Source: Paraprevotella sp.
Lineage (GTDB): Bacteria; Bacteroidota; Bacteroidia; Bacteroidales; Bacteroidaceae
Direction of reading: 5' to 3'
DNA length: 38,304 nt
Assembly (NCBI GenBank): GCA_017937925.1
Contig: JAGBCQ010000026.1
Location: 1-38,304, forward strand
Shown here piece by piece: positions 1-38,304 of the stretch (its first letter is position 1; each line of letters opens with the position of its first letter). The notes under the pieces were generated by a model. It made no database searches and was not told the origin of the DNA. It worked only from the letters and a program-made list of their open reading frames with translations. The position numbers were made by a program, and so were the translations under genes.

Positions 1-27
1 GGTGGTAAAACTTAAGCTTTGAGAGAT

Positions 28-3000
28 ATGAATAATAGAATCATTATGTTGTTAGTAGGGGTATTGTTATATAAACTCTCAATAGCCCAAATTACAGGAG
101 AAGTCCGAGTAAATCCTAATGAAATTACAGCTTCTCAAAAAGATGGCTATGACGTAATACAATGGTCAAAAGGAAGAAAGTACAAAACTTTAGTAGGCTC
201 GCCGGATATCCCCGTGCTATATCAAACATATGTTCTACCATTTGGAGTGGATGTGACAAATATTGATATAGAAGTAAACGATATGATAGACCTTGAAGGA
301 CAATTCTTGCCGTATCCTCAACAACAGGATGTTCCAACGGATAACAGTCTTTTAGCAACTTTCAATGAACCGGATTCTGTATATTATTCTATAGGACAAT
401 TTCCTACCAATGCAGTAGAAATAGTGTCATCATTCAATGAAATGGGTTATAATTTAGTAACTCTATGCATCAGTCCGATTATTTGGAACTCGGGAACTCA
501 TAAAATCTCTTTAAGGGATATTGCATTTACAATCAATTATGATGCAGTAAAAGGTAATGTCAAAAAGACTATGAAAGGAAGTCTGAGACGAATCAATCTG
601 AATAGGAAAGTTATAAAGTCAATGGTGGAAAATCCTGAAGATGTTGATAACTTTTATACAGCACCTCTTCAGGAATCGAATATGAGGACTGCGATTAATG
701 ACCCAATACCGGTTGATGTTATCAGTGAGCAAATCCCCGACTATATTATTATAACCAATGAAGAGTTAAAACCTGAGTTTCAACGCTTGGCTGATTGGAA
801 AACACAAAAAGGTGTTCCAACTCTAATTAAGAAAATAGAAGATATAAAGAGTGGATTTCAAGGGGCAGATTTGTCTGAGAAAGTTCATGCATATTTAAGA
901 GAGTGTTATTTAAAATGGGGAGAAGGCTTGTTTGTCCTTTTGGGCGGAGATATTAATGTTGTTCCAACAAGGTTTTATTTACACGATAATAAAGAGTTTC
1001 CTTCAGATGCGTATTTTGCTGATTTAGAGTGCGATTGGAATTCTAACAGAAATCATCTGTTCAAAGAAAAAATTGATAACATTAAAAATGAAAGATTGTG
1101 TTATGTAGGACGAGCACCTGTAGAAGATTCTGTGGAGGCTTCTATTTTTGTAAATAAGGTGCTTGCTTATGAACAGATGAATAATAATGATATTAACAAG
1201 CAGTATTTATTAAATCATTTAATTGCATCTGCTTTTATAGGAAAGAAAAAATCAGGTTTTTTATATAATGGTGGACAAAATAGCTTATTTAATTATTTTA
1301 AATCAATACCAAGTATTACTAATCAGTGGTTTTTGTTTGACCATTATAATTGTGCTTGTAGTAACCATAATCCACAAACAATAGTTACCAATGGAGAGGA
1401 ATTAAATAGAGAGCATTTTTTGTCCGCTTTACAAAATGGTGGGAACTCAGGATTGGGGTATTTTCATATTGTTTATCACATGGATCATAGCAATCCGCGC
1501 TGTATGGGTGCATCTGTTAAAGACAAATGTGAAAATATTTACGTGTCAGACATTGATGGGCTAACTAATGGAGATTATCAACAGATTGTTATATCAGGCG
1601 GTTGCAAGCCAGCAATGTTTAACTATGATTGCATTGCCGAGAGTTTTATAAACAATCCTAATGGCGGTGCTGTTGCTTTTATTGGAAATGCAAATAATGG
1701 ATATTCATCAGAATGTAGTTTATATTTAAATGTTTTAAAATCATTGTATAATGAAAATATATCATCATTAGGTTTTTTAAAAAATCAAATGATAAAGAAT
1801 CGTGATTCTATCAATTATAGATTGCATCTACTAGGTGACCCCGAAATGCCTGTTTGGTCAAATGTCCCACAGAATTTAGATGTCGTTGTCACACCAGATA
1901 CAATACAAGCATGTAGCGCAGAAATTTCCATTCAAGTGTGCAATTTGCCAGAAAGTGAAGAAGCTGTTATATGTCTTTATAAGGATCCGGAAGTATATAC
2001 GATTTTGACCGTAAACGATACCCTCCCGCATATACTTTCAGTAAGTCCTAAAATAGCAGGCGATTTAAAGGTGACTATCACAGCACGTAACTTTATTCCC
2101 TTTGTTAAAACCATCAACGTAAGAAGGAGTCAAGAAAGTGTATTATCGATTGAGTCCGCAAGGTTATACAGAGGTTTTGTAGTGTCGGGAGGTGCAGCAA
2201 ACATAGCAACAGTTCTACATAATAGTGGAACACGTACTGCAAGCAATGTTCGTGGAATATTAAGTTCATCATCACCGTACATCATCATGATGAATGATAC
2301 TGTTACTTTTGGAACCATTCCGGCTGGTACGAGTAAAGGGTCTTCTGATGTCTTTACATTCAGAATTTCTCCTGACGCTCCCGAAAGTAGTTCAAGAGAC
2401 TGGAATGCGATTTGTTTTTACCTCACTATGTTAAAAGATGGGACTGATGTAGAGGATATTGATACAATAAAGGTGGATACCAAAATGACAAGAACGAGAA
2501 TAGTCAGTAATACCATATATAGTACGACGGACGGGGATATGATACCGGAACCAAATGAGAGGGTCAGCGTACGTATAATGAAAGAGTCTCTTGCGACAAA
2601 TCCAGATACCATGTATCTATCAGTTACTTCTTTAGTCCCCTATGCAACTGTAAAATCAGAGCGTATTGCCATGTGGTCTTTTAATATTGACAATAGTTAT
2701 GTCGTTGGAGACCCATTAACCTTTAAGGTGGTTTTATATGCTAATAATAATCCTCAGGACAGTACCATTGTAAATGTAGCTGAGACCATGTCATCATTAT
2801 CAAGTGCGAACATACATACACAATGTAATAATGAAAATATTGTTCTTTATTGGGATAAATCAACAGCCGTAAATAATGCAACAATGTATAATGTCTATAG
2901 ATGCAATACAGAAAATGGTAGATATGCTTTACAGAATCAAATACCATTAACGTCTCGTTATTACTGCGATGAAACAGTAGCACCCCTTACGACATATTAC

Positions 3001-4779
3001 TATAAAATATCCGCATTGACCAGTTCGTATTTAGAGGGCGGAATGTCTCCTTCTGTTAAAGCAAGTACTACCCTTCCACAAATGGATATGTTCCCTGTGA
3101 GTGTTGAAACAGAGAATTATTGGTACACTAATGAAAGCAATGTAGGAGATTTTGATTATGACGGAAAGAAAGAAATCATGATGACGGGTAAGAGTGACGC
3201 CAAAGGAAGCGTGATACTTGTTCGCTATGATGGAACAGCACCCTATGACATAGATGAGAATGTTACATTTTTTAATGAATATTCAGAACTGCCCGTTAAA
3301 GCCGATGCTACACCCGTATTGGCAGATTTACTTGGAAATTGCGAACCTTGTTTGTTGGTACCGACAAGAAAATCCAATACGACGAACTATTTGTGCTGTA
3401 TATCCTCTTTAGATAAAAACGGAGACAATTTGCCGGATACTCTTTGGAATGTACCAACGAATGGCCCTGTATATAGGAGTGTGGTAGTATCAGATATTGA
3501 TTTTCGAGACGGAAAGGGAGAAAAAGAGATTATCGTAAAATCCGAAGCAGCGAATACGGATATTTTGGTGTATGACGCCTATGGACAAATAAAAAGAAAT
3601 ATAGGAACAGGGTGTTTCCCAAATAGCTTTTATGGAGCAATATCAGTAGCAGATTTGGATAATGATGGTGATAAGGAGATTATATGTGGGTCAGGAAATA
3701 AAATCTACGTATGGCGACATGACGGAACTGCTTATATGCGTACTCCATTTTACACTTGCCCAAACAGTAGGAATTTAAGTTCCTCAATAGTAGTTTGCGA
3801 TTTTGATAATGATGGAGAGAAGGAAATAATTGTTTCTTCAAGAAATAATGGTGAGGAATCAATGAGTTATGTTTATGTTATAAAACAAAATTCATCATGT
3901 TTGAATTGTTTTAATGGAGATAGTATTAATTCCGTTTCTATTCCTTATACAACTGAAAGAACTTCTGGAATAGATCATTCCGTCAGTGTTGGTGATATCA
4001 ATAAAGACGGAGTATTAGAACTTGTTGCTTTAGGACATAACTGTGTGCGTATATGGAATAATAATGGAGATATCCTTTTGGATAAAACTGTCAATGGACT
4101 TTTTCCAAACGTTTCGTATAGCAATAATTTAACTTCGCCCATCTTGGCAGATGTGAGCGGAAACGATACGGTTGACATTGTATTTCATATAAACAATAAG
4201 GTATATGCAATAGATTACCACGGAAACGAACTTGGTGGCTTCCCTTTGTCTGCAGTCGACAAAATAGAAAATGGTGTCTGTGTATCCGATATCGACAATG
4301 ACGGAAAGAATGAAATCATTGCAGGCGATATGGGCGGCTATATTCACGCATGGAAGACGAATGGTGTTTCAACTGCTATAGAATGGGGACGTTCACGGTT
4401 TGATACAGGTTTTACGGGAGAGTATGTGAGTGGCTATCAAGACCCTTGGGTGGTTACAGAGAATAGGGATTGGCAAGGCGGCGCTTTCGTAAATGATATT
4501 ATAGTTCGTTCAGGTACGTTGCGTATCTCATCTGGAAAGGACCTACAGATGCCTGACGCATGTCGTATATACGTGATGGACGGTGGTACGTTGGAAGTTG
4601 ATGGCGGAGTGATAACCAATGCCAATGTGTTAATAAAAGATGGTGGAAAGTTGAAACTTACGAATGGAGGAACCATTCGTGTGAGCCAATACGGTGAGAT
4701 AGAAACCGAATTAGGTGCTGAAGTGGAGATTTTGAGTGGAGAGATGCTATTTAATGATATAGTCGCTGGTTTAGAATAA
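28..4779 (+). CDS. Secreted C25 (gingipain-family) cysteine peptidase with FG-GAP-like repeats
   Basis: A 1583-residue secreted protein. Residues 1-20 form a signal peptide ending SIA before Gln21. Residues about 236-607 match peptidase family C25: it opens DYIIITNEEL, has the GLFVLLGGDINVVPTR segment and ends LHLLGDPEMPVW. The likely catalytic pair is His487 (or His484) in VYHMDHS and Cys526 in ISGGCKPAMF; gingipains space this pair about 33 residues apart. A fibronectin-III-like domain lies near 920-1005 and at least six FG-GAP/VCBS-like repeats (DxDxDGxxEI pattern) near 1020-1455. The last ~90 residues are a Gly-rich beta-solenoid-like tail with no recognisable T9SS sorting domain. ATG at 28 is preferred over the in-frame TTG at 19 because it begins directly before the signal peptide. 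The peptidase part is visibly richer in A+T than the housekeeping genes downstream. Substrate is unknown; cell-surface or extracellular action is inferred. Confidence 0.85.
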   Translation: MNNRIIMLLVGVLLYKLSIAQITGEVRVNPNEITASQKDGYDVIQWSKGRKYKTLVGSPDIPVLYQTYVLPFGVDVTNIDIEVNDMIDLEGQFLPYPQQQDVPTDNSLLATFNEPDSVYYSIGQFPTNAVEIVSSFNEMGYNLVTLCISPIIWNSGTHKISLRDIAFTINYDAVKGNVKKTMKGSLRRINLNRKVIKSMVENPEDVDNFYTAPLQESNMRTAINDPIPVDVISEQIPDYIIITNEELKPEFQRLADWKTQKGVPTLIKKIEDIKSGFQGADLSEKVHAYLRECYLKWGEGLFVLLGGDINVVPTRFYLHDNKEFPSDAYFADLECDWNSNRNHLFKEKIDNIKNERLCYVGRAPVEDSVEASIFVNKVLAYEQMNNNDINKQYLLNHLIASAFIGKKKSGFLYNGGQNSLFNYFKSIPSITNQWFLFDHYNCACSNHNPQTIVTNGEELNREHFLSALQNGGNSGLGYFHIVYHMDHSNPRCMGASVKDKCENIYVSDIDGLTNGDYQQIVISGGCKPAMFNYDCIAESFINNPNGGAVAFIGNANNGYSSECSLYLNVLKSLYNENISSLGFLKNQMIKNRDSINYRLHLLGDPEMPVWSNVPQNLDVVVTPDTIQACSAEISIQVCNLPESEEAVICLYKDPEVYTILTVNDTLPHILSVSPKIAGDLKVTITARNFIPFVKTINVRRSQESVLSIESARLYRGFVVSGGAANIATVLHNSGTRTASNVRGILSSSSPYIIMMNDTVTFGTIPAGTSKGSSDVFTFRISPDAPESSSRDWNAICFYLTMLKDGTDVEDIDTIKVDTKMTRTRIVSNTIYSTTDGDMIPEPNERVSVRIMKESLATNPDTMYLSVTSLVPYATVKSERIAMWSFNIDNSYVVGDPLTFKVVLYANNNPQDSTIVNVAETMSSLSSANIHTQCNNENIVLYWDKSTAVNNATMYNVYRCNTENGRYALQNQIPLTSRYYCDETVAPLTTYYYKISALTSSYLEGGMSPSVKASTTLPQMDMFPVSVETENYWYTNESNVGDFDYDGKKEIMMTGKSDAKGSVILVRYDGTAPYDIDENVTFFNEYSELPVKADATPVLADLLGNCEPCLLVPTRKSNTTNYLCCISSLDKNGDNLPDTLWNVPTNGPVYRSVVVSDIDFRDGKGEKEIIVKSEAANTDILVYDAYGQIKRNIGTGCFPNSFYGAISVADLDNDGDKEIICGSGNKIYVWRHDGTAYMRTPFYTCPNSRNLSSSIVVCDFDNDGEKEIIVSSRNNGEESMSYVYVIKQNSSCLNCFNGDSINSVSIPYTTERTSGIDHSVSVGDINKDGVLELVALGHNCVRIWNNNGDILLDKTVNGLFPNVSYSNNLTSPILADVSGNDTVDIVFHINNKVYAIDYHGNELGGFPLSAVDKIENGVCVSDIDNDGKNEIIAGDMGGYIHAWKTNGVSTAIEWGRSRFDTGFTGEYVSGYQDPWVVTENRDWQGGAFVNDIIVRSGTLRISSGKDLQMPDACRIYVMDGGTLEVDGGVITNANVLIKDGGKLKLTNGGTIRVSQYGEIETELGAEVEILSGEMLFNDIVAGLE

Positions 4780-4795
4780 AAATACATACGGTTTG

Positions 4796-4827
4796 TTTGG
4801 TTGGTAAGCCGAATTTGCCTACCTTTG
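4796..4827 (+). promoter_or_regulatory. Bacteroidetes-type promoter for the rimP operon
   Basis: A -33 element TTTG at 4796-4799 and a -7 element TACCTTTG at 4820-4827 are separated by 20 bases, which fits the Bacteroidetes primary sigma consensus TTTG-N19/20-TAnnTTTG. Transcription would begin near 4834, giving a leader of about 57 nt that contains the hairpin at 4842-4867. Confidence 0.7.
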
Positions 4828-4841
4828 TGCCGTATGATGAA

Positions 4842-4867
4842 GTGAGGGGCTTGACAAGGCTCCTCAC
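4842..4867 (+). promoter_or_regulatory. Leader hairpin upstream of rimP
   Basis: GTGAGGGGC pairs with GCTCCTCAC around an 8-base loop (9 bp with one G-U pair). It lies after the predicted transcription start and ends 23 nt before the rimP ATG. The bases that follow (TTTGTATTTAATAAG) are only moderately T-rich, so a leader structure or attenuator fits better than a full terminator. Confidence 0.5.
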
Positions 4868-4890
4868 TTTGTATTTAATAAGTTAATCAC

Positions 4891-5355
4891 ATGATAGAAA
4901 AAAGTGTAGTAGAAAAGCTCGTTGAAGAGTGGTTGGAAGGAAAGGATTATTTCCTTGTCGATGTGTCTGTGACTCCGGATGACCGTATCGTTGTAGAGAT
5001 TGACCATGCGGAAGGTGTATGGATTGAAGATTGTGTGGAACTGAGCCGTTTCATAGAGTCTCATCTGAGTCGTGAAGAAGAGGATTATGAACTGGAAGTC
5101 GGTAGCGCGGGTATAGGTCAACCTTTCAAAGTGTTGCGCCAGTATCAGAATCATGTCGGTAAGGAAGTGGAGGTACTTACAGTTGATGGTAAGAAGTTGC
5201 GTGGTGTCCTTTCGGCAGTCAATGAAGAGCAGTTTGAAATCACAGTCAGTGTGAAGAAGAAATTAGAGGGTGAGAAACGTCCTCGCATGGTGGAGGAAAC
5301 AATGGCGTTCCGTTACACCGAAGTGAAATATACGAAGTATTTAATAAAGTTCTAA
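4891..5355 (+). CDS. rimP: Ribosome maturation factor RimP
   Basis: A 154-residue cytoplasmic protein of the RimP family (UPF0090), needed for late maturation of the 30S ribosomal subunit. The sequence shows the usual two-domain plan: an alpha/beta N-terminal half with DYFLVDVSVTPDDRIVVEID and VELSRFIESHL...DYELEVGSAGIGQPFKV, then a small Sm-like beta-barrel with VGKEVEVLTVDGKKLRGVL. Length is normal for the family. It begins at the first ATG after a leader hairpin and is followed 8 bp later by nusA, the near-universal bacterial arrangement rimP-nusA-infB. Identification rests on both sequence and context. Confidence 0.95.
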   Translation: MIEKSVVEKLVEEWLEGKDYFLVDVSVTPDDRIVVEIDHAEGVWIEDCVELSRFIESHLSREEEDYELEVGSAGIGQPFKVLRQYQNHVGKEVEVLTVDGKKLRGVLSAVNEEQFEITVSVKKKLEGEKRPRMVEETMAFRYTEVKYTKYLIKF

Positions 5356-5363
5356 ATAAAGTT

Positions 5364-6626
5364 ATGGCAAAGAAAGCAGAAACCATCAATTTGATTGATA
5401 CGTTCGCGGAGTTCAAGGAAACGAAAAACATTGACCGCGCTACGTTGGTAAGTGTATTGGAAGAGAGTTTTCGCAGTGTGATTGCGAAAATGTTCGGTTC
5501 GGACGATAATTACGATGTGATTGTAAATCCCGATAAGGGTGACTTTGAGATTTATCGTAACCGTACCGTTGTTCCTGACGGAGAGGTGAAGAATGAGAAT
5601 AGAGAAATTTCATTGACAGACGCTCGTGAGATAGACAGCGACTACGAGGTAGATGAAGAAGTGAGCGAGAATGTTGACTTTGCCAGCTTCGGTCGTCGTG
5701 CCATCTTGACGTTACGCCAAACTTTGGCAAGTAAGATTCTGGAGTTGGAACACGACAGCTTATATAATAAGTATAAGGATAGAGTCGGTGAGATTGTCAG
5801 CGCAGAAGTTTATCAAGTATGGAAGAAAGAAATGCTTTTGGTGGACGACGAAGGTAACGAGTTGATTTTGCCCAAGACAGAACAGATTCCGTCGGACTTC
5901 TATCGCAAAGGCGAGGCAGCCCGTGCGGTGGTAGCTCGTGTGGATAACACTAACAACAACCCGAAGATTATATTGAGCCGTACGTCACCTGTTTATTTGC
6001 AACGCTTGTTGGAGGCTGAGGTACCTGAAATCCATGACGGTTTAATCACTATCCGAAAGATTGCCCGTATTCCGGGAGAGCGTGCGAAGATTGCCGTTGA
6101 AAGCTATGACGACCGTATCGACCCGGTAGGAGCTTGTGTCGGAGTGAAGGGAAGTCGTGTTCATGGTATCGTACGTGAGTTGCGTGGTGAGAATATCGAC
6201 GTGATACCATTCACTCAAAACATCTCCTTATTTATTACACGTGCGTTAAGTCCTGCCACTGTCAATAGTATTCACATCAACGAAGAGGAGCGCAAAGCGG
6301 AGGTTTATTTGAACCCCGACCAAGTGTCTTTGGCTATCGGAAAGAGCGGTTTGAATATCAAGTTGGCAAGTATGTTGACTGAATATACCATCGATGTTTA
6401 TCGTGAGATTGATAACGAGGAAGGCGAGGATGACGACATCTATTTGGATGAGTTTGTTGGCGACATCGACGCATGGGTAATCGAATCATTGAAGGCTATC
6501 GGAATGGAAACAGCCAAAGATGTGATGAAAGCACCGAGAGAAATGTTGATTTCACGTGGCGACCTTGAGGAAGAAACAGTCGATGAAGTATTGAGAATCT
6601 TAAAAGAAGAGTTCGAGGAAGAATAA
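5364..6626 (+). CDS. nusA: Transcription termination/antitermination factor NusA
   Basis: A 420-residue RNA-polymerase-associated factor that modulates pausing, termination and antitermination. In order: the NusA N-terminal polymerase-binding domain (residues 1 to ~130), an S1 RNA-binding domain (~140-200, [16 protein letters not shown]), two KH domains (~230-345, including [21 protein letters not shown] and [15 protein letters not shown]), and a short acidic C-terminal helix-hairpin-helix region ([23 protein letters not shown]). The two C-terminal acidic repeats of E. coli NusA are absent, as is usual outside Proteobacteria. It lies 8 bp after rimP and 14 bp before infB, so it is surely co-transcribed with them. 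Confidence 0.96.
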
Positions 6627-6640
6627 TAGGAGGGGTTTCT

Positions 6641-9385
6641 ATGAGTATAAGACTGAATAAAGTAACTAAAGAATGTAACGTCGGCATACAGACGGCAGTG
6701 GAATTCTTGCAAAAGAAAGGATTTACTGACGTTGAAGCCAATCCTAACACGAAGATTTCCGACGAACAGTATCAACTACTTGTGGCGGAATTCAAGACGG
6801 ACAAAGGATTGAGAGCCGATGCTGCCGAAATCAGTAAGCAGCGCCAAAATAAAGAGAAGAAAGAAACGATTGCTTTACCCGAAGAAAAACCGGTAGAGGT
6901 GGCATCGCTTACGGAAGCAAAGCAAACCAAGCAACCGAAAGTGGTCGGACACATTGATTTGAATGCGTTGAATCGCAAACCGGCAACTGCTGTCAAGGAG
7001 GAGAAACCTGCTCCTAAGGCAGAAGTTAAAGTGGAAAAAGTCCAAGCGCCTGCCGCTGAACCCGTGAAACCGGCCGTTAAGGTTGAGAAGAAACCGGTGG
7101 TTGTCGGTACAGAGGAGAATGGTGTGTTCCGTTTGAACAACAGTGCTCCTGCCACACCGCAATTGAAGGTGATGGGTCAGATAGATTTAAGCAGTTTGAA
7201 CCAATCCACTCGTCCGAAGAAGAAGTCCAAAGAAGAAAAACGCAAGGAACGCGAGGAGAAAAACCGTCAACAAAACGGAGCGCAAGCATCCGGTGAGGGT
7301 GGCGGAAAGAAAAAGCGCGTTCGTATCGGTAAGGAACGCGTGGATGTCAATGCCGTTGGCAACCAGCAGCAACAGCCAAAGAAAGGCGGTCGTCCCGAAG
7401 GCGGCAATAACAACGTTCAACAAGGTGGCGGTAAACACAATAAGAACAAGAACCGTCAGCAGCCGGTAATTAAGGCAGAGGTATCTGACGAAGATGTAGC
7501 AAAGCAAGTAAAAGAAACGTTGGCACGTCTGACCAGTAAGAACAAGGCAAGCAAGGGAGCAAAGTATCGTAAGGAGAAACGCGAGAATGCCCGTCAGGCT
7601 ATGGAGGAGCAGTTTGAAGAACAAGCAGCAGAAAGCAAGGTGCTGAAACTGACTGAGTTCGTGACTGCCAATGAGTTGGCTGTCATGATGGACGTTCCTG
7701 TGACACAAGTCATCGGTACTTGTATGAGTATCGGTATTATGGTTTCTATCAATCAACGTTTGGATGCAGAGACCATCAACTTGGTGGCTGAGGAGTTCGG
7801 TTATCAAACAGAATATGTAAGTGCTGAAGTGTCAGAGGCAGTAACGGAAGAGGAGGATGACGAGGAAGATTTGGTTCCACGCGCTCCAATCGTTACGGTG
7901 ATGGGACACGTCGATCATGGTAAGACCTCTTTGTTGGACTACGTGCGTAAGACGAACGTAATTGCCGGAGAGGCCGGAGGTATTACTCAGCACATCGGTG
8001 CGTACAACGTGAAGTTGGAGGACGGACGTCATATCACGTTCCTTGATACTCCGGGTCACGAGGCGTTTACAGCCATGCGTGCTCGTGGTGCGCAAGTAAC
8101 GGATATTGCCATCATCATTATCGCAGCCGACGACGACATCATGCCACAAACCAAGGAGGCTATCAATCATGCCGTAGCTGCTAACGTACCTATTGTATTT
8201 GCTATCAATAAGGTGGATAAGCCGACAGCTAATCCAGAAAAGATTAAGGAAGGATTGGCAGCCATGAACTTCTTGGTTGAAGATTGGGGCGGTAAGTACC
8301 AAAGTCAGGATATTTCTGCAAAACAAGGATTGGGTGTAGAGGAATTGTTGGAGAAAGTGTTGCTTGAGGCCGAGATGCTCGACTTGAAAGCCAACCCCAA
8401 TAGAAAAGCAACCGGTTCGGTCATCGAATCATCCTTGGATAAGGGTCGCGGATATGTGGCTACCGTATTGGTTTCCAACGGTACATTGCATGTGGGCGAC
8501 ATCGTGTTAGCCGGTACACATTACGGTCGTGTTAAAGCGATGTTCAATGAGCGTAATCAACGTGTTAAGGAAATCGGTCCTGCTCAAGCCGCAACGATAT
8601 TAGGTTTGAACGGTGCGCCGACAGCAGGTGATACGTTCCACGTTATGGGTACAGAGCAAGAAGCTCGTGAGATTACCAACAAGCGTGAGCAGTTGCAACG
8701 CGAACAAGGCTTGCGTACTCAGAAGATGTTGACGCTCGACGAGGTAGGTCGTCGTATTGCTTTGGGTGGATTCCAAGAATTGAAAGTCATTGTTAAGGGT
8801 GACGTGGACGGTTCTATCGAGGCATTGAGCGACTCGTTGATTAAGTTGTCAACCGAGAAGATTGCGGTCAATGTGATACACAAGGCCGTTGGTCAGATTT
8901 CCGAGAGCGATGTTGCTTTGGCAGCCGCTTCAGAAGCCATTATCATCGGTTTCCAAGTTCGTCCTTCTGCAACAGCCAGAAAGTTGGCAGAGCAACAAGG
9001 TGTGGACATCCGCTTGTATTCTATCATCTACGATACCATCGAGGAAGTGAAGTCCGCAATGGAAGGTATGTTGGCACCGGAAGTGAAGGAAGAAGTGACC
9101 GCAATGATCGAGGTACGTCAGGTATATCGTATCAGCAAGGTGGGTACTGTTGCCGGAGCTTATGTGGTTGACGGAAAAGTACAACGTAGCAACAAGGCAC
9201 GTCTGATTCGTGATGGTATTGTGGTACATACCGGTCAAATCAATGCTTTGAAGCGTTTCAAGGACGATGTGAAGGAAGTCAGCACCAACTTCGAGTGTGG
9301 TATCAGTCTGGTCAACTACAATGACATCCGTGAGGGTGATATGATAGAGACTTACCAAGAAATAGAAGTAAAAGCTAAATTATAA
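6641..9385 (+). CDS. infB: Translation initiation factor IF-2
   Basis: A 914-residue GTPase that delivers initiator fMet-tRNA to the 30S subunit. The N-terminal IF2_N motif ([22 protein letters not shown]) is followed by a long, low-complexity, Lys/Glu/Ala/Gln-rich linker (about 70-330). The GTP-binding domain starts near residue 415, with G1 [12 protein letters not shown], the IF-2 signature [14 protein letters not shown]3 DTPGHEAF, G4 NKVDK and G5 SAKQG, followed by domains II to IV including the fMet-tRNA-binding C-terminus. A clear AGGAGG lies 5-10 bases before the ATG, which is unusual in this phylum and may boost expression. It is the third gene of the rimP operon. Confidence 0.97.
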
Positions 9386-9396
9386 TTGAAAGAACA

Positions 9397-9912
9397 ATGA
9401 ACGCATTGGATGTAGTAATCTTGATAGTTCTTCTTGTCGGTTTTGTCAGAGGACTGATGAGTGGCTTCTTCCGCCAGATAGTTTCCATGGTGGGCTTTTT
9501 GGTGGGACTATTGGTCGCTTGCGTTCTCTATACGACGTTTGGCGATTGGTTAGCACCCTATATAGGTGGCGACAGAACGATGAGTCAATTCGTGGCATTC
9601 GTGCTGATATGGATAGGTGTCCCCTTGGCACTCACTTTGGTGGCTTATTTGCTGACAAAGATGATAGAGTGTGCGCAGTTAGGCGGTTTGAACCGCTTGT
9701 TAGGCGGACTTGTGGCCATGCTCAAGTACATGTTGTTTTTAAGCTGTGTGCTGAATGTCGCTGATAGAATCCGTCTTGTGCCGGACACATTGAAGAACGA
9801 CTCCTATGTATATACTCCCGTGCAGACCATGTCCGAATGGATTTTTGATATCTGTGAGCCGCACGTGGCTAAATTCGTTGAGGAGAATATACAGACAGGA
9901 GGTCAGGAGTGA
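9397..9912 (+). CDS. CvpA family inner-membrane protein
   Basis: A 171-residue integral membrane protein. Four hydrophobic segments are visible (about 3-20, 28-48, 63-86 and 101-122), with the CvpA-type N-terminus ALDVVILIVLLVGFVRGLMSGFFRQI and a central GGLNRLLGGLVAMLKYMLFLSCVLN motif. In E. coli CvpA is required for colicin V production and is linked to bile-salt and envelope-stress tolerance; the biochemical role is not settled. It starts 11 bp after infB and appears to be the last gene of the rimP operon, a placement common in Bacteroidetes. CvpA membership is well supported; the function is not. Confidence 0.85.
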   Translation: MNALDVVILIVLLVGFVRGLMSGFFRQIVSMVGFLVGLLVACVLYTTFGDWLAPYIGGDRTMSQFVAFVLIWIGVPLALTLVAYLLTKMIECAQLGGLNRLLGGLVAMLKYMLFLSCVLNVADRIRLVPDTLKNDSYVYTPVQTMSEWIFDICEPHVAKFVEENIQTGGQE

Positions 9913-9946
9913 CGCAACCTTTGCGATGACAGAATAGTGAAGAGTG

Positions 9947-9979
9947 GGAATGTAGTCATAAAACCTTATGTTACATTCC
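9947..9979 (+). promoter_or_regulatory. Inverted repeat in front of the suf operon
   Basis: The arms GGAATGTA (9947-9954) and TACATTCC (9972-9979) are a perfect 8-bp inverted repeat. An inner pair, CATAA (9957-9961) and TTATG (9966-9970), extends the dyad, leaving a 4-base loop and a small bulge. It ends 24 nt before the sufB ATG. A -7-like AACCTTTG lies upstream at 9916-9923, and a weaker TCTCTTTG follows at 9980-9987. The dyad could be a leader hairpin or an operator for an iron or Fe-S responsive regulator; I do not recognise it as a standard Fur or IscR box. Confidence 0.5.
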
Positions 9980-10003
9980 TCTCTTTGGATATATAAAAAC
10001 AGG

Positions 10004-11509
10004 ATGAATAACAGAGAGGAAAGACAAAATAATACCAACGGTAAGAAACCGAACTCGGACAAGAAGAATAAGTTTGTGCGTGAGGTCGCTGAGAAGAAGT
10101 ACGAATATGGATTTACGACTGATGTACAGACTGAAATTATCGATAAGGGACTTAACGAAGAGGTCGTTCGGTTGATTTCAGCCAAGAAGGAAGAACCGGA
10201 ATGGATGTTGGAGTTCCGCTTGAAAGCGTTCCGTTATTGGCTCACGCAAGAGCAACCGGACTGGGCACATCTGAAGATGCCCGAAATAGACTATCAAGCT
10301 ATTTCCTACTATGCCGACCCTACGAAAGGCATGAAGAAGGATGGTCCGAAATCGTTGGATGAGATAGACCCTGAGCTGATGAAGACGTTCGACAAGTTGG
10401 GAATCCCTTTGGAAGAGCGTCTGGCTTTAAGCGGAACGGCAGTAGATGCTGTCATGGACTCAGTTTCCGTGAAGACGACTTTCAAGGAAAAACTCTCCGA
10501 GCGGGGCATCATTTTCTGTTCTATCAGTGAGGCTGTTCGTGAGTACCCGGATTTGGTGCGTCGTTATTTAGGCTCGGTCGTTCCTTATCGTGACAATTAT
10601 TTCGCGGCGCTCAATTCAGCCGTGTTCAGCGACGGTTCGTTCGTTTATATTCCCAAAGGCGTGCGTTGTCCGATGGAACTTTCCACTTATTTCCGTATCA
10701 ATGCTCGCAATACAGGTCAGTTCGAACGCACGTTGATTGTCTGCGATGACGGAGGTTATGTCTCTTATTTGGAGGGATGTACTGCTCCCATGCGTGACGA
10801 GAATCAATTGCATGCCGCCATCGTTGAAATTGTAGTCAACGAGAATGCCGAAGTGAAGTACAGTACCGTTCAGAACTGGTATCCCGGCGATGCCGAAGGA
10901 AAGGGCGGCGTGTTGAACTTAGTGACCAAAAGGGGACATTTGCGGGGAGCGAACAGTAAATTGTCTTGGACTCAAGTCGAGACAGGCTCTGCTATCACAT
11001 GGAAATACCCGAGTTGTGTGCTGAGTGGTGACAATTCGCAAGCAGAATTTTACAGTGTGGCAGTTACCAACAACTATCAGCAGGCGGACACCGGTACGAA
11101 GATGATACATTTGGGCCGTAACACCAAAAGCACGATTATCAGCAAGGGTATCAGTGCAGGCAAGAGTCAGAACTCCTACCGCGGATTGGTGCGTGTTGCC
11201 CCCAATGCCGACGGCGCTCGCAATTACAGTTCTTGCGACTCTTTACTGTTAGGCAGCGAATGTGGCGCACATACCTTCCCTTATATGGATGTGCATAACG
11301 ATACGGCAATCGTAGAGCATGAGGCTACGACCTCCAAAATATCGGAAGAACAATTGTTCTATTGCAATCAGAGAGGCATACCGACCGAGGAGGCTGTTGG
11401 TTTGATAGTCAATGGTTATGCCAAGGAAGTCATCAATAAACTGCCGATGGAGTTTGCTGTTGAAGCGCAAAAGTTGTTGAGTGTGTCGTTAGAAGGAACC
11501 GTAGGATAA
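10004..11509 (+). CDS. sufB: Fe-S cluster assembly protein SufB
   Basis: A 501-residue cytoplasmic scaffold subunit of the SufBCD complex, on which Fe-S clusters are built. It matches SufB over its length, with family segments [47 protein letters not shown], the beta-helix core ([25 protein letters not shown]), and the C-terminal [34 protein letters not shown] and [18 protein letters not shown] at 10004 is preferred to the in-frame ATG at 9968 because the latter lies inside the upstream inverted repeat and its extra residues ([11 protein letters not shown]) are not family-like. It is first in the sufBCDS operon and is followed 17 bp later by sufC. Confidence 0.96.
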
Positions 11510-11526
11510 AGAGATAAAGAAGAGAT

Positions 11527-12276
11527 ATGTTAGAAATAAGAGATTTATATGCCAGTATCAATGGCAAAGAAATATTAAAAGGTATCAACTTGACGGTCAA
11601 TCCCGGAGAAATTCACGCTTTGATGGGTCAGAACGGAGCGGGAAAGAGTACGTTGAGCAATGTTCTTGTAGGCAATCCTGCTTATGAGGTGACGAGTGGA
11701 ACGGTCATGTTCAATGGCAAGAACTTGTTGGAGATGTCGCCTGAGGACCGTGCCCATGAAGGTTTGTTCCTTTCTTTCCAGCACCCCGTTGAAATCCCCG
11801 GCGTGTCAATGGTCAATTTCATGCGTGCAGCCATCAATGCCAAGCGTAAGTACCACCAACAAGAACCGATGAGTGCGGCCGATTTCTTGAAGATGATGCG
11901 CGAGAAACGTAAGGTGGTGGAGTTGGATAGCAAATTGGCGAACCGTTCGGTCAACGAAGGCTTCAGCGGTGGCGAGAAGAAGCGTAATGAAATCTTCCAG
12001 ATGGCGATGTTGGAACCCACTTTGAGTATTCTTGACGAGACGGACTCAGGTTTGGATGTAGATGCCTTGCGCATCGTGGCAGAAGGTTTTAACAAACTGC
12101 GTACACCGGAAACTTCGGCTTTGGTCATCACCCATTATCAACGTCTGTTGGATTACCTGAAACCGGATGTCGTTCATGTGTTGATGAACGGACGTATCGT
12201 GAAAACCGGTGGGCCGGAATTGGCAATGGAAATCGAAAATAAAGGATTCGATTGGATTAAGGAGGAAATCGATTGA
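11527..12276 (+). CDS. sufC: Fe-S cluster assembly ATPase SufC
   Basis: A 249-residue ABC-type ATPase that powers the SufBCD scaffold; unlike transport ABC proteins it is cytoplasmic. The Walker A motif GQNGAGKST is at residues 34-42, the Q-loop region FLSFQHPVEIPG near 90, the ABC signature FSGGEKKR near 146 and Walker B LSILDETDSGLD near 168, with the H-loop His in VITHYQRLLDY. These wordings are diagnostic for SufC. Length is standard. The stop codon is only 2 bases from the preferred sufD ATG, so translation is probably coupled. Confidence 0.97.
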   Translation: MLEIRDLYASINGKEILKGINLTVNPGEIHALMGQNGAGKSTLSNVLVGNPAYEVTSGTVMFNGKNLLEMSPEDRAHEGLFLSFQHPVEIPGVSMVNFMRAAINAKRKYHQQEPMSAADFLKMMREKRKVVELDSKLANRSVNEGFSGGEKKRNEIFQMAMLEPTLSILDETDSGLDVDALRIVAEGFNKLRTPETSALVITHYQRLLDYLKPDVVHVLMNGRIVKTGGPELAMEIENKGFDWIKEEID

Positions 12277-12278
12277 GT

Positions 12279-13622
12279 ATGAAGAGCGAACAGCAATATA
12301 TAGATATTTTTACCGACTGCCGGGGAATGATAGACCAACACAGTGGCGGAGCGTTGAACACGTTGCGTGACGAGGCTTTTGCGTCGTTTGCCCGATTGGG
12401 ATTTCCGACCGGTAAGGTGGAGCGCTATAAATACACCGATGTGCCGGCCGCTTTTGAACCGGATTACGGGCTCAACTTCAAGCGGTTGGAGTTTCCTGTC
12501 AATCCTTATGAAGCGTTCCGTTGTGACGTTCCCAACCTCAGTACCTCCCTTTATTTTGTGGTCAATGACTCGTTTTATGACAAGGCACTGCCTGCGGTTA
12601 CATTGCCGGAGGGCGTCATTGTTTGTTCGTTGAAGGAGGCAGCCACCAAGCATGCCGACAAGGTAACGGACTATTACGGTAAGGCAGCCAATGTTTCGGG
12701 CGACGCTCTTACTGCATTGAACACGATGTTCGCACAGGACGGTCTGTTTGTCTATGTTCCGCGCAAAGTCGTGGTGGAACGTCCGATACAAGTGGTGAAC
12801 ATCTCACGTTCCGATGTCGATTTGATGGTCAACCGTCGTGTATTGGTGGTGATGGAAGAAGGAGCGCAAGCCCGCTTACTTTTCTGCGACCATACCGTTG
12901 ATGAACACCGTTTCCTGACGACACAGGTGGTGGAAGTGTTCGCTAAGGAAAATGCGCATCTGGAATTGTACGAATTGGAGGAGACTCATGTGAAGAACAC
13001 CCGTTTCAGCAATGTGTATATTCATCAGGAACGTGACAGCGTGGTCAGTCATTATGGTATTACGCTCCACAATGGTACGACACGCAATCTGACGGATGTT
13101 GTCATGAAGGGCGAGAATGCGACCACCAATTTGTATGGATTGGTGATTGCCGACAAACAGCAAAAGGTTGATAACAATACGTTGATAGACCATGCTGCGG
13201 AATATTCCATGTCCAATCAACTATATAAATATGTGTTGGATGAGAAGTCGCAAGGAGCATTCGCCGGTCGTATCCTGGTGAGACAAGGGGCGCAACACAC
13301 TGTTTCAAACGAGAGAAACGCCAACCTTTGTGCTACTAAAGAAGCACGTATGTTCACCCAACCGATGTTGGAGATTTATGCCGATGATGTGAAGTGCAGT
13401 CACGGAGCGACGGTAGGACAGATGGACGAGCAAGCCTTGTTCTATATGCGCCAGCGGGGCATCAGCCTTGACGAGGCGCGGATGTTATTGAAGTTTGCTT
13501 TTGCCGGCGAGGTGGTGGAAGCCATTGGCTTAGAAGCATTGCGCGACCGTTTGCGCCACTTGATAGAAAAACGTTTCCGTGGCGAACTGGGGCGCTGTTC
13601 CGGTTGTGCCGTTTGCGGATAA
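12279..13622 (+). CDS. sufD: Fe-S cluster assembly protein SufD
   Basis: A 447-residue paralogue of SufB and third subunit of the SufBCD scaffold; in E. coli SufD is needed for iron entry into the nascent cluster. Family segments include KVERYKYTDVP near the N-terminus, ALTALNTMFAQDGLFVYVPRKVVVERPIQVV, the beta-helical core, and the C-terminal PMLEIYADDVKCSHGATVGQMDEQALFYMRQRGI, whose Cys and His are the conserved pair facing SufB. The start is ambiguous: AAGGAGG at 12259-12265 is 7 bases from an in-frame TTG at 12273 (overlapping the sufC stop) and 13 bases from the ATG at 12279. ATG was chosen. A CSGCAVCG tail ends the protein. Confidence 0.94.
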   Translation: MKSEQQYIDIFTDCRGMIDQHSGGALNTLRDEAFASFARLGFPTGKVERYKYTDVPAAFEPDYGLNFKRLEFPVNPYEAFRCDVPNLSTSLYFVVNDSFYDKALPAVTLPEGVIVCSLKEAATKHADKVTDYYGKAANVSGDALTALNTMFAQDGLFVYVPRKVVVERPIQVVNISRSDVDLMVNRRVLVVMEEGAQARLLFCDHTVDEHRFLTTQVVEVFAKENAHLELYELEETHVKNTRFSNVYIHQERDSVVSHYGITLHNGTTRNLTDVVMKGENATTNLYGLVIADKQQKVDNNTLIDHAAEYSMSNQLYKYVLDEKSQGAFAGRILVRQGAQHTVSNERNANLCATKEARMFTQPMLEIYADDVKCSHGATVGQMDEQALFYMRQRGISLDEARMLLKFAFAGEVVEAIGLEALRDRLRHLIEKRFRGELGRCSGCAVCG

Positions 13623-13634
13623 AGGAGAAGGATT

Positions 13635-14849
13635 ATGTACGACATACAAAAGATAAGAGCGGACTTCCCGATTTTGGGGCGTGAGGTGTACGGCAAACCA
13701 TTGGTCTATTTTGACAATGGCGCCACCACCCAAAAACCACGTTGTGTGGTTGAGGCCATGTCGGAGGAATACTATAATGTCAATGCCAATGTGCATAGAG
13801 GCGTTCATTTCCTTTCTACACAAGCTACCGAACTTCACGAGGGAGCGAGAGAGACCGTGCGCCGATTTATCAATGCACGAAGCACTGCCGAGATTATTTT
13901 TACACGCGGTACGACCGAGAGCATCAATCTTGTAGCCTCCTGTTTCGGCGAAGCTTTCATGAGTGAAGGCGACGAAGTGATTGTGAGCGAGATGGAACAC
14001 CATTCCAACATCGTTCCGTGGCAGTTGCTGGCAGAGCGTAAAGGCATCCGTCTGCGTGTCATCCCCGTAACCGATGCCGGCGAGTTGGATATGGATGCGT
14101 TGGAGCGTTTGTTCTCCGAGCGTACAAAAATTGTCAGTGTGACCCATGTCAGCAATGTGTTGGGAACGGTCAATCCGGTTCGACGGATTATAGAGACGGC
14201 ACATGCCCATAATGTTCCGGTCATGATTGACGGTGCGCAGAGTACGCCCCATTTTGCGGTGGACGTGCAGGAACTTGATGCTGACTTTTACGCTTTCAGC
14301 GGACACAAGATTTATGGACCTACGGGAATCGGTGTGTTGTACGGCAAAGAGCAATGGTTGGACCGTATGCCGCCATATATGGGCGGTGGCGAAATGATTC
14401 AAAGCGTTTCTTTCGAGAGTACCACGTTCAACGAACTGCCTTTTAAGTTTGAGGCAGGAACGCCCGATTACATCGCAGCCACAGGTTTGGCGCGGGCTTT
14501 GGACTACGTCACGGCTTTGGGTATGGACCAAATCTTTGCACACGAACAGCAGTTGACGCGGTACGCCATGGAGCAATTACAAACCATCGACGGGATGCGC
14601 ATCATCGGTACAGCGACAGAACATGATGCTGTGGTCTCCTTTATGTTGGGCGACGTGCATCCTTTGGACGTGGGTACTTTGCTCGACCGCTTAGGGATAG
14701 CCGTTCGCACCGGTCATCATTGTGCCGAGCCGTTGATGCGTAGCTTCGGAGTTCCCGGAACGGTAAGAGCCTCGTTCGGTTTATATAATACCACTGAAGA
14801 AATTGACATTTTGGTCAAAGGTTTGCGCCGTGTCAGTCAGATGTTTTAA
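13635..14849 (+). CDS. sufS: Group II cysteine desulfurase SufS
   Basis: A 404-residue PLP enzyme that removes sulfur from L-cysteine and supplies it as persulfide to SufBCD. The N-terminal IRADFPILGREVYGKPLVYFDNGATTQKP and NVHRGVHFLSTQAT are typical of SufS/CsdA. PLP-lysine is Lys225 in SGHKIYGPTGIGVLYG, and the persulfide-forming residue is Cys363 in RTGHHCAEP, followed by RASFGLYNT. Length matches the family. It lies 12 bp after sufD and ends the operon; a terminator follows at 14880. No sufE, sufU, sufA or sufT is seen nearby, so a sulfur-transfer partner must be encoded elsewhere. Confidence 0.96.
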   Translation: MYDIQKIRADFPILGREVYGKPLVYFDNGATTQKPRCVVEAMSEEYYNVNANVHRGVHFLSTQATELHEGARETVRRFINARSTAEIIFTRGTTESINLVASCFGEAFMSEGDEVIVSEMEHHSNIVPWQLLAERKGIRLRVIPVTDAGELDMDALERLFSERTKIVSVTHVSNVLGTVNPVRRIIETAHAHNVPVMIDGAQSTPHFAVDVQELDADFYAFSGHKIYGPTGIGVLYGKEQWLDRMPPYMGGGEMIQSVSFESTTFNELPFKFEAGTPDYIAATGLARALDYVTALGMDQIFAHEQQLTRYAMEQLQTIDGMRIIGTATEHDAVVSFMLGDVHPLDVGTLLDRLGIAVRTGHHCAEPLMRSFGVPGTVRASFGLYNTTEEIDILVKGLRRVSQMF

Positions 14850-14879
14850 GGCGTTCGTGCCTTTCTCACGATAATTCAA

Positions 14880-14918
14880 GGGGCTGTGTTTATTTTGACA
14901 CAGCCTCTTGTGTTTTTA
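14880..14918 (+). terminator. Rho-independent terminator of the suf operon
   Basis: GGGGCTGTGT (14880-14889) pairs with ACACAGCCTC (14898-14907) around an 8-base loop, followed by a T-rich stretch. The arm GRGGCTGTGT with a TTTTGACA loop recurs in the hairpins at 34099-34137 and, split by an insert, at 29283-29429, so this looks like a reused terminator family in the genome. Confidence 0.85.
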
Positions 14919-14951
14919 TACAATGCCTTTATTCGTGAAAGCACTTAAAGT

Positions 14952-15055
14952 GTACGCAAAGATGCACGCCGGCGTACACAAAAATGTACTCATGTGTACA
15001 CAAAAATGTACAGAGGCGTACACAAAAATGTACGCAAGAGTACATTAAAATGTAT
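14952..15055. repeat. Five-unit tandem palindrome array with exact 22-bp period
   Basis: Units start at 14952, 14974, 14996, 15018 and 15040, exactly 22 bp apart. Units 2, 3 and 4 are identical (GTACACAAAAATGTAC) and the outer units are diverged (GTACGCAAAGATGCAC and GTACATTAAAATGTAT). Each unit is a dyad, GTACA-N6-TGTAC. The 6-bp spacers differ: gccggc, tcatgt, agaggc, gcaaga. Seen from the other phase, it is ATGTAC-N6-GTACAY joined by AAAA. It lies between the suf terminator and the SusCD promoter region, with no gene inside. The function is unknown. A second array with the same period lies at 36635-36694. Confidence 0.9.
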
Positions 15056-15189
15056 CAAGACCATCTTTTTTATCTCCCCCGTTTCTCTCTTTTTTATTGC
15101 TCGTTTGAACACTCCTTAAATGCTTTTTAAAGTCCGTTTAAGAAAGGTATGACAATAATTAAAACAGTTTCTTTAAATTTTTGGTTGCT

Positions 15190-15388
15190 CTCTTACTCAG
15201 AGTGAAAACGAATGTTGGAAAGGAAGTGCAAAAAGGATTTTACGACTATGATAGTTTTACAAAAGCATGGATGTAAACACTTTTTTCTAATGCAAAGTTC
15301 GTATTTTTGCATTTTTTGTGCATTTTTATTGCTTTAGTATAGGTTTTTGCATACTTTTGTCTTCGCTTGGTCGCTCTCTGAGTAAGAG
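15190..15388. repeat. Perfect 13-bp inverted repeats bracketing a promoter (candidate invertible element)
   Basis: CTCTTACTCAGAG at 15190-15202 and CTCTGAGTAAGAG at 15376-15388 are exact reverse complements, 173 bp apart. The segment between contains a + strand promoter (TACTTTTG at 15352-15359) facing the secreted thioredoxin/SusCD locus. The flanks of the two sites agree in direct orientation (GGTTGCT and GGTCGCT on the left, TGA on the right of both), so only the core is inverted. This geometry resembles the invertible promoters of gut Bacteroidales, but no recombinase gene is in the window and no inversion has been observed here. Confidence 0.55.
15328..15359 (+). promoter_or_regulatory. 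Promoter for the thioredoxin/SusCD locus
   Basis: A -7 element TACTTTTG (15352-15359) fits TAnnTTTG, with ATTG at 15328-15331 (3 of 4 match to TTTG) 20 bases upstream. Transcription would begin near 15366, passing through the right 13-bp inverted repeat before the start codon. Inversion of the bracketed segment would turn this promoter away from the operon. Confidence 0.55.
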
Positions 15389-15436
15389 TGAGGCAGAAAA
15401 AACGTGAAAAAACTAACAAAACTTAATAAAATTGTT

Positions 15437-16630
15437 ATGAGAAAAAGGAGTGCGTTATGGGCGATTTTAGCCATGATAGGTTTAGGACTGAACGCTCAAA
15501 ATACAGTTACCATCAAGGGTAACGTAAAATTTATAGAAGATGGTTTTAAGGTCAGTGTGGTGCAACGCGACGGAACCTCTAAAAAGGTTTTGGCGGAGAC
15601 TACTGTCAATCCCGACCATACTTATTCTGTTGAGGTGCCGGTAGAAATGCCGGGTCAAGCCATAGTAGATTGTGGTCATTGGCAATCAGTCAACGTATGG
15701 TTGGAAGATGAAAACCTTGACATCGACTTCCGCGGTTTGGATACAGCGAAGGTAAAAATCAAAAACCCACCTTATGTATATATACGCGGAGGCAAGAACA
15801 ATGACTTGATGAATCTTATCAACTTTGAGTCTTACCGCAGTTATCAACGTATGATTGCCATTTCTCAAGCTGCTTACCGTGCTAAGTTCCAGGACGACAA
15901 GGAGAAGCAGAAACTGAGTGTATCAATGTACGATATGAGTGGCGATAACTTGACAGCCTATATGCGTTTTCTTACTGAGCATTATGCCGACCGTAACAGC
16001 GTGTTGGTAGCGATTGCCAACTTGCGTGGCGACCAAGACCAAGCGTTAGTGGATGAGGCTTTGGCAAAGTTGGAGAAACAATCAGCTGTATCTAAGACGT
16101 TGGTGGATAACTATAAGAAAGCACAAGCAGAGAAGAAAGAGCGTATGGAGCGCATGAAGGAAGGCAAACCAGCTCCGGCATTCGTTTGTCAGAATCCGAA
16201 AGGCAAGAATTTATCGCCTGCCGACTTCAAAGGCAAAGTGTTAGTGCTTGATTTCTGGGCTTCATGGTGCGGTCCTTGCCGTCAGGAGATTCCTAACATG
16301 AAAAAGTTCTACGAGGAGTTCAAAGGTCAGGACGTAGAGTTCTTGAGCGTGTCTATCGATGCCAAGGAAGCTGCATGGCGTAAGGCTATGAAAGAGGAGA
16401 ATATGGCATGGCCGCAAGGATGGGTTAAGGATGCCGGCAAAGAGGTGATGAGCCTTTATCAGTTCGGTGGAATACCTTTCATTTTGGTACTAGACAAGGA
16501 TGGCAACATCTATAAGAAGAATGTACGCGGCGAGGGTATCAAGAATGCCGTACAGGATTGTTTGAACGGAAAGAAAGCGTCTGCCCCGAAAGCTATCGGC
16601 ATGGGTATGATGGGCGCTGCAATGATGTAA
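15437..16630 (+). CDS. Secreted TlpA-like thioredoxin-fold protein
   Basis: A 397-residue exported protein with a signal peptide (residues 1-20, ending GLNA before Gln21). A beta-rich N-terminal part (about 22-130, similar in style to DUF4369-type domains of Bacteroidetes thiol-disulfide proteins) and a helical linker precede a TlpA/AhpC-type thioredoxin domain from about residue 250. The redox motif WCGPC supplies Cys278 and Cys281 within LDFWASWCGPCRQEIPNMKKFY; the cis-Pro is in GGIPFILVLDKDG. A Met/Gly-rich tail (GMGMMGAAMM) ends the protein. ATG at 15437 was chosen over the GTG at 15404, which would add 11 residues ahead of the signal peptide. It is the first gene of the SusCD locus. A periplasmic or outer-membrane disulfide reductase role is inferred. 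Confidence 0.87.
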   Translation: MRKRSALWAILAMIGLGLNAQNTVTIKGNVKFIEDGFKVSVVQRDGTSKKVLAETTVNPDHTYSVEVPVEMPGQAIVDCGHWQSVNVWLEDENLDIDFRGLDTAKVKIKNPPYVYIRGGKNNDLMNLINFESYRSYQRMIAISQAAYRAKFQDDKEKQKLSVSMYDMSGDNLTAYMRFLTEHYADRNSVLVAIANLRGDQDQALVDEALAKLEKQSAVSKTLVDNYKKAQAEKKERMERMKEGKPAPAFVCQNPKGKNLSPADFKGKVLVLDFWASWCGPCRQEIPNMKKFYEEFKGQDVEFLSVSIDAKEAAWRKAMKEENMAWPQGWVKDAGKEVMSLYQFGGIPFILVLDKDGNIYKKNVRGEGIKNAVQDCLNGKKASAPKAIGMGMMGAAMM

Positions 16631-16664
16631 TAAATTTTGTTTAACTTTAAAAATAGAGAGAATT

Positions 16665-18230
16665 ATGAAAATGAAAAATGTATGGATGTTCTTGGCAGTC
16701 CTAATGGGTGCCTTGACTTGGACTTCATGTTCAGAAGACGATGATCCTGCTCCGGTAGTAGGTATCACAGAGATTAGTGTAACTCCGGAAGGTAGTGTGG
16801 TAAAATATATTGCAAGACCCAACGGAACGAGTATAGTAGTAGAAGTTCCTATGGAAATGCTAGATGCTGATTTGGCAACTGCTACTGTAAAGGCTACTCC
16901 GACTTTAGGTTCTGCTGTATATTACAATGATGAACCTGTAGGTGAAGGTGTAGTTGCTGACCTTACTGCTCCTATTACTTTGGTAGCCAAGGGTGGTGAC
17001 GGAACCGCTGTTGCTTACACGGTTACAGTGAAGCGAGTGGCTGTAGGTGAAGATATGGTTATCAAGTCTTCAAGTTTCCAAGGTTTCCCAGCCAACTTAA
17101 TCGACTACGATGTAGCTTATTTCAAAGGTAAGTTCTATGCTATCACTACTTCAACTACTGAAGAAGTACAAGGTGAAGGTGAAGAGGCTGTAAATGTAAC
17201 AATTGAGCATTATGGTTTGTACACTTCTGAGGATGGTGTAAACTGGACTAAGGTAGAGTATAAGACTTCAACTCAAGGTGTTGAATTACCAGAAGGACAA
17301 GATGGTTATGTTGTAGGTGGCGAAGGTGCTTCTTTGGTTGTTCATGATGGTCGTTTGTATGTAATGGGCGGTTCTCGTTTGAATGGTCAAGACATTTATG
17401 GTAATCCTTCTGAAATGGTGGATGGTTGGACTGGTCCTGGTCCTTCTATCGCTGCATGGCGTGCATTCTCTACAGCTGATGGTGTAAACTTTGAGTGGAA
17501 TTCTGCTAATGCTGTAGTAATGGATGAAGGTGAGGATATTTCAAGTTCTGCTGAGTGGTACTTGCCTGCAGCGCACACTAACGTAGTCAGCTTCAATGGT
17601 AAAATCTTCGTTCAAGGTGGTTTGAACGCAAGCTACGGTATGTGGCAGATGGGCCGTCGTTACTTTACTACGACAGATGGTGTAAACTACGAAATGGTAA
17701 GAGTAACAGGTGCTGAAGAAGGTGTAACTCCCGATGTAAATATGCGTGCGCAAAATGCGTTCTTTGAATTCCAAGGCAAGTTGTGGTGCATGGGTGGATA
17801 TAAGAACTGGTTGGATCCGGGTCAAATGGTTAATACTATTTGGTCTTCTGAAGACGGTTTGGTATGGAAGCAAGAAGCTGAGTTCCCGGTTGACGCAGAA
17901 GGTAATCAAGTAGTAGGCTTGACAGGTATCTATGATATGGCAGTAGTTGCTACCGATGAAGTAGTTTATATCTTCGGTGGAGCTCTCAATACAGCAGAAG
18001 GTAATGTAACTTCTAATAAGATCTACAAATCAACCGATTGCTTGGTTTGGGAAGAAGTTGCAGAGGTTCCGGAAGCGTTCTCAGCTCGTCGTCATGTTAT
18101 GGCAGTTGCTCAAGGTAATTCTGCATGGTTGTTCGGTGGAATCAGCGATCCTGCTACAGACTTGTATGGCTATCCTTTGGCAGCTCCGTTTACTCCGGTA
18201 ACTGAGACTTGGGTTAAGTTAATGAACTAA
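16665..18230 (+). CDS. Kelch-like beta-propeller lipoprotein (DUF6242-like)
   Basis: A 521-residue lipoprotein. The signal peptide ends in TWTSC, with Cys22 as the lipidated residue, followed by SEDDDP, an acidic surface-export signal typical of Bacteroidetes. Residues about 35-125 form a beta-sandwich of the kind seen N-terminally in DUF6242 proteins (ITEISVTPEGSVVKYIA...TVTVKRV). The rest shows kelch-like propeller blades: repeated VVHDGRLYVMGG, VSFNGKIFVQGG, FEFQGKLWCMGGY, EVVYIFGG and SAWLFGG, each with a W[ST]-type following strand. It lies 34 bp after the thioredoxin gene and before susC. Codon use, heavy in GGT and GTA, suggests strong expression. A surface-exposed binding role for the SusCD substrate is inferred; no catalytic motif is visible. 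Confidence 0.8.
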   Translation: MKMKNVWMFLAVLMGALTWTSCSEDDDPAPVVGITEISVTPEGSVVKYIARPNGTSIVVEVPMEMLDADLATATVKATPTLGSAVYYNDEPVGEGVVADLTAPITLVAKGGDGTAVAYTVTVKRVAVGEDMVIKSSSFQGFPANLIDYDVAYFKGKFYAITTSTTEEVQGEGEEAVNVTIEHYGLYTSEDGVNWTKVEYKTSTQGVELPEGQDGYVVGGEGASLVVHDGRLYVMGGSRLNGQDIYGNPSEMVDGWTGPGPSIAAWRAFSTADGVNFEWNSANAVVMDEGEDISSSAEWYLPAAHTNVVSFNGKIFVQGGLNASYGMWQMGRRYFTTTDGVNYEMVRVTGAEEGVTPDVNMRAQNAFFEFQGKLWCMGGYKNWLDPGQMVNTIWSSEDGLVWKQEAEFPVDAEGNQVVGLTGIYDMAVVATDEVVYIFGGALNTAEGNVTSNKIYKSTDCLVWEEVAEVPEAFSARRHVMAVAQGNSAWLFGGISDPATDLYGYPLAAPFTPVTETWVKLMN

Positions 18231-18249
18231 TATTAGAATCTAATCAATA

Positions 18250-18284
18250 GGAGTGTGCTCGAATTTGAGCGCACTCCCTTTTTT
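18250..18284 (+). terminator. Strong hairpin with T-run immediately upstream of susC
   Basis: GGAGTGTGCTC (18250-18260) and GAGCGCACTCC (18267-18277) pair over 11 bp with one G-U around a 6-base loop, then C and six T. By shape it is a rho-independent terminator, yet the susC ATG is only 22 nt further and no promoter fits between them. It probably acts as an internal attenuator or as a leader structure, reducing SusC/SusD relative to the two upstream genes. Confidence 0.75.
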
Positions 18285-18299
18285 ATTTAAGCAATAGAC

Positions 18300-21200
18300 A
18301 TGAAAGCAAAATCTATTCTATTCGTTCTTCTCACTTTCTTTTCTGTAAGTGTGTCAGCGCAGAAACGCACCGTGAAAGGAAAGGTAGTGGACAATGCAGG
18401 AAATCCGTTGGAGATGGTGAGTGTACATGTAAAGGGTACAAATGTGGCGACTTATACGGCGAACGATGGCGGCTATTCCATTTCAGCAGCACCCTCAGAT
18501 ACCCTTAGTTTTTCTTTGTTGGGTTACAACAAGTATTTTATTAAGGTGGGCGACCGTAATGATGTGAGCGTGTCGTTGAAAGAAAGCAACGCCTTCAAGA
18601 TGAGCGACCTTGTGGTGACTGGTTACAGTCGTCAGGAACGTCGCGACTTGACGGGTTCTGTATCGTCAGTGAAACCGGACGACAGGATAGGCTTTCAGTC
18701 TGTCGATCAGTTGTTGCAAGGTAAAGCGCCGGGCGTTTATATGAGTAACTCTTCCGGCGCATTGGGTGGAGCTAATCTGTTGACCATTCGCGGTATCAGT
18801 TCTATTATGGGCGACAACAACCCGTTGTATGTCATTGACGGTGTGCCGGTTTACAGTACCGACCGTGATGCCAATAACATGGATGTGTCCGGTGGTGCCA
18901 TACCGGGTATTGCCATGGGTGGAACGCATACAGGTGGCGGAACTTTGAAATACGATCACGAACTGAAATATTCGTTTGAGAGGAACCCCTTGGCAACGCT
19001 CAACCCTGATGACATCGAGTCAATAGAAATATTAAAGGACGCTTTTGCTACCGCCATTTACGGCTCTCGCGGAGCTGCCGGTGTTATCTTGATTACCACG
19101 AAAAAAGGTAGTCGCGACCGTACACAAGTGAATGTCGGTTATACCGTATCAATCGATCGCCCGATGGGAAAGCTCGATTTGCTGAATGGTGACCAATATT
19201 CCGATATATATACAGCTTATTATAAGAAAGGTTTTCCTAGGTTTGCCAATACCGATTGGATTGATGCCGTTACCCGTACTGCTGTAAGTCACGGTGTGAA
19301 TGCTTCCGTGTCAGGCGGACAAGGTAAAACAACCTACTTCATCAGTCTTTCATACGACAACAACCAATCGTACGTTATCAACAATGATATGCAACGTTAT
19401 GCTGCCCGTATGAACTTGAATACCGCCATCAACAAATACTTGGATATGGGATTGAATATGTCGCTTACCAAGTTGAACAACAATGCACTGACAGCAAGTA
19501 ATGTGTATGCGATGGCTTTGAAGAAAGCACCCAATATTCCTGTTTACGATGAGAAGACAGGCGATTATTACTACGGATATGCCCCCAACGAGAAGGGCGA
19601 CCCGGAAGCATACAACCCGGTGGCAATAGCTTATAACAACGATGAAAGTTTGGAAGACACCCGAGTGGTGGGTAATGGTTACTTGGAGTACCGCCCCACA
19701 AGTTGGATTTCTTTGCGCAGCGAGTTGGGAACAGACCTTTACAACTCCTTTACCAATATTCGCAAGCCCGAACTGCCGGAAACATTATCGGGAGTTATCG
19801 GTAATCAGGCATCGGAGTCAACGAGTTTGAAATATAAGATTGTGGTGAACAACACCATCAATATCAATAAGATTTTCGGACAACATTTCTTGCAAGGAGT
19901 GTTGGGACAAAGTTATGAATACACTCAGGAACGTTACAACTCCGTAACGGGAAGTGACTTCTTCAGTCCGGAACTGAACGGTGTGGGAGCAGCGCAAGAA
20001 AAGAGAGTAACCAGCGCTTATATGCGTCAGTATGCGTTGTTCTCGGCATTCGCTCGTTTGAACTACCAATGGAAACATCGTTATATGGCGGGTGTGACCT
20101 ATCGTTTGGACGGTTCGTCACGTTACAACCGCAACCACCGTTATTTGAGTACACCTTCATTCTCTTTAGGTTGGCGAATGTCTGAGGAGAATTTCATTAA
20201 GGACAACTTGAAGTGGGTCGATCAGTTGAAACTCCGTGGCTCGGTAGGTTTGTCAAGTAAGGACGGAAACAACAGTTACTATGGTGCGCAAGCCGTTTAT
20301 AACCTAAATACGTTGACAACTTATGGCGGTCATAGCTATTTGCAAATGTCACAACCCGGTAATGAGAACTTGGATTGGGAGCGTACCATTACCTATGATG
20401 CCGGTTTGGACGTGGAGTTGTTCAAGGGACGTGTGCAGATGACATTCGATTACTTCTATAAGAAGACGACTAATATGTTGTTCTCTTCCGACCTGCCTCT
20501 TTATACAGGTTACACGAAGGAGAATCAGAACATTGCCGACATGATGAATCAAGGAATCGACTTCCAATTGATTACCACCAATATTCAAACCAACGACTTC
20601 CAATGGCAGTCCATATTGAACTTATCACGTTCGACGAATAAGATTTTGAAGTTGAATTTCGAAGGCAACCAGTTGGATCAAGCCAACAGTTCATATAAAT
20701 ATTATGCCGAGGGCGAGCCGGTGGCTCAATGGTATTTGCACGATTGGGTAGGTGTCGATCCTATGACAGGTGACCCCTTGTGGAGATATGCCGATGGTTC
20801 TATCTCAAAGATTCCGCCTGCATCCGATTATGCGAGATCACAGTATAATAAGTTCGTATGCGGTACAGCAATGCCTGATGTTTATGGTTCTTTCACAAAC
20901 ACTTTGATGTATAAGGATTTTGAATTGAATTTTATGTTTACCTTTGCATTAGGCAGTAGAATGATGAACAGTACACGTGCTACATTGTTGACTTACACAC
21001 AATCGGACGCTTGTAACTTGGGTACAGAAATTTTGGAAATGTGGCAGATTCCTGGTCAGCAGACGGACATCCCGAAATTGAACAATGCTTCGGTATTGAA
21101 TGGCTATGACTATACAACGTCTATCACCACGACACGTTTCTTGGAAAACAACTCTTATTTGCGATTGAAGACGTTGACGTTGACTTATAACGTACCACAA

Positions 21201-21398
21201 CGTTTCTTGTTAAAGACGAAGTTTATCAGACAGTTCCGTATTTTCGCTACGTTCACCAACTTGTTTACGATAACGAAGTATAGTGGTCTTGACCCTGAAG
21301 TAAGTGCCTTTGGTTCATCTGCGACGGCAGCAGGTTACGATAACAGTACCATGCCTCAGTCACGCAGTTATCAATTCGGTATCAGAGCCAGTTTCTAA
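18300..21398 (+). CDS. SusC/RagA-family TonB-linked outer membrane transporter
   Basis: A 1032-residue outer-membrane beta-barrel that imports a macromolecule-derived ligand using TonB energy. The signal peptide is residues 1-20 (VSVSA before Gln21). A carboxypeptidase-regulatory-like domain follows (about 22-95, RTVKGKVVDNAGNPLEMVSVHVKGT), then the TonB-box-like DLVVTGYSRQERRDLTGSVS, the plug with LLQGKAPGVYMSNSSGALGG, LTIRGISSI, PLYVIDGVP and ILKDAFATAIYGSRGAAGVILITTKKG, and the barrel. The C-terminus PQSRSYQFGIRASF ends in an aromatic residue as expected. No N-terminal STN signalling domain is seen. It is followed 9 bp later by its SusD partner. Substrate cannot be told from sequence; no glycosidase is linked. 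Confidence 0.95.
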   Translation: MKAKSILFVLLTFFSVSVSAQKRTVKGKVVDNAGNPLEMVSVHVKGTNVATYTANDGGYSISAAPSDTLSFSLLGYNKYFIKVGDRNDVSVSLKESNAFKMSDLVVTGYSRQERRDLTGSVSSVKPDDRIGFQSVDQLLQGKAPGVYMSNSSGALGGANLLTIRGISSIMGDNNPLYVIDGVPVYSTDRDANNMDVSGGAIPGIAMGGTHTGGGTLKYDHELKYSFERNPLATLNPDDIESIEILKDAFATAIYGSRGAAGVILITTKKGSRDRTQVNVGYTVSIDRPMGKLDLLNGDQYSDIYTAYYKKGFPRFANTDWIDAVTRTAVSHGVNASVSGGQGKTTYFISLSYDNNQSYVINNDMQRYAARMNLNTAINKYLDMGLNMSLTKLNNNALTASNVYAMALKKAPNIPVYDEKTGDYYYGYAPNEKGDPEAYNPVAIAYNNDESLEDTRVVGNGYLEYRPTSWISLRSELGTDLYNSFTNIRKPELPETLSGVIGNQASESTSLKYKIVVNNTININKIFGQHFLQGVLGQSYEYTQERYNSVTGSDFFSPELNGVGAAQEKRVTSAYMRQYALFSAFARLNYQWKHRYMAGVTYRLDGSSRYNRNHRYLSTPSFSLGWRMSEENFIKDNLKWVDQLKLRGSVGLSSKDGNNSYYGAQAVYNLNTLTTYGGHSYLQMSQPGNENLDWERTITYDAGLDVELFKGRVQMTFDYFYKKTTNMLFSSDLPLYTGYTKENQNIADMMNQGIDFQLITTNIQTNDFQWQSILNLSRSTNKILKLNFEGNQLDQANSSYKYYAEGEPVAQWYLHDWVGVDPMTGDPLWRYADGSISKIPPASDYARSQYNKFVCGTAMPDVYGSFTNTLMYKDFELNFMFTFALGSRMMNSTRATLLTYTQSDACNLGTEILEMWQIPGQQTDIPKLNNASVLNGYDYTTSITTTRFLENNSYLRLKTLTLTYNVPQRFLLKTKFIRQFRIFATFTNLFTITKYSGLDPEVSAFGSSATAAGYDNSTMPQSRSYQFGIRASF

Positions 21399-21407
21399 TT
21401 TAAAAGT

Positions 21408-22931
21408 ATGATGAAGATGAAAAAATATATCAGTTTTACAGGTTTATTGATAGCAGCAGGCATCCTGTTCAACGCTTGTGAGTTGGACTATGCACCTGAG
21501 AATACGTTGGTCGATGAGAAAGTCTATAAGGACAAGAAGAGCGCTGAGGCTGCTTTAATGGGAAACTATGTGCGTCTGAATGTGTTTATGGCAGGCGCAC
21601 CTCAGGACCAGAACAACTACTCAAACCTCGGTTATACTTGGTACTTGGGCGATTTGGGAACGGAAAATTTGAATGTTCGTGAAAAGTCAAGTGGTTTTGT
21701 TGCCATTGAAAAAGCGGAATATACTAGTTCCGAACACGACAGTTATCTGAGGAATATTTGGTATTGGGGATATAATGCCATAGACTTTTCCAATAATATC
21801 ATTTTGGGAGTGAATCGTTATGGTCAGTACGATGCGCAAATGAAGAAGCAACATATTGCAGAGGCGAAGTTCATCCGTGCGTACATCTATTTCTATTTGC
21901 TGAACATCTATGGCGACCAAGCGTTGTTGGGCAATGACAATGGCGACGGTGTGGTGTTGAGCTTACAACCTTACAATGGATATAATCCTGATGAAGTTTC
22001 AGGACGTTCAACAAATGCAGCAGTGTGGTCACAGATTATCCGTGACTTGGAGGAGGCTATCACCGACCTTCCTGCCGCAGTACCCGATGCGACTTCTCGT
22101 ATTCGTGCAACGAAATCGTCAGCACAAGCCTTGTTGAGTCGTGTCTATTTATATAAAGGTACGTATAAGAATAATCAAGCTGATTTGGTAAAAGCACGTG
22201 ATTTGGCGAAGACCGTCCTTTCAACTTCAGGTTATGCGTTCTCTGCTTCAAGTAACGAGTTTATCACAGCTTTGTTCCCGAACAATGAATACACTCAATC
22301 CGGTTCATACCCTGACCCAACGACAAGAAGCAACGAGTTGATATTCTTCCAACCAAGTCGTTTGTACGTGGACAATTATCCTTGTGGATTGAGCTATTAT
22401 TACCGTAAGTTGAATTTCTTCGTGCCGAAGACGATAGAGAACTTGTACGACAAGGACGACGTGCGTTTGGACTATCTCATTTGGACCGGTTCAAAATCCG
22501 ACAATCCATCGGACAGTACTTCAATGAAGTATAGTGGTGGTGAGTATAATGATGTGATATACATTAGATTGGCGGAAATGAAACTGACCTACGCAGAAAC
22601 GTTGGTGCGTACTTCCAACTCAGTGACAACTGAGGCTGTTGCTCACCTTAACGATATACATCAACGTGCTTATCCCGAAGGATTGAAACCGGCGCCGTAT
22701 AAGGTGGCTGACTTTGCGTCAGTGGATGATTTCTTGAAGGAAGTGTTGAGAGAGCGCAATCGCGAATTGGCGTATGAGGGACATTATCGTTGGGACTTGA
22801 TGCGTACCAATAACCTTTTGGGCGATACAAAAATGGGTGCGATAGACAAGACGCGTTGGAACTTCCCGGTATCTGACTATGAGATCAGGATTTCCGATGG
22901 TAAGATTAAGCAAAATACAGGTTTTAACTAA
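21408..22931 (+). CDS. SusD/RagB-family nutrient-binding lipoprotein
   Basis: A 507-residue outer-membrane lipoprotein that caps the SusC barrel and captures the ligand. The signal peptide ends FNAC with Cys24 lipidated. The TPR-rich SusD fold is recognisable: EKVYKDKKSAEAALMGNYVRLN, the region IAEAKFIRAYIYFYLLNIYGD, AVWSQIIRDLEEAITDLP, SSAQALLSRVYLYKGTY, VIYIRLAEMKLTYAETLVR and the C-terminal LREVLRERNRELAYEGHYRWDLMRTN equivalent (LKEVLRERNRELAYEGHYRW). Three in-frame ATGs occur within four codons; the first, 9 bp after susC, was taken. Co-transcription with susC is very likely. Confidence 0.95.
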   Translation: MMKMKKYISFTGLLIAAGILFNACELDYAPENTLVDEKVYKDKKSAEAALMGNYVRLNVFMAGAPQDQNNYSNLGYTWYLGDLGTENLNVREKSSGFVAIEKAEYTSSEHDSYLRNIWYWGYNAIDFSNNIILGVNRYGQYDAQMKKQHIAEAKFIRAYIYFYLLNIYGDQALLGNDNGDGVVLSLQPYNGYNPDEVSGRSTNAAVWSQIIRDLEEAITDLPAAVPDATSRIRATKSSAQALLSRVYLYKGTYKNNQADLVKARDLAKTVLSTSGYAFSASSNEFITALFPNNEYTQSGSYPDPTTRSNELIFFQPSRLYVDNYPCGLSYYYRKLNFFVPKTIENLYDKDDVRLDYLIWTGSKSDNPSDSTSMKYSGGEYNDVIYIRLAEMKLTYAETLVRTSNSVTTEAVAHLNDIHQRAYPEGLKPAPYKVADFASVDDFLKEVLRERNRELAYEGHYRWDLMRTNNLLGDTKMGAIDKTRWNFPVSDYEIRISDGKIKQNTGFN

Positions 22932-22948
22932 AAAGCTATCATTATATT

Positions 22949-24112
22949 ATGAGAACAAAAGTATTATCATGCCTCATGTTAGGTTTGTGGATGTTGTGTG
23001 GAACGATGTCCGCTCAAGAAACGAACGAAGGAGTGAACTTCGTGGAGGGAAAAACCTTTGCCGAAGCGGTAGCGATGGCAAAAGCCAATGGAAAGAAAGT
23101 GTTTTTGGATTGTTACACTACCTGGTGTGGTCCTTGCCGAATGATGACCAACACTGTGTTCCCGCAAAAAGTGGTGGGTGACTATATGAACAAGGAGTTT
23201 GTCAACATCAAAATCGATATGGAGAAAGGTGAAGGACCTGAGTTGGCGAAACGTTTAAAGGTAAGAGCATATCCTACATTCGTGATGTTCGACGGCGACG
23301 GTAAAGAAATCGGTCGTATGGTAGGCGGTCTGCCCAATGGTGATGAATTCGTTACGGCAGTAAAAGCTGCAATCGGAGAGATGAGTGTGGCTTCTATGAC
23401 TGAACGTTATGAAAAAGGAGAGCGTGACGAGAAGTTCATGACCGAATATTTGACCGTGTTGTCAAAGGCATACGAAAATGAGAAAGCGCAAAAGGTGGCT
23501 GCAGAATTGCTTGAGGGCAAGGAAACACAGTTGTTGGAGAATGAAGCCTTGTTTGCTGCATTCATTAAATACAACAGTTCACCGATGACACCGGCATTCC
23601 AATACTTGTTGCAACATAAGGATGAATTTATGGCGAAGTATCCAAAGATGCCAATCGAACGTGTCATAAACATGAATTGGATGAGTTATCCGCGTACGTT
23701 GTTAAAAAAGAATGACGACGGGACAGCTACGTTCGACCATGAGGCGATGAAAGCCTATGTCAAGGAAATGGAGAAGTGGCAGGTAGCCAACCGCGATGAA
23801 ATCGTTCTTTTATCGGATATTAACGTGGCTGAAGGCACAAAAAACTGGAAAGAATATGTTAAGTTGTGCAGTAAGTATATCAAGAAATACGGTGAGAATG
23901 ACATGTATATTTACAACTGGGCATTGCGTGTAGAGCAGAACTGTGACGACGCCAAGGTGCGTAAAGCAGCAGCCAAGTGGATGGAAAACCGAATCAAAAA
24001 TTTGAAGAAGGCTGAGGCTAAACGTCCGCCATTGAAAGAAGGCGAAATCAGAGCCATGCCGTTGAGTACGTTCTCCGGTTCCTATGAGAAGCTAATCAAA
24101 GAATTGAAATAA
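22949..24112 (+). CDS. Secreted thioredoxin-family protein
   Basis: A 387-residue exported protein with a signal peptide (residues 1-22, ending TMSA before Gln23). The thioredoxin domain (about 30-140) carries Cys60 and Cys63 in TTWCGPCRMM, preceded by KVFLDCYT and followed by the cis-Pro segment VRAYPTFVMFDGDGKEIGR. The remaining ~240 residues are helical and Lys-rich with no domain I recognise. It starts 17 bp after susD and is closed by a terminator, so it ends the locus that also begins with a secreted thioredoxin. A periplasmic disulfide reductase or chaperone role linked to the SusCD cargo is inferred. Confidence 0.88.
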   Translation: MRTKVLSCLMLGLWMLCGTMSAQETNEGVNFVEGKTFAEAVAMAKANGKKVFLDCYTTWCGPCRMMTNTVFPQKVVGDYMNKEFVNIKIDMEKGEGPELAKRLKVRAYPTFVMFDGDGKEIGRMVGGLPNGDEFVTAVKAAIGEMSVASMTERYEKGERDEKFMTEYLTVLSKAYENEKAQKVAAELLEGKETQLLENEALFAAFIKYNSSPMTPAFQYLLQHKDEFMAKYPKMPIERVINMNWMSYPRTLLKKNDDGTATFDHEAMKAYVKEMEKWQVANRDEIVLLSDINVAEGTKNWKEYVKLCSKYIKKYGENDMYIYNWALRVEQNCDDAKVRKAAAKWMENRIKNLKKAEAKRPPLKEGEIRAMPLSTFSGSYEKLIKELK

Positions 24113-24132
24113 ATTTAAATTGTTCGTGTGTT

Positions 24133-24172
24133 GCCTCGTTTGCTTGTGAGAGTGAACGAGGCTTTCTTTTTA
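24133..24172 (+). terminator. Terminator after the SusCD/thioredoxin locus
   Basis: GCCTCGTT (24133-24140) pairs perfectly with AACGAGGC (24155-24162), followed by TTTCTTTTTAT. It separates the locus from rnhB. Confidence 0.85.
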
Positions 24173-24225
24173 TGTAAAACAAAATAAATTCGTTTGTTTT
24201 TCTTCTTTCACAACTTTCTTTGCGT

Positions 24226-24233
24226 TATCTTTA
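24226..24233 (+). promoter_or_regulatory. Possible -7 element for rnhB
   Basis: TATCTTTA (7 of 8 to TAnnTTTG) lies 26 nt before the rnhB ATG. An alternative, TTTCTTTG at 24215-24222, sits 18 bases after TTTG at 24193-24196. The two cannot be separated by eye, but a promoter somewhere in this short gap is required because a terminator lies upstream. Confidence 0.35.
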
Positions 24234-24259
24234 CATGACGAAAAATCACGAGCATTATT

Positions 24260-24877
24260 ATGTTGTTGCCATATTTGAATCCGAATGTAATTGAGGCAGG
24301 CTGTGACGAAGCAGGACGCGGTTGTTTGGCCGGAGCCGTTTATGCCGCCGCTGTAATTCTGCCAAAAGATTATAAGAATGAAATGTTGAACGACTCCAAA
24401 CAGTTGAGTGAGAATAAACGTTATATCTTGAGAGAACAGATAGAACGTGACGCAGTGGCATGGGCTGTAGGGGTGGTCTCACCGGAGGAAATCGATAAAA
24501 TAAATATCCTGAACGCCTCTTTTCTTGCTATGCACCGTGCGGTGGATGCGTTAAAGGTTAGACCGGAAGCCTTATTGATAGACGGGAATCGATTCAAACC
24601 TTATCATGACCTTCCTTACACGACAGTCGTCAAGGGCGATGGTAAATACATGAGTATTGCTGCAGCTTCTATCCTTGCCAAAACTTATCGAGATGATTAT
24701 ATGCAACGTTTGCATCAGGAGTATCCTGTATATCGTTGGGACTCCAATAAAGGCTACCCGGCCAAAGTGCATCGTGAGGCCATCCGACAATATGGAGTGT
24801 CGCCTTATCATAGAATGACGTACAACCTTTTAGGTGACGGGCAGTTGGAATTATTTTCTAATGATGACTTTAAGTAA
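24260..24877 (+). CDS. rnhB: Ribonuclease HII
   Basis: A 205-residue cytoplasmic nuclease that cuts the RNA strand of RNA-DNA hybrids and removes misincorporated ribonucleotides. The N-terminal [21 protein letters not shown] contains the catalytic Asp16 and Glu17 of the RNase HII DEAGRG motif; [20 protein letters not shown] (metal-binding Asp) and [21 protein letters not shown] are further family blocks, and the tail HRxxIRxxGxxxxHRxxY-like segment is present. Length is normal. It is followed 8 bp later by a WYL-type regulator, a pair with no evident functional link. Confidence 0.96.
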
Positions 24878-24885
24878 TAGGTATT

Positions 24886-25800
24886 ATGGAGTTGGGTATT
24901 TTTGAAAGGCAGTTGCGACTGATGGTATTGCTCACGCAGAATCGCGAATATACCATAGACGAACTATGCCGAAAGTTGGACATGAGCCGCCGTACCATCT
25001 ATCGTTACTTGGAGTTGTTCCGTGATATTGGTTTTGAGGTCATCAAGCAAGGCAATGTGTACCGACTCGACAAATCTTCACAGTTTTTTAAGGAAATCAC
25101 CCAGTTGGTCCATTTCACGGAGGACGAAGCGTTGACTTTAAGGTACGTGCTTGATACGCTTTCTGATACAGACATCCAAGTGCGCCACTTACGTCAGAAA
25201 CTTGAGCGCATTTACGATTTTGGTATTTTGAGTGCCATAGAGAGTGACAAGGAACGAGCTGACAATCTGAAAAACCTTTATGAAGCCATTAAACAGCATC
25301 GTCAAGTAATACTTCATGCCTACAGTTCCGCCAATAGCAATCGGACGGACGACAGAGCCGTAGAACCCTATGCCTTTTTGAACAACCACAATGAGATTCG
25401 CTGTTATGAATTGAGAACCGGGTTGAACAAGACCTTTAAAGTCAGTCGTATCGGCAAGGTGGAGATATTGGATTTGTTGTGGATTAACGAGACCAAACAC
25501 ACTCAAGTCTATACCGATTTGTTCCAATTCAGCGGTGAAGAAAAGCATCGGATTGTGTTGCGCTTGGGACGACTTGCCTATAATTTGCTGAAAGAGGAGT
25601 ATCCGAAAGCGGTGCGCCATATTGAAACAGACGGTCCCGACCATTGGTTGTTGACGGTCGATGTATGCAGTTTTCAGGGTGTGGGACGGTTCGTTTTGGG
25701 ACTGTACGAAGACATCGAAGTGGTAGAATCGGATACTTTCAAGGCGTTTTTACAAGAAAAACTATCACTTTTAACAAAAAAAGTTTCGTCAGTGTCGTAG
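24886..25800 (+). CDS. HTH/WYL-domain transcriptional regulator
   Basis: A 304-residue predicted DNA-binding regulator. Residues 1-60 form a DeoR/HTH_11-type winged helix (YTIDELCRKLDMSRRTIYRYLELFRDIGFEV). A helical middle part (about 70-135) is followed by a WYL-type domain (about 140-215: HRQVILHAYSSANSN...AVEPYAFLNNHNEIRCYELRTG...FKVSRIGKVEILD) in which the usual W-Y-L trio is degenerate (R-C-Y-E-L here), and a C-terminal WCX-like segment. WYL domains bind nucleic acid or small ligands and often control stress or defence genes. The downstream small membrane genes at 25861 and 26185 are possible targets, but this is inference. Confidence 0.82.
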   Translation: MELGIFERQLRLMVLLTQNREYTIDELCRKLDMSRRTIYRYLELFRDIGFEVIKQGNVYRLDKSSQFFKEITQLVHFTEDEALTLRYVLDTLSDTDIQVRHLRQKLERIYDFGILSAIESDKERADNLKNLYEAIKQHRQVILHAYSSANSNRTDDRAVEPYAFLNNHNEIRCYELRTGLNKTFKVSRIGKVEILDLLWINETKHTQVYTDLFQFSGEEKHRIVLRLGRLAYNLLKEEYPKAVRHIETDGPDHWLLTVDVCSFQGVGRFVLGLYEDIEVVESDTFKAFLQEKLSLLTKKVSSVS

Positions 25801-25860
25801 ATTGACACTTTTGGGGCGTTCCTTTGTATCGTTAAGTTAAACCATTAAATACTTTACGAT

Positions 25861-26169
25861 ATGAAAAAGGAAGTCATTTTACAGTCAGCTCCGGTACGTT
25901 CCTCTCAATTCAGTGACGTACGTATCTCTTTGTTCTCAACGCTTAAGTCTTTTGTTTTACGCAGTACGGTCATCATGGTTTTGTCGCGTTTTTACAGTCG
26001 TTTGCTTGAGATGCGCATCACCCCGTTGCAGACCTTCCATTTGACACACGCTCAGTTGGCGTTCTTTATGATGGTCTTTCCTGTAGAGATGTCAGTTGTT
26101 GTTCGCTCTTTGTTGGTGTTGTGGTTTGCGTTGACTCTTTTGCAATGTCGTCGTTCAGGATTAAAATAA
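25861..26169 (+). CDS. Hypothetical 102-residue membrane protein
   Basis: I do not recognise a family. The 102 residues begin with a basic/polar segment (MKKEVILQSAPVRSSQFSDVR), then show one probable amphipathic or membrane helix (about 25-50, TLKSFVLRSTVIMVLSRFYSRLL) and one strongly hydrophobic segment (about 64-97, LAFFMMVFPVEMSVVVRSLLVLWFALTLL), ending basic (CRRSGLK). It starts 60 bp after the WYL regulator; a promoter-like TTCCTTTG lies at 25819-25826, without a good -33 element. A 27-residue membrane peptide gene follows 15 bp later, so the two may be one small operon. Function unknown. Confidence 0.55.
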   Translation: MKKEVILQSAPVRSSQFSDVRISLFSTLKSFVLRSTVIMVLSRFYSRLLEMRITPLQTFHLTHAQLAFFMMVFPVEMSVVVRSLLVLWFALTLLQCRRSGLK

Positions 26170-26184
26170 AGAAAGGAGGTTTAT

Positions 26185-26268
26185 ATGTTGGCAATATTTA
26201 TTCTTTTAGCTGTCGTGTTGGATACATTAGGTTGTATGACAGGACATGATGATGGTATTTTTAAATAA
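26185..26268 (+). CDS. 27-residue single-helix membrane microprotein
   Basis: This is a small reading frame of 28 codons including stop, reading MLAIFILLAVVLDTLGCM then TGHDDGIFK. The first ~17 residues form one hydrophobic helix and the tail is polar with adjacent Asp residues. The support for translation is an exact anti-SD complement, AAAGGAGGT at 26172-26180, 4 bases before the ATG, which is striking in a phylum that rarely uses such sites. It follows the 102-residue membrane gene by 15 bp. No family is recognised; a membrane regulator, small toxin or leader peptide are all possible. Confidence 0.5.
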   Translation: MLAIFILLAVVLDTLGCMTGHDDGIFK

Positions 26269-26295
26269 TTAACTCTGTTATTCAAAAACTATTCT

Positions 26296-26303
26296 TACCT
26301 TTG
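26296..26303 (+). promoter_or_regulatory. -7 element of the gpmI promoter
   Basis: TACCTTTG is an exact match to the Bacteroidetes -7 consensus, 31 nt before the gpmI ATG. The -33 position is weak (TCTG at 26274-26277, 18 bases upstream). Confidence 0.6.
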
Positions 26304-26334
26304 CAATAATCAATAGAACTAAAATATAAGATTT

Positions 26335-27852
26335 ATGGCAAAGAAAGCACTTTTGATGATCCTCGACGGTTGGGGCGTAGGAAATCACGGTAAGGGTGAT
26401 GTTATCTTCAATACTCCGACACCTTATATGGACTATTTGGCACAGAACTATCCGATGTCGCAATTGCAAGCATCCGGTGAGAACGTTGGTTTGCCCGACG
26501 GACAAATGGGTAACTCTGAGGTTGGTCACTTGAATATCGGAGCCGGACGTGTTGTTTATCAGGACTTGGTAAAGATTAACCGCGCTTGTGCAGATGGCAG
26601 CATCTTGAAGAATCCTGAGATTGTTTCGGCTTATGAATATGCTAAGGAGAACGGTAAAAGCGTACACTTGATGGGTTTGACTTCCGATGGTGGTGTACAC
26701 TCTTCATTGGAACACTTGTTCACCTTGTGTGGCATATCTAAGACATACGGTATAAAGAATACGTTCGTTCATTGTTTCATGGACGGCCGTGATACAGACC
26801 CGAAGAGCGGAAAGGGCTTTATTGAGCAGTTGCAGGCTGAGTGTGACAAGACAGGTTGTGCCATTGCTTCTATCATCGGTCGTTTCTATGCGATGGACCG
26901 TGACAAACGTTGGGAACGTGTTAAGGAAGCGTACGATTTGTTGGTAAAAGGTGTGGGTAAGCAAGCTACAGATATGGTGGCAGCTATGCAAGAGTCCTAC
27001 GACGAAGGTGTAACCGACGAGTTTATCAAGGCTATCCACAACTCAACAGTGGATGGAACTATTAAAGAAGGTGATGTCGTTATCTTCTTCAACTATCGTA
27101 ATGACCGTGCGAAGGAATTGACTGTAGTTCTGACACAACAAGATATGCCGGAGCAAGGTATGATGACTATACCGGGATTGCAATATTATTGTATGACACC
27201 GTACGATGCAAGTTTCCAAGGTGTTCATATCCTCTTCCCGAAGGAGAACGTGGAGAATACTTTAGGCGAGTATATCAGTGCGAAAGGTTTGAAGCAATTG
27301 CATACTGCTGAGACCGAGAAATATGCGCACGTTACCTTCTTCTTTAATGGTGGTCGTGAAACACCTTATGAGGGCGAAGAGCGTATTTTGGTGGCTTCTC
27401 CTAAGGTGGCAACCTACGACTTGAAGCCTGAAATGAGTGCTTACGAGGTAAAAGATAAGTTGGTAGAGGCAATTAAAGAGAATAAGTACGACTTTATCGT
27501 TGTCAACTTCGCGAACGGTGACATGGTGGGTCATACCGGTATTTACGAAGCAATAGAAAAAGCCGTGAAGGCTGTTGACGAGTGCGTCAAGGAGGTGGTT
27601 GAAACCGCTAAGGCTACGGATTACGAAACCATTATCATTGCCGATCATGGAAATGCCGATAACGCTATCAATGCTGACGGAACACCGAATACAGCGCACT
27701 CATTGAATCCGGTACCGTTTATTTACGTTACTGAAAACAAGAATGCTAAAGTTGAGGACGGAATCTTGGCGGATGTCGCACCCTCGATCCTGCACATCAT
27801 GGGCTTGGAGCAACCGGCTGACATGACAGGAAAGAACTTGATTAACGACTGA
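26335..27852 (+). CDS. gpmI: 2,3-bisphosphoglycerate-independent phosphoglycerate mutase
   Basis: A 505-residue manganese enzyme that interconverts 3- and 2-phosphoglycerate in glycolysis and gluconeogenesis, in the cytosol. It belongs to the alkaline-phosphatase superfamily: [10 protein letters not shown] holds the first metal-binding Asp, Ser61 in [15 protein letters not shown] is the phosphorylated nucleophile, and further metal-binding motifs are [12 protein letters not shown] and ADHGNADN near the C-terminus. [14 protein letters not shown] and [12 protein letters not shown] are additional iPGM blocks. Length is typical. It has its own promoter and a terminator after it. Confidence 0.97.
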
Positions 27853-27877
27853 TAATGTTTAAAACCAAACAATAGTA

Positions 27878-27921
27878 CAAGCCGCTTCTTCTCATAAGAG
27901 CAAGGGAGCGGCTTGCTTTTT
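27878..27921 (+). terminator. Terminator between gpmI and ung
   Basis: CAAGCCGCT (27878-27886) pairs perfectly with AGCGGCTTG (27907-27915), followed by CTTTTT. The ung ATG lies just 18 nt after the stem, leaving no room for a separate promoter unless it is upstream of the hairpin. Confidence 0.8.
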
Positions 27922-27933
27922 AACAGTAGTGTT

Positions 27934-28596
27934 ATGGACGTACAAATAGAACCGAGTTGGAAACAACGGCTTGCGCGTGAGTTTGAACAACCGTATTTCG
28001 TTAATCTTACGAACTTCGTGCGTAAAGAATACAGTTCAGGGACGTGCTATCCTCCGGGTAGGTTGATATTCAATGCTTTCAACCAATGTTCGTTCGACGA
28101 TGTGAAAGTAGTGATTATAGGACAAGACCCATATCATGGTCCAGGACAAGCGCATGGACTGTGTTTCTCTGTTAATGATGGCGTACAATTCCCACCGTCC
28201 TTACAGAATATCTTCAAGGAGATACAAAATGACTTGGGGATACCGGTACCTATCACAGGTAATCTGACAAGGTGGGCAGAGCAAGGAGTGTTGTTGCTCA
28301 ATGCCACATTGACGGTGAGAGCGCATCAGGCCGGTTCACATCAACGACAAGGTTGGGAAACCTTTACGGATGCAGCTATCAAAGTGTTGGCAGAAGAACG
28401 CGAGCATTTGGTTTTTATTTTATGGGGTGCATATGCACAGAAAAAGGGTGCGTTCATTGATCGTGGGCGACATCTTGTACTCACGTCAGCGCATCCTTCG
28501 CCCTTGTCTGCTTATCAAGGTTTCTTTGGGAATAAGCACTTCAGTAAGACGAACGAGTATTTGGCTCAACATGGTAAAACACCGATAAAATGGTAA
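27934..28596 (+). CDS. ung: Uracil-DNA glycosylase (family 1)
   Basis: A 220-residue base-excision repair enzyme that removes uracil from DNA. The water-activating motif [18 protein letters not shown] has catalytic Asp65; [30 protein letters not shown] and the DNA-intercalation loop [13 protein letters not shown] (His187) complete the family 1 signature. Length is normal. ATG at 27934 was chosen over the TTG at 27913, which lies inside the terminator stem. The next gene begins 4 to 25 bp downstream, so the two are co-transcribed. Confidence 0.96.
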
Positions 28597-28620
28597 AAAA
28601 TGAGAGATAATAGAATACCG

Positions 28621-29202
28621 ATGATACAGATTGATGACACTATCATATCCATTGACTGTTTGAGTGAGAAGTTTTGTTGCGACCTTGAGGCATGCAAGGG
28701 AGAGTGTTGTATTGAAGGGGATGCCGGTGCGCCTTTGGAATTAGATGAGGTGGCCGAAATAGAGGCGGCTTTGCCGGAAGTGTGGAATATGCTTTCAGCA
28801 TCGGCTCAGTCGGTTATTGACCGACAAGGTGTGGCATATACCGATGAAGAGGGTGATTTGGTAACGAGTATTGTGAATGGTAAGGATTGTGTTTTCACTT
28901 GCTATGACGAGAACGGTTGTTGTTATTGTGCTTTGGAGAAGGCGTACCGAGAGGGACGTACAAAGTTCTATAAACCAATTTCCTGTCATCTCTATCCCAT
29001 TCGCTTAAAAAAGATAGGCGACGCAGTTGCCTTGAACTACAATCGTTGGGATGTTTGTAAAATGGCGGTTTTAAAAGGAAAACAATTGGACTTACCGGTA
29101 TATAAATTCTTGAAGGAACCGCTTGTTCGGCGTTTCGGTGAGGCTTGGTACACTGAACTGGAGTCCGCAGTGGAAGAACTGAAAGCCCAAGGATATTTGT
29201 AG
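28621..29202 (+). CDS. DUF3109 family cysteine-rich protein
   Basis: A 193-residue cytoplasmic protein of the DUF3109 family, common in Bacteroidetes and of unknown function. Many conserved cysteines suggest a bound zinc or Fe-S centre: FCCDLEACKGECCIEGDAGAP near the N-terminus, CVFTCYDENGCCYCALE near 90-105, and ISCHLYPIRL; this pattern resembles the CxxxCxxCC (YkgJ-like) metal-binding proteins. The family normally starts close to MIQIDDTI, so the ATG at 28621 is preferred; an in-frame ATG at 28600, 4 bp after ung, would add MRDNRIP. It shares a transcript with ung and ends at a terminator. Confidence 0.85.
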   Translation: MIQIDDTIISIDCLSEKFCCDLEACKGECCIEGDAGAPLELDEVAEIEAALPEVWNMLSASAQSVIDRQGVAYTDEEGDLVTSIVNGKDCVFTCYDENGCCYCALEKAYREGRTKFYKPISCHLYPIRLKKIGDAVALNYNRWDVCKMAVLKGKQLDLPVYKFLKEPLVRRFGEAWYTELESAVEELKAQGYL

Positions 29203-29233
29203 TAACGTTCCTAATTAGAGAACATAATAAAAA

Positions 29234-29275
29234 GGAGACTGCCTAATGTTTGTAGTTAGACAGTCTCTATTTTTA
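29234..29275 (+). terminator. Terminator after the DUF3109 gene
   Basis: GGAGACTG pairs with CAGTCTCT, extended by CTAA/TTAG across a 1-base internal mismatch, then ATTTTTATT. It closes the ung/DUF3109 transcript. Confidence 0.8.
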
Positions 29276-29282
29276 TTGTCAT

Positions 29283-29390
29283 GAGGCTGTTTCAAATATA
29301 ATTTGACTATCATTTTGTCATTTCGACAGAGCGAAGCGACGAGAAATCCCATGTGACAATGTTGAGATTCCTCCCTTCGGCTCGGAATGA
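29283..29390. repeat. Dispersed REP-doublet repeat, copy 1
   Basis: This 108-bp element is also present at 36441-36549 with about seven differences by hand alignment. It is an imperfect inverted pair: TGTCATTTCGACAGAG...GAGAAATC on the left, and GAGATTCCTCCCTTCGG...CGGAATGACA on the right, which can fold on itself like enterobacterial REP/BIME units. Its left end GGCTGTTTCAAA pairs with TTTGACACAGCC at 29418-29429, so the repeat appears to sit inside a GAGGCTGTGTC-type terminator hairpin between the DUF3109 gene and gyrB. Confidence 0.8.
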
Positions 29391-29442
29391 CACGACACTT
29401 TGATAGCTTGTTTCTATTTTGACACAGCCACTTCTATGCTTT

Positions 29443-31413
<1,971 letters not shown>

Positions 31414-31417
31414 TTAA

Positions 31418-31468
31418 TGCGTTCGTTATTAACGCACAAATATAACAAAAAACAGTGGAAAAGACGAA
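31418..31468 (-). promoter_or_regulatory. gyrB promoter and short leader dyad
   Basis: On the minus strand, TATATTTG (31444-31437) is an exact TAnnTTTG match, with TTCG (31468-31465, 3 of 4 to TTTG) 20 bases upstream. Just downstream TGCGTT (31436-31431) and AACGCA (31423-31418) form a 6-bp dyad in the short leader before the ATG. Confidence 0.5.
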
Positions 31469-31549
31469 GAAAAGCAGAAGAGAATCGCTCGGTATGAAGA
31501 AAAATTTTTTTGTTTTTGAAACTTTTATGGTAGCTGTTTGCTTACGGGT

Positions 31550-31580
31550 AAAAAGAAAAGCCGAACTGATGTTCGGCTTT
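31550..31580 (-). terminator. Terminator after rpsT
   Basis: AAAGCCGAAC and GTTCGGCTTT form a perfect 10-bp stem (31557-31580) with a 4-base loop. On the minus strand it is followed by TCTTTTT (31556-31550). It separates rpsT from gyrB. Confidence 0.85.
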
Positions 31581-31601
31581 CGCATATATTGGGGTGTGTT
31601 A

Positions 31602-31856
31602 TTACGCCAATTTGTTGATGTAGATAGACAACTTAGATTTCAAGTTAGCTGCCTTGTTCTTGTGGATGATGTTAACCTTAGCCAACTTATCCAACATCTT
31701 TTGTACTTTCGGGAACATGCTTGTTGCCTCAGTCTTGTCGGTAGTAGCACGAAGCTTACGAACCGCGTTACGCATTGTCTTAGCGTAGTATCTGTTGTGG
31801 AGTCTTCTCTTTTCCTCCTGACGGATTCTTTTTACAGATGATTTGTGATTTGCCAT
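31602..31856 (-). CDS. rpsT: 30S ribosomal protein S20
   Basis: An 84-residue, strongly basic protein that binds 16S rRNA in the small subunit. [21 protein letters not shown] at the start and [22 protein letters not shown] at the end are unmistakable S20 sequence; the whole is a three-helix bundle as expected. It follows tRNA-Glu by about 30 bp and is most simply transcribed from the same promoter. The arrangement tRNA-Glu, rpsT, gyrB next to recO is one I associate with Bacteroidales. Confidence 0.97.
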
Positions 31857-31886
31857 CTCAATTATTCAATAATTCGTTTAACTTAG

Positions 31887-31958
31887 TAGTCCCTAGGAGA
31901 GTCGAACTCCTCTTTAGAGAATGAAAATCTCTCGTCCTAACCGATAGACGAAGGGACC
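31887..31958 (-). tRNA. tRNA-Glu (anticodon TTC)
   Basis: Read on the minus strand, the 72-nt cloverleaf has an acceptor stem GGTCCCT/AGGGACT (first pair G-U) and discriminator A, a D-arm GTC...GAC with GGTTAG loop, an anticodon stem AGAGA/TCTCT with loop TTTTCAT giving anticodon TTC (Glu), and a T-arm GAGGAGTTCGACTCTCC-like hairpin containing GTTCGA. The 3' CCA is not encoded. Confidence 0.95.
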
Positions 31959-32036
31959 ATACCTTTTTGGCTCTCGCCCTGCTCTGAAAACCTTGCTCTC
32001 TCGCTGTGTGCTGAGTTGCTGTCCTCATTTGCGATG

Positions 32037-32067
32037 CAAAGGTAGAACTTTTTCTTGAACCGACAAA
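32037..32067 (-). promoter_or_regulatory. Promoter for tRNA-Glu and rpsT
   Basis: On the minus strand, TTTG (32067-32064), a spacing of 19 bases, and TACCTTTG (32044-32037) give a perfect Bacteroidetes promoter. Transcription would start near 32030, about 70 nt before the tRNA. Confidence 0.8.
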
Positions 32068-32166
32068 GTAAACCAATAAAAAACTTGCGAAAAAATGCAT
32101 TTTTTTGCTCTTACGCCCCCTTTTTGCCGTCTTTTTTCTAATTTTATGCCATAAAAAGGGCGTTAT

Positions 32167-32892
32167 ATGTTGGAAAAGACTACCGGAGTAGTACTGCGAA
32201 CAGTGAAGTACGGCGACAGTTCGCTGATTGTAGATATTTATACTTCTACAAAGGGAGCGGTGTCGTTTATGGTGAGGATTCCCAAATCGAAGAAGTCCTC
32301 TATGCGTGGCGTCTTGTTCCGTCCGCTTTCTATCTTAGAGTTGGATTTTGACTACCGTTCCAAAGCCTCTTTGCAACATATCCGTGAAGTGCGGTTGTTC
32401 TACACTTATCAGTCCGTACCATACGAACCATATAAATCGGCAATGGCATTATTCCTCGCCGAGTTCCTGGCACGAGTATTGAAACACGAGACCGTCAATG
32501 AGTCTTTGTATTCATACATTCTCTATTCCTTGCAGTGGTTGGACGCAGCGGAACGGTCCTATTCCAATTTCCATTTGGTGTTCATCACCCGTCTGACCCG
32601 CTTCTTGGGTATCTATCCCAATACAGAGTTGTATCACAAAGGATGTTGGTTTGATATGCTCAATGCTTGTTTTGTATCCTCATGTCCGGCACATTCTTCC
32701 TACCTTGCGCCTCATGAGGCAGCGCTCATTCCTTTGTTTATGCGGATGAATTATGATTCCATGCGCTTCTTTGCGATGAACCGGATACAGCGGAACCGGT
32801 ATATGGAAGTGCTGAATGACTATTACCGTCTTCACATCCCGGAGTTCCCGGAACTGAAGTCGCTGGATGTATTAAAAGAGCTTTTTGCTTGA
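32167..32892 (+). CDS. recO: DNA repair protein RecO
   Basis: A 241-residue protein that works with RecR (and RecF) to load RecA onto SSB-coated single-stranded DNA. The N-terminal OB-fold (about 1-80) reads TTGVVLRTVKYGDSSLIVDIYTSTKGAVSFMVR, followed by a helical domain with LFLAEFLARVLKHETVNESLYSYI and FITRLTRFLGIYPN. The zinc-finger cysteines of many RecO proteins are only partly present (FDMLNACFVSSCPAHSSYL), as often in this phylum. It is transcribed divergently from tRNA-Glu. A short 33-bp gap separates it from the following regulator gene. Confidence 0.93.
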   Translation: MLEKTTGVVLRTVKYGDSSLIVDIYTSTKGAVSFMVRIPKSKKSSMRGVLFRPLSILELDFDYRSKASLQHIREVRLFYTYQSVPYEPYKSAMALFLAEFLARVLKHETVNESLYSYILYSLQWLDAAERSYSNFHLVFITRLTRFLGIYPNTELYHKGCWFDMLNACFVSSCPAHSSYLAPHEAALIPLFMRMNYDSMRFFAMNRIQRNRYMEVLNDYYRLHIPEFPELKSLDVLKELFA

Positions 32893-32911
32893 TGTTTTCG
32901 GGTTTCTTTTT

Positions 32912-32919
32912 TACCTTTG
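32912..32919 (+). promoter_or_regulatory. -7 element just before the AraC-type gene
   Basis: TACCTTTG, an exact -7 match, ends 6 bases before the ATG at 32926. The transcription start would therefore fall on or next to the start codon. No well-spaced TTTG is present (nearest at 32884-32887, 24 bases away). Confidence 0.5.
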
Positions 32920-32925
32920 CCAAAT

Positions 32926-34053
32926 ATGCAGACGACATTTCTCATCATAGCAGCGATAGTCACTACCATTCATTTGATGATGGCGGCAGTGTTGGCGTTG
33001 TATGCCCGACATAAGGTGCAGTACTTGGCGTTAGCATGGATTATGGGTATCTTCGGAGTGATTTGCGCCATGGCGATACCCTTGGGGCATTTGTTCAATT
33101 TCGAACGCATTGGTTTGCTCCATCCCTTTATGATGTTGGGGCTGGTGGTGTTCACTTTCTTGCAGAGTATCTATCCGCTCAGTATTCCCATGCCGGGATA
33201 CTTGCAATGGGAACGTATGTGGAAGTACGCTTCGCCTGCCATACTCCTTATTATATTATATATATTATATGTCTTGATGGGTAATCGTCCGATTATTATC
33301 CATTCTTATGCTGAGTTGGCAACGTGTTGGTACCGACCGGATATGTTCTTCCGTCTGTTTGGGTTCTTCTTATCCATCTATTATACGGCGAACATCCTGC
33401 GACTGCCAAAGGTCTTTGCGCGTAACACAGAGATCCCGCGATATGTGAAAGGCTATACGGTGGCTTTGGGTATGAACATGGTGTTTTATGTTCTGGTCAT
33501 CGCCTTTTTCACCACTACGTTGATGATGATTTATATCGGTACGTTTACCATTATAAATATGTACTTGTTCTTCCGTACATTGGAAACTATGGCGGTGCAT
33601 CTTCCCAAGCCTGAGATATTGGAAATCATCGAAGAGGTGGCAGAGACGGTAGAAGTACAAAAAACGGAGCCGGAAGAGCAACCTCTGGAAGAAGATGACG
33701 ATTTCAACGAGGCCAACCGTCGCCGTTTCGACCGGGTGGAGCATTTTATGCGACATCAAAGGGAATGGAAAGACAATACTTTCGGTCGCGACCGCCTCTG
33801 TGAGGCGACGGGCATCAACCGTCATCTGTTGTTGCAATGTCTGCGCAGTCAAGGCTACAATAACTGTCATGACTACATCAACTCCTACCGCATTACGGCG
33901 TTGAAACGGGGCGTTTCAGCCGGAACCATTACGACAGTCAATGATTGTTTGGGCGTAGGATTCGGTTCGCCCAAAACCGCTCGCACTTGTTTCGAGCGTA
34001 TGGAAGGTATTTCTTTGGATGACTATCTGCGCGACAGAGCAGCAAAGAAATAA
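32926..34053 (+). CDS. Membrane-anchored AraC-family regulator
   Basis: A 375-residue protein with a hydrophobic N-terminal half of about seven membrane helices (roughly residues 5-25, 32-55, 65-88, 102-120, 140-160, 176-198 and 200-220) and a cytoplasmic C-terminus. After an acidic linker (EEVAETVEVQKTEPEEQPLEEDDDF), residues about 258-375 form an AraC-type helix-turn-helix pair (FGRDRLCEATGINRHLLLQCLRSQG...DYINSYRITALKRG...CLGVGFGSPKTARTCFERMEGISLDDYLRD). This architecture suggests direct transmission of a membrane signal to DNA. ATG at 32926 was preferred over TTG at 32917, which lies within the -7 element. Target genes are unknown. Confidence 0.82.
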   Translation: MQTTFLIIAAIVTTIHLMMAAVLALYARHKVQYLALAWIMGIFGVICAMAIPLGHLFNFERIGLLHPFMMLGLVVFTFLQSIYPLSIPMPGYLQWERMWKYASPAILLIILYILYVLMGNRPIIIHSYAELATCWYRPDMFFRLFGFFLSIYYTANILRLPKVFARNTEIPRYVKGYTVALGMNMVFYVLVIAFFTTTLMMIYIGTFTIINMYLFFRTLETMAVHLPKPEILEIIEEVAETVEVQKTEPEEQPLEEDDDFNEANRRRFDRVEHFMRHQREWKDNTFGRDRLCEATGINRHLLLQCLRSQGYNNCHDYINSYRITALKRGVSAGTITTVNDCLGVGFGSPKTARTCFERMEGISLDDYLRDRAAKK

Positions 34054-34098
34054 TGATAACATCAGCGCTACTTGATTGTCTAAGGCTTGTTTAATAAC

Positions 34099-34137
34099 AA
34101 AGAGGCTGTGTCAAAATTGTTTTAACACAGCCTCTTT
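34099..34137. terminator. Bidirectional terminator between converging genes
   Basis: AAAGAGGCTGTGT (34099-34111) and ACACAGCCTCTTT (34125-34137) form a perfect 13-bp stem with A-runs and T-runs on the two sides, so it can end transcription from both the AraC-type gene and the minus-strand genes. Its arms match the suf terminator at 14880. Confidence 0.8.
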
Positions 34138-34173
34138 GGGTATGTTTATTAAAGGTTCAGTCGTGGGTGAGGC

Positions 34174-34347
34174 TTACCAGATGTTGCCCCAAACGTCTTT
34201 GTTCGTATCGAACTCTCCGTTGTGGATAATGTCACCCGGAGTTACAACTTGTCCGGTTCCATTCGCAGTGATGGTACTGCTTGCCAACATGGTTTGTGCC
34301 TCAAGTGTTTGTGCCTTTACATCAGGCGTGATATATGCTTTTTTCAT
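34174..34347 (-). CDS. 57-residue small protein of the MKKxYxxP...MLAxS type
   Basis: This minus-strand frame of 57 codons begins MKKAYITPDVKAQTLEAQTM, continues LASSTITANGTGQ and ends VWGNIW. It starts 25 bp after the stop of the PCMD cargo gene and ends shortly before a shared terminator, so it is likely the last gene of that transcript. Short proteins with a MKKxYxxP opening and a later MLAxS motif are widespread and mostly unstudied in Bacteroidales; the pattern looks like a leader followed by a short variable tail. I know of no assigned function and see no maturation enzyme nearby. Gly/Thr/Asn-rich tail and terminal Trp are the visible features. Confidence 0.7.
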   Translation of the reverse strand: MKKAYITPDVKAQTLEAQTMLASSTITANGTGQVVTPGDIIHNGEFDTNKDVWGNIW

Positions 34348-34372
34348 TGTCTTGTCAGTTTTGTGTGTTTGA

Positions 34373-36286
34373 TTACTTTACGATGTGTTTCTTTCCGTTT
34401 ACGATGTAAATGCCTTTGTTCAATCCGTCCAGACTGTTCACGTTTTGACGAACGCGCACACCTTGCAGGTTGTACACGTCGAAGTTACCTACCGGCATAC
34501 CATCAATTTCAGTAATGGTTGTTTCTTCGCCATCAATGATGATGCGCATCTCGTTTACATTAGCTGTTCCGTTGTATTCTAAGTAAGCGCGAGTACTCTT
34601 CAGTGTTGAGCTTGCGCCCCCCTTACGCACTTTGCTACCATCGTTTACGACACCCCATTTGCCTTCCATACTGATACTTGGTTCGTATGAACCGGTGAAG
34701 GTCCAATCGCCACAAGTTTTTACTAAAGGAGTTTTATCTTCGTTGATAGTGCGATTTGTGAATGTTATGCTATTCACTTCTGAAGGGAAGTTTGCAAGGA
34801 ATGGTGTGTTCTTTGCTATATTTGATGTTGTCTTGCTAAATGTGATAGCATCACCAGAGGGTGTTGATAACGTGTATGTCGTAACGCTGGTACCTAATCT
34901 TGCAGCAGTTACAGGGAATGGCAAGCAGACAGTGTTCCATCCCGCTTTAAATGTGCGGTTTAGTAAGACGGTACCACCGGAAATCTGTCCTACTTCGTTA
35001 ATATCATCACCATCATTGATAATTAAATCATAAAACTCAATGGTGTAAGTGTGTTTATTGTCAAAGGTGTATTCATAGTCAGGTGTATCTGAGTGGTCAA
35101 CGCCCTTAACAGTGATTGTATAAACCTTTTTGGTATCATCCCATGACTTTTCTACTGTAGCATTAGCACCATTTGGTGTGTATGTGATGCAACCGTCGGT
35201 GTAAGTACCTTGAATGGCGTAATTATATGTATCCTCAGAGAATCCATCAATAGTTTCTTCATTGAATTTCAAGTCAGTTAGTACAGAGTTGTTTACGAAG
35301 TGTATTTTGTAAACATGTTGATTCTTGTTGCTGTCGCTCCAATCGTCTCCTTTAATGGTAATAGTATATGTTTTATTTGTTTTATCCCATTCTTTATATG
35401 CTGTAGCGCCTTTACCGTCTATATCGAATGTAATGAGATCTTCAGAAAAACTTTTATCATAAAGGGTATAGCTTACTTCATTTGAACCAAGTCCCACGAT
35501 TTCTGAGGTTAAATCCTCAATATTTGTATTATCGTACTTCAAGTTGCTCAAAGTGGAGTAGTAAATGTATTCCAGGTCATCGATGAGCATATAGTCGCTT
35601 TCAGATCCTTCTCCTGGTGTGTTTGATGTTGAGAAAGAGACTAATGCGTATGCCGGTCTTATATCCAAAACCGAGTAATTAAATGGAATGGTAAGTTCTT
35701 GCCAATTGTTTGCATCAGACGTAATGTTCATTTCTTCTGCTTTGGCAATGAGAGTAGCCTCTTGTGTGTTACCATCAGGGTCTTGGTAATAGCCTACAGT
35801 ATGTAAAATGGTATTTGCTTTGGCATTGTTAGAACCAGAGAATTTTACCCAAACGTGCATAGCGTCAGGCTTTCCTGTAAAAGTTTGACATTTCCCACCA
35901 CTGATATTTGTGTAATTGTAATTACCGTTAGCATTTGAAGCGGTCATGTCACCCATATTTACACATCCTGTAGTAAGGTTACCTTGTGCGATAGCTATTC
36001 CAAGGACTGATCGGGCTGTGATTTTAGCGCAATAACTTCCTGTGGAGCCAGGACGTTTGTCGTTAGAAATCTTATCTACTTGGTCACGTCCGGCTGTACT
36101 TTTAAGGGAGCCTGTGCCGTCCAAAAATGAGTTCCAACTTACAGGCTCATCGCCTGTATACGTACTAAATATATTAGCTTTGTATGAGACTGTTTCCCAT
36201 TGCTCAAAATCTGCATTGACCAATTGATACTGTGCGCTTGCTCCTAATGAAGCTAAGCAAAATAAAAGAGTAAAAATTTTCTTCAT
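34373..36286 (-). CDS. PCMD-type secreted protein with T9SS sorting domain
   Basis: A 637-residue exported protein. The signal peptide ends GASA before Gln19. Residues about 20-243 resemble the Bacteroidetes PCMD domain (putative carbohydrate metabolism; VNADFEQWETVS...PVSWNSF, SYCAKITARSVLGIAIAQGNL, DDLEYIYYS). Two tandem beta-sandwich repeats follow (about 244-330 and 334-420), each with LxxLKxxxxxI..., a central W-D and TYTITIKG/VYTITVKG. A third module (about 437-590, FKAGWNTVCLPFPV) is common in T9SS cargo. The C-terminal VYNLQGVRVRQN...KGIYIVNGKKHIVK is a type A T9SS sorting domain, so the protein should be surface-anchored. Carbohydrate binding is inferred from PCMD only. It is A+T-rich. 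Confidence 0.82.
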   Translation of the reverse strand: MKKIFTLLFCLASLGASAQYQLVNADFEQWETVSYKANIFSTYTGDEPVSWNSFLDGTGSLKSTAGRDQVDKISNDKRPGSTGSYCAKITARSVLGIAIAQGNLTTGCVNMGDMTASNANGNYNYTNISGGKCQTFTGKPDAMHVWVKFSGSNNAKANTILHTVGYYQDPDGNTQEATLIAKAEEMNITSDANNWQELTIPFNYSVLDIRPAYALVSFSTSNTPGEGSESDYMLIDDLEYIYYSTLSNLKYDNTNIEDLTSEIVGLGSNEVSYTLYDKSFSEDLITFDIDGKGATAYKEWDKTNKTYTITIKGDDWSDSNKNQHVYKIHFVNNSVLTDLKFNEETIDGFSEDTYNYAIQGTYTDGCITYTPNGANATVEKSWDDTKKVYTITVKGVDHSDTPDYEYTFDNKHTYTIEFYDLIINDGDDINEVGQISGGTVLLNRTFKAGWNTVCLPFPVTAARLGTSVTTYTLSTPSGDAITFSKTTSNIAKNTPFLANFPSEVNSITFTNRTINEDKTPLVKTCGDWTFTGSYEPSISMEGKWGVVNDGSKVRKGGASSTLKSTRAYLEYNGTANVNEMRIIIDGEETTITEIDGMPVGNFDVYNLQGVRVRQNVNSLDGLNKGIYIVNGKKHIVK

Positions 36287-36325
36287 AATGTATGTATGTT
36301 TAATGTTCGCATTTTATTTCGGGTG

Positions 36326-36333
36326 CAAAATTA
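36326..36333 (-). promoter_or_regulatory. -7 element for the PCMD gene
   Basis: On the minus strand TAATTTTG (36333-36326) fits TAnnTTTG and lies 39 nt before the ATG. No clear -33 TTTG is seen. Confidence 0.45.
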
Positions 36334-36395
36334 CGGAGAAAAGTCGGTAATTATTCCCATTTCGGTAGTTTTTTTGGTAGAGGACTCTCCCGAAT

Positions 36396-36430
36396 CCCTC
36401 CGCGAAGACCCACGGCCCCTCCGCGGAAGA
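36396..36430 (-). repeat. GC-rich dispersed repeat, copy on minus strand
   Basis: Read on the minus strand, this block has the sequence pattern GCGGAGGGG-N4-GTGGGTCTTC-GCGGAGGG. A similar copy in opposite orientation lies at 37777-37810 (GCGGAGGGG...GGTGGGTCTTCTGTGGAGGG). The two copies bracket the Fic gene. Such GGAGGGG-rich palindromic repeats are common between genes in this phylum. Confidence 0.6.
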
Positions 36431-36440
36431 CCTTCCCCCG

Positions 36441-36549
36441 GAGGCTGTTTCAAAATATAAATTGACTATCATTTTGTCATTTCGACAGAGCAAAGCGACG
36501 AGAAATCTTATGTGGCAATGTTGAGATTCCTCCCTTCGGTTCGGAATGA
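36441..36549. repeat. Dispersed REP-doublet repeat, copy 2
   Basis: A near-identical second copy of the element at 29283-29390. It retains the left arm GAGGCTGTTTCAAAA and both inner inverted units, but beyond GGAATGA the sequence diverges and the right terminator arm seen in copy 1 is missing. Confidence 0.8.
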
Positions 36550-36634
36550 ACATTTTGTATTGCCCGTCAGGATGACTTCTTAGTGTTATATTGTTGGAAG
36601 GTCGGCAGAAAGACGGGGAGCAAAGGATGGTAAA

Positions 36635-36694
36635 ATGACGGACGTCCGTCATCGTGACGGCGGACGTCTCTCGTCGCGACGCCGGACGTCCGGC
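36635..36694. repeat. Three-unit GGACGTCC palindrome array with 22-bp period
   Basis: Three dyads are centred at 36643.5, 36665.5 and 36687.5, exactly 22 bp apart. Unit 1 is the perfect 18-bp palindrome ATGACGGACGTCCGTCAT, unit 3 contains the perfect 14-bp GCCGGACGTCCGGC, and unit 2 is an imperfect GACGGCGGACGTCTCTCGTC. CGTCGCGACG between units 2 and 3 is also palindromic. It is much more G+C-rich than its surroundings. The period and the 18-plus-4 layout match the array at 14952-15055 although the sequence differs. Confidence 0.85.
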
Positions 36695-36738
36695 ATTTTG
36701 GTAACGAAAGGGCACCATTTTTTAGGCGCAATTTCGAC

Positions 36739-37623
36739 TTAATATTTTATTTTTGCTTTGTCAAGTTTTTCCTTAAACTCATCCTGAGCTGTCAGGCAAG
36801 TGTCAAGAAGGTAACCTCTAATATGGTTCCATTCGCTTAGCCCACGATAATAGAACATTTTCAGTACATCCGTAATGATGAAAGGAACAATACCATATCG
36901 CAGACATTCTTTGAACATAATCAATCGACCTACGCGGCCGTTGCCATCTTGAAAAGGATGGATACTTTCGAACCGATGGTGAAAGTCAATGATGTCTTCC
37001 AATGAAATGTTTTTCTTTGTGTTGTAGCTTTTTAATAGGGCTGACATTTCGGTCTTGACTTCTTCCGGTGCGGTTGTTTCCATACCGCCCACTTCGTTGG
37101 GTAAAGATTTGTAGTCACCGACACGGAACCAAGATTTTTTTTCGTAGGAAGTGCCGGATTTGATGATACGGTGCAATTCTTTTATTACGCTCTCGGTTAA
37201 TTTTTCTTCGGCAATTCTTATAATGTAGTCTATTGCTTTGAAGTGGTTGGTGGTTTCTATGATGTCGTCGATATTAACGCTTTCGTTCGTAATACCAATG
37301 GTATTTGTCTCAAATATATAACGAGTCTGTTGCTCTGTCAATCGACTGCCCTCTATGTGGTTGGAGTTGTATGTTAATGCCACCTGTACATAATGGTAAA
37401 TACCGCCTTTGTAGTGTGAGTCCTTTTCTTCTCGCAATCGCATGAGTAGGGGTGAAGTCTTTCCTTTGTTCTTTCTCAATGGAGGTTCGACGTCAGCGGG
37501 TATATTCCATGTCTTTCCTACAATTTGTGCGCCCTCTATTTTGCCTTGCGCACAATAGTTGCGGACCGTCCTTTCAGAAACGCCATGCTTTTCAGCCCAT
37601 TCTTTTACTGATATTATATCCAT
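36739..37623 (-). CDS. Fic family protein with N-terminal helix-turn-helix
   Basis: A 294-residue predicted cytoplasmic AMP-transferase. Residues 1-45 form a MerR/excisionase-like helix-turn-helix (ISVKEWAEKHGVSERTVRNYCAQGKIEGA). The Fic core follows: the motif HPFQDGNGRVGR (222-233) contains catalytic His222 and all conserved residues, so the enzyme should be active. An N-terminal inhibitory helix motif SxxxEG is seen as Ser87-Asn-His-Ile-Glu91-Gly92, which defines a self-inhibited class II Fic protein. Fic enzymes AMPylate protein Tyr/Thr residues and some act as toxins; the target here is unknown. No antitoxin gene is adjacent, consistent with built-in inhibition. It is flanked on both sides by dispersed repeats, suggesting past rearrangement. 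Confidence 0.92.
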   Translation of the reverse strand: MDIISVKEWAEKHGVSERTVRNYCAQGKIEGAQIVGKTWNIPADVEPPLRKNKGKTSPLLMRLREEKDSHYKGGIYHYVQVALTYNSNHIEGSRLTEQQTRYIFETNTIGITNESVNIDDIIETTNHFKAIDYIIRIAEEKLTESVIKELHRIIKSGTSYEKKSWFRVGDYKSLPNEVGGMETTAPEEVKTEMSALLKSYNTKKNISLEDIIDFHHRFESIHPFQDGNGRVGRLIMFKECLRYGIVPFIITDVLKMFYYRGLSEWNHIRGYLLDTCLTAQDEFKEKLDKAKIKY

Positions 37624-37624
37624 T

Positions 37625-37691
37625 TATCGGCAAGTTTTTAAGAGTTTATCGGTACAAAAGTACTGTTTTTTGCCGATACCGGCAAGTTTTT
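37625..37691 (-). promoter_or_regulatory. Fic gene promoter with repeated TATCGG operator-like sites
   Basis: On the minus strand the -7 element TACTTTTG (37662-37655) has CTTG (37686-37683) 20 bases upstream. Around it are TATCGGCAA at 37625-37633, TTTATCGG at 37645-37652 and TTGCCGATA at 37670-37678, the last being part of an imperfect 16-bp dyad (37670-37685). GGCAAGTTTTT occurs at 37629-37639 and again at 37681-37691. The layout suggests operator sites, perhaps for the protein's own helix-turn-helix. Confidence 0.5.
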
Positions 37692-37717
37692 GTCTTACGC
37701 TTCTCCTTTTAATATAA

Positions 37718-37745
37718 AGATTCCTCCCTTTGGTTCGGAATGACG
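37718..37745. repeat. Partial REP unit (+ orientation)
   Basis: AGATTCCTCCCTTTGGTTCG followed by GAATGACG matches the right half of the REP doublet at 36441-36549 with few changes. The left half is absent. Confidence 0.65.
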
Positions 37746-37761
37746 TAATCTGGGGAGTGAT

Positions 37762-37855
37762 AATCTCCCCTCCCTTGCGGAGGGGACGGGGGTGGGTCTT
37801 CTGTGGAGGGTCTTCCACCCTGTCATTCTGACGACCGTAAGGGAGGAAGAATCTC
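37762..37855. repeat. GC-rich hairpin repeats and inverted REP unit
   Basis: CTCCCCTCC...GGAGGGG forms a hairpin (37766-37785), followed by the GGTGGGTCTTCTGTGGAGGG block and GGGTCTTCCACCC. From 37821, TGTCATTCTGACG...GGAGGAAGAATCTC is a REP half in the opposite orientation to the unit at 37718. Apart from these repeats and a terminator, the 300-bp stretch before the next gene shows nothing coding. Confidence 0.65.
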
Positions 37856-37873
37856 TTTAGCGGTCAATTCGCA

Positions 37874-37903
37874 CAAAAAAAGGAGCGTCTTTCGGCGCTC
37901 CTT
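37874..37903 (-). terminator. Terminator of the partial T9SS cargo gene
   Basis: AAGGAGCG (37880-37887) and CGCTCCTT (37896-37903) form a perfect 8-bp stem. On the minus strand it is followed by a run of T (A-run at 37875-37880 on the + strand). Confidence 0.85.
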
Positions 37904-37925
37904 GTATATAGGTGTGTAAATGTGC

Positions 37926-38304
37926 TTATTTTACTACTTTCTTACCATTGACGATGTAAATACCTTGTTTCAAACCGTCAAGCGCATTTGCTGTATTAAC
38001 GTTGGTTTTAACGACTACACCTTGTAGGTTATATACGTTTACTTTAGCATCAGCTGCAGTAACATTCTCTATGCCGTCACCACCTTCCGGTGTAGTGTTG
38101 AATTCATCAGTACCGAAGACTACTTCAATGATTTGACCTAATGAGCTCATCATGTCAATGTCGATGGTGCAGTATAGCTTATCAGCATTGAGTTTGGCTT
38201 GCAAATCAACAGGCACGTTTCCAAGCAGCGGTCCCATCCACATATCCGGTGTGCTACCTTCTAAATTGCCGGGTTGAATAGTAATTTCTTGTGTTGTCTC
38301 AAAC
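37926..38304 (-). CDS. Partial T9SS cargo protein (C-terminal 125 residues)
   Basis: The frame stays open to the window edge, so only the C-terminal end is present; the Met codon at 38243 is internal, not a start. The visible part begins FETTQEITIQPGNLEGSTPD and continues through MWMGPLLGNVPVDLQAKLNADKLYCTID-type sequence with no domain I recognise. The end VNVYNLQGVVVK...GLKQGIYIVNGKKVVK is a type A T9SS sorting domain, closely similar to that of the PCMD protein at 34373-36286. Surface export by the type IX system is expected. Confidence 0.82.
   Translation of the reverse strand, partial: FETTQEITIQPGNLEGSTPDMWMGPLLGNVPVDLQAKLNADKLYCTIDIDMMSSLGQIIEVVFGTDEFNTTPEGGDGIENVTAADAKVNVYNLQGVVVKTNVNTANALDGLKQGIYIVNGKKVVK

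What the first reader, a model, noticed from the sequence alone, without database searches (positions are those of the whole stretch)
14952..15055. Exact 22-bp-period array of five GTACA-N6-TGTAC palindromes
Seen directly: five dyad units begin 22 bp apart without drift, three identical, with four unrelated 6-bp spacers. Conservation of the palindrome with free spacers points to selection on the dyad, and a period of about two helical turns puts all sites on the same DNA face. This would suit cooperative binding by a dimeric protein, a nucleoid or segregation site, or a boundary element downstream of the suf terminator and upstream of the SusCD promoter. I know of no named family for it. Inference beyond the pattern is tentative.
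Basis: partly seen in the sequence, partly recalled or inferred. Interest (0 to 1): 0.72.

Follow-up and report, generated by a model that had tools for sequence, protein, structure and literature searches.

The report
Evenly spaced palindrome triplets between genes
A short DNA element made of about three palindromes exactly 22 base pairs apart sits between genes at many places in this Bacteroidales genome, and related species carry the same 22-base-pair layout built from quite different palindromes, which suggests that the spacing, rather than the sequence, is what is kept.

Summary
The array is real: three identical GTACACAAAAATGTAC units (14974, 14996, 15018) plus one decayed unit on each side, in a 22-bp register. 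It is one of 12 such loci in this genome (28 exact 16-mers); 8 of 12 have exactly three core units, and none lies between divergent genes. Within the genus the GTACA array occurs in 2 of 18 genomes, but the layout is wider. This genome also has GACGTC sites at 22 bp (8 arrays in 560 kb), one in this window at 36641-36690. Congeners and other genera of the family have 22-bp arrays of unrelated dyads. In 1.73 Mb from 17 genomes of the genus, 50 of 66 tandem arrays with a period not divisible by three have period 22; E. coli has none in 200 kb. No Y1 (REP-type) transposase was found in 7 genomes of the genus. Best reading: dispersed non-coding repeats whose constant feature is dyads in two-helical-turn register, as expected if a protein complex docks on one DNA face. 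Protein and function are unknown. Nearest known kinds: REP/BIME, BrickBuilt, PINSR.

The parts
14877..14910 (+). intrinsic-terminator-like hairpin downstream of the sufS-type gene (ORF 13635-14849); the array begins after it
   Evidence: gene by Pfam Aminotran_5
14952..14967 (+). left edge unit, decayed (GTACGCAAAGATGCAC)
14974..14989 (+). core dyad unit 1, GTACACAAAAATGTAC
14996..15011 (+). core dyad unit 2, identical
15018..15033 (+). core dyad unit 3, identical
15040..15055 (+). right edge unit, decayed (GTACATTAAAATGTAT); identical edge unit at C17, one base different at C6b
15105..15142 (+). companion motif: TTNAA/TTAAA repeated every 11 bp, found within about 120 bp of 7 of 12 GTAC arrays
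36641..36690 (.). second-family array in the same window: three GACGTC sites at 36641, 36663, 36685, exactly 22 bp apart; a 134-aa ORF without a Pfam match (36314-36718, - strand) overlaps it

Best explanation
The array is one copy of a dispersed, non-coding repeat whose constant feature is a short run (typically three) of dyad sites held at exactly 22 bp, i.e. two helical turns, so that every dyad faces the same side of the DNA. Shown: the layout, the dispersal, the mainly intergenic placement, and the recurrence of the same 22-bp layout with unrelated dyads within this genome, in congeners and in other genera of the family. Inferred: each dyad is bound by a dimer of a sequence-specific protein and neighbouring dimers touch along one face; the binding specificity turns over quickly between lineages, so each genome has its own dyad families; copies spread or are replaced by transposition-like copying and/or gene conversion. 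The protein could be a mobilising enzyme acting in trans or a chromosomal architectural factor; I lean to the first because copies are present or absent between related species.
For: (1) 12 loci of the GTAC family, 28 exact 16-mers, 8 of 12 with exactly three core units. (2) GACGTC family: in 560 kb of this genome adjacent sites within 60 bp are only ever 22 (11 times) or 44 (2 times) bp apart, 0.8 such pairs being expected by chance, although the intervening 16 bp are only 67% alike; 5 of 8 arrays have three intact sites. Over all palindromic hexamers in the window and L167-L186, spacing 22 is the highest of 8-60 with 18 cases (11 of them GACGTC), the next being 8. (3) In 1.73 Mb from 17 genomes of the genus, period 22 accounts for 50 of 66 tandem arrays with period not divisible by 3 (24 of 34 without the richest genome, G008); shuffled sequence gave 0 at 22 and 3 elsewhere; 72% of the 50 arrays pass the dyad threshold against 14% of the 78 others (threshold). 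(4) G008: 19 arrays of one family in 515 kb; the 15 that I lined up all read as three units, and in 11 of 15 the outer units point inward. (5) One array in another genus strings two unrelated dyad units together without losing register (L277). (6) E. coli: none at 22 in 200 kb. (7) Four GTAC loci share an identical 60-bp core amid different edges. Gaps in G007 corresponding to C3 and C6a have no array, nor has a G001 gap corresponding to a G008 array.
Against: No protein is identified and binding was not tested. Unit number varies (1 to 4 core units; 2 against 4 at one orthologous locus), as in a minisatellite. In G008 and G001 the repeat extends beyond the 22-bp units and can form a long hairpin, so an RNA or cruciform role is not excluded. 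28% of the 22-bp arrays fail the dyad threshold. Periods 21 and 23 also occur. The core-versus-spacer entropy is partly circular, because units were chosen by match to the core. GACGTC was picked from arrays found by the 22-bp scan, so only the absence of other spacings is independent. In the 3 GACGTC arrays without three intact sites the third position matches 3, 5 and 3 of 6 bases, which for the 3s is weak. Arrays of one family are related by descent and are not independent cases.
Confidence: 0.45

Rival explanations
1. Neutral minisatellites: the arrays arise by slippage or unequal recombination on palindromic seeds and have no function; the shared period is an accident of the copying mechanism.
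For: Unit number differs (2 against 4) at the orthologous C25 locus; edge units decay while inner ones stay identical, as in concerted evolution; sequences are lineage-specific.
Against: Period piles up at 22 over unrelated sequences; GACGTC spacing shows no other length although the 16-bp spacers differ at about a third of positions; a two-family array stays in register; unit number clusters at three.
Confidence: 0.22
2. REP/BIME-like or MITE-like selfish palindromes whose hairpin (RNA or single-stranded DNA) is what matters: a substrate for a transposase, or a 3'-end mRNA hairpin.
For: Mainly intergenic, dispersed, palindromic, lineage-specific; none of 12 GTAC and none of 7 GACGTC arrays with two readable flanks lies between divergent genes, against 29 of 104 background gaps; arrays fold far better than shuffles (z about -5 to -8); most lined-up G008 copies are inverted about their middle.
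Against: No Y1 (REP/IS200-type) transposase in 7 of 7 genomes of the genus; GTAC is neither of the GTAG/CGTC tags; hairpins do not require exact 22-bp linkage; G008 does not avoid divergent gaps (4 of 19 against 30 of 107 background gaps); in the window the array lies beyond the suf terminator.
Confidence: 0.2
3. Chromosome-organising sites: loading, segregation, supercoiling or macrodomain sites bound by a nucleoid or partition protein.
For: Many dispersed copies with phased dyads; a companion TTAAA motif phased at 11 bp near 7 of 12 arrays.
Against: Lineage-specific sequence and copy number (12 loci in one 2.06-Mb assembly, 19 per 515 kb in G008); no distribution along a closed chromosome could be tested.
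Confidence: 0.1
4. Operators of one transcription factor (a regulon).
For: Dyads resemble dimer operators; some arrays lie upstream of genes (C23, C3, C22).
Against: Five of 12 are between convergent genes; neighbours are unrelated by Pfam (helicase, AMP-binding enzyme, Na/Pi transporter, GH95, GH31, RadA-like, SufS-like and others).
Confidence: 0.03

Closest known systems
BrickBuilt minisatellite/MITE of Porphyromonas gingivalis (PMC4596501; abstract and 12 passages seen)
   Same: Bacteroidales; short tandem units (23 nt) with a conserved and a variable part; 19 dispersed intergenic copies in one strain; unit number varies between strains; limited to one species group; stem-loops predicted
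   Different: 23 rather than 22 nt, 1 to 22.8 units, leader and tail with IS5-like terminal inverted repeats; the word stem 'palindrom' does not occur in its text; sequence unrelated to the GTAC array
REP/BIME palindromic repeats, GTAG- and CGTC-tagged (PMC3733652; abstract and passages seen)
   Same: Short palindromes, intergenic, dispersed, several families per genome, mostly between co-directional or convergent genes, clustered copies
   Different: No GTAG or CGTC tag in the GTAC family; no Y1/RAYT-type transposase found; a fixed 22-bp spacing of dyads is not named as a REP feature in what I saw
[quoted passage not shown] abstract and section 3.4 read)
   Same: Intergenic, dispersed (177 and 184 copies in two strains), lineage-specific, function unknown; related bacteria (recalled, not tested)
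   Different: 188-bp consensus without terminal inverted repeats; whether it has 22-bp internal units could not be checked because the figure with the consensus is not held

Membership tests
REP/BIME (RAYT-mobilised) | short intergenic palindrome in many copies | tested here: met
   16-bp dyads in about 100-bp arrays, 12 loci here; 19 arrays per 515 kb in G008. The dyad is somewhat shorter than the 20-40 bp given for REPs, and 12 loci is a low copy number
REP/BIME (RAYT-mobilised) | GTAG or CGTC tag at one end | tested here: not met
   GTAC-family units begin and end with GTAC; not tested for the other families
REP/BIME (RAYT-mobilised) | RAYT / Y1 transposase (PF01797) in the genome | tested here: not met
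   0 of 7 genomes of the genus, 5 of them at least 96% complete; G000 and G007 are incomplete; one weak hit (25.3 bits, cut-off 23) in G262 of another genus
BrickBuilt | 23-nt tandem unit of its consensus | tested here: not met
   period 22, different sequence
BrickBuilt / MITE | common leader and tail with terminal inverted repeats | tested here: not met
   300-bp flanks of the 12 arrays share no common leader or tail, only short pairwise similarity such as C23 with C6b (42 and 55 bp at 76%)
MITE | target-site duplication | tested here: inconclusive
   no precise empty site was found
PINSR | 188-bp consensus | not testable with these tools
   consensus figure not held; the window array is 104 bp
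CRISPR array | repeats of 24-48 bp with regularly sized unique spacers | tested here: not met
   16-bp repeat, 6-bp spacers that recur between loci; cas genes not searched
Intrinsic terminator | GC-containing stem followed by a T run | tested here: not met
   the scan calls the hairpin at 14877-14910 and one at 14758-14777 but nothing inside the array on either strand

The most novel reading that the evidence does not exclude
Across Bacteroidaceae-like relatives, intergenic DNA carries a rapidly re-invented class of elements whose only conserved property is geometric: about three dyad sites at exactly 22 bp, read by a conserved protein machine with lineage-variable DNA specificity, i.e. a new class of interspersed element or chromosomal docking site defined by helical register rather than by sequence.
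Probability: 0.3. Interest if true: 0.82.

Novelty: new variant of a known kind. Interest (0 to 1): 0.62.

Why it matters
Short dispersed palindromes in bacteria are normally classified by sequence. Here the sequence turns over between related species while a 22-bp spacing stays, so sequence-based repeat searches would miss that these are one kind of thing. The spacing gives a direct handle: any protein that binds cooperatively should lose cooperativity when half a helical turn is inserted. It might also give a reason for the 22- and 23-nt tandem repeats already reported in P. gingivalis.

Tried and rejected
Single site belonging to the suf operon: rejected, 12 loci. Terminator: none called inside the array. 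Known RNA family: only a tRNA in the window at the gathering threshold. REP/RAYT: rejected on the transposase. Regulon: rejected on gene neighbourhoods. Plasmid or phage origin: no match to the window array in either collection; a viral scan for the GTACA pair gave 2 stretches, not taken as homologues, and one for the G008 unit gave 0. Long hairpin with compensatory changes in G008: no general signal; of 15 pairs of half-sites tested only halves 3 and 6 were alike beyond shuffles (p 0.014, uncorrected), and the halves of the middle unit match less than shuffled ones. Orthologous empty sites: gaps too diverged to show a precise insertion; at the G008 locus the G001 gap is about 380 bp shorter, more than one array. 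For the sufS gap my script found the gene end in 7 of 17 loci, and only the own genome has the array; the other 10 were not read. Single GTAC-pair matches in G101 and G110 are at control level (7 of 399 genomes match the reversed pattern) and get no weight alone. The scan of about 85,000 species' genomes with a fixed 22-bp GTACA pair gave 9 stretches from 7 genomes in several phyla; being found with that query they are not evidence for the period. One search, with the gap left free from 0 to 20, found only period 22 plus two 24-bp cases in six of those genomes. The TTAAA motif was not pursued to a function.

Limits of the period census: stretches of G008 were extended after arrays were seen in its first 120 kb, and G001, G013 and G014 stretches were taken because of a G008 locus; G000 stretches fetched because of known arrays, and G007 and G262, were left out. 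In one search they were not left out: 11 of the 15 period-22 arrays of G000 there are the known GTAC loci and 2 more (L184, L185) were already known. Arrays of one family are not independent, so the binomial value printed is not used. Gene contexts use mechanical ORFs: 6 of the 19 G008 arrays lie inside a called ORF of at least 200 aa (probably spurious in GC-rich DNA, not checked), and the C18 array overlaps the called start of a 916-aa ORF whose Pfam match begins at residue 104.

Full report
What is there. The array at 14952-15055 consists of three identical 16-bp units, GTACACAAAAATGTAC, at 14974, 14996 and 15018, flanked in the same 22-bp register by a decayed unit at 14952 and another at 15040. 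It lies after the terminator-like hairpin (14877-14910) that follows the sufS-type gene and before a Redoxin/AhpC-TSA-type gene whose ORF starts at 15404; a SusC-like TonB receptor gene comes later at 18300. Of 33 exact GTACA-N6-TGTAC places in the genome, 28 have CAAAAA inside, 2 have TAAAAA and 3 are isolated others, so the unit is directional, not a pure dyad with a free centre.

Dispersal in the genome. The window is contig C23 of a 2.06-Mb, 79%-complete genome. A member of the same genus, G007, carries the array at the contig position and contig length of a record titled Paraprevotella sp., so I call the genus Paraprevotella. The 16-mer occurs 28 times exactly, and with near matches in register defines 12 loci. 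Eight of 12 have exactly three core units (at least 14 of 16 matching), one has 4, two have 2 and one has 1, making 33 units. The left edge unit tends to read AAAAGT-GTACGC and three right edges read GTACATTAAAA. Four loci (C3, C22, C29, and C25 with one unit more) share the same 60-bp core with different edges, which speaks for copying or gene conversion of the core. At the only orthologous array found, G007 has 2 units where this genome has 4. G007 gaps corresponding to C3 and C6a, read by eye, have no array.

Placement. With mechanical ORFs, 5 of 12 arrays lie between convergent genes, 7 between co-directional genes and 0 between divergent genes; one of the 12 (C18) overlaps the called start of an ORF. 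For the second family below, 7 of 8 have both flanks readable: 6 co-directional, 1 convergent, 0 divergent. Background gaps of at least 100 bp in this genome: 60 co-directional, 29 divergent, 15 convergent. The neighbours have no common function by Pfam. G008 arrays do not show this bias: 4 divergent, 4 convergent, 11 co-directional of 19 against 30, 28 and 49.

The motif is local, the layout is not. The GTACA pair occurs in 2 of 18 genomes of the genus, own included. A looser GTAC pair occurs in 5 of 399 genomes of the family, of which only this genome and G262 have several, while the reversed control matches once in each of 7 genomes. But loci looked at for another reason showed 22-bp arrays of other dyads in the same genome. 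A scan of tandem periods 13 to 40 gave 15 of 23 arrays at period 22 in 560 kb of this genome (13 of the 15 already known) and 8 of 14 in 349 kb of relatives. In the larger set of 1.73 Mb from 17 genomes of the genus, leaving out stretches fetched because of known arrays, 50 of 66 arrays with a period not divisible by three have period 22 (24 of 34 without G008); shuffled sequence gave none at 22 and three elsewhere; 72% of the 50 pass a dyad threshold that 14% of the 78 other arrays pass (threshold from simulation). Period-22 arrays were seen in 8 of these 17 genomes; the other nine were each sampled with 27 kb or less. Four stretches of E. coli K-12, 200 kb, gave one array, of period 18.

Other families. 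In this genome GACGTC forms 8 arrays in 560 kb, one at 36641-36690 of the window. Neighbouring GACGTC sites within 60 bp are 22 bp apart 11 times and 44 bp apart twice, and at no other distance, while the 16-bp spacers are 67% alike on average (shuffled 31%). Five of 8 have three intact sites; in the other three the third position matches 3, 5 and 3 of 6 bases. The hexamer was picked from arrays found by the 22-bp scan; the spacing itself was left free. G008 carries 19 arrays in 515 kb of GTACT-YTGCGGMR-AGTAC plus a 4-bp spacer; the 15 lined up all read as three units, with weaker related sequence outside, and in 11 of 15 the first and third units point inward. Two of the 19 (L223, L224) share long flanks and are a duplication. 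G001 shares the TTTGCGGCAA centre with different flanks. G013 and G014 have, by eye, yet another unit at an orthologous gap where G008 has its own array and G001 (89% identical on one side, 77% on the other) has none. In other genera of the family, G262 has GTACCA-N4-TGGTAC arrays and G025 and G022 have further ones: 6 of 14 arrays at period 22 in 160 kb from four genomes at a slightly lower threshold. In L277 three units of one kind are followed by three of another kind without loss of the 22-bp register.

Reading. A fixed two-turn spacing over unrelated sequences, with spacer substitutions but no other spacer lengths in the GACGTC family, is what a protein assembly on one DNA face would require. 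That inference is mine; no protein is known. The arrays are dispersed and differ between related species, so they behave as interspersed elements. A neutral minisatellite explains the unit-number change and edge decay but not the common period. A REP-type origin lacks the transposase (0 of 7 genomes of the genus). Strong folding follows from any tandem dyads and does not decide between DNA and RNA roles.

Literature. Ten searches of the held library were run, some on BrickBuilt or REPs rather than on this layout; I saw their listings and opened five papers. Nothing seen describes a 22-bp dyad register in Prevotella or Paraprevotella. BrickBuilt (PMC4596501, abstract and passages) also mentions 22-, 23- and 41-nt tandem repeats in P. 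gingivalis. PINSR (PMC4755523, abstract and section 3.4) is a 188-bp lineage-specific intergenic repeat in Prevotella. REP features come from PMC3733652 (abstract and passages). PMC5771137 was seen in passages only. PMC2267715 was searched for Bacteroid, Porphyromonas, Prevotella, 22 bp and tandem, with no occurrence. Most subscription papers are missing from this library.

Verdict.

Noticed in passing
window 15105-15142; 26 loci in the genome by my grouping: TTNAA/TTAAA repeated every 11 bp: 45 matches with at most one mismatch against 2 for the reversed control; within about 120 bp of 7 of 12 GTAC arrays, and 3 of 9 other such loci inspected lie beside a different 22-bp array.
   Followed up: partly
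window 36641-36690: Second 22-bp array in the same window, three GACGTC sites, 48 bp beyond the 3' end of a Fic/DOC-domain gene on the - strand.
   Followed up: yes
L239:249-348 and L239:402-485 (G011), L244:8789-8846 (G262): 23-bp tandem arrays; one G011 unit (ATAGTATTCCTT) looks by eye like part of the BrickBuilt consensus, and the G262 one lies next to a 22-bp GTAC array.
   Followed up: no
L062, L063, L064, L069 (records titled Myxococcales / Deltaproteobacteria): GTACACCCGGGTGTAC-type dyads at 22 bp in two large genomes, found with a 22-bp query; with the gap left free the same two genomes show only 22.
   Followed up: partly
L065:5073-5306: Repeats about 98 bp apart, each holding two GTACAT..ATGTAC-type dyads 22 bp apart, in a record titled uncultured bacterium.
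   Followed up: no
L192:14815-14916 (G002): Array of period 21 (ATATCTTTAGGTTAGAGATAC), almost five units, with dyad symmetry, between convergent genes.
   Followed up: no
L085 (G012), gap after the sufS-type gene: The gap orthologous to the window array holds, after a terminator-like hairpin, two perfect 12-bp palindromes (ACACCATGGTGT, ACACCGCGGTGT) 45 bp apart, so not in an exact 22-bp register (by eye).
   Followed up: no
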